From positions 1 through 47,859 of the forward strand of contig NZ_FOTS01000040.1 of assembly GCF_900114615.1 (NCBI RefSeq): 47,859 bases of DNA, read 5' to 3'. Of this stretch, positions 1-47,859 are shown in pieces (within the stretch, counting starts at the first letter, position 1; every line of letters begins with the position of its first letter). The notes under the pieces are model-generated. The model had not been told where the DNA came from. It searched no databases and worked only from the letters and a program-made list of their open reading frames with translations. A program made the position numbers and the translations under genes. Origin of the DNA: Pelosinus propionicus DSM 13327 (GTDB lineage: Bacteria; Bacillota; Negativicutes; DSM-13327).

Positions 1-246
1 AGAACCACTACCAGATAGATAATCCATCACGACTGTTTCTTTCAACTCCCAAGAATAGGATAGGTTTTTCGAGGTTTCCTGTAGCCCTTCTGGTCCTAAA
101 GACTGATACCTTGCTAACCATCGCCTAATGCTTGTATTAGCTACCTTTAATTGCTTTGACAGATCGTTCATGGAGTATTCATTCCGTAGGTACTTTTCAA
201 CTGCATCAATGCGTTCTTCATATGAAACCGTAAATTTGCTTCCCAT
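1..246 (-). CDS. IS3-family (IS150-like) transposase OrfA, N-terminal part, cut by window edge
   Basis: The reading frame starts at ATG 246 behind a strong AAGGAAGGAG site and runs off the left edge after about 82 codons. The product begins MGSKFTVSYEERIDAV and contains a helix-turn-helix (YSMNDLSKQLKVANTSIRRW) followed by RYQSLGPEGLQ. This is the usual start of OrfA proteins of IS3/IS150-type elements, which bind the element ends and are joined to OrfB by frameshifting. OrfB is not in the window. The gene lies just outside the phage lysis genes and is unrelated to them. The family call is by motif pattern only. Confidence 0.85.
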   Translation of the reverse strand, partial: MGSKFTVSYEERIDAVEKYLRNEYSMNDLSKQLKVANTSIRRWLARYQSLGPEGLQETSKNLSYSWELKETVVMDYLSGSGS

Positions 247-252
247 AAAAAA

Positions 253-314
253 TATGCTCCTTCCTTGCAATAGACAGTTTTATTATTTCAACTGTCTATT
301 ACAAGGGGAGCATA
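253..314. repeat. IS end: long imperfect inverted repeat
   Basis: Two arms pair almost perfectly: AATAGACAGTT (269-279) with AACTGTCTATT (290-300), continued outward by ATGCTCC near 253 and GGAGCAT near 314. Read on the minus strand, TGTAATAGACAGTT starting at 303 looks like the TG-terminated end of an IS3-family element. The outermost pairing reaches 314, so the exact boundary between IS and phage DNA is uncertain by about 11 bp. The structure would also form a strong hairpin in a transcript leaving the prophage. Confidence 0.6.
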
Positions 315-341
315 TCATCAAAGGTAGACGGCTCTTAATTA

Positions 342-905
342 TTAGCGGGTAAGTAAATATCCCCCTGCAGCAGTCCCAATTATCCATCCGATACGTTCCT
401 TCTGCCTGGAGGCTTTTTCTTTTTTCATTTCTTCAGCATTTATTTTTGCTTGTTTTTCTAATTCTTGATTTGCAATCAGTCTTGCTTGCGCATTTGCCAT
501 GTCGGTAACGTCTATCTTAGTAGTAGAAGAAGTAGAAAATCTAAGTTCCCCATTCTCGCCTATCTTAACGTCTGGCTGACCAGATGTATTAGGCACCTCA
601 ACCTCTTGACCGTTTACTATAGCAATAACCTTGCCTTGACGCTCTACAAATTGAAGGATAGCTCCCTCTTGACTTGGTGCTTGTATGGCTACCTCTCTGA
701 TCGTTTCCGTCTTGGTATTTATAACTTGTGGTGGTAACGTGACAACGGTTTGCGTATTGACGTTCTGCGCTTGATCAATAATGTGCTGTTTCCACTGCTG
801 ATACTCTTTATTTCCAAAATAAAAAAGAGATAGCAGCACAGCTACCCCTAAAAGATATTTCCAATTGTTTGATATAAAAGACTTACTTGTATCTAGATTG
901 ATCAT
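342..905 (-). CDS. Small membrane-anchored protein after the endolysin; spanin-like candidate
   Basis: Start chosen at ATG 905 (GGAGGATTATAAG upstream); a longer frame to 956 would overlap the amidase by 50 bp. The 187-residue product has an N-terminal membrane segment (about residues 15-30, YLLGVAVLLSLFYFG), a middle region rich in V/T/Q, a charged probable coiled coil near residues 135-172, and a second hydrophobic stretch at the very C-terminus (IGWIIGTAAGGYLL). It is the last phage gene and directly follows the amidase. Inference: it could be a lysis accessory protein, such as an inner-membrane spanin needed if the host has an outer membrane. No family was recognised with certainty; it could equally be a superinfection or structural membrane protein. 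Confidence 0.75.
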   Translation of the reverse strand: MINLDTSKSFISNNWKYLLGVAVLLSLFYFGNKEYQQWKQHIIDQAQNVNTQTVVTLPPQVINTKTETIREVAIQAPSQEGAILQFVERQGKVIAIVNGQEVEVPNTSGQPDVKIGENGELRFSTSSTTKIDVTDMANAQARLIANQELEKQAKINAEEMKKEKASRQKERIGWIIGTAAGGYLLTR

Positions 906-906
906 C

Positions 907-1434
907 TTATAATCCTCCCACATAATCAGTAATACCCCTAGCAATTGCAGCGGCAAATTGATCGCGCTTACCTTCGTTCATTAATAGAGATTCATCCTCT
1001 GCATTAGAAATAAAGGCTGTTTCCACCAACACCGCAGGACAATTGGTATACTTTGTTACATATAGATTATTAGTCTTTAACCCACGGTCTACAGTGCCCA
1101 AGCTATTTATAATCTGACTCTGAATACATTGTGCTAGTTTCCCACCCTTAACACTGCCCGCACTATAAAATGTTTCTGTCCCTTTTGCCCCTGTATTAGT
1201 AGCAGCATTACAATGAATGGATGCAAACAAATCAGCACCAAAACTGTTAGATGCATCTGTGATCTGGTATAGTTCATTTTCCTGTACTTCCAATACTTCA
1301 TATCCTACGGCACGAAGGAAACACGCTGTACGTTTCATGATGTCTCTTGCTACAATTGCCTCTTGTAATCCGCTTGCTCCAACTGCTCCGCTGTCTAGTC
1401 CTGGGTAGTGACCTCCGTTAATTACTATTTTCAT
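907..1434 (-). CDS. N-acetylmuramoyl-L-alanine amidase (Amidase_3 endolysin)
   Basis: This 175-residue protein is a single Amidase_3 domain that cuts the bond between MurNAc and the stem-peptide L-alanine at the end of the lytic cycle. Zinc ligands are visible as His9 (INGGHYPGLD), Glu25 (GLQEAIVARD) and His74 (ASIHCNA), with the catalytic Glu138 in VETAFISN. There is no signal peptide and no wall-binding domain, so export would rely on the holin encoded just upstream. It abuts the holin gene within one base, forming a lysis cassette. The family assignment is secure; that it is the main endolysin is inferred from position. Confidence 0.95.
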   Translation of the reverse strand: MKIVINGGHYPGLDSGAVGASGLQEAIVARDIMKRTACFLRAVGYEVLEVQENELYQITDASNSFGADLFASIHCNAATNTGAKGTETFYSAGSVKGGKLAQCIQSQIINSLGTVDRGLKTNNLYVTKYTNCPAVLVETAFISNAEDESLLMNEGKRDQFAAAIARGITDYVGGL

Positions 1435-1779
1435 TCATTTATCCTCCTCATGTAAATTTGGTGTATTAGTTGTTGCCTGCATTCTTCTGATAGCAGATAC
1501 TTCCGTGTCAATAATCCATCCAATGAGCGCAGCAGGAATGATAAATTTTCTCCAGCCTAGTACATCATTAATTTGTTGGATAGCATTACGCCGTTTATCG
1601 CTGTTTTCCATATTGTCCGCAAATCGATCAAGTTCGTAAATAATTCCCCTAATAAACTCTTTTAACTGCCCCTCCCGAAGCTTTGCAAATAACACAAACA
1701 ACCCCATAGCTAAAATATTAGCCGCTAGGATTGCCCCAGCGACCAATAGTGCAATTTGATATTCATTTGGTATTGTCAC
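1435..1779 (-). CDS. Phage holin, LLH family (superfamily 6)
   Basis: The gene begins with GTG 1779 immediately after the TAA of the upstream gene, with AAGGGGGT as ribosome site inside that gene. The 114-residue product has an N-terminal membrane helix (about residues 9-32, IALLVAGAILAANILAMGLF), then a charged helical region with the DNMENSDKRRNAIQQINDVLG segment in which the family is recognisable, and a hydrophilic tail. Holins of this family make the membrane lesion that releases the amidase. Its place directly before the amidase supports the call. Confidence 0.85.
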   Translation of the reverse strand: MTIPNEYQIALLVAGAILAANILAMGLFVLFAKLREGQLKEFIRGIIYELDRFADNMENSDKRRNAIQQINDVLGWRKFIIPAALIGWIIDTEVSAIRRMQATTNTPNLHEEDK

Positions 1780-2040
1780 TTAATGTACCCCCTTGAAATT
1801 TTGTACAGCGAACGCGATAACCTGTAATATTAACCCAATACCTGCTGATATGTAACCCGCTGTTTTATATACTTCATCAATGCGGTGATGCGCAGCCTTT
1901 GTACTTTCTATTGTTTTTGTTAGTGCGATTTCGCTTGCATCCACTTTGGCTTTACACGTAGGACAACCACTTATTACTACGTCCATTTTAGTTTCTAATA
2001 CAATCATACGGTCTAATACTTCCCGCTGAAAATCCAACAC
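1780..2040 (-). CDS. XhlA-like membrane protein, lysis accessory
   Basis: This 86-residue protein has an N-terminal amphipathic helical region (LDRMIVLETKMD), a CPTC pair at residues 26-29, and one C-terminal membrane segment (AGYISAGIGLILQVIAFAV). That layout matches the XhlA (hemolysin) family, which is usually encoded beside a holin and amidase and assists lysis. The CxxC is unusual for XhlA and might bind metal or form a disulfide. The assignment rests on topology and neighbourhood rather than a clear signature. Confidence 0.7.
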   Translation of the reverse strand: MLDFQREVLDRMIVLETKMDVVISGCPTCKAKVDASEIALTKTIESTKAAHHRIDEVYKTAGYISAGIGLILQVIAFAVQNFKGVH

Positions 2041-2085
2041 CCCACCCCCAAAAATGATAATAAAAATAGAGCCTCATGGCTCCCG

Positions 2086-2349
2086 TTAAATCCCCAATAT
2101 TGTATATGCTAGTAACCCGCCCAACGCAGTAAGTAAAAACGCTACAAAAGATACTTCCCCTTTTCCAGACTCTTTGTCAATCCACTCTTTTGCCATTCCT
2201 GCTATAACTGCCGCGATTAGACCAATTAACAAGCTAACTAGATGCCCCGCAATTGTGCTAATCATAAAACCTGTAGTAAAGTGTCCCATACGAGAGAGAT
2301 ATTTCCCTTCCATTTTGCTATACCAAAAATCAATCATTTTCCTTAACAT
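2086..2349 (-). CDS. Small two-helix membrane protein in the lysis region
   Basis: Start chosen at ATG 2349, eight bases after GGGGG; an upstream TTG at 2376 has no better signal. The 87-residue product has a conserved-looking N-terminus (MGHFTTGFMISTIAGH) followed by a helix LVSLLIGLIAAVIAGMAKEW and a C-terminal helix VAFLLTALGGLLAYTILG. Its start lies inside the end of the upstream 56-residue gene, so the two are probably translationally coupled. It resembles small putative-periplasmic-lipoprotein/holin-like proteins near phage lysis genes, but no exact family was recognised. Confidence 0.75.
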   Translation of the reverse strand: MLRKMIDFWYSKMEGKYLSRMGHFTTGFMISTIAGHLVSLLIGLIAAVIAGMAKEWIDKESGKGEVSFVAFLLTALGGLLAYTILGI

Positions 2350-2500
2350 CAGCAGCCCCCTTTTTTTCTTCTTCAAGTGCCTGTTGCAATGCTTGTAATT
2401 TTTGTTGCTTAATTGCCTGTAATTGGCTTATTTGACTCTGTAGATTTTCTTGGGATACTATGATATCAAAAATTTCAGCCTTGATTTCTATACTTGTCAT
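2330..2500 (-). CDS. 56-residue helical protein, overlapping the next gene
   Basis: ATG 2500 follows AGGAGGAATAAAAC, a strong ribosome site, and the frame ends with TGA at 2330-2332, overlapping the following gene by 20 bp. The product is predicted entirely helical and Gln/Glu/Lys rich (SQISQLQAIKQQKLQALQQA), typical of a short coiled coil. It sits between the tail fibre and the lysis genes. Function unknown; a tail-fibre accessory or lysis regulator are both possible. Confidence 0.75.
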   Translation of the reverse strand: MTSIEIKAEIFDIIVSQENLQSQISQLQAIKQQKLQALQQALEEEKKGAADVKEND

Positions 2501-2518
2501 GTTTTATTCCTCCTAAAT

Positions 2519-4435
2519 TTATGCACTTATTTTAGATTCTAAATCTTTAATTCTTACTGTTAACTCCTGGACTGACTTAATAAGAGGTGCAATGAATTCT
2601 TCGTATCGCAATCCATAGCTACCATCTTCCCCTATAATGTAAATACCTATATCTTTTCCATTTAAAGCTTCTTCGACTTCTTGGGCAATAAGTCCAGCGT
2701 GAGGACGTATTCCTGGCAATGGTGTGACAACCTCTTCAAATACTGGCTCTTCTCTTGTTTCAGCAGGAATTATAACTTCTTCTGTTACAGCATCAGTGAT
2801 TAGCTTTCCCTGCTCATCATATACGGCTGGGGTTACAATGACAATCTCTTTGCGCTCTGGTGCAATCTCTACGGTTTCTGTACCTGTTTGCTCCGGTGTA
2901 ACTACGTTTTGTCGGACTTTATACTTAAACTCTACTGGTCTAAGAGAATTTATAAAATCTAATCCTAAGTCAAGATCCTCTATATCAGTTTTGGCATTGC
3001 GGTCAGAGGTGTTTATTGTAGCTGTTGCCGCATAAAGTTGGCTCCAAAGATGAGTTGAGTCTCCTAAAGTATAGGCATTGGTAGTGGAAGGAAATAGTTT
3101 CCCGTATGCTAAAATTTCATTTGCGTTAAACTGCAAGTTATTATATCGTGTATTTCCGCGATAATTAACGAGGAACATAGAAGGATTACCACTATCATCT
3201 ATACGATAATTTAACCCTAATCCCCAAAATGATGAGCTACTAGCATAAGAGCCAATTCTTATTTCATCATCAATATTAACTGCATGTGCTGTGTTTACTT
3301 CTAGTTTCTTGGTGGGTGAAGTTGTTCTCCCTATTCCGACATTCCCACTGAATAAGGGGCTCTCCAATGTAGCAAGTGTTTTTAGCGTAGGCGTAACCAC
3401 CCCCGTTATTCCAGTCTCATCAGTAATAAGAGATATATCCCATCCGCTAGAATATAAACCTGTACTTGTAAAATAAGTAAATACATCAGTGATGTTTATT
3501 TTAGGCTGTAACCATGTTGTTGAGGTTGTGCCTAATAATATACAACAATGGGTTCCGTCATGTGCAAATCTTACTGAAGTAAATGGGCAATTTGGAGATA
3601 AAACGGCGCCAGAATTTACCCAAGAACTACTAGTAATACTAACGAATCCATTTAAAGTTGCTTCCCAAGATCCACTAGCTGTATGCAGATGACCTTGCAA
3701 TTTAATTGTAAACATCGTATTGGTCCATGTTTGAGGGAGAGTTATTTTTATGGTTCCTGTGGCTGGAGCACTTGCATTAGTAAAAGATGCAACGTCTCTA
3801 TAATGGAATCCAGATGATAAATTACTATATTTAAGGGTTCTATCTATTGGCTGATAACTAGCACATCTCCAAACTCCATCTCTGTATACCATTGTGAGCA
3901 TATCTCCAGCCACTGTTCTTATGTCCGTTGATCCTGGTAAAATCAAAGTTGCGGAATGTACTATAACAACACCGCTAGACGCAAATCTAAGTATTCTACG
4001 AGTGCCATCTGTAGGAGGTGTTCCAAAGCTTGTAACTGGTGATACTGTCCCAGTGATGTTTATAAAGTTTCCTGTTGCTGCGCCTATATCTATTGTCGCA
4101 GCACTTGCTAGTGTTGCAAATGCCTCGTTTATCGCCCCTGTGAGATCCCCACCAGAAGAAGATAACTTTGCGTTAAGTTGTGCTTGTATATTGCTTGTTA
4201 CTCCATGTACATACCCTAACTCTGTATCGGTTGTAGTGCCAATACTAGTTGTTTGTGGCAATGCTACTGTGCCCGTAAAAGCAGGACTAGCTAAAGGTGC
4301 TTTTGTTCCTATTAAAGCTGTTATATCAGAGCTGCCGCCGATTGAATTATACAGATATTCTAAGTTGCTTTGTATTTTAGGGATTGAATCCTTGGGAGAG
4401 GATTGCACACCCCAGCTTGTATTATCCCATGCCAT
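2519..4435 (-). CDS. Tail fibre protein with C-terminal S74 intramolecular chaperone
   Basis: Start set at ATG 4435 because the ribosome site GGAGGTGAGAAAA lies inside the longer frame. The 638-residue product starts MAWDNTSWGVQ, has a repetitive trimeric-fibre-like body (TSIGTTTDTELGYVHGVTSN) and a C-terminal Peptidase_S74 domain in the last ~160 residues. That domain opens with SDRNAKTDI (the Ser/Lys dyad of self-cleavage) and shows GLIAQEVEEAL and a final coiled coil. These domains trimerise beta-helical fibres and then cut themselves off. It is the likely receptor-binding fibre, encoded last among tail genes. Confidence 0.9.
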   Translation of the reverse strand: MAWDNTSWGVQSSPKDSIPKIQSNLEYLYNSIGGSSDITALIGTKAPLASPAFTGTVALPQTTSIGTTTDTELGYVHGVTSNIQAQLNAKLSSSGGDLTGAINEAFATLASAATIDIGAATGNFINITGTVSPVTSFGTPPTDGTRRILRFASSGVVIVHSATLILPGSTDIRTVAGDMLTMVYRDGVWRCASYQPIDRTLKYSNLSSGFHYRDVASFTNASAPATGTIKITLPQTWTNTMFTIKLQGHLHTASGSWEATLNGFVSITSSSWVNSGAVLSPNCPFTSVRFAHDGTHCCILLGTTSTTWLQPKINITDVFTYFTSTGLYSSGWDISLITDETGITGVVTPTLKTLATLESPLFSGNVGIGRTTSPTKKLEVNTAHAVNIDDEIRIGSYASSSSFWGLGLNYRIDDSGNPSMFLVNYRGNTRYNNLQFNANEILAYGKLFPSTTNAYTLGDSTHLWSQLYAATATINTSDRNAKTDIEDLDLGLDFINSLRPVEFKYKVRQNVVTPEQTGTETVEIAPERKEIVIVTPAVYDEQGKLITDAVTEEVIIPAETREEPVFEEVVTPLPGIRPHAGLIAQEVEEALNGKDIGIYIIGEDGSYGLRYEEFIAPLIKSVQELTVRIKDLESKISA

Positions 4436-4452
4436 TTTTCTCACCTCCATTT

Positions 4453-5091
4453 TTATAATCCTGTTACATCAATTACTAGGTAACTGTAGAATGTATTAAC
4501 ATAATCTGAGACATGCCCCCAAGCAGTAAGGTCTTTACGGTATATTGTTGTTGTTTGTAAAGATTCAAATTGGGCTACTTGATAATAGATACTATTAGTA
4601 GCCGAAGACAAGGTGTAAGCTAACATTCCTACTACTACTGCTGTTTTTACAGATGAAGAATGTAAAGTACTAGCTATTAATTGTCCCTCCACTGTATAGG
4701 CTGGTTGAGCACCTGACTTTCCTTCTAGTACTTTCATCCATTTTCCCCCATCCGAGAAAACTAACGCACCATCCGCATTTCGTACCTCAAAATGATTTCC
4801 GCTGGGTATATCTTGATACCCAAACTCGTAGATAGTAATAACGGTTCCATGGGGAGCAAGAATATTTAGAACATAGATATCAGACTCATCTTCGGCATAT
4901 GGTGTCTCAGTATAGACATATCCAGACTCAGCCCTAACCGCTAATACTTTTGTGGGGTCAATTTCTACAAAAGTCCAATATTTATCTTGGGGAATAGTTA
5001 CAGTATATTTTCTTAGGAACTGTAGGTTCTTGTAAGTATCAGTTATCTGCAGATACCCATTATCATTATATACTTCTATTCCAGCCGTCAT
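4453..5091 (-). CDS. Tail tip/fibre-associated virion protein (DUF6453-like)
   Basis: This 212-residue protein begins MTAGIEVYNDNGYLQITDTY, the typical opening of small proteins encoded just after gpJ in lambdoid-tailed phages. The rest is beta-rich with no membrane segment. It lies between the tail fibre and a smaller protein with a similar beginning (MQGLQCWDANGNLILDVTDR), suggesting the two share a fold. Probably part of the distal tail or fibre attachment. Family call is moderate. Confidence 0.7.
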   Translation of the reverse strand: MTAGIEVYNDNGYLQITDTYKNLQFLRKYTVTIPQDKYWTFVEIDPTKVLAVRAESGYVYTETPYAEDESDIYVLNILAPHGTVITIYEFGYQDIPSGNHFEVRNADGALVFSDGGKWMKVLEGKSGAQPAYTVEGQLIASTLHSSSVKTAVVVGMLAYTLSSATNSIYYQVAQFESLQTTTIYRKDLTAWGHVSDYVNTFYSYLVIDVTGL

Positions 5092-5092
5092 A

Positions 5093-5374
5093 TTAAAACA
5101 CCCCGTAAGTTATTTTGTGACTTATAGCTACCCCAGTACCGAAAGACCATGATAATACCTTTCCAGAAAAAGTAACAACACATTGAGCCTTATGGTCAGC
5201 TATAGCAGTAGGCTTTCGGTGAGATATCATCCAAGGTGTACCTGTAGTTAAGCTATTATCAGTTATTGACCCACTAGTAGTGCCAGTTTCGAATTGACCT
5301 AATACACGGGTTAATCTATCAGTCACATCTAAAATAAGATTTCCATTTGCATCCCAACACTGTAATCCTTGCAT
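5093..5374 (-). CDS. Small tail-tip-associated protein
   Basis: The 93-residue product opens MQGLQCWDANGNLILDVTDR and continues RVLGQFETGTTSGSI, a pattern found in short proteins next to the host-specificity protein of many siphoviruses. Its N-terminal motif (x-CWDANGNL) is parallel to the VYNDNGYL motif of the next gene. One base separates it from gpJ and from its other neighbour, so it is in the same tail operon. Exact role unknown; probably a minor tail component. Confidence 0.7.
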   Translation of the reverse strand: MQGLQCWDANGNLILDVTDRLTRVLGQFETGTTSGSITDNSLTTGTPWMISHRKPTAIADHKAQCVVTFSGKVLSWSFGTGVAISHKITYGVF

Positions 5375-5375
5375 C

Positions 5376-8300
5376 CTACCAAACCCCCATTCTTACGCGC
5401 AATACATTGTTAGCATCGTATACTAGTATTAAATTATCTTTAATCTCCGTACGTGCCCCTGTAGTTGCTGTACGTAAAGTGCCTATTGTCGCACTTATAG
5501 ATGATAGAGATCCTACATTCATTTTATCTGCTGTTATAGTGCTAGCTTTTAGCATTTTACCTACAATTACATTGTCATCAATCAGCGTATCTCCAGCGAT
5601 ATGATTAAACTTTGATGCTATTGTAATTGTTTCTGGTGATACATTAATGAGTCCAATAAGGTTATCTTTGGTAGCTCTTAATTGTATCGCAGCGGTATTT
5701 TGCGCAATAACGGTGTTAGCATTGTTTAAGTTTGTGACCACCTGTGTAATTTGTCCTGCCTGCTGATCTATTTGGGATAGCATAGTACTGTTAATTCCGT
5801 CTTGCGTAGCTTTATTCGTTTGTACCGTCTGTGTGATAGCATTTGTTGTTTGGGTTATGTCGGAAATTGAAGCATTTAACAAATCCTCATTTACTGCGCT
5901 TTCCGCTTTTTCAATCGCCCCCTTAACTACACTGTCCATCATTTCAAGAGACAAGGACTCTGCAGCTATTAGAGCAGGATCAATGGTAGGTTTAATGACC
6001 TTTGTTATTTCCGCTGATTTTTCACCTTCTCCAAATAAATCAACATAAGCTACCTGAATATCAAATATTCCTTCTGTCGCTTTAAAATTGTATGAATTGT
6101 TAGGACTGAAATACACCGTATTGCCTGTGCCATCATTAATATAAACATTGATGCCGAGGCAATAATTCGGCAGCGAATCACAAGTGATTACAATCCCCTG
6201 GAAGATATCGGCTATAGCTACATTTTGCGGAGCAATTGGCGCAGGTTTATTGTATTCCAAAAACGTTGCAGGAGAATATTGATTACTACTATTGTGAGCA
6301 TATAAATAAACCGTCCCTTTTCTGGACGGAGGCATTACTGCTATTGTATTTGCATTCGTTCTCGCCAGGCGGTTGTATGTATCTCCATAGGATTTATCGA
6401 GTCGCAATTCGTAAAAATCATTATCAGTGTTTTCTACGTCCTCCCACGACCAGGTACACACATCCGTAAATTTTACACTGAGATTTTGAGGGGTAGCAGG
6501 AGTATAGCTCTTGATTTTGATTTCATGGGTTACAGTTGGAGCTGCTTCAAAATCCGCTTTAAAGTTTTGTTCTGTAGCTGCAACAATTTTTACAGTAAAG
6601 GTCTGACTCGTTGCGCAGCCAGCAATGAGAATGCTATTATACGCCTTGCCTATGTATTTCCATACATTAGCATTTGTCATATCCTCCAGGGTAGTATCTT
6701 CTAAGTCCTCCCAGGACGTTTCTATTTCATCCCAATTCGGCTGGGATGTTTTTAAATATACGTCACTATGATCATACAATGATGTTGACGGCGGTTGCCA
6801 TGATGCTTCTAGTTCGTATAGGTTCGTTCCGTCTCGTACTTCCCGCAAATGCTGCACTAGCTTTAAATCAGTCACTTGCTGTACATATACATCGGATAAA
6901 ACATGGGTAAATGCTTCAACATCGGCTAAAGATTGATCCATAACACCAAATACATTAAATGATGTAAATTTGATATGGATTGTCTTGCCAATTTGGTCTT
7001 TGGTGAAAGGAAATTTAAACAAGGATTCATCCAGCCGCACAAACTTAGAACCTATTCCATGGGACACAATCTCCGTGCCATATACGCCCCGCACTAAGTA
7101 GTGTAGATTATATTGCTTTACACCTTGTAAGGTAGCTGCCTTATATGCCATTAGTTCTCCATCTACATAGCATAATGTTGCCAGGTTATCAACGTCGTAT
7201 TGACTGCCACTGCCCAATTCCCCTGGACTAATGAGTTCAACGAACAAATCATTGACGGTATCAATTGCTTCTCCTGCCTCAATTTGCGCTTTCAAAATTC
7301 CATGCCTTGCAGGTCCCGCTATCCTGCCTATATTTTGATATGCATCCCCTTCGTAGCTCACCCAAACATCACAACCGCCCCAATTTTCTCCCCCCGATAC
7401 TGCTATCCATGTTTCTAGTCCCGATGTAGTTAATTCAGACGGAGCATGAAAAATAACAGGATCATTGATATTCCCTGGGTCAACATATCGGTCAATTGCT
7501 GCACGTTCCGATGGATAGGTTCCATATTGTGCAGGAGTATAGGTTCCGTAGGGTTTATATTTTGCCTCAAAATCATAATATTCGTCGCCATCTTCTGTTG
7601 CAGTTTCGATCATGACAGGCAATTTTGTAAGTCCTGCCGCTTTTTCTTCCGTAAGGGTTACAATATCACCTGGTTCAAGTAAGGAATGCGCCATACCTAA
7701 CTTAAACTTATATGTATTACGTCCATAGCAACTATCCATGGCAATCTGCTGGGCTACTTGTTCGGCTCTTTCTTTTGTATGGATATAGGGATAACTAACG
7801 GTAGGCATGGGATGCAAGCCACGTTTATTAATATCCGCTAAAATCTGATAGTCTACGGTTTCCGTTTCATATCCATTTTCACGGTTCGTAAATTCTACCG
7901 TTACCTGGTTATAGGTTTCGGCATTATCAGTACGCTCCCAGGTAACCAGTTTGCCATCTTCATTGGTAATAAAATCATCTGTATCAAGATCATATGCTGT
8001 TACCAGATTTGGCGTATAGGTAACACCGTTTCCCGTGACGACCTCCTCGCAGCGCGGCACAAATTTAATTTTGCGTTGGCTCCAAAATACAATGGTATTG
8101 GTGATTTCGCATATGGTATTAATGATCTCATAGGCTTTGGATTGATCGGTTAGCGGCACTGTGATATAGAGATTCGATGCTTGGCAATATAGTTTATAAT
8201 CATTTAACGAGGATGTATGCATATTATCAAGGGTAAATCCAAGCCCGTTTACACTGTCGGTCAAAATGTATGTAATCGCACTTGCTGGATTTACGTCTTC

Positions 8301-8816
8301 CCCATCGCCTGTACTTCTCAATTGTCCCTGCATTTCAAAGTTATATTGTTTTAATCCGCCACTATCATTAAGGTCAATATAACCTGCTACATATGCTAAA
8401 CCACTATAGGGTATTGCATGGTCAGGATTTTTTGATGTTGTGTAAGACCAAACTGGCTGACCGATGGAACCATCAAACAAGGTTAATCCTGTATCTACTA
8501 ACGTGGTAATGGTATCCGTGTCTATCCAAACCTGACCAATGCCATCAATTTGCCCTTCGCAGAGGGCAAGCAGCACCGCCGCTTTGTAGGTATGGGTTAT
8601 CGTAGTTGTTTTAGATCCCCCGCCTTTACCTGTGCGTTGGGTCGATTTATGATCAATTTTTGTAAAATCATAAAAATCAAGTACATTTGCCGCTTGCCTT
8701 GATGTGCCTAATATAATCGGCACTGTAATGCCATAGGTTGCTTGATTGATTTGAAAATTTGCGACACTCCCATTGTCAATGGTGGTATTTTTGCCACCGC
8801 CAAATAGACCGCCCAT
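5376..8816 (-). CDS. Tail tip protein, gpJ-like host-specificity protein
   Basis: This 1,146-residue protein starts MGGLFGGGKNTTIDNGSVA and matches large central tail-tip proteins (lambda gpJ, GTA g15 type). The N-terminal ~650 residues form the tail hub region (motifs such as VPIILGTSRQAANVLDFYDF, LALCEGQIDGIGQVWID). Beta-sandwich modules of fibronectin type follow around residues 680-930. The C-terminal end has a coiled coil (about 985-1060) and a DNLILVYDANNVLRVRMGVW tail. It closes the tail tip and contacts the receptor or positions the fibre. The gene is contiguous with NlpC/P60, DUF2163 and DUF2460 genes in canonical order. Confidence 0.92.
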   Translation of the reverse strand: MGGLFGGGKNTTIDNGSVANFQINQATYGITVPIILGTSRQAANVLDFYDFTKIDHKSTQRTGKGGGSKTTTITHTYKAAVLLALCEGQIDGIGQVWIDTDTITTLVDTGLTLFDGSIGQPVWSYTTSKNPDHAIPYSGLAYVAGYIDLNDSGGLKQYNFEMQGQLRSTGDGEDVNPASAITYILTDSVNGLGFTLDNMHTSSLNDYKLYCQASNLYITVPLTDQSKAYEIINTICEITNTIVFWSQRKIKFVPRCEEVVTGNGVTYTPNLVTAYDLDTDDFITNEDGKLVTWERTDNAETYNQVTVEFTNRENGYETETVDYQILADINKRGLHPMPTVSYPYIHTKERAEQVAQQIAMDSCYGRNTYKFKLGMAHSLLEPGDIVTLTEEKAAGLTKLPVMIETATEDGDEYYDFEAKYKPYGTYTPAQYGTYPSERAAIDRYVDPGNINDPVIFHAPSELTTSGLETWIAVSGGENWGGCDVWVSYEGDAYQNIGRIAGPARHGILKAQIEAGEAIDTVNDLFVELISPGELGSGSQYDVDNLATLCYVDGELMAYKAATLQGVKQYNLHYLVRGVYGTEIVSHGIGSKFVRLDESLFKFPFTKDQIGKTIHIKFTSFNVFGVMDQSLADVEAFTHVLSDVYVQQVTDLKLVQHLREVRDGTNLYELEASWQPPSTSLYDHSDVYLKTSQPNWDEIETSWEDLEDTTLEDMTNANVWKYIGKAYNSILIAGCATSQTFTVKIVAATEQNFKADFEAAPTVTHEIKIKSYTPATPQNLSVKFTDVCTWSWEDVENTDNDFYELRLDKSYGDTYNRLARTNANTIAVMPPSRKGTVYLYAHNSSNQYSPATFLEYNKPAPIAPQNVAIADIFQGIVITCDSLPNYCLGINVYINDGTGNTVYFSPNNSYNFKATEGIFDIQVAYVDLFGEGEKSAEITKVIKPTIDPALIAAESLSLEMMDSVVKGAIEKAESAVNEDLLNASISDITQTTNAITQTVQTNKATQDGINSTMLSQIDQQAGQITQVVTNLNNANTVIAQNTAAIQLRATKDNLIGLINVSPETITIASKFNHIAGDTLIDDNVIVGKMLKASTITADKMNVGSLSSISATIGTLRTATTGARTEIKDNLILVYDANNVLRVRMGVW

Positions 8817-9254
8817 TTACACCACCCGCCTATGTCGATATACTGCATACAGCCTGGATTTCCCCTTGTTATCTTGCAGTAAGGCTTCGCGTATGTCAGA
8901 CAGAATTACGCCCATGCCAACATACGAGTGTATGATTGTAGACCATTCTACTACAATACCGCCATGGCTAACGCATCTGCCAAACTTAAATGTGGCAATA
9001 TCTCCAGGTTGGGGATCTCCTGTAACTACATCACAAAATTTTTCTACCCATCCAAGATACTTTTCCTCTGAGCGGTGCAGGTGCCACTCATTGGAGTACT
9101 GTCCCGGGTCACATTCTCCATCTTTTAGTAATCCCGCCTCTTCGTAAACAGCAATTAGGAGCTGACCGCAATCAATGCCAACTCCTTTTATTTTTGCGCC
9201 CGAATGATAGGGTGTATTTAAGTATGTTTTAGCAATTTCAACGATATTGTTCAT
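8817..9254 (-). CDS. NlpC/P60 tail-tip peptidoglycan peptidase
   Basis: The 145-residue protein is a single NlpC/P60 domain. The catalytic Cys29 sits in GVGIDCGQL, His97 in VSHGGIVV, and His109 is a likely third residue. Proteins of this type (GTA g14, lambda gpK) ride in the tail tip and cut cell-wall peptides during DNA entry. It lies between the DUF2163 hub gene (one-base overlap) and gpJ, as in RcGTA and lambda-like tails. High confidence in fold; substrate bond not determinable here. Confidence 0.93.
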   Translation of the reverse strand: MNNIVEIAKTYLNTPYHSGAKIKGVGIDCGQLLIAVYEEAGLLKDGECDPGQYSNEWHLHRSEEKYLGWVEKFCDVVTGDPQPGDIATFKFGRCVSHGGIVVEWSTIIHSYVGMGVILSDIREALLQDNKGKSRLYAVYRHRRVV

Positions 9255-10114
9255 TATGTAATCGTCTCCTTTAAGGGGATATACGGCGTTGATCGATTGC
9301 GAGAGAAATTGCCGAATTTAGTGGCGCAGACGGCAGGTGTTTTTGCGCACCCAGGGTAAATGGTGAATGTATCTCCCACAGAGGGCAGGGAGTCAAGGGA
9401 CACAATAAAAATGATCCTACCGCCTGCGCTGTAGGATTTTTTTACTGACATATCGCTGCCGATTAAGTTTCCACTCGTAAAGACAACCCCGCCAAGGTCG
9501 AAATATCCGTCACCAAAGGCTAGGCTTGTGTGTATTTCTTGCTTATTGACCACCTGCGTTATGGTGCCCGATGTGGTGTAATCGGCAATATTCAGCTCGC
9601 AACCAGGACCATATAGACTGTAGGGACATGTGGGATAATATTTACGTGTGGGATAATCAATGTTAAGCTTTTGCATGTCGGATTTGATTTTCCATTCCAT
9701 TTCAATACCGCCACCACCTTCCACGTCCACGTAACCGCCAAACCATTCCAAAATATCAACGACTACCCCAGGACTATACATATAACACTTATATAAAACC
9801 AAATCGGCATTATCAAAGGCTCCTGTTTGTGCCGCCTCCATCCAGGTTGCAGATCCTATGATATCATTTGCATCAGCAAGTACTGAAACGTCCATGCTAT
9901 CGACTTCGATTTTTGCTGTCTGCTTTGTTTGCCCTCGCACAAATATAGGACCCGTACTTTTAAAGAGTCTGCCATCAGTTAATTTAATATCCATATCATA
10001 GTCTGCATAGCGCAGCACAATTCCGCCCTGCAATGTAATTTCGTATAAATCACATTTTAGATAACTCGTTGTAGAGTGTAGATAGTTTTTTAATACATCA
10101 CTGCATTCTTTCAT
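9254..10114 (-). CDS. Tail hub protein, DUF2163/BR0599 family (GTA g13-like)
   Basis: Start set at ATG 10114, which overlaps the upstream stop as ATGA with GGTGAG before it; a longer frame to 10162 lacks support. The 286-residue product carries the DUF2163 N-terminal region (LYEITLQGGIVLRYADYDMD) and the BR0599-type C-terminus with the cysteine cluster TCPYSLYGPGCELN and later PGCAKTPAVCATKFGN. In the Rhodobacter gene transfer agent the homologue is the baseplate hub. Those cysteines may bind an iron-sulfur cluster in homologues. Operon position agrees. Confidence 0.9.
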   Translation of the reverse strand: MKECSDVLKNYLHSTTSYLKCDLYEITLQGGIVLRYADYDMDIKLTDGRLFKSTGPIFVRGQTKQTAKIEVDSMDVSVLADANDIIGSATWMEAAQTGAFDNADLVLYKCYMYSPGVVVDILEWFGGYVDVEGGGGIEMEWKIKSDMQKLNIDYPTRKYYPTCPYSLYGPGCELNIADYTTSGTITQVVNKQEIHTSLAFGDGYFDLGGVVFTSGNLIGSDMSVKKSYSAGGRIIFIVSLDSLPSVGDTFTIYPGCAKTPAVCATKFGNFSRNRSTPYIPLKETIT

Positions 10115-10689
10115 CGCGCACTCACCAACTTTATTGTTTTTAAAGAATAGTAACCATACCAAAAATTTGCCCAGCTCAAACCATCATCATCAAAGGCAAC
10201 ACGCCAATAATACTCAAAAGAGGCTGTTAATACAGCCCCTGTACTTGGAGGACTCGCGAATTGTACCCATCCATCTGTTAAAGGTGTAATGACAGCCTTG
10301 TTCCCATTATTAAATACGGTTATAGTCTCGACAATGGGATCGGTTATGGGTTCGACCATATACCCGCCGAAGTTCCGCAGAAGCTGAAATTCTTTTGTAA
10401 CCCCATTACCTGTACCAATCCGTACATTTGTTTCTTTATAATCCTCTGGGTCTCGCCATAAAAAAGGAGTGTGCATGCCTTTTACCATGCCAAAAAATCC
10501 AGCAGCTTTTTTAATGTCGCTATCACTTAGTGCCGTGTATGAACATTGCAGTTCCCACGCTGGATAAGCTTGTTGGCATAAGGTCTTGCGCCGTCCGCTA
10601 CCTGACTTTTGTACTGTTACATCCCATATCTGTCTTTTTTCAGAGTTCCATGCCATTGTAGGCAGGGCAGGGAAAATAGCTAGGCTCAC
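10111..10689 (-). CDS. Distal tail protein, DUF2460 family (GTA g12-like)
   Basis: The 192-residue product has the DUF2460 signature from the start (FPALPTMAWNSEKRQ) through FFGMVKGMHTPFLWRDPEDY. In the gene transfer agent this family forms the distal tail ring that joins tail tube to hub. It overlaps the tape-measure stop by four bases and is followed by DUF2163, NlpC/P60 and gpJ genes. The order supports a lambda/GTA-type tail tip. Confidence 0.9.
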   Translation of the reverse strand: MSLAIFPALPTMAWNSEKRQIWDVTVQKSGSGRRKTLCQQAYPAWELQCSYTALSDSDIKKAAGFFGMVKGMHTPFLWRDPEDYKETNVRIGTGNGVTKEFQLLRNFGGYMVEPITDPIVETITVFNNGNKAVITPLTDGWVQFASPPSTGAVLTASFEYYWRVAFDDDGLSWANFWYGYYSLKTIKLVSAR

Positions 10690-13600
10690 AACCTCACCCC
10701 CGACGCTGCAAAGGCACTTGCTTGTTTTGCAAAATATTTCTCAATCTTAGCCCCGCCGCTTGTCTTTAGCCATTTTTCTACTGATTTTCCATCTAATGCA
10801 GATATTTTTAAAGATAGACTATTAACTGATCCCTTTTCCTCTTGTCCGCTACTTTTTTCATACGTTTTTTGATTTGGCATTGCTGAATTATATCTACCGC
10901 TTATAGATGATAAAGAACGTCCTGTTACAAGTCCACCTGTGGCGAAGCCTGGTAGTTTACCAGTTTTATTCATGTAATTTAGATTATCAATGCCTATTGA
11001 CCGCGTAGATGATTCTTTCATCATATACTCTCCAGCTGATCCCCACATTAAAACACTATCAGAAGTGCCTGTGCCTGGACCAACAATTTTACCGCCTGTA
11101 GCATATGATCCTAATCCCATACCAACTAAGGATGCTGCTGTCATTCCACCAATGGCAGGTCCTGCATTTGCTCCGAATGATGCCAAACTAACAGCGACAG
11201 CCGCTGGCCACCATGCTGCGGCTGTCGCTGCCCCCTGCGCAATTCCTTTATTAGTTGCGTCATCAGCAGGTTTTCCAAATATCTTTTCAATGGCCCACAT
11301 TTTCATTCTGCCAGTGATCCATTCTGCAACCATGTTAGAAATCATATTATTAACTGTACTACCTAAAGCATTCCACGCATCGCCAATTGAATTTGTACCG
11401 CTTATGGCATCGGCAAAGAAAGTCGTAAGTCCCGATGACATCCCATTAATTCCTTCCATGATATATTCCGTCGTTGATTTGTGGGATTCTTTCCACGCTT
11501 CACCATATGAGTCTATGATAAGTTGGCGGTCTGTTAAATTTTTCGTCAGTGCGGCATTCTCTGAATTTAAAGCGGCCATATATGCTGTTAGATTACCTTG
11601 ATCTCTCGCCTTTTTTAAGGCTGATTCATAATTTAACTGTGCTTCATTAAGGGCATTTAATTTTTCAATAGACTCTTGTTTTATAAGTACAATCTTATTT
11701 GCTGTATCCTGTGCCAAATCAATCTGTGTATTGGACATGTCAGCAGCACCTGCGTTAACTTGTGATACAAGGTCTTTGGCATCCATTACCATTCCATTTT
11801 TACTAACAGTGAACACTGTTCCAGCAGCAGTCATAGCTTGGATGGTTTGTAGTTTTGATTCGTTTGATAAATCAGCAAATGACTGTTCGGTATCCCTAGC
11901 CTCATTTCTAATTTTAGTGAATTCAGCTTCAGCATTTGATTTTATTTCAAATACTTGTTTTGTGCCATCCCCCATACCAATTTGAGCGGTACGATCTTGA
12001 TATTCCTTTGCGCTTTCTAGAGCTTTATCCCAGATTGAATTCGTACTTTTTTGTTGTTCTGATAAAATTTTCTTCTTCTTCTCAGCGTAAATTTCATCAA
12101 GTCTTCCCTTGTCTATCGCATAGTCAGCATTGGCAGAGGCGGAAGCATCTAAGTCTGCTTGTTCTTTATCTCGCCAATTATTTAATGCGTCTAATTGCGT
12201 CCCCGTTAGACTAATCCATTCATCTTTAATGGAATCAGAAGTAGCTTTTGCCGCCTTCTGCAAATTTTCATATGCCTTTGCTTCTTTCTCAGTAGCTTTT
12301 TCAGCATCTGACTTGCCAGTTTTTTCTTCCGATCCAGCAAGAGTAGCCTGCATTTTAGCTAAAATATCAGGATCGGTAAATTTCTGAATGTCAGGCGTTT
12401 TTTCTTGTATAGACTCATTATCCGCACGCTTTGAATCGGCTGGAGAATTCCTTTCGTTTATAATTCGTTCTTTTACATCGGCAGGCGTAAACGGATTGTC
12501 TATTGCTTCTCGTTGTCCCCGATCCTCTCTGTTTGCGGCTTGATACTCTTGGAGTTTATAAAGAGCATAGCTTGTAGCAACTGCTACTCCAACCCATCCA
12601 CCAGCTAAAGTCCAAATAGCAGAGGCAGTACTTCCTGCCATTGCTCTAACCGCAGCCATAGCACTCACTGTTTTTTCACCAGCAACTACAGCGGTATTCC
12701 CTGTAACTACATGAGATGCAGCCAATCTTTCTTGTGCGAGGATTGATTCTGCTGTTGCTGCAGTAGATGCCTCTGCCGCTAAAACCGTCTTAGTTCCTGT
12801 CGCAGTAGCTGCTGCCCCTTGTGCCGCAAGAGCTTCACTCGTTATCACAGAAGATGCTTTAGCAGCTTCCGCCTGGGCAACAAATGCGGCAGTCATATTT
12901 ACACGTATTGTATCGGCTGCAACTTTTGCTTCTATCGCTATTCGATTTATTTCCCCTGCTATAACGGTAGATGCTGCCACAGTGCTTCCAGCAGAGGCTT
13001 GTGCCGTTTTTATAGCAGCTGCTTCCAATTTGGCATATTCCCTTGCACTCTGAGCAACCATTCTAGATATTGATCGTTCTTGAGCAATCGTCAGAGTGCT
13101 TGTTGCTGTCGTACTAGCAGTCGATGCCGCTAATGCCTGGGCAGATGCCACACTCCACGCATTACCTATGCTTGCAATAATTGCTGATGCCGCACCAACC
13201 GTTTTATACGCAGCCGTTAATCCTACTAATGTTGTTACTGTTGATCCTATTGCACTTTTATGTTCTGCTAAAAATTTAGCTGTACTAGATAGCCCTTCCA
13301 TGATTGGCGGAAATACTTCTTGTGCTATTGGTGCCAATGCCCCTGTAAACGCTGATCCCAACGCACCAGCTTGCATAGATACTATCTTCATTTGCTTATC
13401 AAGTTCATGCATTTGTTTGGGATCAATACCAACGCCTTTAGATTTAGATGCCATTTCGGATGCCTCAGTATAATCCTTTAGTGTTTGTACTAAAGACAAA
13501 CCTTTCACGCCTAACGTTGACATGATAAACTCTTGTTCAAGTCCGTTTTCCGCAGCAAGTTTATAACCTTTAGAAAGTTCAGCTAATTGCTGATTAAGGG

Positions 13601-14072
13601 GCAATAACTTTCCTGTGCTATCAGAGAGAGAAACTCCAAATGTAGACAATACACCTCGTACCTTATCCCCAGCCTCACCCGATGCACTGTATGATTTATC
13701 TAGTTTTGTCATTGCTGCTGCAAAACTATCTGTATCTGATCCCGTCAGCTTCAATATTTTATTTAAATTTGATGCTTCTGAGGCAGTTATGCCCATCTTG
13801 GTAGATAACTGATAGATATTTTCTCCGCCAGATACCGCACCTTCGATAAGTGCCTTTAATCCAAAACCGCCTGCCGCTAATGCAGATAAGGAGCCAACTT
13901 TACCTACGAAGCTACTTAAACCACCCGTTGCACTGGTTAAAGCGCCTGTCAACTCGGCTACGGGATTAACTGCAAATGCTTTTTTTATATCAGCTTGGCT
14001 ATCATTGAGAGTTTTCTTCAGTCCCGCATTGTTCCCACCAATTTTCACTAAGAGTTCTGCAATTGTGCTAAT
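10686..14072 (-). CDS. Tail tape measure protein, probable ATT start
   Basis: The 1,128-residue protein has a long helical, Ala/Thr/Ser-rich body, a hydrophobic segment near residues 470-500 and helical C-terminal parts, as in tape measure proteins that set tail length and help DNA entry. The only strong ribosome site, AGGAGG at 14085-14080, is seven bases before ATT at 14072, preceded in frame by a stop. Starting there gives ISTIAELLVKIGGNNAGLKK, which matches the usual M-x-TIAELLVKI opening of this family. The first ATG/GTG/TTG-type alternative is GTG 14048, eight codons later and without a site. The gene is followed by DUF2460. Confidence 0.9.
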   Translation of the reverse strand: MSTIAELLVKIGGNNAGLKKTLNDSQADIKKAFAVNPVAELTGALTSATGGLSSFVGKVGSLSALAAGGFGLKALIEGAVSGGENIYQLSTKMGITASEASNLNKILKLTGSDTDSFAAAMTKLDKSYSASGEAGDKVRGVLSTFGVSLSDSTGKLLPLNQQLAELSKGYKLAAENGLEQEFIMSTLGVKGLSLVQTLKDYTEASEMASKSKGVGIDPKQMHELDKQMKIVSMQAGALGSAFTGALAPIAQEVFPPIMEGLSSTAKFLAEHKSAIGSTVTTLVGLTAAYKTVGAASAIIASIGNAWSVASAQALAASTASTTATSTLTIAQERSISRMVAQSAREYAKLEAAAIKTAQASAGSTVAASTVIAGEINRIAIEAKVAADTIRVNMTAAFVAQAEAAKASSVITSEALAAQGAAATATGTKTVLAAEASTAATAESILAQERLAASHVVTGNTAVVAGEKTVSAMAAVRAMAGSTASAIWTLAGGWVGVAVATSYALYKLQEYQAANREDRGQREAIDNPFTPADVKERIINERNSPADSKRADNESIQEKTPDIQKFTDPDILAKMQATLAGSEEKTGKSDAEKATEKEAKAYENLQKAAKATSDSIKDEWISLTGTQLDALNNWRDKEQADLDASASANADYAIDKGRLDEIYAEKKKKILSEQQKSTNSIWDKALESAKEYQDRTAQIGMGDGTKQVFEIKSNAEAEFTKIRNEARDTEQSFADLSNESKLQTIQAMTAAGTVFTVSKNGMVMDAKDLVSQVNAGAADMSNTQIDLAQDTANKIVLIKQESIEKLNALNEAQLNYESALKKARDQGNLTAYMAALNSENAALTKNLTDRQLIIDSYGEAWKESHKSTTEYIMEGINGMSSGLTTFFADAISGTNSIGDAWNALGSTVNNMISNMVAEWITGRMKMWAIEKIFGKPADDATNKGIAQGAATAAAWWPAAVAVSLASFGANAGPAIGGMTAASLVGMGLGSYATGGKIVGPGTGTSDSVLMWGSAGEYMMKESSTRSIGIDNLNYMNKTGKLPGFATGGLVTGRSLSSISGRYNSAMPNQKTYEKSSGQEEKGSVNSLSLKISALDGKSVEKWLKTSGGAKIEKYFAKQASAFAASGVRL

Positions 14073-14098
14073 TTAAATTCCTCCTTTCCATTGCTTCA

Positions 14099-14107
14099 TG
14101 GTATTAT
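14099..14107 (+). promoter_or_regulatory. Extended -10 promoter for the lipoprotein moron
   Basis: TGGTATTAT is a TGn-extended -10 element about 27 bases before ATG 14134. It lies in the gap between the divergent tape measure and the plus-strand lipoprotein gene. No clear -35 is present, which extended -10 promoters tolerate. Confidence 0.5.
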
Positions 14108-14133
14108 ATAAGAAAAAAACAGGAGATGACGTT

Positions 14134-14493
14134 ATGTTTAAAAGAAAAGCGATTCATGCAATGATATTTATTTTTATTTTTTTATTAATTTTAGGATGCT
14201 CTAATAGTAAAAAAGAAGAACCAGCATCAAAAGAAATGATCTTAAATCCAACGATTGTAACTGTTGATATAGTAGATGTTGAGACGGTTTCATCCGTAGC
14301 TAAAACTCAAGACGTTCCCGCACTGCTTAAGTTGGCAAAAGATAAAAAGATATTTATAACTCAAAATCCGGTAAAAGTATTAGCATCAACCGATAAAACT
14401 TTTAAAGGTTTGTACTTTATAACAGTATTGGAAGGTGAGCACGTTAACGACACTGGCTTTGTTTTTAGTTCCACTTTGAGCAACATGAAATAG
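14134..14493 (+). CDS. Moron: small predicted lipoprotein
   Basis: ATG 14134 follows AGGAG with eight bases spacing. The 119-residue product has a Lys-rich N-terminus, a hydrophobic segment (AMIFIFIFLLILGC) and a lipobox LILGC with Cys at about residue 21, so it should be lipid-anchored outside the cytoplasm. The C-terminal part (NPVKVLASTDKTFKGLYFITVLEGE) is beta-rich and could be an SH3-like fold. It is transcribed against the late operon from its own promoter, the hallmark of a moron expressed in the lysogen. Function unknown; superinfection exclusion or other lysogenic conversion is a reasonable guess. Confidence 0.85.
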   Translation: MFKRKAIHAMIFIFIFLLILGCSNSKKEEPASKEMILNPTIVTVDIVDVETVSSVAKTQDVPALLKLAKDKKIFITQNPVKVLASTDKTFKGLYFITVLEGEHVNDTGFVFSSTLSNMK

Positions 14494-14579
14494 CGTTACT
14501 TCTCTTGTTTTAGCGTGTACCGATATTTAACAAATCACAATCACCTCTTTTCCCGTAAAATCAAGAGTTTAGGCATTTA

Positions 14580-14608
14580 TTGTTAAGCTAAGACAAACTA
14601 CGTAAAAT
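14580..14608 (+). promoter_or_regulatory. Sigma-A-type promoter for the secreted moron protein
   Basis: TTGTTA at 14580-14585 and TAAAAT at 14603-14608 are separated by 17 bp, a good housekeeping promoter. The TTG start at 14631 follows AAAGGAG 15 bases further on. It shows that this gene does not depend on phage late transcription. Confidence 0.65.
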
Positions 14609-14630
14609 AGTAACCAAAGGAGTGATTTAT

Positions 14631-15344
14631 TTGAAAAAAAAATTCTTAATTTTCTTCTTATTACTATTCCCCGTTATGCCGGTATATGCCGAAGACGTTT
14701 ATTGCGGAGAATACAATGGGAAACCAGCATATGTAGATATTAATAGTATTGAAAAAAGTTCGAGCCGGACTGGAATGTGGGAAATCACAAATCACGGTAT
14801 TTACCCTGAATATAGCGACTCTTATTCAGCAAATATCAATGCAGATGGACTATGGTATAAAGTTCTTTTTAATATAAAAACGCAAACGTCTTATTCCGCA
14901 TGGATATTAAATAAAAATAAAAAGAATACCGGCACACCCATTAATACAGTTAATTTTGATTTCGCATATCAAACAATTCATGTATCTTATCCAGAGGCTA
15001 ACCGAAGAAGTGAGGCAGCTGCAAGGAAAAAACTAGAAGAAATAGATCGTCAAAGGATAGAAGATGCAAAAAGAAACTATACCACTGAAACAATTGCTGA
15101 TGAAGGTATATCTATTCCTTATGAATATCAGACAAAAGAACAATTAATCGCATCGTTAACTGATGCAATTACAAAATATGTTCAGACTTATAACGCTGCA
15201 CCTGATCCTAAGAATATTACAAATGAAATGAGCGCAGCGGCAATCAAAGTAAAAACAATATGTAAATTTTTTACCAAAGATGAGTTGATCGCATATTCTG
15301 GTGATAACATCGAGTTACAAAAGGCACTTCTCTCGTTTAAATAG
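14631..15344 (+). CDS. Moron: secreted/periplasmic protein of unknown function
   Basis: TTG 14631 is seven bases from AAAGGAG; a GTG at 14622 is too close to that site. The product (about 237 residues) has a clear signal peptide, LKKKFLIFFLLLFPVMPVYA, with probable cleavage after VYA. The next ~100 residues (DVYCGEYNGKPAYVDINSIE) resemble small surface-protein domains that begin with a conserved Cys and Tyr. A charged helix (RRSEAAARKKLEEIDRQRIE) and a helical C-terminal part follow. It has its own promoter and a strong terminator, and runs opposite to the virion genes, so it is probably expressed in the lysogen. No family recognised. Confidence 0.85.
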   Translation: MKKKFLIFFLLLFPVMPVYAEDVYCGEYNGKPAYVDINSIEKSSSRTGMWEITNHGIYPEYSDSYSANINADGLWYKVLFNIKTQTSYSAWILNKNKKNTGTPINTVNFDFAYQTIHVSYPEANRRSEAAARKKLEEIDRQRIEDAKRNYTTETIADEGISIPYEYQTKEQLIASLTDAITKYVQTYNAAPDPKNITNEMSAAAIKVKTICKFFTKDELIAYSGDNIELQKALLSFK

Positions 15345-15365
15345 GCGTATACTACGCCTATTTTT
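15340..15365. terminator. Rho-independent terminator between convergent genes
   Basis: A perfect 10-bp stem (AATAGGCGTA / TACGCCTATT) with a three-base loop is followed by TTTTT on the plus strand. It ends the secreted-moron transcript and directly abuts the stop of the convergent tail chaperone extension. Confidence 0.85.
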
Positions 15366-16071
15366 CATACACTTTCTTTAAATACTCCCTTTAGATATTC
15401 TTCATCTTCTTTTTTAGACTTTCCTTCCAATGTCTGTCGTAAAGGCTTTAGTAACTCTCTAGGTTCTACAGGCTTTTTAGTATGTACAGACATTTGGCAA
15501 GCCGCGAAATATGCCATCGTATCTTCACTATCTTTCTTCCGCCATTGGTAACCTTCCCATAGTTGCAAGAACTCGTATGGCTGTAGCCGATTAAAGCTTT
15601 TTGGTTTTAAATTCAGCGGACCATAGGCAATTGACTCTGCCCATTCTAGCCATTCCCAAAAGTAGAGGACGGTTTTTGTTTCACCGTCCTCTACTCGTTT
15701 TTTTGTTCTGTGTCCTCAATAACCTTCGGATATAAGTCAGGATAATAAATAGCCATAACGGAATCGGATACCACTTTACCTATAATTCCAGTAGCTAGAA
15801 TTGCATGGGCAATAGGTGTTGCGATATCATCAATTGCGCCGCCAGACTCCAAATATTCTTCAATTCTTTCAACATAAAAATCAGGACTTTTTTTCTCTAG
15901 GCAAATTGGCAGTGCACCCAAACAAAAGTTGATTCCTGCTTCCTCAGATCTGATCAATTGCTGAATCCCTTTACCCGTTACCTTTTCCAGTTCACCAATT
16001 TTTTTAATCGTGAAACATAACTCTTGTTCCTCACCAAATAAGTTAAATGGTATTTTTCTTTTCATTTTCAT
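15365..16071 (-). CDS. Tail assembly chaperone fusion (gpGT-type) made by -1 frameshift
   Basis: Reading to the slippery site at 15703-15697 in frame 0 and then shifting -1 gives an uninterrupted 235-residue protein. The added ~112 residues continue from CGA GTA GAG through FWEWLEWAESIAYGP, FNRLQPYEFLQLWEGYQW and the region previously visible only as an isolated 67-residue frame. This is the lambda G/GT arrangement: the long form binds the tape measure and recruits tail-tube subunits. The gene lies exactly between tail tube and tape measure (with morons inserted), where it is expected. Confidence 0.88.
15662..15703 (-). promoter_or_regulatory. Programmed -1 ribosomal frameshift site with stimulatory hairpin
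   Basis: On the minus strand the heptamer A AAA AAC (15703-15697) is in the correct phase of frame 0 (CAA AAA AAC). Two bases later a perfect 12-bp stem (GTAGAGGACGGT / ACCGTCCTCTAC, 15694-15683 with 15673-15662) closes a nine-base loop. The frame-0 stop TAG lies within the hairpin. This is the classic X XXY YYZ plus structure design. The short spacer implies that the lower base pairs open when the ribosome sits on the slip site. Confidence 0.9.
15691..16071 (-). CDS. Tail assembly chaperone, short form (gpG-type)
   Basis: The unshifted product is 126 residues, starting MKMKRKIPFNLFGEEQELCF and ending at TAG 15693-15691. It resembles phage tail assembly chaperones of the Phage_TAC/GTA g11-adjacent type, with a tube-protein-like N-terminus and helical rest. 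A GGGAG site precedes ATG 16071. It follows the tail tube gene and is normally made in large excess over the frameshifted form. Confidence 0.85.
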   Translation of the reverse strand: MKMKRKIPFNLFGEEQELCFTIKKIGELEKVTGKGIQQLIRSEEAGINFCLGALPICLEKKSPDFYVERIEEYLESGGAIDDIATPIAHAILATGIIGKVVSDSVMAIYYPDLYPKVIEDTEQKNE

Positions 16072-16116
16072 CTTTCTCCCTTATATAAATATTAGGCGGC
16101 ATAATGCCGCCTTTCA

Positions 16117-16827
16117 TTATGCTTTAATTCTAATAGCAACCAAAGACTGCCCACCAATCGATAGATCAACATAAAATAGATGTTCACCTACTGCAAGTGT
16201 CGCAAGATAATCACTATCAAACGTGATTTCCCCTTCTTCCGTAGCTATATAATTTTCAGCAGTTACGGAAGTCGTACCTAATTTTACAGCCGTTGCAGTA
16301 GCTAATTTTTCAAAGTAGAAAGTCTCATCCGTTGGCGCAGTCTTCGATACAAGCACAGAAATATTACTAATTGGACCAACACCATTCAACGTTGCTTTTA
16401 ATGATGCTTCTCCATCATGCGGTGCTTCACCACTAAAGTCCGTTACTGATGCCCAACCAATTTGATAGTTATTGTCAGGATAACGGAATTTAATATTTGC
16501 TTGTATGCTTTGATTAAATACTCTCCGTAACGCTTCAATACCATCATTATTGAGCAATAGCAAACCGTCCAGATCAATACTCCACGACTTATTACCCGCT
16601 AATTTAGCTGACCAACCACCAGATCCTTTATTGCTGACATCGATTTCATCTGCCGTTAAACCGAGGGATGCACCTCGTTGCCCACCAATTAGCGTCCAAT
16701 CAGGAATATCAACTGTCCCCGTATTAATATATGCCAAATAATCTTTACCTACTGTTGCCTTTGATGTGCTTGGGTTAGTCGGCAGTTCAGCCGCATGATT
16801 TTGTAAATTAAACTTAAACTCTACCAT
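16117..16827 (-). CDS. Major tail tube protein with C-terminal Ig-like X2 domain
   Basis: This 236-residue protein has a tail-tube core (residues ~1-150; VGKDYLAYINTG, GGQRGASLGLTADEID, WSIDLDGLLL) typical of TP901-1/HK97-type major tail proteins that assemble in rings around the tape measure. Residues ~155-236 (PTDETFYFEK, TSVTAENYIATEEGEITFDS, YLATLAVGEHLFYV) match an X2/CBM-X2 immunoglobulin-like fold, which probably decorates the outside of the tail. It is followed by the tail chaperone, as expected. Confidence 0.9.
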   Translation of the reverse strand: MVEFKFNLQNHAAELPTNPSTSKATVGKDYLAYINTGTVDIPDWTLIGGQRGASLGLTADEIDVSNKGSGGWSAKLAGNKSWSIDLDGLLLLNNDGIEALRRVFNQSIQANIKFRYPDNNYQIGWASVTDFSGEAPHDGEASLKATLNGVGPISNISVLVSKTAPTDETFYFEKLATATAVKLGTTSVTAENYIATEEGEITFDSDYLATLAVGEHLFYVDLSIGGQSLVAIRIKA

Positions 16828-16831
16828 TGTT

Positions 16832-17290
16832 TCACGCTCCTATATTTTGAATTTTTGACACAAAGGTTAATACTCCGTGATACCCATCATTCTTAGATGC
16901 AAATGCCTCAAAAAAATCAACATCCTGGCTCATAACTTCAAACCCGTCTGCAGATAAATCTATTGGCCACGAGGTTAGAACCGCAGTAATATCATTTGCA
17001 ATTCCATTAACCTCTGTTTTTCCTGAGTAATCAGACCAGATATGTATTTGTTGTGATATCTCAGACATATCAACAGTTTTATTGCCACTTGGCTTGCAAG
17101 TGAATGCACCTAACGTGATATATGGGAGTCTTACTGGAATAGGGTTTTCATCTTCATCTAATATCGGATTCCCATCTTCATCATACATCACACTTGGTAC
17201 ATCATCATAAACAGGTGTTGACTGTTTGGTAGATAAAATAGAAAAAACGCCTTTTTGTATGGCGTCCATGGGTATTTTTCTTATGATCAT
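16832..17290 (-). CDS. Tail completion/terminator protein, DUF3168 family
   Basis: The 152-residue product begins MIIRKIPMDAIQKGVFSILS and includes LPYITLGAFTCKPSGNKTVD, QQIHIWSDYSGKTEVN and the closing GVLTFVSKI, all typical of DUF3168. Such proteins cap the tail tube and join it to the head. ATG 17290 overlaps the upstream stop (ATGA), implying coupled translation; a second ATG at 17269 has no ribosome site. Gene order (connector, stopper, gp10, DUF3168, tube) supports it. Confidence 0.88.
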   Translation of the reverse strand: MIIRKIPMDAIQKGVFSILSTKQSTPVYDDVPSVMYDEDGNPILDEDENPIPVRLPYITLGAFTCKPSGNKTVDMSEISQQIHIWSDYSGKTEVNGIANDITAVLTSWPIDLSADGFEVMSQDVDFFEAFASKNDGYHGVLTFVSKIQNIGA

Positions 17291-17679
17291 GGTTTAATCG
17301 CATCCTTGATATTTTTAATAAGGTTAGGCTTTTCCTGCTCAAAGCTTGGTCGAAGAAAAGGTCTTTCCGTTGTCCATGCTTTCATAAATGGTGGACCAAC
17401 ATCATGTACCTTCGCCCCAAATTCAATCAGATGTGCATAATATTGTTTCGCTTTGACAGTACCCTGCATTGCTTTTACATTAAAGCTTGATGTTATAGAT
17501 TTCTTTAAGTTCCCTGTACGCACTGGTACACGCTGTTTTGCACCTTTAGCAATCGCGCTCGTAGAAGATTGTATTGCATTCTCAATTTTTACGGTGGTTT
17601 GATTATCATACTTTTCGATATTGCGTAAATCGTTTTTTAATTCAGGACAACTAAAATTGACTTTAAAACCACGACTCAT
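17287..17679 (-). CDS. Neck/tail completion protein, HK97 gp10 family
   Basis: Start set at ATG 17679, which overlaps the upstream stop (ATGA) and has AAGGAAG before it. The 130-residue product shows the gp10 signature: helical N-terminus, KGAKQRVPVRTGNLKKSI, AHLIEFG, PFMKAW and ERPFLRPSFEQ. This family sits at the head-tail interface. Order and overlaps with neighbours confirm a morphogenesis operon. Confidence 0.92.
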   Translation of the reverse strand: MSRGFKVNFSCPELKNDLRNIEKYDNQTTVKIENAIQSSTSAIAKGAKQRVPVRTGNLKKSITSSFNVKAMQGTVKAKQYYAHLIEFGAKVHDVGPPFMKAWTTERPFLRPSFEQEKPNLIKNIKDAIKP

Positions 17680-17990
17680 CGTACTACTTCCTTGCATACC
17701 AACATGGTTTCATTCTTTTCATGATCGTAAGCATGTTCCACGTTATAAGTGCGCTTATTATAAACAACCTGCCATCCTTTACGAATATCACTCCTACGCC
17801 ATATCGCTATTTTTCGGATTAACTCACTTATTATCGTGCCAGTACTTTCAACTGCAGTAATGGTAGGCTTCCAAAACTCTGCCCACACAGTAGCAGCCGT
17901 CTCATACGTTGGTTTAGATCCACCCCTACCATCCGGCGGCTTAACAGGCTTTTTTAATACAATTAATTTTGTTTTTCGGTTTACACCCAT
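17676..17990 (-). CDS. Head closure protein (SPP1 gp16/head-tail adaptor family)
   Basis: The 104-residue product has the family pattern: N-terminal IVLKKP, then GGSKPTYETAATVWAEF, IAIWRRSDIRKGWQVVYN and the C-terminal KRTYNVEHA. These stoppers close the portal channel after packaging. It lies between the connector and the gp10-family gene. Assignment is firm on order and motifs. Confidence 0.9.
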   Translation of the reverse strand: MGVNRKTKLIVLKKPVKPPDGRGGSKPTYETAATVWAEFWKPTITAVESTGTIISELIRKIAIWRRSDIRKGWQVVYNKRTYNVEHAYDHEKNETMLVCKEVVR

Positions 17991-18033
17991 ATTATCACCT
18001 CATTGACCATGCGTAGACATGGAGATCATCTCC

Positions 18034-18354
18034 TTATTCCTCTGCAGATTTTTGCAACTCTTGTAAATGCTTTGCATTTAGTTGAGCAATCAAACCAATT
18101 ACCCCGATACCGCTTGCAGTACCCACTTCGCTACTATCTTCAAACCATCTTACTAATAAGATTCCTGCAGCCATTTTAGCGACGGGATCAATCACTGTAT
18201 ATGAATCTGTTGGCGTTCCCCAATCTTTACCCGTAGCCGACTTTAGAAATTCATCAACACCTGGTAATAAGATCGACAGCACTTTAGGCGGCATTTCTGC
18301 GATTTCCGTGTAATTTAGTGCTTCACAAGCCTCTTTTTCGCTTAATATAGGCAT
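18034..18354 (-). CDS. Head-tail connector (HK97 gp6-like)
   Basis: This 106-residue mainly helical protein begins MPILSEKEACEALNYTEIAE and contains LSILLPGVDEFLKSATGKDW and the helix AKMAAGILLVRWFED, typical of phage connector proteins that form a ring below the portal. It precedes the head closure gene by a 43-bp gap. Confidence 0.88.
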   Translation of the reverse strand: MPILSEKEACEALNYTEIAEMPPKVLSILLPGVDEFLKSATGKDWGTPTDSYTVIDPVAKMAAGILLVRWFEDSSEVGTASGIGVIGLIAQLNAKHLQELQKSAEE

Positions 18355-18363
18355 TCAAAACCC

Positions 18364-18765
18364 TCATTTCTTTGTGTCTACATCAGCAGCCGCTACAGCA
18401 TCTGCAATTGGATTAACTGGCTCAACAGATACTTCTGCTGCCGCATTTTCTACAGCCTCAGAAGCTGTGGCTGTGTCTACATCAACAGCCGCTATAATAT
18501 CTGCAATTGGATTAACTGGCTGAACGGATACTTCTGTTACGGCATTTTCGATTATGTCAGTTGCTTTCGCTTCCTGACTCTGCTTACTTTCACATTCGCA
18601 TTTGGAGTAACGTTCAGTAAATAATTCATCCGCAAATTTTATATATTCTTTACCGCAATCACACAAACAAATAAATCTTGCTCTATTCCCACGCTCGTTT
18701 TTCGTTCTGCGAATGACTGTAAACGTCCCAAATTTAGTCCCTAATATCGTGTGTATATTTGCCAT
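18364..18765 (-). CDS. Zinc-finger-like N-terminus with 33-residue repeats, between capsid and connector
   Basis: Residues ~8-60 (GTKFGTFTVIRRTKNERGNR, CLCDCGKEYIKF, SKCEC) match the small zinc/DNA-binding module that usually precedes AP2 or HNH domains in phage homing-type proteins. No nuclease follows. Instead, two repeats of 33 residues (EVSVQPVNPIADIIAAVDVD and EVSVEPVNPIADAVAAADVD) form an acidic Ala/Val-rich tail. In position it corresponds to head accessory genes (Rho-N-like proteins) of other phages. It might be a capsid-associated DNA-binding protein; function is unproven. Confidence 0.75.
   Translation of the reverse strand: MANIHTILGTKFGTFTVIRRTKNERGNRARFICLCDCGKEYIKFADELFTERYSKCECESKQSQEAKATDIIENAVTEVSVQPVNPIADIIAAVDVDTATASEAVENAAAEVSVEPVNPIADAVAAADVDTKK
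18374..18549. repeat. Two 77-bp direct repeats, 99-bp period, inside a gene
   Basis: Segments 18374-18450 and 18473-18549 are nearly identical at DNA level, including TCTGCAATTGGATTAACTGG in both. The 99-bp (33-codon) offset keeps the reading frame, so the repeats duplicate a protein unit and could expand or contract by recombination. Confidence 0.85.
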
Positions 18766-18830
18766 GATTTCCTCCTATTGAAATAAAAGTAGGAGTAACA
18801 TGACATTACTCCTACTCAGAATCAATTTAC

Positions 18831-20084
18831 TTATGCACCTTTTTTTACAATTACAACGCCGTTTGGATCTAGTAATTTACCATCAATAATAAGGATTGCC
18901 TTATCAATATACTCATTGGTATCGTGGTCAAGATAGCGGAACATTGTCATTTGCATGTTACCATTGATTACATAGTTACTTAAATTGCAATAAATAGCTA
19001 CAACATCACCAGTAGCAGCATCATCATAAGGAGAGATAATGTCATCCTCTACCTCAATTACCTCTTTACCTCCAAAACGCGAGACTGGACCATCAGCAAT
19101 TCCATAATTCACACGCCCTACAGGTTGCCCCTGGGCATCGACCATGCCATCAATATACCCTTCAAAGGTTCCACTAGCCATAAGGAAGGTAGCACCAGCC
19201 TTATATCCTAAAGGCATTTTAGCGAAAACTTTCTTTTTCCATCCAGACCAGTCAGTAAAATCAGCCGCTGCCAAAGTAACAACCTGTGATACTGGCACAC
19301 GAGTATCAATTGTAATGCCAAGAGCCTGCCCAACCCCGGTTCCCTTTACAATTGCTAGATCTAAAGCTTTAATCATAGCTTCCGTAATTACATCAATAAT
19401 CGTATTTTCAAACATAGGCAGTGAGACAGTATCTGCTAATAAAGATGTGGACACTTTGCATTCTAAGCCGTAATAGCTAAATGTAACCTTAGTGTTTGCC
19501 GATACTTTTTGTTTGTCAGATGGAGCAGTTTCACCAATCCATGTAGCGACCGGCTTAAGAGACAGAATTGGAACCGTTACGCCGCCTTTAATCGCTAATT
19601 TGCGCACACGGCTATATACCTGACCGTAGCTAGTTATTTTTTTAATAACCTCATTCAGAATTGTCGTAGGAATAACCGCCGCCGCATCAGAAGTTGTTGT
19701 CATAGCGTTTGCGCGAAGTTCAGGAGTAATAGTACCTGACTTGCAATATTCCATGAAAGCCTTTCTATATTCCATGGTTGCAAATGGATCTTCCTCGGAA
19801 CGCTGCTCCGGCTGTTTTGGCGGTGCTCCTATTCCATATGACCCTAAAATTTGCGCAGTTCCCACAGGCGACTGTTGTCCACGTTGTTCCGTTTGTGGAG
19901 GCGGATCATCATCTTGCATTCCGTCGATCATCCCGCGCAGCTCCGCAATTTCTGTATTCAGTCCATCTAGCTCAGTATTGATCGAGCGTAACTCTTTTAC
20001 ATCTTCCGTTGTATTAGCCTTGGTTCCGAGTTCTGCCTTACGAGCCTCTTTCGCTTGAAGCATTTTCAATAGTTTCTTTTTCAT
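18831..20084 (-). CDS. Major capsid protein, HK97 fold
   Basis: Start at ATG 20084 (AAGGTG eight bases before). The 417-residue product has an N-terminal coiled-coil delta/scaffolding region (residues ~1-100, EARKAELGTKANTTEDVKEL) removed by the prohead protease. The HK97 core follows: TTTSDAAAVIPTTILNEVIK, VTVPILSLKPVATWIGETA, FSYYGLECKVSTSLLADT and a C-terminal MFRYLDHDTNEYIDKAILI. It is directly downstream of the protease gene. High confidence. Confidence 0.96.
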   Translation of the reverse strand: MKKKLLKMLQAKEARKAELGTKANTTEDVKELRSINTELDGLNTEIAELRGMIDGMQDDDPPPQTEQRGQQSPVGTAQILGSYGIGAPPKQPEQRSEEDPFATMEYRKAFMEYCKSGTITPELRANAMTTTSDAAAVIPTTILNEVIKKITSYGQVYSRVRKLAIKGGVTVPILSLKPVATWIGETAPSDKQKVSANTKVTFSYYGLECKVSTSLLADTVSLPMFENTIIDVITEAMIKALDLAIVKGTGVGQALGITIDTRVPVSQVVTLAAADFTDWSGWKKKVFAKMPLGYKAGATFLMASGTFEGYIDGMVDAQGQPVGRVNYGIADGPVSRFGGKEVIEVEDDIISPYDDAATGDVVAIYCNLSNYVINGNMQMTMFRYLDHDTNEYIDKAILIIDGKLLDPNGVVIVKKGA

Positions 20085-20095
20085 TATCAATCACC

Positions 20096-20716
20096 TTATC
20101 CCTTTAATAATATTTGTGTTCTTAATCTCATTACTTCTACTTGGGATGCCTCCGCTTCCCTGTTGGCAACCTCCGTTGCCGCAGCCTCCGCTACCTCTAT
20201 ATCATGCTGAGCCTCCGCCCAGGATCGAGCTGAAATTGATGTTTCCGAATATGCCGGAAACGTTACGGCACTTACATCATACAACCTCTTAATTTTTAGT
20301 ATCGTACGTGTATGAGTCTCTTGATTGTAACTGTCCTCTAATACGGAAAAGGCGAATGACATTTTATCATAAAACTCGTTATCTATGTCCTCATATAATT
20401 CTCTGCCAGTCGCATTCTGGCTTAAATCCGCTTCGATATATAATCCATCAATGCGTTTATCAAGAATTAATGTGCGATTCTTTGTCTTTGCTGCAGGCTT
20501 ACCTTTATGATCGATATTTAGCACGACATCTGACATGTCGGCACTATCTAATGCCTTTGCATCAATAACCTCTTTATACTGCACACCATCATATTCCCAA
20601 ATAACAGTTTCACGATTAAATACAATCGGATTACCGACGATAATCATTTTTCCGTCTTCGGTTTTTTCTCGCAATTCAAAGTCAAAACTTCGATATTGTC
20701 TATCTTTTGTTATCAA
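20096..20716 (-). CDS. Prohead protease, HK97 family (peptidase U35/S78)
   Basis: TTG 20716 is preceded by GGGGTGA at good distance. The 206-residue product includes the catalytic His70 (VLNIDHKGKP) and Ser120 (YDKMSFAFSV), and the C-terminal core ends at LYDVSAVTFPAYSETSISAR. It matures the prohead by cutting scaffold regions and itself. A C-terminal Ala/Glu-rich tail after the SISAR motif is usual. It sits between portal and capsid as expected. Confidence 0.95.
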   Translation of the reverse strand: MITKDRQYRSFDFELREKTEDGKMIIVGNPIVFNRETVIWEYDGVQYKEVIDAKALDSADMSDVVLNIDHKGKPAAKTKNRTLILDKRIDGLYIEADLSQNATGRELYEDIDNEFYDKMSFAFSVLEDSYNQETHTRTILKIKRLYDVSAVTFPAYSETSISARSWAEAQHDIEVAEAAATEVANREAEASQVEVMRLRTQILLKG

Positions 20717-20730
20717 ATCAGTTCACCCCT

Positions 20731-21972
20731 TTATGTAATATTTGTATCAATTTTAGCAGCTCCCGCACGCTTCATTTGGTATTCATTCGCCATCGTAACA
20801 TCAACATAATTCAAGCTCATCGTTCTGCGTTCGCCCCCTTCGATAGGAGGCATGCCAAGAATAGCAAGCTTTTGATTATCCGTAAGAATACCCATTTCAC
20901 CAGCAGTTTTTATTAAGTTCAACTTAGATTGCACACTCAAGAATATTAAATCCTGCTGAAAAAATTGTATTTCATTGCCATGGGCAAGTTCATTATCCGT
21001 AAATATACACCTGGAAAAACCTTGATTTAATCCAACAACAACAGGATTAAGTGTCTTCTCCTGAAATGCCTCATACTGTACATCCGTAAAATCAGCATTC
21101 AGTATTGGTAAAGATACCCCATACCAATTTAAAATTTTAGACTGGATAAAAGCCATTGTGTCGGCATCTATTACCTTTGGGTCGGTATTCAATGGAGTAT
21201 ATTCACCCTTCAAATCTTGCACCAGAAGACCGCTTTTGCTGTCATTGATAGCAGATTCAAAGCGTTTTCTTTCCGCAGCCTGTTTTTCATCGTCAAGCAT
21301 CGTATTGATTTTCAATACGCCTCGAATTGACATACTTGATTGAATAGCCTTACCTAGTCCTGCAGTAATTTGATCATTTGTAGACAGCGTTTTCAATAAG
21401 GCTGCATTATCCGGCCTGCCGTTACTACTGCCACCCATGATGCTGTTTTCACCAAATTTTTTACGTAAGTGAATCACATCATCGTACAGTAAAGTAAAAT
21501 TGCTTCCCCCAGCAAAATCCATCTTTATAAATAATTGATCTGCCTCATCCTGTAGAAAGGTTACGTTAATTGGATCAAGAGGATAAATCCCTGTGTATTC
21601 CTTGCTATATCCACCACGGTTATTAGGCACTAAATTGTATGCAGGATAGATAAACGCATTGTAGTTTTTATATAGTGTCCATATTATTTTTTGTAGCATA
21701 TCCGACGTTGACATGATCTTGTTGGGAGCAAACTTTAACAATCTGTTAATACTGCTATTAGGAGTCGACTGCATCCCTGACGGATCGGTACGTATATGCC
21801 TGGGCTGCAACTTTGCAATTTCATCGGCTATGCAGGCGATACAATTCTGAACTACATCTGACATATAAATGTCTTTACCAAATTGTGAAAATATCGGCCA
21901 TGACCCATCAAGCATTTTCGCGTATGACATTTGGCTATTATTCTTTTTGCCAAAGAGACTATCTAACAGCAT
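20731..21972 (-). CDS. Portal protein, HK97 family
   Basis: Start set at ATG 21972 with GGTGGTGATGAA upstream; a longer frame would include a 16-residue extension overlapping the small membrane gene. The 413-residue product shows portal motifs (DVVQNCIACIADEIAKLQPR, NRLLKFAPNKIMSTSDMLQK, GNAFIYP-like YNAFIYPAYN and DDVIHLRKKF). Twelve copies form the packaging vertex channel. It follows terminase and precedes the prohead protease. Confidence 0.95.
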   Translation of the reverse strand: MLLDSLFGKKNNSQMSYAKMLDGSWPIFSQFGKDIYMSDVVQNCIACIADEIAKLQPRHIRTDPSGMQSTPNSSINRLLKFAPNKIMSTSDMLQKIIWTLYKNYNAFIYPAYNLVPNNRGGYSKEYTGIYPLDPINVTFLQDEADQLFIKMDFAGGSNFTLLYDDVIHLRKKFGENSIMGGSSNGRPDNAALLKTLSTNDQITAGLGKAIQSSMSIRGVLKINTMLDDEKQAAERKRFESAINDSKSGLLVQDLKGEYTPLNTDPKVIDADTMAFIQSKILNWYGVSLPILNADFTDVQYEAFQEKTLNPVVVGLNQGFSRCIFTDNELAHGNEIQFFQQDLIFLSVQSKLNLIKTAGEMGILTDNQKLAILGMPPIEGGERRTMSLNYVDVTMANEYQMKRAGAAKIDTNIT

Positions 21973-21988
21973 TTCATCACCACCGATA

Positions 21989-22138
21989 TCACGTATTTCT
22001 CCGAGCCAACAGTACTGCAAAGCTAATCAATCCCAAACCAATTACAATATATCCCGCCGGATAATAGATCAAAAACACACCGCCTGAAATAAAACTAAGA
22101 CCTATAAGCAGTAATAGGTCTTCAATAATTGGTAACAT
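21989..22138 (-). CDS. 49-residue two-helix membrane protein between terminase and portal
   Basis: ATG 22138 opens a frame of 49 residues, MLPIIEDLLLLIGLSFISGG followed by VFLIYYPAGYIVIGLGLISF and an ARRNT tail. It has two membrane helices with a positive C-terminus. It fills the gap between large terminase and portal. The ribosome site is weak, so expression may be coupled to the terminase gene. Tiny membrane proteins at this position are frequent in Firmicute phages; function is unknown. Confidence 0.6.
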   Translation of the reverse strand: MLPIIEDLLLLIGLSFISGGVFLIYYPAGYIVIGLGLISFAVLLARRNT

Positions 22139-22164
22139 GCGAGTAAGTATTTTTTTTATATGAC

Positions 22165-23949
22165 TCAACTCCCTTCAACCAGTCTGATAAATTCCGACCG
22201 ATTATCAATATAAATTCGATAGCCAATAATCATGGTAACAGAACCATCAATCTTCTTATTTTCTTTTGATTGAATTTTAACTGGCATAATTTCCGCTTTA
22301 GAATTTATGTTTAAAGCTGTATTTTCCAGACAATATCTATCAATTGGATTGTCTCCATAATTCAGCAGCTTCCCTTTTAAATCAGCTTCTACCAGCTTCA
22401 TTGGTTCTGACATACTACCAAAACTCTGATCTACTCGAATACATTCAAATCCCATGTCTTCCATTTCTTTAACCCAATAGACAGCAGACCATTTGTCATA
22501 TCCAACTTTATATATTCGAAGCCCATAATCTTTATATAAACCAACAAACCATGCCGTAATAAGACTAAAATCATTTTCGTTTCCAGGTGAAATTGTAACC
22601 AAATCTTTTCTGATCCAATCCAGAAATTTTTCTTTATCATCCTTGTTTAGATCTGCAATTTTCGATTCTGGTATGAAATATTTCTGCAACGTATATTTTT
22701 TACGACTGCCTTTTTTCATAATAGTGACTCTCGCACTTGCTAAATCACCAGATTTTGAAAGGTCAACGGAACCAATTGCAAAACATCCTCTAAAATCTTC
22801 AATATTGAAGGTTTCAGTATTATTAATATCATCGGACATTAGCCAAGCGGATGCATTGTTTTGTTTGAAATTAAAATCCTTTGACATTACAAAAGCACGA
22901 GTAGAATTACTTGTTTTTGACTCTTCAATCATCGAACGTAGAAAACTGCGTTTTTTTATAAAACCCAAGCCAGGATTTGATTTTACCCATGAGGCTTCAT
23001 TTTGCCAAACTTCAGCCTCACTATCTTGTGTAAAAAGCCATATTAGCCAACGTGGTCTTTCTAGTTCTCTGTTTAATACTTGCCTCGCTTCTTTTAATCG
23101 CTCATCAAGATAGCCATCATTCACAAATCCTTCCGTCGTCAATTCAAAATAAACTGGATTATCTTGTGTTGACAATGCTTGTCTGATGGGCATTATAGGG
23201 GTTTTGTCTTTCATCTCATGGATCTCATCAGCCATCCCAACACGAATATTTTTACCTTCTTTAGCTCCAGTCTTGGCAGAAATTTTTAATATATTTCCTT
23301 TATTCGCATAGCTAAACTTCCCTTTCCGTTTTGGATTTTTAGGATTACCAAAGAAAATACCTTTAATGTTTTTTCTAGTTACCTTTTCAAGGGCCGGACT
23401 TTCTTCACGCATTGCATTAATTGCCTGAAATGCAAGATCAGCTTGTGCATAATCATTACTACTACATAACGCTTTAGTGCCTTTTTCACCACAGAAAAAT
23501 TCAGCTAAACACAACGCCGCAATTAGGGGAGTTTTCCCGTTTTTTCTAGCTACCAAAAGCAGTACGTCTTGGTGTTTCCTCACCCATCCATAATCACAAC
23601 TTAATTCCTTGCTTTTACTGCGCTCATCATCGGTATGCCGATCATATATCTCCTGATCGTAAATATAAAAAATATAGATTGACTCAATAAATGCTTTTTG
23701 AAAAAGTCCTAACAAAAAAGGCTTCCCTGCAAAGGGAGCCTCAGAATGTTTACATTTCTCTTCAATAAACTTAATTCGCTTATTTGCTTCAGTGAAGTCA
23801 ACTCTAATATCTGGATCACTAAAATGTTCCAACAATAAATCATGTTGCTGTGTTATTTCGTGACCAATTATTATCTCTTCCGTTTGGCATTTATAAATAT
23901 AATTAATCAGATGAGATTGCGGGTATTTTAATAGCAAATCAGCAACCAT
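22165..23949 (-). CDS. terL: Terminase large subunit, HK97-type (Terminase_1)
   Basis: The 594-residue DNA packaging motor has an N-terminal ATPase with a Walker A variant ARKNGKT (residues 134-140) and Walker B VGMADE (237-242). The C-terminal nuclease has its acidic residue in SVDLSKSGDLAS (Asp396) and later GYDKWSA and KKIDGSVTMIIGY elements. The ARKNGKT form is characteristic of the Terminase_1 group, which usually works with P27-type small subunits and an HNH nuclease at cos sites. All those partners are encoded just upstream. Confidence 0.96.
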   Translation of the reverse strand: MVADLLLKYPQSHLINYIYKCQTEEIIIGHEITQQHDLLLEHFSDPDIRVDFTEANKRIKFIEEKCKHSEAPFAGKPFLLGLFQKAFIESIYIFYIYDQEIYDRHTDDERSKSKELSCDYGWVRKHQDVLLLVARKNGKTPLIAALCLAEFFCGEKGTKALCSSNDYAQADLAFQAINAMREESPALEKVTRKNIKGIFFGNPKNPKRKGKFSYANKGNILKISAKTGAKEGKNIRVGMADEIHEMKDKTPIMPIRQALSTQDNPVYFELTTEGFVNDGYLDERLKEARQVLNRELERPRWLIWLFTQDSEAEVWQNEASWVKSNPGLGFIKKRSFLRSMIEESKTSNSTRAFVMSKDFNFKQNNASAWLMSDDINNTETFNIEDFRGCFAIGSVDLSKSGDLASARVTIMKKGSRKKYTLQKYFIPESKIADLNKDDKEKFLDWIRKDLVTISPGNENDFSLITAWFVGLYKDYGLRIYKVGYDKWSAVYWVKEMEDMGFECIRVDQSFGSMSEPMKLVEADLKGKLLNYGDNPIDRYCLENTALNINSKAEIMPVKIQSKENKKIDGSVTMIIGYRIYIDNRSEFIRLVEGS

Positions 23950-23980
23950 GCAATCACCACACTTTCACTCACTTGCTTCT

Positions 23981-24535
23981 TTATACATGGTTTACCATTG
24001 ATGTGTTAAGTACAACAAACGGTCCCCGCACCCCCGCACTAAAATTCTCTGCCGTACTCAACGCCAATTGAATCCTTTTTTCAGGATCAATGGTATGAGT
24101 AACAGACAATGCCCCTAGCGCGTAGGCTTCACCACATCCGACTGCGCTATATGGATACGCAGACTCACCAACTTGATAATCAGATTCAACTTGAAACAAC
24201 CTACCGCGAACGCCTACCAAGAAAATGCCGCCAATCTCTTCTCCCTTGTCTATCTGTGCATAACCACCATTTTTCAGACAAGTTCTGACGGCGTTAATAA
24301 AATCAGTTACCATATATGCATATAAGTCTTTTTCATCTGCATAATATTTAGGTGGTGTAAAAGCATATCTTAGTAGTTGCCCCATTCGAAACGACGAAGT
24401 AAAACCAATTAAAAATTCGCCATTAGTAAATACCTTTTGATCGGCTCTTACTGTAAGATCTGTCCCTGCTACCCCTGCACTGTCAGCTCCCATATATACC
24501 ACATTGTCATAAACAACCGCTGCAACACATGTCAT
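23981..24535 (-). CDS. Proteasome/HslV-like Ntn hydrolase encoded in the packaging module
   Basis: Start set at ATG 24535 (GGGGG eight bases before). The 184-residue product, after Met removal, begins TCVAAVVYDNVVYMGADSAG and has Thr1, Asp17 (GADSAG) and Lys33 (DQKVF) in exactly the register of proteasome beta subunits and HslV. Later QVGESAYPYSAVGCGEAYAL aligns with the IGSGGPYAQAAA helix start of HslV, and the length equals HslV. No partner unfoldase (HslU/ClpX-type) is encoded in the window. It lies between P27 small terminase and large terminase. Peptidase activity is inferred; a role in packaging, head assembly or host takeover is unknown, because a separate prohead protease is also present. 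Confidence 0.87.
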   Translation of the reverse strand: MTCVAAVVYDNVVYMGADSAGVAGTDLTVRADQKVFTNGEFLIGFTSSFRMGQLLRYAFTPPKYYADEKDLYAYMVTDFINAVRTCLKNGGYAQIDKGEEIGGIFLVGVRGRLFQVESDYQVGESAYPYSAVGCGEAYALGALSVTHTIDPEKRIQLALSTAENFSAGVRGPFVVLNTSMVNHV

Positions 24536-24557
24536 GTAGTATCCCCCTTTCCTGTAC

Positions 24558-24884
24558 CTATTCGTATTCTCCAAGTTCATCGTCTTCCTCGATAACATTG
24601 CCAACTCTTAATCCATTTAGCTTATTAACGATATTAGCGTAGTTGTCAGTCATTCGGGAATACTCCTTCAGTGCAGGGATTGCCCTTTGCATCGTAGGAT
24701 TCTCAGGATGAATTTTTATAGCACCTGAAACAATAATTGCTTGTTCAAGTTCCCAACATAACGAATGCACATAGGCTGCTTTTGCAATTAAGCCAGATGC
24801 AGCCTTTTGTGTTTCAGGAGTCGTTAAAGAAAATAGCTCATTCCATTTATCAAGTTCCAATTGATATTGTTTTTGTTTGCTCAT
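24558..24884 (-). CDS. terS: Terminase small subunit, P27 family
   Basis: This 108-residue helical protein (KWNELFSLTTPETQKAASGL, AKAAYVHSLCWELEQAI, HPENPTMQRAIPALKEYSR) shows the P27/Terminase_4 pattern including the NP-x-M/L...L region. It ends in an acidic tail (EEDDELGEYE). These small subunits recognise the packaging site and pair with Terminase_1 large subunits. It follows the likely cos region directly. Confidence 0.88.
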   Translation of the reverse strand: MSKQKQYQLELDKWNELFSLTTPETQKAASGLIAKAAYVHSLCWELEQAIIVSGAIKIHPENPTMQRAIPALKEYSRMTDNYANIVNKLNGLRVGNVIEEDDELGEYE

Positions 24885-25063
24885 TTGACCATCTACTTTC
24901 TGGTAATATTTATAGTTTTCTCAAAACATCTGGAAAGTGTAAACTATTTCTAAAACCATCCAGACATTTTCAAAAAATATAGTGTGTATGAAAATTGGGA
25001 GTCATCCTCGGTTTATATTTTCCGCGAAAATTTCGTTTGACCGGGGGGATATGCCTACACCCA
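24885..25063. other. Non-coding gap between HNH nuclease and small terminase: candidate cos region
   Basis: This 179-bp gap lies where cos sites occur in HNH-P27-TerL phages. It contains a G-run (CCGGGGGGAT at 25041-25050), a short dyad ATTTTC-CGC-GAAAAT (25017-25031), and two related A/T-rich segments with CATCTGGAAA and CATCCAGACA near 24928 and 24956. No gene fits here. Cohesive-end position cannot be proven from sequence alone. Confidence 0.45.
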
Positions 25064-25783
25064 CTACTCCCTATATTTGTTAAACCAATCATCAATATAT
25101 TTATTATATTCAATCTCCATGTTGCGCCTCCGATCATCATTCAATATTCTAGACCTTGCATCATCTTCATTGCACTCACAATAAACCAACTCAGCACCAA
25201 GATCATCGGCAAGTTTCTCACGCTTATATTTATCAGCAAAACCCCCAACAATCCAAGCTGTTTGCCATCTGCCATACCTTGTCTTAACTTGATCGATTAG
25301 TAAATTATATACACCACGAACATTGGACAGCATATTATCAGGCTTATCATATCTCGGCAGCCCTGTGATAGCTTCGAACAAACTATCAAGACAAACAATT
25401 AAATCATTTCTTTTTTTGTTCTGATATACATAATCTCCCTTACCCGAACAAGGTGGTCCATAAACAATAAATACCTGTTTACCTTTACTGCGCCCAAACC
25501 TCTCGTGTTCTATGTCATGGCAATCTCTACAAATCAATTCAACTTTATCAGGGTTAAGAGAGATCATAGCGTCAGATACATTGTGAACTGTCAGTTCACA
25601 AGTATGATGTAAAGTTACATCCCCTTTACTTGCAAGCAATTTATTGCATCTTTCACATATTAACCCACTAACAAGAACTCCATCAACGTCAACAGGAACA
25701 CAACGTTCCAATATAATATTTGATCTAAATTTCTGATATATCGATGAAGCATAAAAACTTTGAATAACCGCCGCACGAGCCAC
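25064..25783 (-). CDS. HNH endonuclease fused to a P-loop kinase-like domain
   Basis: GTG 25783 starts a 239-residue protein. Residues ~10-97 form a packaging-type HNH nuclease: FYASSIYQKFR, CERC (43-46), HH (59-60), Asn78 and CRDCHDIEH (85-93). Residues ~104-239 form a P-loop NTPase with Walker A GPPCSGKG (109-116) and a downstream pattern (VYCECNEDDARSRILNDDRR) typical of small kinases. HNH proteins at this site help terminase cut cos DNA. The kinase-like half is an unusual addition; its substrate is unknown. It lies between two small-terminase-like genes. Confidence 0.88.
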   Translation of the reverse strand: MARAAVIQSFYASSIYQKFRSNIILERCVPVDVDGVLVSGLICERCNKLLASKGDVTLHHTCELTVHNVSDAMISLNPDKVELICRDCHDIEHERFGRSKGKQVFIVYGPPCSGKGDYVYQNKKRNDLIVCLDSLFEAITGLPRYDKPDNMLSNVRGVYNLLIDQVKTRYGRWQTAWIVGGFADKYKREKLADDLGAELVYCECNEDDARSRILNDDRRRNMEIEYNKYIDDWFNKYRE

Positions 25784-25797
25784 AATCCCACCACCAT

Positions 25798-26589
25798 TTA
25801 AAAATTCTTTAGATTAAATTCTTTCTCACGTAAGGCAAGAACAGCATTATCATACCGCACCTTATGCTGATTCATCGGGTTCATATTAAAGAAATTAGAT
25901 AGCCAGTCTAAGGCTTTCTGCCTATTCTCTAACTTAACACTTAAACCTTGGCTACCCATTTTGATTTCGCTGATTAATCCACCATCCACTTGATCATGAT
26001 CTTTTATATTAAAATAAATTCTTTTAACCATTTTCACATTACCATTTTGATCTATTTGGATATTACCAGCCTTATCAATATCAGGTATCTCTTCCGTTCC
26101 CCATTCTGCAACATCAGTCATATCAGAAAAAGCAATCCGCATATAACGCTCAACAATATCATCGGGCGAAAGCATGACAGCTTGTGATATAAGTTTCTTA
26201 ATTCGATCAACCTCTGCTCTAATATGAGGTTTGGTGAGGTTTTCGTATCCAATTTCTGTCGCTGTATTTTTTGAATACCCTGCCCTAATAGCCGCTTGGG
26301 TTGCATTTCTATTATTAGCAAAAAATTGGCAGAAAAGTTTTTGTTTGTCCGTTAATACATTATCATCTTGTAAAAGAATAACAGGTGCAATATGCACCTG
26401 TTTGCACCCTTTTTTCATTTGCACCTTTTTTTCTTTTCTAGGTGCACTGTTTGCTTTGACTCTTTTCCAATTATGTCTTCGCTTCCAGGACTTAACCGTA
26501 TTAACAGATACCCCATATTTATCAGCAATCTCTTGGTATTTCATGCCAAGTACATAATCTCGTTCAGCATCTACATGCATATCTGCCAT
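25798..26589 (-). CDS. Terminase small subunit, Terminase_2/PBSX type
   Basis: The 263-residue product has an N-terminal helix-turn-helix ([20 protein letters not shown]) as in PBSX-type small terminases. Then comes the Terminase_2 core: [40 protein letters not shown] and [11 protein letters not shown], and a C-terminal part ending in [18 protein letters not shown]. It is the second small-terminase-like gene, besides the P27 gene. It could be the true DNA-binding subunit, a regulator, or a leftover from module exchange. Confidence 0.88.
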
Positions 26590-26627
26590 TATCTCATCCT
26601 CACCACCTCCCTAAAACCTCCACCATC

Positions 26628-27371
26628 CTACCCGCCCGTACATTTCCTTCTTGCACCCTCAACTCTTTGTCGAGACATCTCAACAAATGCTGCACCCTTT
26701 TCAATACAAATAAATTTACGATCTGTATTTACACAAGCAACCCCCGTACTGCCACTTCCTGAACAATTATCTAATACCGTATCAAACTTATTAGTGTAGG
26801 TTTTGATCAAATATTCAAGAAGGAATACTGATTTCTGTGTTGGATGATAACTCCCACCATCTCCACCATTGATCCTAATGACATCTCGCGGGTACCTGGT
26901 ACCAGTATTATCCCTTGATATTGACTTGAATTGTCTATAAACAGTAGCTTTCCTCGTTCCTGAATCTACCTTACGTTTATATGGCTTCCCTTCGCTCATC
27001 TGAGGATTATATGTTGGTAGTTTTTTATAGAATACCAGTACAACCTCATGACACCGTAAAGGCATTTTCTTAGCATTTAAAAAACCTACTGCTCTATTCT
27101 TCTCCCATATAAGTTCATAACGGAAGAACTTCCTATTGCTATTAATCAAATCCGTTGTAAATGGTTGCTGAGAAAATAATAGAATTGCACCCTTGTCTTT
27201 GATTATTCTGTTATATTGCTCCCATAATAATTCAAAAGGAATTACCGTATCCCATTTACAATCTGTTGTTCCATACGGTGGATCGCAAAGAATTAAATCA
27301 ATTGACTTATCATTAATTTCTTTCATAAGCTCTAAGCAATCACCTTGATGTATTACATTTAAATCTAACAT
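26628..27371 (-). CDS. DNA methyltransferase, N6-adenine/N4-cytosine beta class
   Basis: Start set at ATG 27371 (GAGGTGA seven bases before). The 247-residue product has motif IV DPPYG at residues 30-34 and motif I DNCSGSGSTG at 202-211, the order of beta-class amino methyltransferases. The YHPTQKSVFLLEYLI region is a further family mark. No cognate restriction enzyme is nearby, so it is an orphan methylase that probably protects phage DNA from host restriction or marks packaging-region DNA. Recognition sequence not deducible. Confidence 0.92.
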   Translation of the reverse strand: MLDLNVIHQGDCLELMKEINDKSIDLILCDPPYGTTDCKWDTVIPFELLWEQYNRIIKDKGAILLFSQQPFTTDLINSNRKFFRYELIWEKNRAVGFLNAKKMPLRCHEVVLVFYKKLPTYNPQMSEGKPYKRKVDSGTRKATVYRQFKSISRDNTGTRYPRDVIRINGGDGGSYHPTQKSVFLLEYLIKTYTNKFDTVLDNCSGSGSTGVACVNTDRKFICIEKGAAFVEMSRQRVEGARRKCTGG

Positions 27372-27462
27372 TTTAATCACCTCACTATTTCTTATAGTAG
27401 CTAAAGTTATGCTACATTTATTTACATTCACTGTGAGGCGATATTTACACGGTGCTTTTTTA

Positions 27463-27855
27463 TTAACCTCTAAATGTCCTTAATTCCTGAACCTTTAAAT
27501 CAATTAACTTCTTGACTGCTTGATACTGTTTATCACGTCCCTCTAATTCTGCTTTACCCATGATCAACAAAACTTCTGCCTTCTCTAATAAAGCTGCTTG
27601 ATCAATTATATATGGTTCATTATCCGCCATGGCTTTGACTATTGTTGCTACTTTATAATCCTTATGCATTACCATAGCTTTAGCTAATGACCTTTTATAA
27701 TTTCTTTCTGCAGACTTGAAGCCTATTTCATATCCACCTACTATTTTAGTTAAACGTGCAACCTCATTGGATAACTTGCACCCTAGTTGATGCAACTGAG
27801 GTGCTTCTAATTCCTCTGATATATATTCAGGTAATGTATTAGGATCATACGTCAT
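27463..27855 (-). CDS. Conserved-looking phage protein, helical, unknown
   Basis: The 130-residue product is mostly helical, with LSNEVARLTKIVGGYEIGFK, Lys-rich segments and a C-terminal coiled coil ending KVQELRTFRG. It lacks cysteines in pairs, membrane segments or catalytic motifs. Its start overlaps the stop of the upstream HNH gene by four bases (ATGA). Presence between the late activator and packaging genes suggests a recombination or packaging accessory, but nothing in the sequence shows it. Confidence 0.8.
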   Translation of the reverse strand: MTYDPNTLPEYISEELEAPQLHQLGCKLSNEVARLTKIVGGYEIGFKSAERNYKRSLAKAMVMHKDYKVATIVKAMADNEPYIIDQAALLEKAEVLLIMGKAELEGRDKQYQAVKKLIDLKVQELRTFRG

Positions 27856-28199
27856 ATTTCTTCACCCGCTTGATACTCTCTAAATCTCCATGCTTTATGA
27901 ACTATCTCTTGAATAACTTCTAATGGTTTATTCTCTCGCTTAGCAATAATACTAAATAGTTCATCGTCAGTAATTTCACCCCTATGATCGGCACCATGGC
28001 ACCCCATACCCATAGATGCGGGTCCACATAATTTCAAGCAGTTTTCTTTTATATCTGGTCCCTTGCATCCTTTACCTTTTACATGAGCTACTTCTAAACA
28101 ATAAAAGCCATTCATCCTGCCGCATCTTTCGCAGTAATCAATGGCTTTTACTTTCTTCATCCCTTTAGGGTCTACAACTCTTTTCCTTTTTTCCAACAT
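27852..28199 (-). CDS. HNH-like nuclease/zinc protein
   Basis: The 115-residue product has CERCGR (C23/C26), an EVAHVKGKGCKG segment, ENCLKLCGPA, and GCHGADHRGEI, the arrangement of an HNH or DUF968-like zinc-bound nuclease fold in phages (Cys4 zinc site with central His). A helical C-terminus follows. It overlaps the next gene (ATGA). Nuclease activity is likely but not certain. Confidence 0.75.
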   Translation of the reverse strand: MLEKRKRVVDPKGMKKVKAIDYCERCGRMNGFYCLEVAHVKGKGCKGPDIKENCLKLCGPASMGMGCHGADHRGEITDDELFSIIAKRENKPLEVIQEIVHKAWRFREYQAGEEI

Positions 28200-28226
28200 C
28201 TACATCACCATCCTACCTCTAAGGCG

Positions 28227-28427
28227 TTATTTCAACATGCCCTTTATTCGTTGATCACAACGCCCACCTTTATACTTTGTCATAAGACCATTCAATTCTT
28301 CTTTATGGCACTTGGTGACACACTTACCGCCTATGATCCTTGCTTTAGTTGCAGTACATTCCCTATCTTTAATTTCTGCTTGATTAGAATATATACACTG
28401 AGCATCATCACACTCTAAGCCTTTCAT
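28227..28427 (-). CDS. 66-residue cysteine-rich protein
   Basis: Six cysteines are spread over a short basic protein (ECDDAQCIYS, RECTATKARI, GGKCVTKCHKEE, GGRCDQRIKGM). Spacing suggests one or two metal sites or disulfides. It is the first gene after the terminator that follows the late activator, so it may open the late operon. Family unknown. Confidence 0.7.
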   Translation of the reverse strand: MKGLECDDAQCIYSNQAEIKDRECTATKARIIGGKCVTKCHKEELNGLMTKYKGGRCDQRIKGMLK

Positions 28428-28451
28428 GTGTCACCTCTCTTTTCATATGAC

Positions 28452-28478
28452 AAAAGCCGTCCCTGTATAGGACGGCTT
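28452..28478 (-). terminator. Hairpin terminator after the RinA-like gene
   Basis: A 9-bp stem AAGCCGTCC / GGACGGCTT with a seven-base loop is followed on the minus strand by TTTTG. It lies between the late-activator gene and the late genes. The T-run is short, so termination may be partial. Confidence 0.6.
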
Positions 28479-28550
28479 ACTTCGATCTTCTTTTACTTAC
28501 TATCAATTTACCACGACCTAAGTCAAATTTCCATGACATAATACTGACAT

Positions 28551-29003
28551 TTATACAGCCTGTAAAGCCGTTACACCAAACAACGCCACAGCAAACTTCT
28601 TTATAATCTCTTTTTTAAGCCTCCATAAATGTCTTTCGGTATATTGCACTTCCTCTGCAATATATGTCATACTCTTTTTCTCCACATAATACATGAATAA
28701 TATATCTCTATATCGCTCACAGCCTTCATTTTGACTAATGATACTTAATACAGATTCTACTTTATCAATTTCTTCTATCGTAGCATCTTTCATTTTCTTC
28801 CACATTTGCAATTCATACATTTGATTAAGCGTGTTGCATGGCTTACCTGCTCGTATACCCGTCACATCCATAGACACAGCAGATATTTCTTTTGGAGCAG
28901 TCTGCCATGACAACTTTGCAATCATATAATTAGCATGTTTTATGCTTTGATACAATTCCCTGTAATATCGTAAATAATTTTCTGCCTCCCTAATACAATT
29001 CAT
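28551..29003 (-). CDS. RinA/ArpU-family late transcription activator
   Basis: The 150-residue product has an N-terminal helical segment with the NYLRYYRELYQSIKHANYMI pattern and a C-terminal sigma-region-4-like helix-turn-helix (YVEKKSMTYIAEEVQYTERH, LWRLKKEIIKKF). This is the layout of RinA/ArpU regulators that switch on phage packaging and morphogenesis genes. It is encoded at the early-to-late boundary and is followed by a terminator and the late operon. Confidence 0.88.
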   Translation of the reverse strand: MNCIREAENYLRYYRELYQSIKHANYMIAKLSWQTAPKEISAVSMDVTGIRAGKPCNTLNQMYELQMWKKMKDATIEEIDKVESVLSIISQNEGCERYRDILFMYYVEKKSMTYIAEEVQYTERHLWRLKKEIIKKFAVALFGVTALQAV

Positions 29004-29068
29004 ATAATTACCCCCACATTATTATTCAATTACTACATTCCAGATAATGCGTTCATTAAACACCTGTA

Positions 29069-29091
29069 GGGAGGTCTTAGCCTCCCTTTTT
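29069..29091 (+). terminator. Hairpin with T-tract on the plus strand
   Basis: GGGAGG-TCTTAG-CCTCCC followed by TTTTT is a small rho-independent terminator shape for plus-strand transcription, although every nearby gene is on the minus strand. It may stop antisense transcription or act in both directions. Confidence 0.55.
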
Positions 29092-29103
29092 AATCTTATA
29101 TTA

Positions 29104-29268
29104 TTATGCTTTCTTCTTTAATTCTTCAATAACCTTTTTGGCACGTTCTCGGTCATTATCACTATGAAAGGAGAACTTTCCATCGTGGCATATTCGATAA
29201 CTGATACCCGCCCGATTGAATGCTTCAAGCAAATCCACTGCATCTTCAAGATCATATTCTATACTCAT
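29104..29268 (-). CDS. 54-residue protein coupled to parB
   Basis: ATG 29268 overlaps the parB stop (ATGA) with GAAGGTG before it. The 54-residue product is acidic then basic, MSIEYDLEDAVDLLEAFNRA, then SFHSDNDRERAKKVIEELKK. Predicted beta-hairpin and a C-terminal helix. Coupling to parB suggests joint expression; function unknown. Confidence 0.7.
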   Translation of the reverse strand: MSIEYDLEDAVDLLEAFNRAGISYRICHDGKFSFHSDNDRERAKKVIEELKKKA

Positions 29269-30203
29269 AATGCACCTTCTTTATCATTACTAACCTCTGG
29301 CAAATACTGTTCTATTACTGATAGTTTTATAAAACATTGTTTAATCTCCGCTTGCATGGTAGGAGTCCTTGCTATCAAATGCTTTAAAATACCTCTGATA
29401 TAATTACCTGCATTTTCAGCATTCTTACGCTCTTGTTCAGTTATTGTTGCCTTTGCCTGTTTTTTCGATGCACTTTTCTTGGCAGATTTTTCTTTTACAT
29501 CTTTTAAACTTGTTTCTCCTTTGACTTTATGCTGCTCATAGGCTTCTTTCTGTTTTTCTTGCGGCATTTTTGATAATTCAGCGGCAGTAGAAATGTTTAT
29601 ATTATCTTTCTTAAGTTCTTCTTTAAATTCAGGAGCTAGGTTATTGTTTATAGCATCCATTCGCCCTACTTGGGTAGTAGATATATTTAACGCTCCTGCT
29701 AATAGTTCTCTTACCCGCCCTGGCAGATCATGCTCTTTCTTATATTCCGCAAATAATTCTTTCAGCCGTGATAGCTGCTCGACCTTTTCCCAATCACTTA
29801 ATTCCCGCGTGGTATAGTTAGTACTGATAAGAAGCATTTTTTCTTCTATGTCGTTACTGCTGGTTACCAAGCAAGGGACTAACTCAAATTTCTTTTTGCC
29901 TTCCTCCACTAGCATTATGCTTGCCATTCTGCGACGATGCCCTGCAACGACTTTATGCTTATTACTGTCCTTTATAGGCTTAACTATTAGGTTCTGCTGT
30001 ACCCCAAACAATTCTATTGAGTCCTTTAGGTCTGCAACATCTTCCACTGAGTAAAAGTTATCTTCCGATGGTTTCAAGTCATACACACTAAGCCATACCA
30101 CTTTAAAAGCATTACCCACCCCTGTAGCATCTGTGTTTAATTCCTTATTAGATTTTGAATTTGAATTTAATAAATCTGTTAGGCTGAAACCTTTCTTCGC
30201 CAC
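29265..30203 (-). CDS. parB: ParB-like partition protein
   Basis: GTG 30203 (AGAGGGG seven bases before) is a better start than an ATG at 30242, which lies inside a palindrome. The 312-residue product has the ParB N-terminal domain with the nucleotide-binding box VAGHRRRMA (residues ~87-95), the YTTRELSDWEKVEQLSRLKE segment, a helix-turn-helix (LAGALNISTTQVGRMDAI), and a Lys-rich linker with a C-terminal helical part. With ParA next door it should segregate a replicon. A purely regulatory ParB-like role in a phage is also possible. Confidence 0.9.
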   Translation of the reverse strand: MAKKGFSLTDLLNSNSKSNKELNTDATGVGNAFKVVWLSVYDLKPSEDNFYSVEDVADLKDSIELFGVQQNLIVKPIKDSNKHKVVAGHRRRMASIMLVEEGKKKFELVPCLVTSSNDIEEKMLLISTNYTTRELSDWEKVEQLSRLKELFAEYKKEHDLPGRVRELLAGALNISTTQVGRMDAINNNLAPEFKEELKKDNINISTAAELSKMPQEKQKEAYEQHKVKGETSLKDVKEKSAKKSASKKQAKATITEQERKNAENAGNYIRGILKHLIARTPTMQAEIKQCFIKLSVIEQYLPEVSNDKEGAL

Positions 30204-30219
30204 TTCTCCACCCCTCTGT

Positions 30220-30244
30220 AAATGTGTCCGAATTGGACACATTT
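30220..30244. promoter_or_regulatory. Palindrome upstream of parB: candidate parS or operator
   Basis: Arms AAATGTGTCC and GGACACATTT (10 bp, perfect) flank GAATT. It occupies the 43-bp gap between parB and the preceding gene, just upstream of the parB ribosome site. Such sites serve as ParB-binding centromeres or as operators. No second copy was seen in the window by eye. Confidence 0.65.
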
Positions 30245-30246
30245 TT

Positions 30247-30498
30247 CTATTGGTCGTTTATCTTTACTTTGCAAACATGAATTATCTTATCTATATCAGG
30301 ATGATTGAAGTAAAAGCCGTTATCATCTTTCCCTTCTTTATCCCTTTTCCCGCCCTCTGGGTATGGTACAGAATAATAATCCCATGCTTTCATTGTTTTA
30401 AAATGAATGACTCTTTTTCCAGTGATAAGATAGTTCCCAACTTCTCCATGATGCTCTACCTCAACAATAGAGCCTATATTGATTAAAACTTCTTTCAT
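30247..30498 (-). CDS. DUF4176-like small protein between parA and parB
   Basis: The 83-residue product shows INIGSIVEVEHHGEVGNYLI, DYYSVPYPEGG and GFYFNHPDIDKIIHV, the conserved skeleton of DUF4176 proteins. Members elsewhere are often found near type VII secretion genes of Firmicutes; here it is within a partition cassette. It overlaps parA by four bases and is followed by the palindrome. Molecular function unknown. Confidence 0.75.
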   Translation of the reverse strand: MKEVLINIGSIVEVEHHGEVGNYLITGKRVIHFKTMKAWDYYSVPYPEGGKRDKEGKDDNGFYFNHPDIDKIIHVCKVKINDQ

Positions 30499-31262
30499 TG
30501 CTTATCCCCTAGATACTCTTCCACGAAAGACAGATAATCTTTTGCCGCTCCACATCTTGGGGAATACTCAACAATTGGCAAACCTGCAAATGTACTTTCA
30601 TCTACCTTATCTGCTGTTCTACGAATATGTGTTGCAAATATGGGGTATTGTGTTTGGTCAGTTAAATACGCTTTTCCTTGGCGATTTACTTCATTATTGA
30701 CATATTGAGTCACGAGACAACCTCTAAAGTTAAGATCTGGATTAAATTTTCTAACTTCTTCAAATTGGTCAACGAGTATCTCTAGTCCATCAAAACTATA
30801 CTGATCTATTTTGATTGGCACTATAACCGAATGAGCAGCTACCAGGCTATTAATTATGCTGATATTTATATCGGGAGCATTATCTATTATGCAATAATCA
30901 TATTCTGACTCAACTTGTTCTAAGGCTTTTTTCAATATGGTCTGCTGTTCCCTTGATTCATCCATACTTATCTTAAGGTTAGCAGTTAGCAAATTCATAT
31001 TTGCAGCAATCATGTCTAAATTCGCATATCGTGTGTGTTGAATAGCGTTATGAATATCATAATTCTTTTCAATAAGCACATCAGCTATACTTGGGTGATC
31101 ATAACCATGTAATCTATAAAATTTAGATGCATTGCCTTGCTTATCATCGTCTATAAGCAATACGCGTTTATTATGAACTGTAGCTAATATGTGTGCCTTA
31201 TTGACAGATGTTGTAGTCTTGGCTATCCCGCCTTTTAAATTACTGAATACTGTTATTTCCAT
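30495..31262 (-). CDS. parA: ParA/Soj-family partition ATPase
   Basis: Start set at ATG 31262 (AAGGAG nine bases before). The 255-residue product has the deviant Walker A KGGIAKTTT (residues 10-18), LLIDDDKQGN (switch I/A'), YCIIDNAPD (Walker B region) and the usual C-terminal helix. No N-terminal helix-turn-helix is present, so it is a type Ib-like or Soj-like ATPase. It starts within the end of the upstream gene and is followed by the DUF4176-like and parB genes. Confidence 0.93.
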   Translation of the reverse strand: MEITVFSNLKGGIAKTTTSVNKAHILATVHNKRVLLIDDDKQGNASKFYRLHGYDHPSIADVLIEKNYDIHNAIQHTRYANLDMIAANMNLLTANLKISMDESREQQTILKKALEQVESEYDYCIIDNAPDINISIINSLVAAHSVIVPIKIDQYSFDGLEILVDQFEEVRKFNPDLNFRGCLVTQYVNNEVNRQGKAYLTDQTQYPIFATHIRRTADKVDESTFAGLPIVEYSPRCGAAKDYLSFVEEYLGDKQ

Positions 31263-31500
31263 GGAAAGCAACTCCTTGTGATTTTTCAAGTAACTTAAAC
31301 TCGCAGTAATATTTCAGTACGCATCCACTTTTATCATTTTCTACTTTTCTGCATGGGTTAGATTGATAGACTCCCTTACATGGGATATATTCTCTTAATT
31401 CTTCAAACCTTTTTTCTACTGCATTACCTAGCCTTGCATGCCTAGCTTCTTTTTTATCCCGCCCACGTAGCTCCGCTATTTCTTCTCTAGTCATTGCCAT
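31240..31500 (-). CDS. Small Cys-containing protein upstream of parA
   Basis: Start set at ATG 31500, nine bases from GGAGG; ATG 31506 is also possible. The ~86-residue product is basic at the N-terminus (REEIAELRGRDKKEARHARL) and has four cysteines in CKGVYQSNPCRKV and CVLKYYCEF. It overlaps parA by 23 bp and the upstream gene by 14 bp. No family recognised; possibly metal-binding. Confidence 0.7.
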   Translation of the reverse strand: MAMTREEIAELRGRDKKEARHARLGNAVEKRFEELREYIPCKGVYQSNPCRKVENDKSGCVLKYYCEFKLLEKSQGVAFHGNNSIQ

Positions 31501-31666
31501 GGTCATTTTCCTCCAGTGACTCTGCTTCGCTATATGCGTCTGGTCCTTCGCCATATTCTTCTGCACACCTTTTCGAGCTAGGATGCAAATACATGCACCC
31601 ACTGCCTGACACAGAACAATCCCAACGCCCACTATCTGGATCATATGTTGCACATTTACATGACAT
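31487..31666 (-). CDS. 59-residue cysteine-rich protein
   Basis: ATG 31666 follows AGGAGGGACAAGCATA. The product has MSCKCATYDPDSGRWDCSVS, then GCMYLHPSSKRCAEEYGEG and an acidic tail. CxC plus further Cys/His spaced like a small zinc site. It overlaps both neighbours, in a tight series of tiny genes. Function unknown. Confidence 0.7.
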   Translation of the reverse strand: MSCKCATYDPDSGRWDCSVSGSGCMYLHPSSKRCAEEYGEGPDAYSEAESLEENDHGND

Positions 31667-31811
31667 TATGCTTGTCCCTCCTGTTTGAGTGCTTCCCTGG
31701 TTGATTTATAAAAACATCCACGCACTTACTGATTATTTTAGTAGGTTGATGGAAAGCCGCTTTGCGATAATCGAATCCTTTTGGTATCTCCTTTATCCTA
31801 GCTTCTTGCAT
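31656..31811 (-). CDS. 51-residue basic protein
   Basis: ATG 31811 follows AAGGGAG at good spacing; the frame ends with TAA 31658-31656 inside the next gene's start region. The product, MQEARIKEIPKGFDYRKAAF then ending KHSNRRDKHNVM, is basic and has no motif I recognise. Overlaps on both ends (19 and 11 bp) are in keeping with the style of this operon. Confidence 0.65.
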   Translation of the reverse strand: MQEARIKEIPKGFDYRKAAFHQPTKIISKCVDVFINQPGKHSNRRDKHNVM

Positions 31812-32578
31812 TTCGATTCTCCCTTCACATGTTTAATGTGTAGCTCCAGGATTGGAATTGCATTACGTACTGATAATTCAGTTTCTCCCCGTTCGAATGT
31901 TTGGAGATAAGCGGCAACGGCTTTTTCATCATCAAATTTATATTCAAAGTGCGGTGCTCCGAATATCCAGTTATCTCTTCCGCAGTGATAGCGACCGCCC
32001 CGCATAGCATTGCGTCTATCCCCGTCCCATGGTTTTTTCTCGATAACCGAATAATATGTCTTGCCAAAATTGTTTTCGGTCATTACAGCGTAGTTTGGGG
32101 ATACGCCTCGCACCTTCATAGGCTTCTTCCAGTCGTTGACCTTGATCAAATCTCCTACCTTGATAGTGTCTAATAGCTCTTTGGTTACTTCTGTATAGGT
32201 AGTATAGCTAACGATTCCGCAGAATGGGCAATATTTAGGATTAATATCGTGCTGACCATCACAAGGGATTTCTTCCCCTACTTGAAGATTAATCACACAA
32301 GCATTGCATATTTGCCCTCCGCATTTTTTACAATTATAGATATCTTCATCAATTGGATTGTCAGTATCTCTGCAGCAGTCGCATAAATAATAACCCGTTT
32401 TAATGTTTTCCTCTCGGAATCTGATCGGCTTTTTGCATGTGCCACAACGGTATGCAGGTCCAAAATCATCTACTATAACCTCTTCCCCGCATATAGGGCA
32501 AGGAAACTCATATTCGTTATCTTTTTTTATGGCATTGCCCTCAAAAATTTCTTCATCATAACCTCTTACTAATTCCAT
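31793..32578 (-). CDS. Multi-zinc-ribbon protein
   Basis: Start at ATG 32578 (GGGAGG seven bases before). The 261-residue product has a series of zinc knuckles: CPICGE, CGTCKK, CDCCRD, CKKCGG-QICNAC and CPFCG within residues 25-125. A C-terminal domain follows (VGDLIKVNDWKKPMKVRGVS, YYSVIEKKPWDGDRR, FERGETELSVRNAIPI) that recurs in phage proteins. Probably binds nucleic acid or protein. Role in the phage cycle unknown. Confidence 0.8.
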   Translation of the reverse strand: MELVRGYDEEIFEGNAIKKDNEYEFPCPICGEEVIVDDFGPAYRCGTCKKPIRFREENIKTGYYLCDCCRDTDNPIDEDIYNCKKCGGQICNACVINLQVGEEIPCDGQHDINPKYCPFCGIVSYTTYTEVTKELLDTIKVGDLIKVNDWKKPMKVRGVSPNYAVMTENNFGKTYYSVIEKKPWDGDRRNAMRGGRYHCGRDNWIFGAPHFEYKFDDEKAVAAYLQTFERGETELSVRNAIPILELHIKHVKGESKCKKLG

Positions 32579-32721
32579 CACTCTGCCTCCCTCTGTTTTC
32601 CTATAACGTAATCCGCACAACACTTGCAAACTCTAAACACTTTACCATTATGCTTATTTTTAATTGCCATAGTAGCAGTATGTTTTTCGCACAATTCGCA
32701 ATTAATATTTTTAACATTCAT
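32578..32721 (-). CDS. 47-residue zinc-ribbon protein
   Basis: ATG 32721 is preceded by GGGGGCAGAGTG and overlaps the upstream TGA by one base; its own TGA overlaps the next ATG. The product has CELCEKH and VCKCCADYV, a two-knuckle zinc ribbon with a KNKHNGKVFR strand between. Many small phage and host proteins share this fold; function unknown. Confidence 0.7.
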   Translation of the reverse strand: MNVKNINCELCEKHTATMAIKNKHNGKVFRVCKCCADYVIGKQREAE

Positions 32722-33131
32722 CACTCTGCCCCCAATACGGCTAGTAAGGCTGCCTTACATATTGCCTCTTGTGCTGTTTTGCATCTAACCCAATCAATTA
32801 TTAATTCGATACCATTGCTATCCCAAACAGAAAAATTATACGTATCGCGATTCATAGCAAAAGCCATATATAAACCTTTTCTTTTTAACGCCTCTACAAC
32901 TTCCCACGCCTCTGAAATATCAGTGCTTGGATTAAATTTCCTTGTATTACCTAACCCGCGTAGCATTCTTAGTCTTCGATTACTGTCCCAAAACGTAGAA
33001 TTTCCAAATCCAGTATCTTCCCACTTCATTACCTCTGCGGCTACTTGTTTATCTAGTTCACGCCCTGGAACCATTTTTAATATCTGCTCTCTGGCAACTA
33101 ATTGATCTATTTGCTCATAATCAGCTTTCAT
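32721..33131 (-). CDS. Phage ABA-sandwich domain protein
   Basis: Start set at ATG 33131 (GGAGGTAAAGCC upstream, ATGA overlap). The 136-residue product shows the phage ABA sandwich pattern: VAAEVMKWEDTGFGNSTFWD, FNPSTDISEAWEVVEALKRK, FSVWDSNG and TAQEAICKAALLAVLGAE. These proteins are common in early regions of Firmicute phages; biochemical role unknown. Confidence 0.82.
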   Translation of the reverse strand: MKADYEQIDQLVAREQILKMVPGRELDKQVAAEVMKWEDTGFGNSTFWDSNRRLRMLRGLGNTRKFNPSTDISEAWEVVEALKRKGLYMAFAMNRDTYNFSVWDSNGIELIIDWVRCKTAQEAICKAALLAVLGAE

Positions 33132-33613
33132 GGCTTTACCTCCGCTTTGCTGGTTAAACAATCAGCGCACTCTGTTTCATCGTCGTTATCGGTCAACTTT
33201 TCTCCGCAACATTCACAAATTCTACTTTCACATTCGGTACAACGCCAATTATTCTGGCTTTCTTGACTCTGATAGTCTACATATTCTTCATAGGTGCAAC
33301 CTTCTGAATCTTCGCCTATACCTCTAGTTGTTATTCCGCAAAACCTGCAAGTACCTGTAACCAACTCACCTTCGACCTTTATATCGCTTTCGTTTTTATC
33401 AATTTCAATCCGGGGATAGCATATTTCTTCTCGAAGAATATCAGCTTCGTTCGACCATATAATAAAATCATCATCATTAACAGTGCCATCTCTAGGACTA
33501 GTATCTTTTGTGGTTTCTTTATGGATATATTCTAAGATTCCAAACTCATGCATTGCGTTGAAAAGCCTTGTTATCAAGTCTTTTTCAGCTTGATTAGCTA
33601 CTATGATTTTCAT
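33128..33613 (-). CDS. Zinc-finger phage protein
   Basis: Start at ATG 33613 with GGTGAG before it. The 161-residue product has a helical N-terminus and a zinc-ribbon-rich C-terminus: CRFCG, WRCTECESRICECCGEKLT and CADC. It overlaps the next gene (ATGA). Likely nucleic-acid or protein binding; no family name can be given. Confidence 0.75.
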   Translation of the reverse strand: MKIIVANQAEKDLITRLFNAMHEFGILEYIHKETTKDTSPRDGTVNDDDFIIWSNEADILREEICYPRIEIDKNESDIKVEGELVTGTCRFCGITTRGIGEDSEGCTYEEYVDYQSQESQNNWRCTECESRICECCGEKLTDNDDETECADCLTSKAEVKP

Positions 33614-33614
33614 T

Positions 33615-34115
33615 TTACTCACCCTTCCGCGCTCTGTTCAAGGCATCCCTAGCGCAAATATATATTTTTATTGTCTCAAATTTCACTAATCCAATATCTT
33701 TTGCTGCGGTATTGTAAATAAATTCTAATGCCTTCACCAGCAGCGCATTATGGGCTTGTAACTTCTCGTACTCTTTCTCGGCTGTCACAGTGCGTTCAAT
33801 TAAGGTCCCAAGATATTTTCTTGCTTTGGGATAACCCATGCCTTTTAATCCAGCCTCATTTAAAGCGGCAACAAGTGGGTAAATATGCTCTGACCAATTA
33901 ATTGTTTGGGTTCCAACGATGCTATTGCGAATGTTATTTATCTTTTCTAATACTGCCTCTGCCGCCTCCAATTTTGCGCGAAGGTCTTCTATCTCAGAAT
34001 TTTTCTCTCCAGTTTTTTCAATAACTATGTGTAACAACTGTAAGGTTTTGAAGAATTTCTCTTCTCCTAACTGCATGAGTTCATCAACTATATGTTCAAT
34101 AATTTTCTCACTCAT
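33615..34115 (-). CDS. Coiled-coil protein, unknown
   Basis: Start at ATG 34115, nine bases from GGGAG. The 166-residue product is helical throughout, with a coiled coil at about residues 37-63 (EDLRAKLEAAEAVLEKINNI) and another near 115-130. The last segment LVKALEFIYNTAAKD-like is seen in small phage proteins. No cysteine pairs, no membrane segment. Function unknown. Confidence 0.75.
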   Translation of the reverse strand: MSEKIIEHIVDELMQLGEEKFFKTLQLLHIVIEKTGEKNSEIEDLRAKLEAAEAVLEKINNIRNSIVGTQTINWSEHIYPLVAALNEAGLKGMGYPKARKYLGTLIERTVTAEKEYEKLQAHNALLVKALEFIYNTAAKDIGLVKFETIKIYICARDALNRARKGE

Positions 34116-34512
34116 CTCGGTCAACTCCCTTTACCAGCAATCCTGTACCTTTACATCTATAACAATCTACGCCACCAGCATGACCACCTAGTGTTTCGCT
34201 ATAACCCCGACCGTCACAATTAGGACACGTTTGATTTTTCAACAATTCGGCTCGTTTTCGACAAAATTGATAGTTAGTACAATGATTTTCACATTGCTTC
34301 GCGCCTCGCTTGATAAAATCATTATTACTGCATACCATTGCTCTTGTGGTTAATGCCAACCGTCCAAGCTCAGCTGGTTTTTCTTGCTGTTCAACCTTAT
34401 TTTGTAAAGCATTTACTAATCGCTCTGTATTCCATCTTTCATGGCAAACGGTGCATTCTAGGTACATTGTGCCGTGGTTGGTCTTCTGCCAGTTGTGTTT
34501 ACAATTACCCAC
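34108..34512 (-). CDS. Zinc-ribbon protein with DnaJ-type CxxCxGxG motifs
   Basis: GTG 34512 is seven bases from GGAGG. The 134-residue product has an N-terminal zinc knuckle (CKHNWQK, CTVCHERW), a Cys/His middle (CENHCTNYQFCRKR) and, at the end, CPNCDGRGYSE and CYRCKGTG, the paired DnaJ cysteine-repeat motif. It is likely to bind two or more zinc ions. No J-domain is present. Confidence 0.75.
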   Translation of the reverse strand: MGNCKHNWQKTNHGTMYLECTVCHERWNTERLVNALQNKVEQQEKPAELGRLALTTRAMVCSNNDFIKRGAKQCENHCTNYQFCRKRAELLKNQTCPNCDGRGYSETLGGHAGGVDCYRCKGTGLLVKGVDRDE

Positions 34513-34528
34513 TACTCTGCCTCCATTT

Positions 34529-34891
34529 TTAAATTAATTGTTTTTTGTATTCCTTTAGGTATTCTAATATTTTTAAATAATAGAATTTGTTTAAAAATGT
34601 GTTTCCTTTTTGCAAATTTTCATCTGCCATAATAGACATGCAGTTAATTACATCATCAATACTTATTCGCTCTGCCTTTTTAAGCATTAATTCATCTTTG
34701 CTACTTAAGAATTTTTCCGTAAATAATTCATAATCATCACTGAATGCGTGTACGCAGCAATTACCAATATCCATTTTAAATAACTTATAGCGGTTTGCTG
34801 CCCATTTATAACACCCTTTAATTTCAATACTTAATCCGATATCCTCTTCCATTAACCTTGCACCGCAAATATCACAATGTCTAGTTAGCAA
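34529..34891 (-). CDS. Small CxxC protein, unknown
   Basis: TTG 34891 is eight bases from GGAGG. The 120-residue product starts LTRHCDICGARLMEEDIGL with a CxxC knuckle, has a second Cys pair (GNCCVHAF) and a helical C-terminal half rich in Lys. Could be a one-zinc protein. Its start lies three codons downstream of the previous stop. Confidence 0.7.
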   Translation of the reverse strand: MLTRHCDICGARLMEEDIGLSIEIKGCYKWAANRYKLFKMDIGNCCVHAFSDDYELFTEKFLSSKDELMLKKAERISIDDVINCMSIMADENLQKGNTFLNKFYYLKILEYLKEYKKQLI

Positions 34892-35023
34892 TTATGACAC
34901 CTCCAAGAGCCGTTTATAATCTTTTAACCATTCTGCTAATTGCCTATGTTCAGCGGCACAGTGGCAATCTCTCTCATTCTCGCCTTGTTCCTCTGCGTGT
35001 TTAATAGCATCATCTAGATTCAT
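34892..35023 (-). CDS. 43-residue phage protein with CHC motif
   Basis: ATG 35023 overlaps the upstream stop (ATGA). The product MNLDDAIKHAEEQGENERDC continues HCAAEHRQLAEWLKDYKRLL. The pattern of short helix, Cys-x-Cys, EHRQLAEWL is one I have seen repeatedly as a small protein in Firmicute phage early regions. Function unknown. Confidence 0.72.
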   Translation of the reverse strand: MNLDDAIKHAEEQGENERDCHCAAEHRQLAEWLKDYKRLLEVS

Positions 35024-35526
35024 CACTTTGCTACCACCTCACCCGCCCAATTCCAAAGTCTTTGCATGCCCTTTGCTGGCACTGGCTTGATTGCTTGTAT
35101 GTCTTTTAATATCCATGCATAACGCCCTTGTGTATAATCTCCAAATTCAATTTCATTACCGCTTACCGTATACCCATTGTCAAGTATGGCTCGTTTGGCT
35201 TGTGGCACTGTCGGAGCCAATGTATAAAAATGTACAATTTCTCTGCAATCTACCAGGTTAGCTATTGCAATTACTTTGCCATATTCCAGTTCGATCCTAT
35301 CCTCATATTCGATTTCAACCGCTCCACCAATATCCACAACTTTAGAATGCTGTTCTAAAGCACTTGCAAATGGTTCCTCTTGTTGAAATACATAGAATTT
35401 TTGTGATAGTCCTGCATGAATGGCTATTAGACCTCTATACTGAGTTGCCCAGGATCTTGTCTCTATCTGCTTTGCACCGCAGGCGATTAGACTCGCCCAC
35501 GGCTGCAGGATGGTTATTGCTTTCAT
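35023..35526 (-). CDS. ASCH-domain protein
   Basis: The 167-residue product starts MKAITILQPWASLIACGAKQ, then ETRSW, YRGLIAIHAG, and later GKVIAIANLVDCREI and QGRYAWILKDIQ. This is the ASCH fold, an RNA- or modified-nucleoside-binding domain, here in the usual short phage version. It may affect RNA or nucleotides during infection. Assignment is firm, role is not. Confidence 0.88.
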   Translation of the reverse strand: MKAITILQPWASLIACGAKQIETRSWATQYRGLIAIHAGLSQKFYVFQQEEPFASALEQHSKVVDIGGAVEIEYEDRIELEYGKVIAIANLVDCREIVHFYTLAPTVPQAKRAILDNGYTVSGNEIEFGDYTQGRYAWILKDIQAIKPVPAKGMQRLWNWAGEVVAK

Positions 35527-35541
35527 GATCTGATCACACTC

Positions 35542-35703
35542 CTATTCATCGTCTTTTGGATCGCTTTCATCATCTTCTACTATGTAAAATACAAATCCAC
35601 ACTCGCAGGCTGCCTTACCATTACCGTATGTTGTACGTATAATTTCCCCGCACCTAGGACAATAATTTGCGCTACTGGTATAACCGCTTACAAATCCGTT
35701 CAT
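35542..35703 (-). CDS. 53-residue zinc-ribbon protein
   Basis: ATG 35703 opens a short frame with YCPRCGEIIRTTYG and AACECGFVFYI, a rubredoxin-like zinc ribbon, and an acidic C-terminus (EDDESDPKDDE). It fills the gap between the ASCH gene and its upstream neighbour. Acidic tails like this occur in DNA mimics, but no evidence supports that here. Confidence 0.7.
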   Translation of the reverse strand: MNGFVSGYTSSANYCPRCGEIIRTTYGNGKAACECGFVFYIVEDDESDPKDDE

Positions 35704-35706
35704 TAT

Positions 35707-36252
35707 TTATCCCGCCCTTTCAACTTCTATTTCTTGTTTAAGTATCTCGGAAAACATCGGCATTACTTCCGTTGCAAACGCCATGGCAGCTGCAGGAAAC
35801 TCCTTTACACAATCAAATACTTCCCATGCATCAGGGCAAATTTCTCTAATCATATCGCTTTCAGTTAATTGCATATAAACATAATCCGCTGAACCATCAT
35901 CAATATTGACAATATCGTCAAATGCTTCCCTTGCCTGTTTTTTGTTGATTCCGTTATCCTTGCGCCACTCAATAATTAGCTTTTTCCATTCAGATATTGT
36001 CTTATCGAAATTGAAGTATGTTGTATCAGATATCTTATTGAGCAAATAATGATAATCGCGCGTAATCTCTATTAGAAAATGCTTAAATGTTTTTCTGCCA
36101 TGCCTCGGCCATGAATAAGAATAATCACCATAATCAGACTGACAATTAAACAGACCGCCATTTTCATCGATTGTGAATGTTGCCCATCCAAAATCGCCAA
36201 ACCTTAAATCATATCTTTCACATACTGATTTTTTAACTGTGTAATCGCTCAT
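35707..36252 (-). CDS. Phage early protein of unknown function (YSWPRHG family)
   Basis: The 181-residue product has FGWATFTIDENGGLFNCQSD, YSWPRHG and FKHFLIEITRDYHYLLNK, a pattern shared with early-region proteins of enterobacterial phages. It has a possible regulatory or anti-host role, undetermined. ATG overlaps the upstream stop. No catalytic motif is visible. Confidence 0.8.
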   Translation of the reverse strand: MSDYTVKKSVCERYDLRFGDFGWATFTIDENGGLFNCQSDYGDYSYSWPRHGRKTFKHFLIEITRDYHYLLNKISDTTYFNFDKTISEWKKLIIEWRKDNGINKKQAREAFDDIVNIDDGSADYVYMQLTESDMIREICPDAWEVFDCVKEFPAAAMAFATEVMPMFSEILKQEIEVERAG

Positions 36253-37022
36253 GTTATCCCGCCCCTCTCATTATCCTGTATGATCTTTTCCGTCTCAGTT
36301 AAAAACATTTCCATGTTTCGTCTTACCGCTTTTAAGTGACTGTAAGAGCCTGTTATCCCTATTTTCTGTAATATTTCAACAGCCTTGCCTAATTCTTCAC
36401 CGTTATAACTATTAATGCGGATACCCGATATTTTTTCAAAGTCTTTTATTGATTGCCATAATTGTTTGTGCCGTTCACTCATTCTTTCTCTTTCTGCTTT
36501 AAGATTTTCTTCATGTCTCTGCCTTAATTCGGTTATTCTTTGCTCAGAAAGACTTTGTACTTGTTGCGCAATGTTCTTTGCATGTGCCTCATCATCACGC
36601 CTGAGAATAGCAGCTACAAATTCCTTTGTTATAGGCTGACAAGACAATTCACTCGGCTTCTTTGTCTGCCGTAATGATCCATTGTTATATTCCAATATCC
36701 CCCATGCTGCAGGTATAATGTCGGTGCCATTGATTAAACCCTTTGGCACCACTAGATACCATTGATTACAAAAGCATCCTACTGCCTCCGCTTTTTTCGG
36801 CTGCTCTAATTCTTTTTTAAGGTCATTGCGGCTTACCTTGATTTCAAATCCAACGATAGCAAGCCCCCTAGAAGGATACATATTCATTGCTAGAGCATCA
36901 GCCCAACGTTTTAAATTTCCAGCAGTGCCGTTGCCTACCTCGAAGAATAACGCCCATTCTGGTCTAGTAAACCTTTTGCGTAATGATTCGCGGATATCTT
37001 CCGCTGTGATTTTCTCGCTCAT
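36249..37022 (-). CDS. PD-(D/E)XK nuclease-like protein (MmcB-related) with coiled coil
   Basis: The 257-residue product has an MmcB-type N-terminus: WALFFEVGNGTAG, ADALAMNMYPSRGLAIVGFE, EIKVSRNDLKKELEQPKKAE, CNQWYLVVPKGLI. The E-x-K in GFEIK would be the PD-(D/E)XK core. Residues ~150-200 form a charged coiled coil. Related host proteins act in DNA repair. In phage it may be a nuclease in recombination or host DNA degradation; catalytic completeness was not verified. Confidence 0.78.
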   Translation of the reverse strand: MSEKITAEDIRESLRKRFTRPEWALFFEVGNGTAGNLKRWADALAMNMYPSRGLAIVGFEIKVSRNDLKKELEQPKKAEAVGCFCNQWYLVVPKGLINGTDIIPAAWGILEYNNGSLRQTKKPSELSCQPITKEFVAAILRRDDEAHAKNIAQQVQSLSEQRITELRQRHEENLKAERERMSERHKQLWQSIKDFEKISGIRINSYNGEELGKAVEILQKIGITGSYSHLKAVRRNMEMFLTETEKIIQDNERGGIT

Positions 37023-37138
37023 TATCCCGCCCTCCCCAATATTACCTCTCTACTACCATCCAAATATGTGATATAGGCTAGGATACGGTAGTTTCTACGT
37101 AGCCATTTCCATGATGTTTTTACACTAATCTGTCGCAT
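37022..37138 (-). CDS. 38-residue basic protein
   Basis: ATG 37138 is six bases from AAGGTG and the stop TAA overlaps the next ATG (TAATG). Product: MRQISVKTSWKWLRRNYRIL followed by AYITYLDGSREVILGRAG, strongly basic with a beta-like middle. Coupling on both sides supports it despite small size. Confidence 0.6.
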   Translation of the reverse strand: MRQISVKTSWKWLRRNYRILAYITYLDGSREVILGRAG

Positions 37139-37140
37139 GT

Positions 37141-37353
37141 TCACACCTTCTTTAATTTAAAAACATAATCCGATTTGGTACGCCAAGTGGCTTCACAACT
37201 TTTACATTTAACCTGTGAATACTCACTACGTTTCCATCCACCTTTTGGATGTCCAAAATATGAGTAATTGCATTTTAGCCCTGGTACAATCCAATTGCGT
37301 TCACTAATTGGCTTTTTTGACTCTGGACAATTGCAAGCCTTGCCTCCGCTCAT
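37141..37353 (-). CDS. 70-residue zinc-ribbon protein
   Basis: ATG 37353 follows GGGGTGAGTA. The product has ACNCPESKKPI at the N-terminus and VKCKSCEATWRTKS near the C-terminus, consistent with a four-cysteine zinc site. Basic C-terminus (FKLKKV). It is the first gene after a 265-bp non-coding gap. Function unknown. Confidence 0.7.
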   Translation of the reverse strand: MSGGKACNCPESKKPISERNWIVPGLKCNYSYFGHPKGGWKRSEYSQVKCKSCEATWRTKSDYVFKLKKV

Positions 37354-37452
37354 TACTCACCCCTCCCTTACGCTCTAATGTATATAACCCCTACTTATGA
37401 GGCATACTAGGTTTGCGACCTCCTAGTCGCATAATCCACAATTCTTTTTTCG

Positions 37453-37475
37453 GCTCTCCGTTGGAGGGCTTTTTT
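37453..37475 (+). terminator. Rho-independent terminator, plus strand
   Basis: GCTCTCC-GTT-GGAGGGC (7 bp, one G-T pair) followed by TTTTTT. Oriented plus, with only minus-strand genes nearby. It could end a short plus-strand RNA from the region 37360-37450. Confidence 0.65.
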
Positions 37476-37562
37476 AATAAATTTGTTTATAAAAATCACA
37501 TTTTTTGAAAAATATCATACTATGTAATATGGAGACTCCTTTTTTCTACAGTATTTTATAAG

Positions 37563-37600
37563 AATACTGACTGTTCGTTCAGCGAGTAGTCAGTATTTTT
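37563..37600 (+). terminator. Long hairpin with T-rich tail, plus strand
   Basis: AATACTGACT (37563-37572) pairs perfectly with AGTCAGTATT (37588-37597), and inner bases TCG/CGA extend it to about 15 bp with two wobble pairs. TTTTATTTT follows on the plus strand. Could equally be an operator or a bidirectional terminator. Confidence 0.6.
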
Positions 37601-37618
37601 ATTTTCATGCCTCCCTTA

Positions 37619-37933
37619 CTACTCTTTTACCTCTTCCTGGACTACCTCAATTACATCTACTTTATCTAGATCAATGCAGTACACCATGTCTGGTTCATAT
37701 TTCCCAGCTTTCCATAGTTCACGAAACTCTTCTTCTGTGTAAACATCGTTACAAAGTTCATCCTCTTGGTACATGGCTTGCATTACCTTTTCATCAACTT
37801 CGTTATCCCATCCGTATAGGTGATAACTGGAATGATCGTCATAGCTCCATAATGAAAGATGTAGTGTTACACCGTCTAAAGGTGTATTTGTATTCTTAAC
37901 GGTACCTCGAATTACTTTAGGTTTATATCCCAT
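37619..37933 (-). CDS. Acidic phage protein, unknown
   Basis: The 104-residue product starts MGYKPKVIRGTVKNTNTPLD and becomes strongly acidic (NEVDEKVMQAMYQEDELCND, VYTEEEFRELWKAGKYEPDM, EVVQEEVKE). No motif recognised. It lies just after RusA in the recombination block. Acidic small phage proteins often inhibit host DNA-binding proteins, but this is only a possibility. Confidence 0.7.
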   Translation of the reverse strand: MGYKPKVIRGTVKNTNTPLDGVTLHLSLWSYDDHSSYHLYGWDNEVDEKVMQAMYQEDELCNDVYTEEEFRELWKAGKYEPDMVYCIDLDKVDVIEVVQEEVKE

Positions 37934-37936
37934 ATA

Positions 37937-38293
37937 TCACACCGCCTCAATAAATATTTCCACTCTCGGATTAACCTTATCTACAAAAAATTCATCACTA
38001 AAGCCTATTACTTGTCCCCATCCATCACCAGATAGTACTCCTGTTGCCTGTAGTGCATCTAGAATAAACTTTTTAGCAAAGGCTATGTTATCCTTATCCC
38101 GCTTACGGTTAGGCTCATACCAGATGAATTCCAGCCTAACAGAGGTGAATTTCTTTCTTATCTGCCGCTTTATTTGCCATTGAATCAATTCTTCAACATT
38201 CTTTTTTAATTCCGCCCCTGCGTACTTACTAGCACGACACGCTTTTATATACTCGTTGTGACCTGGAAGACTACCAGGTAATACTAGCAACAT
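37937..38293 (-). CDS. rusA: RusA-family Holliday junction resolvase
   Basis: The 118-residue product contains PGSLPGHNEYIKACR and the catalytic KRDKDNIAFAKKFILDALQA segment with its essential aspartates, then GDGWGQVIG and a C-terminal VNPRVEIFIEAV. RusA dimers resolve four-way junctions to help phage recombination or debranch DNA before packaging. Overlaps the upstream gene by 10 bp. Firm assignment. Confidence 0.92.
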   Translation of the reverse strand: MLLVLPGSLPGHNEYIKACRASKYAGAELKKNVEELIQWQIKRQIRKKFTSVRLEFIWYEPNRKRDKDNIAFAKKFILDALQATGVLSGDGWGQVIGFSDEFFVDKVNPRVEIFIEAV

Positions 38294-38496
38294 ATCCCGC
38301 CCTCAGTCTGATACACAATCTCCCGATCAAACTTTTCCGTTATTGGCATGCAAACATAACTGCCAAACATATCCTCAACCACTGCATACTGATACTTGGG
38401 ATAATTCCTTGCCATCTTATCTGCAGTATCTTGCCAGTATTTTAAGTCACGACGAATATCTTTTAACTCTACTGGAGCAAATAGATCAAATTGCAT
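38284..38496 (-). CDS. 70-residue phage protein
   Basis: MQFDLFAPVELKDIRRDLKY leads to a helix, then YAVVEDMFGSYVCMPITEKF and a CC end. It overlaps rusA. Small proteins starting QFDLF often accompany recombination genes in phages; no known function. Confidence 0.7.
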   Translation of the reverse strand: MQFDLFAPVELKDIRRDLKYWQDTADKMARNYPKYQYAVVEDMFGSYVCMPITEKFDREIVYQTEGGICC

Positions 38497-38508
38497 ATGC
38501 TTTGCCTC

Positions 38509-38598
38509 CTAATCATCTGTATCACTTTTAGAAAATTCATCTAAAATATAAACAATAAGCACAATTATTGCCGTTATTACAATAAGGTCTTTTGCCAT
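38509..38598 (-). CDS. 29-residue single-helix membrane peptide
   Basis: ATG 38598 follows GGGGCAGAGTG and overlaps the upstream stop (ATGA). The product MAKDLIVITAIIVLIVYILD then EFSKSDTDD is one membrane helix with an acidic end. Short but has a good start and coupling; function unknown. Confidence 0.55.
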   Translation of the reverse strand: MAKDLIVITAIIVLIVYILDEFSKSDTDD

Positions 38599-38921
38599 CA
38601 CTCTGCCCCATTTAGTCTCTTAATGCTGTCTACTATATCAAGTGTTAAATACTTCTTTGGTATGTCAATTTCAAATACGGAATGACTCATATCATCACAA
38701 TCAAGTTCTAAATCTTCTTTTTTAACCAAGTAGGCACATTCATCGATATTCAAACCACCAAAGAGGACAATTCCTTTTTTGCCAAACTGCTGCACCCTTA
38801 AAAAACCAGCTTCAGCGTCTTCACCAACTACAATAAATTCATTTGTATCATCATTGGCTAGTAGTTGCTTAAACATTTTTGATGATTCTTTAAGTTTGTA
38901 TACTTTAAAATCGAGCTTCAT
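38598..38921 (-). CDS. Phage protein of unknown function
   Basis: The 107-residue product is alpha/beta, MKLDFKVYKLKESSKMFKQL, then TNEFIVVGEDAEAGFLRVQQ and KKGIVLFGGLN. No catalytic motif. It overlaps the next gene (ATGA). Unknown. Confidence 0.7.
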   Translation of the reverse strand: MKLDFKVYKLKESSKMFKQLLANDDTNEFIVVGEDAEAGFLRVQQFGKKGIVLFGGLNIDECAYLVKKEDLELDCDDMSHSVFEIDIPKKYLTLDIVDSIKRLNGAE

Positions 38922-39331
38922 TTATCCGATCTCCATATCTTTGCTCTCTTCACTGGTTCAACAACATATTCAACAGATACACGCCTTATATATTTGATCT
39001 CACTACCGCAGCCAGGACAATTACGCTCGCCTTCGTCCTCTAATTCAAAAGCATCTGGATCTATATATTGGCAATAAGGACAAGTGAAATTTTCTTCGAC
39101 TGTTTCATCAACCTCATCTTCATCAACAAAACTTATTTCACGTACGCCGATATATTTCTCTTCAAAAACCAGCATGCAAACGTGATAAATTTTGTTATTG
39201 ATTTGCAAGTTATCACTAATTTTAGGCTTTGTGTTAATAAGTCCAATCGGCTTTAAATTATCTCCTGTCCTACTTTTACTAATGTCCTCATAGTTTACAG
39301 GACTATTTAATAAGAAAACCTTCCAACTCAT
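38918..39331 (-). CDS. Zinc-ribbon protein, unknown
   Basis: The 137-residue product has a beta-rich N-terminus (MSWKVFLLNSPVNYEDISKS) and a zinc ribbon with TCPYCQYIDPD and NCPGCGSEIKY separated by acidic residues. Similar zinc-ribbon proteins are abundant in this phage. It overlaps the gene after it by four bases. Confidence 0.72.
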   Translation of the reverse strand: MSWKVFLLNSPVNYEDISKSRTGDNLKPIGLINTKPKISDNLQINNKIYHVCMLVFEEKYIGVREISFVDEDEVDETVEENFTCPYCQYIDPDAFELEDEGERNCPGCGSEIKYIRRVSVEYVVEPVKRAKIWRSDK

Positions 39332-39374
39332 CTCTCTATCCCCTCCGCTTCTTAAATGCCTTTATCCACGCTAA

Positions 39375-39440
39375 CTATTCTCCCAATGTGACCGCGATAA
39401 AACATATTCCAAATACAATAAGCATATGGATGATATTCAC
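39375..39440 (-). CDS. Possible 21-residue membrane peptide
   Basis: GTG 39440 after a GGCGGG stretch opens MNIIHMLIVFGICFIAVTLG plus E. One membrane helix. Very short and with a modest ribosome site, so it may not be a gene. The stretch 39332-39531 otherwise holds no clear coding sequence. Confidence 0.3.
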   Translation of the reverse strand: MNIIHMLIVFGICFIAVTLGE

Positions 39441-39531
39441 TTTATCCCGCCTTATGGTATTTATTTACCACGCCCCCGCCGCACAAGCTTTTCAGCCTTC
39501 TTTGCGCTACGCTTCCGTTTTGGAGGCTCTA

Positions 39532-39924
39532 CTAGAAAGGGATCTCTTCCTCTGGGAAAACTTCTGTACCAAATTGGGTAGGATCAGATGGATCTTTTTT
39601 CTCTGATGCTGATGGTTGCTGTTTGCTATCCAGAAATTCAATATTTTGCGCTACCACGTCAGCAGCTCTACGCTTTTGACCATCTTTCTCATAGTCACGA
39701 ATTTGTAAACGACCTTCCACCAGAACACGGCGTCCTTTGGTGAGGTTATTACCGCATACTTCTGCCAGCTTATCCCACACAACTACAGGGATAAAATCGG
39801 CTCGTTTATTTTCACCATAGCCGGTATTAACTGCTACACTGAAAGTTGCTACTGCCTTGCCAGTCTGTGTGTATCGAACCTCTGGATCTCTTGTTAAATA
39901 ACCGACTATAATTACCTTATTCAT
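39532..39924 (-). CDS. ssb: Single-stranded DNA-binding protein
   Basis: The 130-residue product has the SSB OB fold: MNKVIIVGYLTRDPEVRYTQ, AVATFSVAVNTGY, FIPVVVWDKLAEVCGNNLTK, GRRVLVEGRLQIRDYEKDGQ. The C-terminal tip EEEIPF is the protein-interaction peptide that recruits replication and repair enzymes. It lies in the replication block next to DnaD-type and RusA genes. Firm. Confidence 0.96.
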   Translation of the reverse strand: MNKVIIVGYLTRDPEVRYTQTGKAVATFSVAVNTGYGENKRADFIPVVVWDKLAEVCGNNLTKGRRVLVEGRLQIRDYEKDGQKRRAADVVAQNIEFLDSKQQPSASEKKDPSDPTQFGTEVFPEEEIPF

Positions 39925-39933
39925 AAAATCTCC

Positions 39934-40242
39934 TTACTCTACATACCTAATCGGGATGTTATTTTGCAGCGCATAATCTACTTCCATTCGGCAACCTTCC
40001 GACCATCGCCAATTACCAAATACCCATAATTCATTCGCCCTGTTTAGCAGGTTAAGGCAATATTGCATGACTTGGGTTTGATCACCCTCTGCTGACATAA
40101 AGCCGAATGCATGTATTGGCGATAACGGAATCACTTTGCCTTCGTCCGCAATATCTTTACAAATTGTCGTTACCCTCTTGATATTCTCCTGAACGTTGCC
40201 ACGTAGAGGATGAGCCACATATACGACTTTTAATTGCTCCAT
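39934..40242 (-). CDS. Nucleoside deoxyribosyltransferase-like protein (DUF4406/DUF7768 type)
   Basis: The 102-residue product has VYVAHPLRGNVQENIKRVTT, PLSPIHAFGFMSAEGD, YCLNLLNRANELWVFG and SEGCRMEVDYALQNNIPI. This is the short Rossmann-like fold of phage proteins related to nucleoside 2-deoxyribosyltransferases. It may act on nucleotides during replication; activity is not shown. Confidence 0.82.
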   Translation of the reverse strand: MEQLKVVYVAHPLRGNVQENIKRVTTICKDIADEGKVIPLSPIHAFGFMSAEGDQTQVMQYCLNLLNRANELWVFGNWRWSEGCRMEVDYALQNNIPIRYVE

Positions 40243-40244
40243 AG

Positions 40245-40607
40245 CTACCCTCCTAACATTTCAAGCTGCTTGTAATTATCTGCCCTCACAACGGCTATTT
40301 CGTTTTTCTTGCCGCCGTTAAACTCACATGGAGCATATTCCATTTTGATTTTTCCATTGGCTTGCATGGCTAAAACGTAGGTGTACCCAGCGGTATTTAA
40401 CAATTCAGGACACATGCCAAGTCCTACACAACAAGCGGAGCATTTCCATTCTGCATCTTGAGCCGTTATCAGTTCACAAATATTTTGCTGAATCAGTTCT
40501 TCGCTGATATCTGGGAACTTTTTATAAGCGAAACTTACTACTTCTGGTTCAAGTCTTGCTCTTGCGATAGATCGATAATCTGTCAGATTATTTGCCAAGC
40601 TTTCCAT
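40245..40607 (-). CDS. Stand-alone DnaI N-terminal-like zinc domain
   Basis: The 120-residue product resembles the DnaI/helicase-loader N-terminal domain: LEPEVVSFAYKKFPDISEEL, LITAQDAEWKCSACCVGLGM, CPELLNTAGYTYVLAMQANG and a final YAPCEF. In DnaI this zinc domain touches the DnaC/DnaB helicase and precedes an AAA+ ATPase; here the protein ends after it. It overlaps the DnaD-type initiator gene by 20 bp. It may modulate host helicase loading; alternatively an independent zinc protein. Confidence 0.72.
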   Translation of the reverse strand: MESLANNLTDYRSIARARLEPEVVSFAYKKFPDISEELIQQNICELITAQDAEWKCSACCVGLGMCPELLNTAGYTYVLAMQANGKIKMEYAPCEFNGGKKNEIAVVRADNYKQLEMLGG

Positions 40608-41613
40608 TACGTATCACCTCGTTATATTGAGTTATAAAATTAGCCATGCATGACGCTCCATGATTCATTAGGTTCATATATCCGACTTTCTTAACAGTAT
40701 CCTCTATGACACTATTGGACCATTGAACGCCTTTTTGCTTATTAACAATTAACTTAATATGTACTTCCTCCCAAGCTATCTGGGCAGGTGGATGAAAGGA
40801 TTTATTGCCAGGTGAAGCAGTCTCAGAACTGCTTTTTTTATTTAGCCAAGGTTCATCAATTCCGCTTGTCCGCCAACGATGCAGAATTGCATTGATATAA
40901 CTTAGTTTCCTAACGCTATTCTTTACTGACTCCTCAATAGCAGCCTTCACCCATCGAGCAGAATAAGTTTCGACGAGATCCGCTAGGTTATCAGCTTCGA
41001 TACTTCCGCAAATAGGATGTATGTTGTTTTGATACAAGGTCATTACTTCTGCAATCCCTTCATCTTCTTTAACAGGATTTACTTTTAACTTACATTCGTT
41101 TGCGTCTGCTCTCTGTTCACTGACCACTGCGTTACCAGCAGTAGTTATCTCTGTAGTAGTCTCTGTAGTAGTCTCTGTAGTAGTCTCTGGTATTGGTGTG
41201 TTCAAGTTGGACAGCTCCTTTGCCCAAGTTGAACAGCTCGTCTGTTCATTTTGAACAGATGCACTGTTCACACCCCTACTTTTTTCAAGTTGTTCAAGTT
41301 TTTCATAATTGAGAGAATACCACTTTGTTTTATCAAATTTTCGCTGATTGTAATTGCCAGTTAAAATAATCCCTGAATTCTCTAGCGTAGAAATAATTCT
41401 TCTGATTGTGGATATAGACCAAAAAGGAAATTGATCTTTCCAATCATCGTAGGTGTTATAGATCCACTTATGACCATCTATTTCTTTAGGGCTTTTACTT
41501 AACCAATAATGCAATTGCTGCAGTATAATGCTTTCATTAAGCCCTACTAATTCTGCTAATGATGGAGCTATTACTAAGGGCTGTTCATCAAATAATATTT
41601 TTGTTTGCATCAT
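40588..41613 (-). CDS. DnaD-like replication initiation protein
   Basis: Start set at ATG 41613 (GGGTGA seven bases before). The 341-residue product has an N-terminal winged helix (LAELVGLNESIILQQLHYWL, STIRRIISTLENSGIIL, KTKWYSLNYEKL). A linker with four ETTT repeats (12-bp DNA repeats near 41140-41190) follows. The C-terminal DnaD/DnaB_2-like domain is YQNNIHPICGSIEADNLADL to YINAILHRWRTSGI. This is the usual replication initiator of Firmicute phages; the origin may lie within or near it. Confidence 0.9.
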   Translation of the reverse strand: MMQTKILFDEQPLVIAPSLAELVGLNESIILQQLHYWLSKSPKEIDGHKWIYNTYDDWKDQFPFWSISTIRRIISTLENSGIILTGNYNQRKFDKTKWYSLNYEKLEQLEKSRGVNSASVQNEQTSCSTWAKELSNLNTPIPETTTETTTETTTEITTAGNAVVSEQRADANECKLKVNPVKEDEGIAEVMTLYQNNIHPICGSIEADNLADLVETYSARWVKAAIEESVKNSVRKLSYINAILHRWRTSGIDEPWLNKKSSSETASPGNKSFHPPAQIAWEEVHIKLIVNKQKGVQWSNSVIEDTVKKVGYMNLMNHGASCMANFITQYNEVIRNGKLGK

Positions 41614-41620
41614 CCAGGAA

Positions 41621-41872
41621 TCACCCAACCTTTTTATTCAAAACAAGGCACTTACCGCCTTTAAAATTAATACAAAACTTACATAATCGCCTTGCCTGTT
41701 TACTATTAGCAATAAAGGCTGTGCATGCCGTTTCTTGTTCGTATGCTAGGCATCTAGCCATTACTAGACGGCAGGTCTTGCAAGCTGAAACGGTACAAAA
41801 TTGTACGCCTTTAGAACAACTTCTGCCTATCGGCGTTTTATCACTATAAGCGCATTTTTTACATTGACACAT
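41621..41872 (-). CDS. Cys-rich protein (eleven cysteines)
   Basis: The 83-residue product has MCQCKKCAYSDKTPIGRSCS, FCTVSACKTCRLVMARCLAY and RRLCKFCINFKGGKCLVL, forming a repeated zinc-knuckle pattern. Directly upstream of the replication initiator. Probably a metal-binding regulator or structural zinc protein. Unknown. Confidence 0.72.
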   Translation of the reverse strand: MCQCKKCAYSDKTPIGRSCSKGVQFCTVSACKTCRLVMARCLAYEQETACTAFIANSKQARRLCKFCINFKGGKCLVLNKKVG

Positions 41873-41930
41873 AATCCTACCCTCCTATAGTTAATGAAAG
41901 GAGCTGGTGTTACCCAGCTCTTTAAAAATT

Positions 41931-42656
41931 TTAGATATTGCCAGCTACTATGAGATAACCATCTAATTCTTTTTTTAGTTTTTTGATCTCATGGTCAACG
42001 GCTTCCTGTAGGTATCTACTGAGTTTTGGACAACTTAGGTTAAACATTGGCTTTTCCCCTTCACCTCGGGGGCGAATGACTTCCATTTCAATTTCCATGG
42101 TTTGAATGAGTCCCGATTCTAAGTAAATTGCAATCTTTGCAAGTATGAACTGCGGTAATCTTACAGTGCCTTCCGCCTCACCGACCTTAATTGCAAAGTT
42201 GTAATTATTGTTATCATCATAGGTAAAGTCACCAGCAATATTGGTAACATATTTAAACTGCTGGACAGAAGCCATTAAGCTTTCGATGTTCTCAATCTCA
42301 CCTAGTTCGCGCCTTTGCAAAAACTTGATAAAATCTTTTTGGTCAAAGGCATGTCCACGAGTTAAAATCTTCTCCCATTCTTCATACTGAATTGAATTTT
42401 TGAACTTATAGGCTAAACGATCCTGCTTTCGATCGGTCACTGTGTCGTCGAGAATTACTTCGATACCATCAGCGTTATAAGCAACAATAGCATCCTTTTT
42501 TGATCCTTTAGCCTTTACTAAGGCAATCAGACTGTCAGTCGAATCGGCGGTGTACGCAAATCCTTTATATGTATATATTGGAGTTGCCTCACCTGTACGA
42601 ATTACCAAGACATCACTACCTGGGGTAATGTTGATTTGCTTTTCAGTATTATTCAT
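41931..42656 (-). CDS. DUF2303/YfdQ-family phage protein
   Basis: The 241-residue product fits the DUF2303 pattern: KKDAIVAYNADGIEVILDD, YKFKNSIQYEEWEKILTRGH, FDQKDFIKFLQRR and a C-terminal beta-rich FILAKIAIYLESGL region. These proteins occur in phage early operons, often near recombination genes, and their function is not established. Its start overlaps the upstream gene by 8 bp, suggesting a pair. Confidence 0.82.
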   Translation of the reverse strand: MNNTEKQINITPGSDVLVIRTGEATPIYTYKGFAYTADSTDSLIALVKAKGSKKDAIVAYNADGIEVILDDTVTDRKQDRLAYKFKNSIQYEEWEKILTRGHAFDQKDFIKFLQRRELGEIENIESLMASVQQFKYVTNIAGDFTYDDNNNYNFAIKVGEAEGTVRLPQFILAKIAIYLESGLIQTMEIEMEVIRPRGEGEKPMFNLSCPKLSRYLQEAVDHEIKKLKKELDGYLIVAGNI

Positions 42657-42963
42657 TGCTATTTCCTCCTACTAAATTTAATTGAGTTACTCTGTTTTCA
42701 ATTGGAGCATCCGTTTTGAGCTTACCCTCGCCAGTGATTTGACAGATACTTGCCTTCTTAATAGCTGGGAACTTAGGGGTTAAACTAAATGATGTGTTTA
42801 CCATTGTTGCGGTATCTTCCATACGTTTGAATTTAACTGTAAAAGAGATTGATCCAGAATTTCCTGGTTTTAACTGTGAGATCACAGCAGGATAAAGCTT
42901 CTGAAATTGCTCTTCAAGACTGCCACCGCAAACACTAGATAGAGTTACAAGTATTTCAGACAT
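42649..42963 (-). CDS. Partner of the DUF2303 gene, unknown
   Basis: ATG 42963 follows AAGGAGTG. The 104-residue product is beta-rich (GSISFTVKFKRMEDTATMVN, FSLTPKFPAIKKASICQ) and overlaps the DUF2303 start. Consistent pairing in phages suggests a complex, but no function is known to me. Confidence 0.72.
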   Translation of the reverse strand: MSEILVTLSSVCGGSLEEQFQKLYPAVISQLKPGNSGSISFTVKFKRMEDTATMVNTSFSLTPKFPAIKKASICQITGEGKLKTDAPIENRVTQLNLVGGNSNE

Positions 42964-43080
42964 TTTTTATTCACTCCTTGTATATTTTTTTAGGTATGGG
43001 ACAGGCTATAAATATGGAGTATTCCTGTCTCTTATTGGTTAAGAAAATAAAACTTATCAAGGGATTTTTTAAGTTTTCAA

Positions 43081-43104
43081 CGAATTATCACCTCGAAGGA
43101 GGTG
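43081..43104 (+). promoter_or_regulatory. Leader hairpin hiding the ribosome site of the 43112 gene
   Basis: CACCTC (43089-43094) pairs perfectly with GAGGTG (43099-43104), which is the ribosome site of the following TTG gene. It is preceded by CGAATTATCAC, the same 11-mer found in the leader at 43963. A translation-control element, perhaps thermosensitive or protein-regulated, is likely. Confidence 0.6.
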
Positions 43105-43111
43105 TTTTATA

Positions 43112-43312
43112 TTGTCATTGAAAAAAATTACGTCTACCAAATACCATTGTTCCAGAATTGATGACTATGTTTCTATTGAAAAACGCTATACCAAATTACC
43201 ATCCAAGCCACAACAATGCCAATCCAGTTGCCGTGATTCATATGGATGTAGTAGATCTGACTGCATTTTCGTTGGCGGGAGTAAAGATTATTTAGATGAT
43301 TTTTTTAAATAA
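43112..43312 (+). CDS. 66-residue cysteine-rich protein on the plus strand
   Basis: TTG 43112 is seven bases from GAAGGAGGTG. The product has LKKITSTKYHCSRIDDYVSI, then QQCQSSCRDSYGCSRSDCIF, six cysteines in a compact region. It runs against the surrounding operon and meets the 43689 gene tail to tail with a 25-bp overlap. The leader shared with the 43992 gene suggests common regulation. Confidence 0.68.
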   Translation: MSLKKITSTKYHCSRIDDYVSIEKRYTKLPSKPQQCQSSCRDSYGCSRSDCIFVGGSKDYLDDFFK

Positions 43313-43689
43313 TCCACTTCGATTGCTTTTTCATCAATTTCTTTAAACAAAAGACGTACAAACTTACTACGGTCAAGTCCGATTTCATTTGCCAGATCTG
43401 CGATAGTGCCATTCACAAAATAAATTCCCTCTTTAGTTGCTATACAAAGAGAATCTTCATGAGTCATCAATCTTCCTTCGATCGTGATTGATTTTTGGTA
43501 AGTCAAACAAGATCCGCAATTGCCGCAGAATTTAGCATCTTCATGGTGGATGCTTCGACCACAATCACACTCATGTACTTTTACTGGCTGTCCTTCAAAT
43601 TGCTCTTTGAGGTCAGACACTTCTTTTTCTAGAAAAGTCAAGCGACTCTTTAAATTTTCCATTGCTTTCACCTGCCTCTCTTCATTCAC
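43288..43689 (-). CDS. Coiled-coil zinc-ribbon protein
   Basis: GTG 43689 (AAGGAT upstream) or ATG 43662 (AGGTG) may be the start. The ~133-residue product has a coiled coil (MENLKSRLTFLEKEVSDLKE), a zinc ribbon HECDCGRSIHHEDAKFCGNC, and a C-terminal part predicted as a winged-helix-like ANEIGLDRSKFVRLLFKEID. Possibly a DNA-binding regulator. Converges with the plus-strand gene. Confidence 0.7.
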   Translation of the reverse strand: MNEERQVKAMENLKSRLTFLEKEVSDLKEQFEGQPVKVHECDCGRSIHHEDAKFCGNCGSCLTYQKSITIEGRLMTHEDSLCIATKEGIYFVNGTIADLANEIGLDRSKFVRLLFKEIDEKAIEVDYLKKSSK

Positions 43690-43705
43690 TTTGATTCATC
43701 CTTGA

Positions 43706-43927
43706 TTACAGCTTAGTTAAAAGAGAACTATGCTTTTCTATTAATTGATTTGCATGTGTATACTTCTCAATTTGCACAACGTAGGTTTCATCATTAATTT
43801 TTACTGCGTAAACAAACTCGCTGTTTCGCGGAAGACTTACTATACCCGTTTGCACAGCTTTTTTTGTTTTATCAAGTATGCTTATTAGCCGTTCATCAAG
43901 TTGCTCTTGTCCTTTAACGCAATTCAC
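43706..43927 (-). CDS. 73-residue protein, unknown
   Basis: GTG 43927 follows AGGAGGTG. Product MNCVKGQEQLDERLISILDK, then SEFVYAVKINDETYVVQIEK with a beta-rich C-terminal half. Divergent from the plus-strand 43992 gene with only 64 bp between, so they may share a control region. Function unknown. Confidence 0.7.
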   Translation of the reverse strand: MNCVKGQEQLDERLISILDKTKKAVQTGIVSLPRNSEFVYAVKINDETYVVQIEKYTHANQLIEKHSSLLTKL

Positions 43928-43962
43928 TTTTACACCTCCTACAGGAAATTATTGGCTTTTAT

Positions 43963-43985
43963 CGAATTATCACTTAAGGGAGGTG
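43963..43985 (+). promoter_or_regulatory. Leader hairpin hiding the ribosome site of the 43992 gene
   Basis: CGAATTATCAC then CACTT (43971-43975) pairs with GAGGTG/AGGTG (43981-43985) using one G-T pair, again covering the GGGAGGTG ribosome site. The hairpin bases differ from the first leader but pairing is kept, while the 11-mer is identical. Confidence 0.6.
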
Positions 43986-43991
43986 ATAATT

Positions 43992-44303
43992 ATGATTTCT
44001 GCTAAACAATTTACATTACTTGCTAATGTTGTGATGTCAAAAGATACTAACCAATATTTGAATCTTTTAACGGCATATGGATTAATAAGAGGTAAAATTG
44101 ACGGTACTGTAGTAAACTCTTTAAATAATGAGAGGCACGTTATTAAAGCCGAAAATCAAGATAAGGTAGAACCGATAAGCGAATTTAATGTTATCGCTCT
44201 TAAGGATGTGACCATTATTCCATCAGGGAATCAAACTAAAATTTCATTAGATGCTTTGACTATTTTCTCTGATCAAATAATTGCTGTATTCGTAGGGAGT
44301 TAG
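43992..44303 (+). CDS. Plus-strand phage protein, unknown
   Basis: ATG 43992 follows GGGAGGTGATAATT. The 103-residue product starts MISAKQFTLLANVVMSKDTN and ends FSDQIIAVFVGS; alpha/beta with no cysteine pairs. It converges with the 44493 gene (44-bp overlap). A lone plus-strand gene among minus genes, with the leader described above. Confidence 0.7.
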   Translation: MISAKQFTLLANVVMSKDTNQYLNLLTAYGLIRGKIDGTVVNSLNNERHVIKAENQDKVEPISEFNVIALKDVTIIPSGNQTKISLDALTIFSDQIIAVFVGS

Positions 44304-44493
44304 ATTTTAACCATTCCGCAATTTTCTCTGACGAAATCGCATTAATATGAATAGTTTCGTTAATGCTCTTAGGTCGATCTTCAAGTTGCTGCTTGATTTC
44401 GACCATTTCTTTTTCTATTTTTGTTAACATTTTTACGATTAAATAAAATTCTTTTCTGCCGCTATTTTTCTTGTTCTTCCTTCTTTTATTCAC
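44260..44493 (-). CDS. Small basic helical protein
   Basis: GTG 44493 has GGAGG seven bases before; a GTG at 44499 is too close. The ~77-residue product has a very basic start (NKRRKNKKNSGRKEFYLIVK) and a coiled coil (MLTKIEKEMVEIKQQLEDRP). Its start is within the previous gene's end. Unknown. Confidence 0.65.
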   Translation of the reverse strand: MNKRRKNKKNSGRKEFYLIVKMLTKIEKEMVEIKQQLEDRPKSINETIHINAISSEKIAEWLKSNSLRIQQLFDQRK

Positions 44494-44656
44494 CTTCACA
44501 CCTCCCCCTTAGCAGATTCCGAGTAAATTTATTTAAGTCGATAAGAACCTTTACAGCCTCTGGTAATACTTGAACAGCATTGCCAGGGTTTTTGTTTTTT
44601 GCGGTGTCAATAACAAATTGACTTAATGCCTCTTGCACTTCTAACAATTTATCCAT
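44486..44656 (-). CDS. 56-residue helical protein
   Basis: ATG 44656 is nine bases from AGGAGG. Product MDKLLEVQEALSQFVIDTAK, then NPGNAVQVLPEAVKVLIDLN and a basic end. It overlaps the next gene's start. Good ribosome site; function unknown. Confidence 0.7.
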   Translation of the reverse strand: MDKLLEVQEALSQFVIDTAKNKNPGNAVQVLPEAVKVLIDLNKFTRNLLRGRCEGE

Positions 44657-44669
44657 CGTTTCTCACCTC

Positions 44670-44903
44670 CTATACCGCATTACGATGTTTCCGTTTTAAC
44701 CGCACTTCATAGCATTTAGCACACGGACTGTCACTAACATATCCATTTGGTTTATTACAATCTGGGTATATACCAGATCTGGAGTACCATATTTCTTTAC
44801 AGACAAAGCACCTCATACGGGTATCCGTTTTATTATGCATACTAGTTGCCCTGCCTGGAGCAGAACAATATGGGCAGTTTTTACGCACATTACGTTTAAC
44901 CAT
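44670..44903 (-). CDS. Zinc-ribbon protein
   Basis: The 77-residue product has CPYCSAPGRATS, MRCFVCKEIWYS and PCAKCYEV, three knuckles, with basic ends (VKRNVRKN, RLKRKHRN). Likely zinc and nucleic-acid binding. Located just downstream of a 33-residue gene. Confidence 0.7.
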   Translation of the reverse strand: MVKRNVRKNCPYCSAPGRATSMHNKTDTRMRCFVCKEIWYSRSGIYPDCNKPNGYVSDSPCAKCYEVRLKRKHRNAV

Positions 44904-44905
44904 AA

Positions 44906-45007
44906 CTACGCTTTCACTTTCTTAACAAATGAACATGCTTTAAACCATATCCGCCATTCACGAGCAGTTGCTTTTGTGCAAAGATTTCCTCTTACTGGTT
45001 CTTTCAT
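44906..45007 (-). CDS. 33-residue basic protein
   Basis: ATG 45007 is nine bases from GGAGG. Product: MKEPVRGNLCTKATAREWRI followed by WFKACSFVKKVKA, basic, one helix. Strong ribosome site argues for translation. Unknown. Confidence 0.58.
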   Translation of the reverse strand: MKEPVRGNLCTKATAREWRIWFKACSFVKKVKA

Positions 45008-45073
45008 TTTTCCAATCCTCCGATTGACCGCCACTATACCAGCGTGATATAATGAAGGTAACAAATAAATTTT

Positions 45074-45628
45074 TTAACTACTTAATCGTCTGTGCGCCAA
45101 CACAGGCGATTTTTCTTTTCCTTGCATATACTCAGTAACACCTAAACCATATTTACTTTCTAGTTCCATTACGAGATTAAAAGTTGAATTTGTCCGATCA
45201 ACAAGCTTTTCCATTATTTCATTAAGGATTAGCAAGTCATCTTCTGATAAGTCATCTTTTGAAATTTTATCTAAAAGAATAATTGGTAAATCATCGATCA
45301 ATCCCGTAACTTCTTTGTCTTGCTTTTTCAATCGAATGATCATCGATTGTATATGCCTATCTACTTTCTGATACCCAAACAATCTAGTAAACCCTGTCCC
45401 TTCTAAGGCAACAGTCGCGGCAGCAATAAAATTAAGTTGAGACAACTTGCGCCTTGCCTTTGCGGGTATACTTCGCTCTCCTGTTAGTGCCCCATATATC
45501 GAATTGACCGAATAACCAATATCTGCAGCTAATGCTTTTGGTGGTCTATCGCAGCACATCATAGAGAGTTGCAGCATATCCTGAATATTTTCTAGTAAGC
45601 TAGGATCTAAGAGCGTAATATCTATCAA
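45074..45628 (-). CDS. CII-like phage regulatory protein
   Basis: The 184-residue product has a helix-turn-helix (PPKALAADIGYSVNSIYGAL, TGERSIPAKARRKLSQLN) near residues 29-65 and a helical C-terminus. Size and layout match phage regulatory proteins of the CII type, which tune lysis-lysogeny genes. A palindrome lies just before the start. Confidence 0.72.
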   Translation of the reverse strand: MIDITLLDPSLLENIQDMLQLSMMCCDRPPKALAADIGYSVNSIYGALTGERSIPAKARRKLSQLNFIAAATVALEGTGFTRLFGYQKVDRHIQSMIIRLKKQDKEVTGLIDDLPIILLDKISKDDLSEDDLLILNEIMEKLVDRTNSTFNLVMELESKYGLGVTEYMQGKEKSPVLAHRRLSS

Positions 45629-45645
45629 TTTTCTACCCCTTTCTT

Positions 45646-45673
45646 TGTGTAAAAATCATAAACCCTTTACACA
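45646..45673. promoter_or_regulatory. Inverted repeat upstream of the CII-like gene
   Basis: TGTGTAAA and TTTACACA (8-bp perfect arms, 12-bp spacer) lie 18-45 bp before the gene's start at 45628. Related to the TGTGTATA elements of the main operator. A binding site for the Cro/CI-like proteins is plausible. The rest of the 45629-45760 gap shows no gene. Confidence 0.5.
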
Positions 45674-45760
45674 GAATTATTTGCTATACTCAAGTTAGAG
45701 GACAATACTTTATAACGTTCCTCACCCCACTTTAGCCTGTCCTTTGGATAGGCATTCTTT

Positions 45761-45910
45761 TTATAAATCGCCAGGAACCAAGAATAGAACTAGCAGAAAT
45801 AGTATAGATAAGAATATGCACTTTAAGATCTCACTTTCATGAGTTAACTGTTTTACAGATGAATTAAAACGAATATTGATTACTTCTACTTCTGCCTTTG
45901 AATTATCCAT
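45761..45910 (-). CDS. 49-residue membrane-anchored peptide
   Basis: ATG 45910 follows GAAGG at nine bases and overlaps the end of the upstream gene by 8 bp. The product MDNSKAEVEVINIRFNSSVK ends with the membrane helix CIFLSILFLLVLFLVPG. Possibly an early-membrane protein. Function unknown. Confidence 0.6.
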   Translation of the reverse strand: MDNSKAEVEVINIRFNSSVKQLTHESEILKCIFLSILFLLVLFLVPGDL

Positions 45911-46178
45911 ATTTTAAAGCCTTCGCCATGACGCTTACGGCTCCACTGGATTTTGAAGATGGTTTTTCTTTTGCCATAAAAGGAGCATTATTTAGGCACT
46001 CTTTTTCGATGATAGCCAGTGTCTTACTAACTAAAACCTTTAAAAATGGTCTACCATCCGTAGAATAACTTTTAGTATGTGGATAAAGACCAAGAATGCA
46101 TTTTTCACGTATAACATGCTCCGACATGCCGGAGTATTTCGCAAACTCTCGTGGCGTCATTAATAAGGGGATTTCCAT
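45903..46178 (-). CDS. Excisionase/MerR-like helix-turn-helix protein
   Basis: The 91-residue product starts MEIPLLMTPREFAKYSGMSE and continues HVIREKCILGLYPHTK, the winged helix of Xis/HTH_17-type proteins with a GRPFLKVLVSK beta part. In lysogenic phages such proteins direct excision or act as early regulators. The lack of an integrase nearby makes a purely regulatory role possible. Confidence 0.75.
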   Translation of the reverse strand: MEIPLLMTPREFAKYSGMSEHVIREKCILGLYPHTKSYSTDGRPFLKVLVSKTLAIIEKECLNNAPFMAKEKPSSKSSGAVSVMAKALKYG

Positions 46179-46199
46179 ATTACTACCTCCTACAAAAAA

Positions 46200-46246
46200 C
46201 TGATACCATTTTGGTTACTGACTGATACCACTTTGGTTGCTATACT
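46200..46246 (+). promoter_or_regulatory. Tandem operator and promoter of the Arc-like gene
   Basis: CTGATACCATTTTGGTTA (46200-46217) and CTGATACCACTTTGGTTG (46222-46239) are 22 bp apart, two helical turns. TATACT at 46241-46246 is a good -10 but no clear -35 is present. Ribbon-helix-helix repressors bind such tandem repeats, so autoregulation is likely. The same site may repress the minus-strand 46178 gene. Confidence 0.65.
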
Positions 46247-46274
46247 CTTGACATCACTTATTAGGAGGATGTCA

Positions 46275-46448
46275 ATGGCAACCGATAAAATAGAGTTTAC
46301 ACTGCGTCTGCGCGAGGTAACAGCAAACAAAATTGCTGAAATCGCGAATCGTAAATCCCGTTCTAGAAATGCTCAAATTTCTACAATCTTAGAACAATTC
46401 GTGGAAGAATACGAAAAGGAAAATGGGGATATTAAATTTGAATATTAA
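46275..46448 (+). CDS. Arc-like ribbon-helix-helix repressor
   Basis: ATG 46275 follows GGAGGATGTCA. The 57-residue product MATDKIEFTLRLREVTANKI then IANRKSRSRNAQISTILEQF is a classic ribbon-helix-helix with beta strand (IEFTLRLRE) and SRNAQIS turn. It is on the opposite strand to the Cro-like gene, ending 2 bp from its end. Probable repressor of its own promoter and of early genes. Confidence 0.88.
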   Translation: MATDKIEFTLRLREVTANKIAEIANRKSRSRNAQISTILEQFVEEYEKENGDIKFEY

Positions 46449-46450
46449 AT

Positions 46451-46687
46451 TTATGCTACAATATTTTTATTGTGAATATTATGCACATCAATTGGCAAAA
46501 AAATATGGTCAGCCGTTGATTTAACGGCTCTTGCAATTAAAATAGCAAGCTCATAATCAACCCTTTTTATAACTCCTGTCTCAATTCGACTATAAACAGT
46601 TCTGTCAATACAACACTCTAAGGCAACTTGTGCTTGTGTTTTGTTTACCTTTTTTCTAGCATTTAAAAGATTTTCACGTCTCAACAT
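46451..46687 (-). CDS. Cro-like XRE-family regulator
   Basis: Start at ATG 46687 (AAAGGAGG before). The 78-residue product has an XRE helix-turn-helix (LLNARKKVNKTQAQVALECC, IDRTVYSRIETGVIKRVDYE) and a C-terminal part ending in NKNIVA. It is the first gene of the leftward early transcript under the 42-bp operator, in the place of Cro. Confidence 0.85.
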   Translation of the reverse strand: MLRRENLLNARKKVNKTQAQVALECCIDRTVYSRIETGVIKRVDYELAILIARAVKSTADHIFLPIDVHNIHNKNIVA

Positions 46688-46707
46688 TATTACCTCCTTT
46701 ATATTTT

Positions 46708-46749
46708 TGTGCATCTTATACACATATTATATTGTGTATAAGATGCACA
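46708..46749. promoter_or_regulatory. 42-bp palindromic operator in the divergent CI/Cro region
   Basis: Two perfect 17-bp arms (left arm TGTGCATCTTATACACA; the right arm is its reverse complement) flank an eight-base A/T spacer. Each arm is itself a near-palindrome of the form GTGYAT-N3-ATRCAC, so two repressor dimers could bind side by side. A related half-site TATATGCACAA lies near 46798. It overlaps the early promoter. Confidence 0.8.
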
Positions 46750-46754
46750 GTCAA
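46726..46754 (-). promoter_or_regulatory. Early leftward promoter (TTGACT-17-TATAAT)
   Basis: On the minus strand TTGACT (46754-46749) and TATAAT (46731-46726) have exactly 17 bp between them, a near-consensus sigma-A promoter. It drives the Cro-like gene and the early operon, and is covered by the operator. Confidence 0.85.
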
Positions 46755-46840
46755 GAGTATTTTTTCTATTTAGTGTTTTTTTTTCACAAATGTTGTTTAT
46801 ATGCACAATAACGATTATTATTATTTTGGAGGTGTGATAT

Positions 46841-47242
46841 TTGAGCACATTCGGCAAAAGATTAAAAGAATTAAGGAGTAAAAAAGGATTAACTCAAAAA
46901 GAATTGGCACCTTTTATTAATACCACTAGGGATACATTAGCAAATTGGGAAGTAGGAAGAGCGACGCCAGATATTGAAAGCGTCAAAACTATAGCCGATT
47001 ATTTTAACGTAAATACTGATTTCTTATTAGGAAGATCAAATATTGATTATAAACTTACAGATATGATTACTCCTGACGGGAAAGAGATAGTCACTCAAGA
47101 CCATAAAAACCCAGAAATAGCACAACTATTGCGCGACAACGGCATTAAAAAACTTCAGTTAATGAAAGGTTATTCTTTAGATGATTTAAAGAGACTAGTT
47201 GAATTAGGTGAATTATTGCGAAATAAAAGAACAGGGGATTAA
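46841..47242 (+). CDS. CI-like XRE repressor without a cleavable C-terminal domain
   Basis: TTG 46841 follows GGAGGTGTGATAT. The 133-residue product has an N-terminal XRE helix-turn-helix (FGKRLKELRSKKGLTQKELA, INTTRDTLANWEVGRATPD, VKTIADYFNVNTDFLLG). A short helical C-terminus follows (LMKGYSLDDLKRLVELGELL). No S24/LexA-type Ser-Lys peptidase is present, so RecA cannot induce its self-cleavage. It diverges from the Cro-like gene across the operator. Confidence 0.88.
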   Translation: MSTFGKRLKELRSKKGLTQKELAPFINTTRDTLANWEVGRATPDIESVKTIADYFNVNTDFLLGRSNIDYKLTDMITPDGKEIVTQDHKNPEIAQLLRDNGIKKLQLMKGYSLDDLKRLVELGELLRNKRTGD

Positions 47243-47252
47243 CCCCTGTTCT
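47228..47252. terminator. Bidirectional terminator between repressor and LexA-controlled gene
   Basis: AGAACAGGGG / CCCCTGTTCT (10-bp stem, ATTAA loop that includes the repressor stop codon). T-rich flanks on both sides suggest it ends both convergent transcripts. Confidence 0.7.
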
Positions 47253-47254
47253 CT

Positions 47255-47395
47255 TTATAATAAGTCTATATAATCTTTATCAATAAGTACCATACCATCA
47301 TCATACTCTATATAATCACAAAGACTTGTTAATTCGCAATAAATAATAGCTTGCTCTTCGTCATTATCACATTCCTTAGCTGAATATTGCATCAT
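47255..47395 (-). CDS. 46-residue acidic protein under a LexA box (possible antirepressor)
   Basis: ATG 47395 (or ATG 47392) follows GGAGG. The product MMQYSAKECDNDEEQAIIYC then ELTSLCDYIEYDDGMVLIDK is strongly acidic with three cysteines. It is convergent with the repressor and has its own promoter with a LexA box in the transcript start region. Inference: made on DNA damage, it could disable the neighbouring repressor. Small size prevents family assignment. Confidence 0.75.
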   Translation of the reverse strand: MMQYSAKECDNDEEQAIIYCELTSLCDYIEYDDGMVLIDKDYIDLL

Positions 47396-47434
47396 CGAAA
47401 CCTCCAAAATTTCTTCAAATACATCGAACACTAT

Positions 47435-47448
47435 CGAACATACGTTCG
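47435..47448. promoter_or_regulatory. LexA/SOS box
   Basis: CGAACATACGTTCG matches the Gram-positive LexA (DinR) consensus CGAAC-RNRY-GTTCG perfectly. An extra half-site CGAAC at 47425-47429 lies 10 bp away. It sits 40 bp before the start of the 46-residue gene, just downstream of a good promoter. Confidence 0.9.
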
Positions 47449-47463
47449 ATTTGTATTGTTTTA

Positions 47464-47492
47464 ATTTTACATCTTATAATGGAATAATTCAA
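47464..47492 (-). promoter_or_regulatory. Promoter of the LexA-controlled gene
   Basis: On the minus strand TTGAAT (47492-47487) and TAAAAT (47469-47464) are 17 bp apart, and transcription would begin about 10 bp before the LexA box. LexA binding there would block it. Confidence 0.75.
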
Positions 47493-47600
47493 CATACTAT
47501 TAAACTACCTTTTATTACAATATCTACTTTTTTTCGACAAATAAGAAAAGGGGCTGTCTCAATAAGAAATTGAGATAGTCCCTTATATGTATTAAAAATA

Positions 47601-47632
47601 CAAGAGGCAGGTTCCGAAGAACCTGCCTCTTG
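47601..47632. repeat. Perfect hairpin in the IS1182 leader
   Basis: CAAGAGGCAGGTTC and GAACCTGCCTCTTG pair over 14 bp with a CGAA loop, 19 bp before the transposase ATG. Such leaders often block read-in transcription into the transposase gene. Confidence 0.8.
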
Positions 47633-47650
47633 GTGTAGAATTAAACTGCT

Positions 47651-47859
47651 ATGAAAAACTTTACACATATAAATCCTACAACAAAAACAAATTCATATCA
47701 ACTAGTTTTACCGCTTCCTATCGAAATCCTCATACCAGAAAACGATTCGGTCAGGCTGTTAAGTAAGATAATGGATCAACTTGATTATTCGCTGTTATAC
47801 AAAGCGTATTCTCGTAAAGGCAGAAAATCAGTAGTCTCACCTAAAATGCTTTTCAAAAT
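47651..47859 (+). CDS. IS1182-family transposase, N-terminal part
   Basis: ATG 47651 starts MKNFTHINPTTKTNSYQLVL, then LPIEILIPENDSVRLLSKIM and LDYSLLYKAYSRKGRKSVVS before the window ends. This is the typical N-terminal (DUF772) opening of IS1182 transposases; the DDE core lies outside the window. Confidence 0.9.
   Translation, partial: MKNFTHINPTTKTNSYQLVLPLPIEILIPENDSVRLLSKIMDQLDYSLLYKAYSRKGRKSVVSPKMLFK

Follow-up and report, generated by a model that had tools for sequence, protein, structure and literature searches.

A LexA-boxed gene for a 46-residue acidic protein, convergent on an ImmR/DdrO-type repressor, as a candidate antirepressor switch of a probable phage-plasmid

SinI of Bacillus subtilis is a short protein that antagonizes the XRE repressor SinR. 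Repressors of the ImmR/DdrO type frequently have an ImmA protease as partner, whose gene lies immediately downstream, and DdrO is cleaved by a protease related to ImmA. In the case of ImmR, the cited part of PMC12637031 describes the repressor as being degraded or displaced by ImmA. Antirepressors under LexA control are known from phages 186 and N15 and from the Gifsy phages; the Gifsy protein GftA alone suffices for prophage induction, and the 186 protein Tum is nearly twice the size of the Gifsy antirepressors (from the portion of PMC3121763 that concerns them). The small proteins encoded by phage smORFs inactivate cI nonproteolytically where this was tested (PMC10432266, in part), and gp7 of GIL01 is a LexA partner (cited parts of PMC4551915 and PMC9700832). 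Prophages with repressors that do not cleave themselves are many, and where ImmA is missing the route by which DNA damage induces them is often unclear. A LexA-boxed tiny gene lying head-on to the repressor would be a simple answer to how such prophages respond to damage; no description of such genes convergent on ImmR-type repressors was found among the titles and abstract openings of the open-licence literature.

We describe one such arrangement here. The window, i.e. the whole stretch of 47,859 nucleotides that was analyzed, is an entire contig (C66); the genome to which it belongs has 5.4 Mb in 134 contigs. The features that concern the small gene, called P0001, and the repressor gene that it faces are the following:

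46841-47242, plus strand: XRE repressor of the ImmR/DdrO type, 133 aa, TTG start (Pfam and PDB sequence match)
47228-47252, no strand: hairpin, 10 pairs listed, over the repressor stop codon (terminator scan and folding)
47255-47395 including the stop codon, minus strand: P0001 coding sequence, 46-residue acidic orphan protein, candidate antirepressor (open reading frame and codon usage)
47401-47405, minus strand: P0001 ribosome-binding site GGAGG, 5 nt 5′ of the first of two ATGs
47435-47448, no strand: LexA box CGAACATACGTTCG, exact palindromic consensus (pattern search)
47464-47492, minus strand: sigma-70-type promoter TTGAAT-17-TAAAAT (consensus match only, 9 of 12 positions)

The P0001 ORF encodes the 46-residue protein MMQYSAKECDNDEEQAIIYCELTSLCDYIEYDDGMVLIDKDYIDLL (coding positions 47258-47395 of the minus strand, stop codon 47255-47257), with an alternative 58-codon reading from an upstream GTG. 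Its codon score (0.295 per codon) was reached by none of 141 length-matched, spurious open frames, which overlap in part and come from other frames of the same 22 window genes that trained the score, and was higher than that of 90% of 165 true gene stretches. By its codon usage, the P0001 ORF is a real coding gene. The protein has a pI of 4.05 and a charge of -11.5, confirming the description given in an earlier note on this DNA of a tiny acidic gene converging on a repressor gene (minus vs. plus strand, respectively).

That note also called the protein new and very small, and this holds for the collections that we searched: no homologue of the 46-residue protein was found beyond chance in any of them, two of the collections covering near relatives only. 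The IMG/VR record UViG 2636416028_000002 encodes the P0001 protein at 98%. A search of 380 genomes of the class gave 38 with E ≤1, the window's own genome among them; the other listed matches were short, with E values of 0.041 or weaker, and mostly lay within longer frames. Pfam and PHROGs-type profile scans detected no known domain in P0001, and the AlphaFold2 model made from the single sequence was poor (pLDDT 57.5). Since no homologue was found, the function of P0001 is without support from conservation.

The LexA box sits between the promoter-like site, from whose second hexamer it is separated by 15 nt, and the P0001 ORF. It is the sole match in the window to CGAACNNNNGTTCG with at most one mismatch (chance expectation 0.43), and the exact consensus CGAACRNRYGTTYG is expected 0.013 times per window (2 in 150 Markov copies). 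In the 5.4 Mb host genome, CGAACRNRYGTTYG gave 8 rows corresponding to six places, namely recA (one), lexA (two), the P0001 box, C57:12540 and C103:11552; the reversed control pattern had no forward match and one reverse match. The host recA region contains CGAACAAATGTTTG and the lexA promoter region contains CGAACGTATGTTTG and CGAACAAACGTTTG, lexA being named as the genome's only PF00717 match, i.e. by the general S24 model. No recognized SOS gene lies beside two of the six consensus boxes. The box of P0001 is an exact match of the same type as those at the host recA and lexA promoters and is likewise at a promoter-like site; the perfect LexA box claimed to lie just downstream of a promoter was indeed found there. 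The promoter itself, described as a good one, was found as well but is weak evidence alone, as 13 sites matching at the 9 of 12 level occur between 46100 and 47859 vs. 8.4 expected. Together, these matches strongly suggest that host LexA controls the P0001 gene.

Boxes were also seen at other loci of the host. A perfect LexA box, CGAACATATGTTCG, at positions 1518-1531 of locus L002 (host contig C57:12540) stands directly before an uncharacterized gene whose frame starts at about 1550. The box AGAACGTATGTTCG at position 7623 of locus L154 (host contig C59) has, by eye, an amidase-like lysis gene, an XRE gene and small ORFs next to it, and this locus is possibly a second SOS-linked prophage remnant.

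In the repressor, HTH families alone scored over the Pfam cut-offs and the S24 domain is absent, in agreement with the earlier description of a 133-residue repressor without S24. The best PDB match is the DNA-binding domain of ICEBs1 ImmR (7t8i, E 2e-11), with DdrO next; the matches stop at residue 65 (ImmR) and residue 80 (DdrO), and the relatedness seen is that of the N-terminal part. As judged from these matches, the repressor is ImmR/DdrO-like with a short C-terminal part lacking S24. The earlier note had counted a cleavable repressor elsewhere as an argument against its own proposal; the single PF00717 match in the host assembly is the gene taken as LexA. The word ‘non-cleavable’ should nevertheless read ‘not self-cleaving’, because this repressor is nearest to ImmR and DdrO, types that are cleaved by ImmA-like proteases. 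The neighboring regulatory features are:

46451-46687, minus strand: divergent Cro-like XRE gene, 78 aa from ATG (Pfam and profile scans)
46708-46724, no strand: TGTG-N9-CACA, putative operator for the repressor, within the divergent promoter region (sequence pattern)
46733-46749, no strand: second operator-like site, an inverted exact copy of the first (sequence pattern)
46471-46487, no strand: third TGTG-N9-CACA site, 3′-terminal in the Cro-like gene (sequence pattern)

The Cro-like gene also has a 90-codon alternative reading from a GTG at 46723. The TGTG-N9-CACA sites, by their pattern, may well serve as repressor operators. A candidate repressor half-site in the P0001 promoter, CATCTTATA, was discarded, as it is without the TGTG/CACA ends common to the three operator-like sites. 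A second regulatory pair occupies window positions 45903-46448, consisting of an Arc-like gene (46275-46448, plus strand) and an uncharacterized gene of 91 aa (45903-46178, minus strand) divergent from it; the Arc-like gene also converges with the Cro-like gene.

Our preferred reading, which we consider probable, is that P0001 is a LexA-controlled antirepressor acting directly on the ImmR-type repressor. In an undamaged cell, host LexA would occupy the box at 47435-47448, which closely follows the P0001 promoter, and keep the gene off, and the ImmR-type repressor would hold the divergent early promoter through the TGTG-N9-CACA operators. Upon DNA damage, RecA-driven cleavage of LexA would free the P0001 promoter; the acidic P0001 protein would then bind the basic repressor (pI 9.1) and stop its hold on the operators, allowing expression of the Cro-like gene and the lytic genes. 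The charge complementarity of the two proteins fits with such binding. We infer the antirepressor role from the position of the gene in the slot of immA, the recurrence of the layout and the known precedents, and infer likewise that the repressor is inactivated directly; the LexA-antirepressor interpretation is plausible and is strengthened by this context.

The layout was searched for in viral contigs in two scans. Scan one, for a LexA box followed by GGAGG 8-38 nt on and by ATG a further 4-10 nt on, gave at least 120 loci. Closed ORFs of 25-60 codons were counted as small, and a small ORF was considered to face a repressor if, no more than 700 bp from its end, an ORF of 60 codons or longer started on the other strand and had an HTH match (home-made profile refined on the first-scan and control loci, E ≤1e-3). 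Among the matches listed, 13 of 27 small ORFs face an XRE repressor, vs. 1 of 80 larger ones (Fisher 1.3e-8), the 13 including the window's own copy (locus L229). The numbers among the matches listed were 11/24 vs. 1/71 after deduplication (Fisher 3e-7) and 12/26 for the small ORFs without the window (Fisher 5e-8); two counting rules gave 11/27 and 13/27 facing, again among the matches listed, the latter rule allowing overlaps of up to 150 bp. This table excludes small ORFs that are open-ended as well as any ORF shorter than 25 codons, which together account for 13 of 120 loci in scan one and for 7 of 119 in scan two; none of them, among the matches listed in both scans, faces a repressor.

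Scan two, for AGGAG without the following G, found 1 of 21 small ORFs vs. 0 of 91 larger ones facing a repressor among the matches listed; this is not significant (p 0.19) and the small-ORF effect was therefore not replicated. Locus L261, shared by the two scans, was counted in scan one only. The pooled figures among the matches listed (14/48 small vs. 1/171 larger) are driven by scan one. A control pattern with swapped arms, two-fold narrower than the real one (one two-fold position fewer), gave 12 loci in the whole collection vs. at least 120 for the real pattern, and none of the 12 faces a repressor; compared like for like (boxes ending in GTTCG), there were at least 71 real-pattern loci vs. 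12 for the control. Seven facing repressors examined in Pfam, including that of the window, had HTH families and no S24. Most of the facing proteins have 103-136 aa; in two with longer readings (167 and 194 aa), the start appears to have been placed too far upstream. In genomes, a boxed DYK-type family gave 3 matches with a search pattern chosen from that family itself, of which 2 were parsed, both facing an XRE repressor.

These counts bear on the possibility that P0001 is an SOS-controlled effector with another target, in the host or in timing (replication, division, RecA, defence), and that its place beside the repressor is incidental. In its favor, 106 of the 120 scan-one loci are without a facing XRE repressor among the matches listed, and P0001 has no known domain. 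It is at odds, however, with the finding that a facing XRE repressor is much commoner for small boxed ORFs than for larger ones, and no SOS input to the repressor other than the P0001 gene was found on the contig. We consider this explanation unlikely.

The facing tiny genes have 32-51 codons. One apparent family comprises the proteins of L212, L219, L221 and L300, which were aligned, and by eye also those of L252 and L444. The remaining proteins are different; Pfam gave no match for any of the four tiny proteins scanned. Between tiny proteins and their repressors, charge shows an anti-correlation (rho -0.79, p 0.0013, n=13 pairs, some of them related), weaker when taken over 8 families (rho -0.72, p 0.045); without the window the anti-correlation is not significant (rho -0.58, p 0.18). 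A copy of the repressor's C-terminus in P0001, as in a SinI-like mimic, was considered and rejected (shuffle p 0.40). Among the 13 pairs tested, the tiny protein of L309 resembles the C-terminus of its facing repressor (0 of 5000 shuffles did as well), as does that of L399 (p 0.002), and two further pairs lie below 0.05; a separate run on nine pairs, L309 and L399 not among them, gave nothing under 0.09.

Boxes were also noticed upstream of genes of other kinds. LexA-like boxes precede genes that by eye are integrase-like at L142 1335-1348 (host contig C19), L009 4866 and L014 4896, the last two being loose matches, and exact consensus boxes do so in L241, L249, L260, L262, L268, L194 and L195; these are possibly SOS-controlled integrases. 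A LexA-boxed protein of 65-74 codons with a Q-R-x-I-x-V pattern recurs in the phage contigs of L193, L232, L205, L224 and L238, and is perhaps a lone WYL-like domain.

The P0001 and repressor genes are convergent with 12 bp between their stop codons, and in the related layouts of L278, L309, L399 and L251 the tiny ORF and the gene opposite overlap (gaps of -41 to -98 bp). Such arrangements would also suit antisense or transcriptional interference, in which SOS transcription of the small gene enters the repressor gene and lowers its expression, with a secondary role for the peptide. Between the two genes of the window there is, however, a strong hairpin (folding z of -6.0 on the minus and -5.3 on the plus strand), although 47228-47252 is listed as terminator-like on the plus strand only, i.e. 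in the repressor's direction; this candidate terminator possibly serves both genes. The codon usage moreover points to selection on the P0001 peptide, and we find interference very unlikely.

The contig also encodes a terminase, an endolysin, a DnaD-like helicase loader, SSB and RusA, along with two further genes:

29265-30242, minus strand: ParB gene (ParB-like, E 2e-65)
30495-31289, minus strand: ParA gene (ParA-like, E 7e-55)

Because ParA and ParB are encoded along with phage genes, the element is probably an extrachromosomal phage-plasmid; no integrase was detected among 40 ORFs scanned against PHROGs. Used as a probe for related phages, ParB found the window itself only. The two ends of the contig resemble IS elements, a different one at each end, and the element is therefore not closed: the right end, from 47651 to the contig end, is what we take to be an IS transposase frame (47549-47859 being presumably IS1182-like), and the left end (window 1-300) is presumably an IS3-type element. 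The LexA consensus occurs in 5 of 47 related phage records (40 found by terminase, 7 by repressor), the window being one of the five; the other four have single one-sided matches. One related record with a terminase 46% identical (L141, in the IMG/VR phage record G219) carries at 4518-11114 a very large gene that we take to resemble a large clostridial toxin gene.

The window contig has no match to ImmA (PF06114); the host matches are on contigs C19, C57 and C103 only, each of these three immA-type genes being directly 3′ of an XRE gene. In a related phage contig (L122, terminase 59% identical), a HEXXH protein comes directly after a repressor of this kind, and in named phages with a similar repressor a HEXXH gene follows the XRE gene in two of three, none being there in L447. 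On the window contig the P0001 gene occupies the slot that immA takes elsewhere. One could still envisage that the real switch is an ImmA protease, encoded on an unseen part of the element or by another host prophage, and that the small gene is an accessory. ImmR and DdrO are the closest matches of the repressor, the immA-type genes of the other host contigs could act on it in trans, and an immA or other switch gene may be on an unseen piece, since the contig ends look like IS fragments. Against this, the place directly after the XRE gene, where immA lies in L122, C19, C57 and C103, is taken here, and L447 likewise does without a HEXXH gene there. We give this explanation very little credence.

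LexA-like boxes with at most one mismatch were also found at immA itself, 6 in 32 loci (the 29 best-scoring class matches plus C19, C57 and C103) vs. 0-1 in five Markov copies; of the boxes examined, two lie before immA and three after. On C103 (L155 8963-8976), the box CGAACATATGTTTT, with 1 mismatch, is directly before the immA ribosome site, and the same position is taken by a box with 1 mismatch at an immA-type gene in another genome of the class (L166 1964-1977). The boxes before immA suggest, from their placement, that some ImmA proteins may be LexA-controlled. An immA gene of the same cell that has its own LexA-like box, in that slot, parallels the P0001 arrangement.

Finally, P0001 might be a LexA partner, modulating the SOS response and its own promoter by binding to LexA, as the GIL01 phage promoter carries LexA boxes and its small protein gp7 strengthens LexA binding and slows LexA cleavage (cited part of PMC4551915), but this is highly improbable given that the GIL01 promoter is repressed by LexA itself, whereas here there is a dedicated XRE repressor with operator-like sites.

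Coming back to P0001 as an antirepressor, we see about equal grounds for and against taking the window as an example of an unrecognized class, in which a LexA-boxed gene of 32-51 codons, convergent on a short XRE repressor, which here is ImmR-like, would encode a tiny antirepressor and provide the SOS input where repressors neither self-cleave nor have ImmA. The tiny proteins belong to several groups that are not related to each other, which suggests that the slot would have been refilled repeatedly; some would copy the C-terminal part of the repressor, suggesting a decoy that breaks repressor oligomers. If the layout recurs with unrelated proteins, it represents a general, searchable kind of switch, whose genes are easily missed by annotation because they have only 32-51 codons. 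What is new here is the ImmR/DdrO-type repressor without ImmA on the contig, the probable phage-plasmid context and the recurring layout.

Several known systems resemble this one in part. Like SinI, P0001 would be a short protein that antagonizes an XRE repressor; the tiny proteins of L309 and L399 resemble the C-terminus of their repressor, whereas P0001 does not. The TF-smORF modules of linear plasmid-like phages (Silpe et al. 2023, cited part of PMC10432266) encode homologue-less small proteins that inactivate the cI of their own phage; the smORFs are switched on by a neighboring transcription factor, independently of SOS, in phages with a self-cleaving cI, whereas P0001 is LexA-boxed. With P0001 as the tblastn query, the best E value in the searched stretches of 186, N15 and VP882 was 1.8, and there was no significant match to N15 20000-46000, a stretch that may not include antC. 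AntC of N15, as partially described, is an SOS-regulon antirepressor of a plasmid prophage, to be compared with P0001 on a probable phage-plasmid, but its repressor and host differ from those of P0001.

The Gifsy proteins GftA, GfoA and GfhA of Salmonella, in the cited part of PMC3121763, are small, LexA-controlled and induce prophages with uncleaved repressors. Their genes are enterobacterial and lie outside the immunity region, beside a dinI homologue, and the likeness to P0001 is one of description. Tum of 186 had been named as a parallel, and this stands at the functional level: its gene, like that of P0001, has a LexA site at the promoter, and its product blocks DNA binding by the phage repressor (186 record annotation and the cited part of PMC3121763), the role that we propose for P0001. 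The parallel does not extend to sequence or position, as Tum has 146 aa and no sequence relation to P0001 and, in the part of the record used, tum lies about 6 kb from cI and is not convergent on its end, whereas P0001 has 46 aa and a convergent gene. ICEBs1 ImmR-ImmA and its relatives share the repressor type, and in the loci examined the antirepressor gene follows the repressor gene, as the candidate gene does here; ImmA, however, is a co-directional metalloprotease, whereas the P0001 gene is convergent and LexA-boxed and encodes 46 aa without HEXXH.
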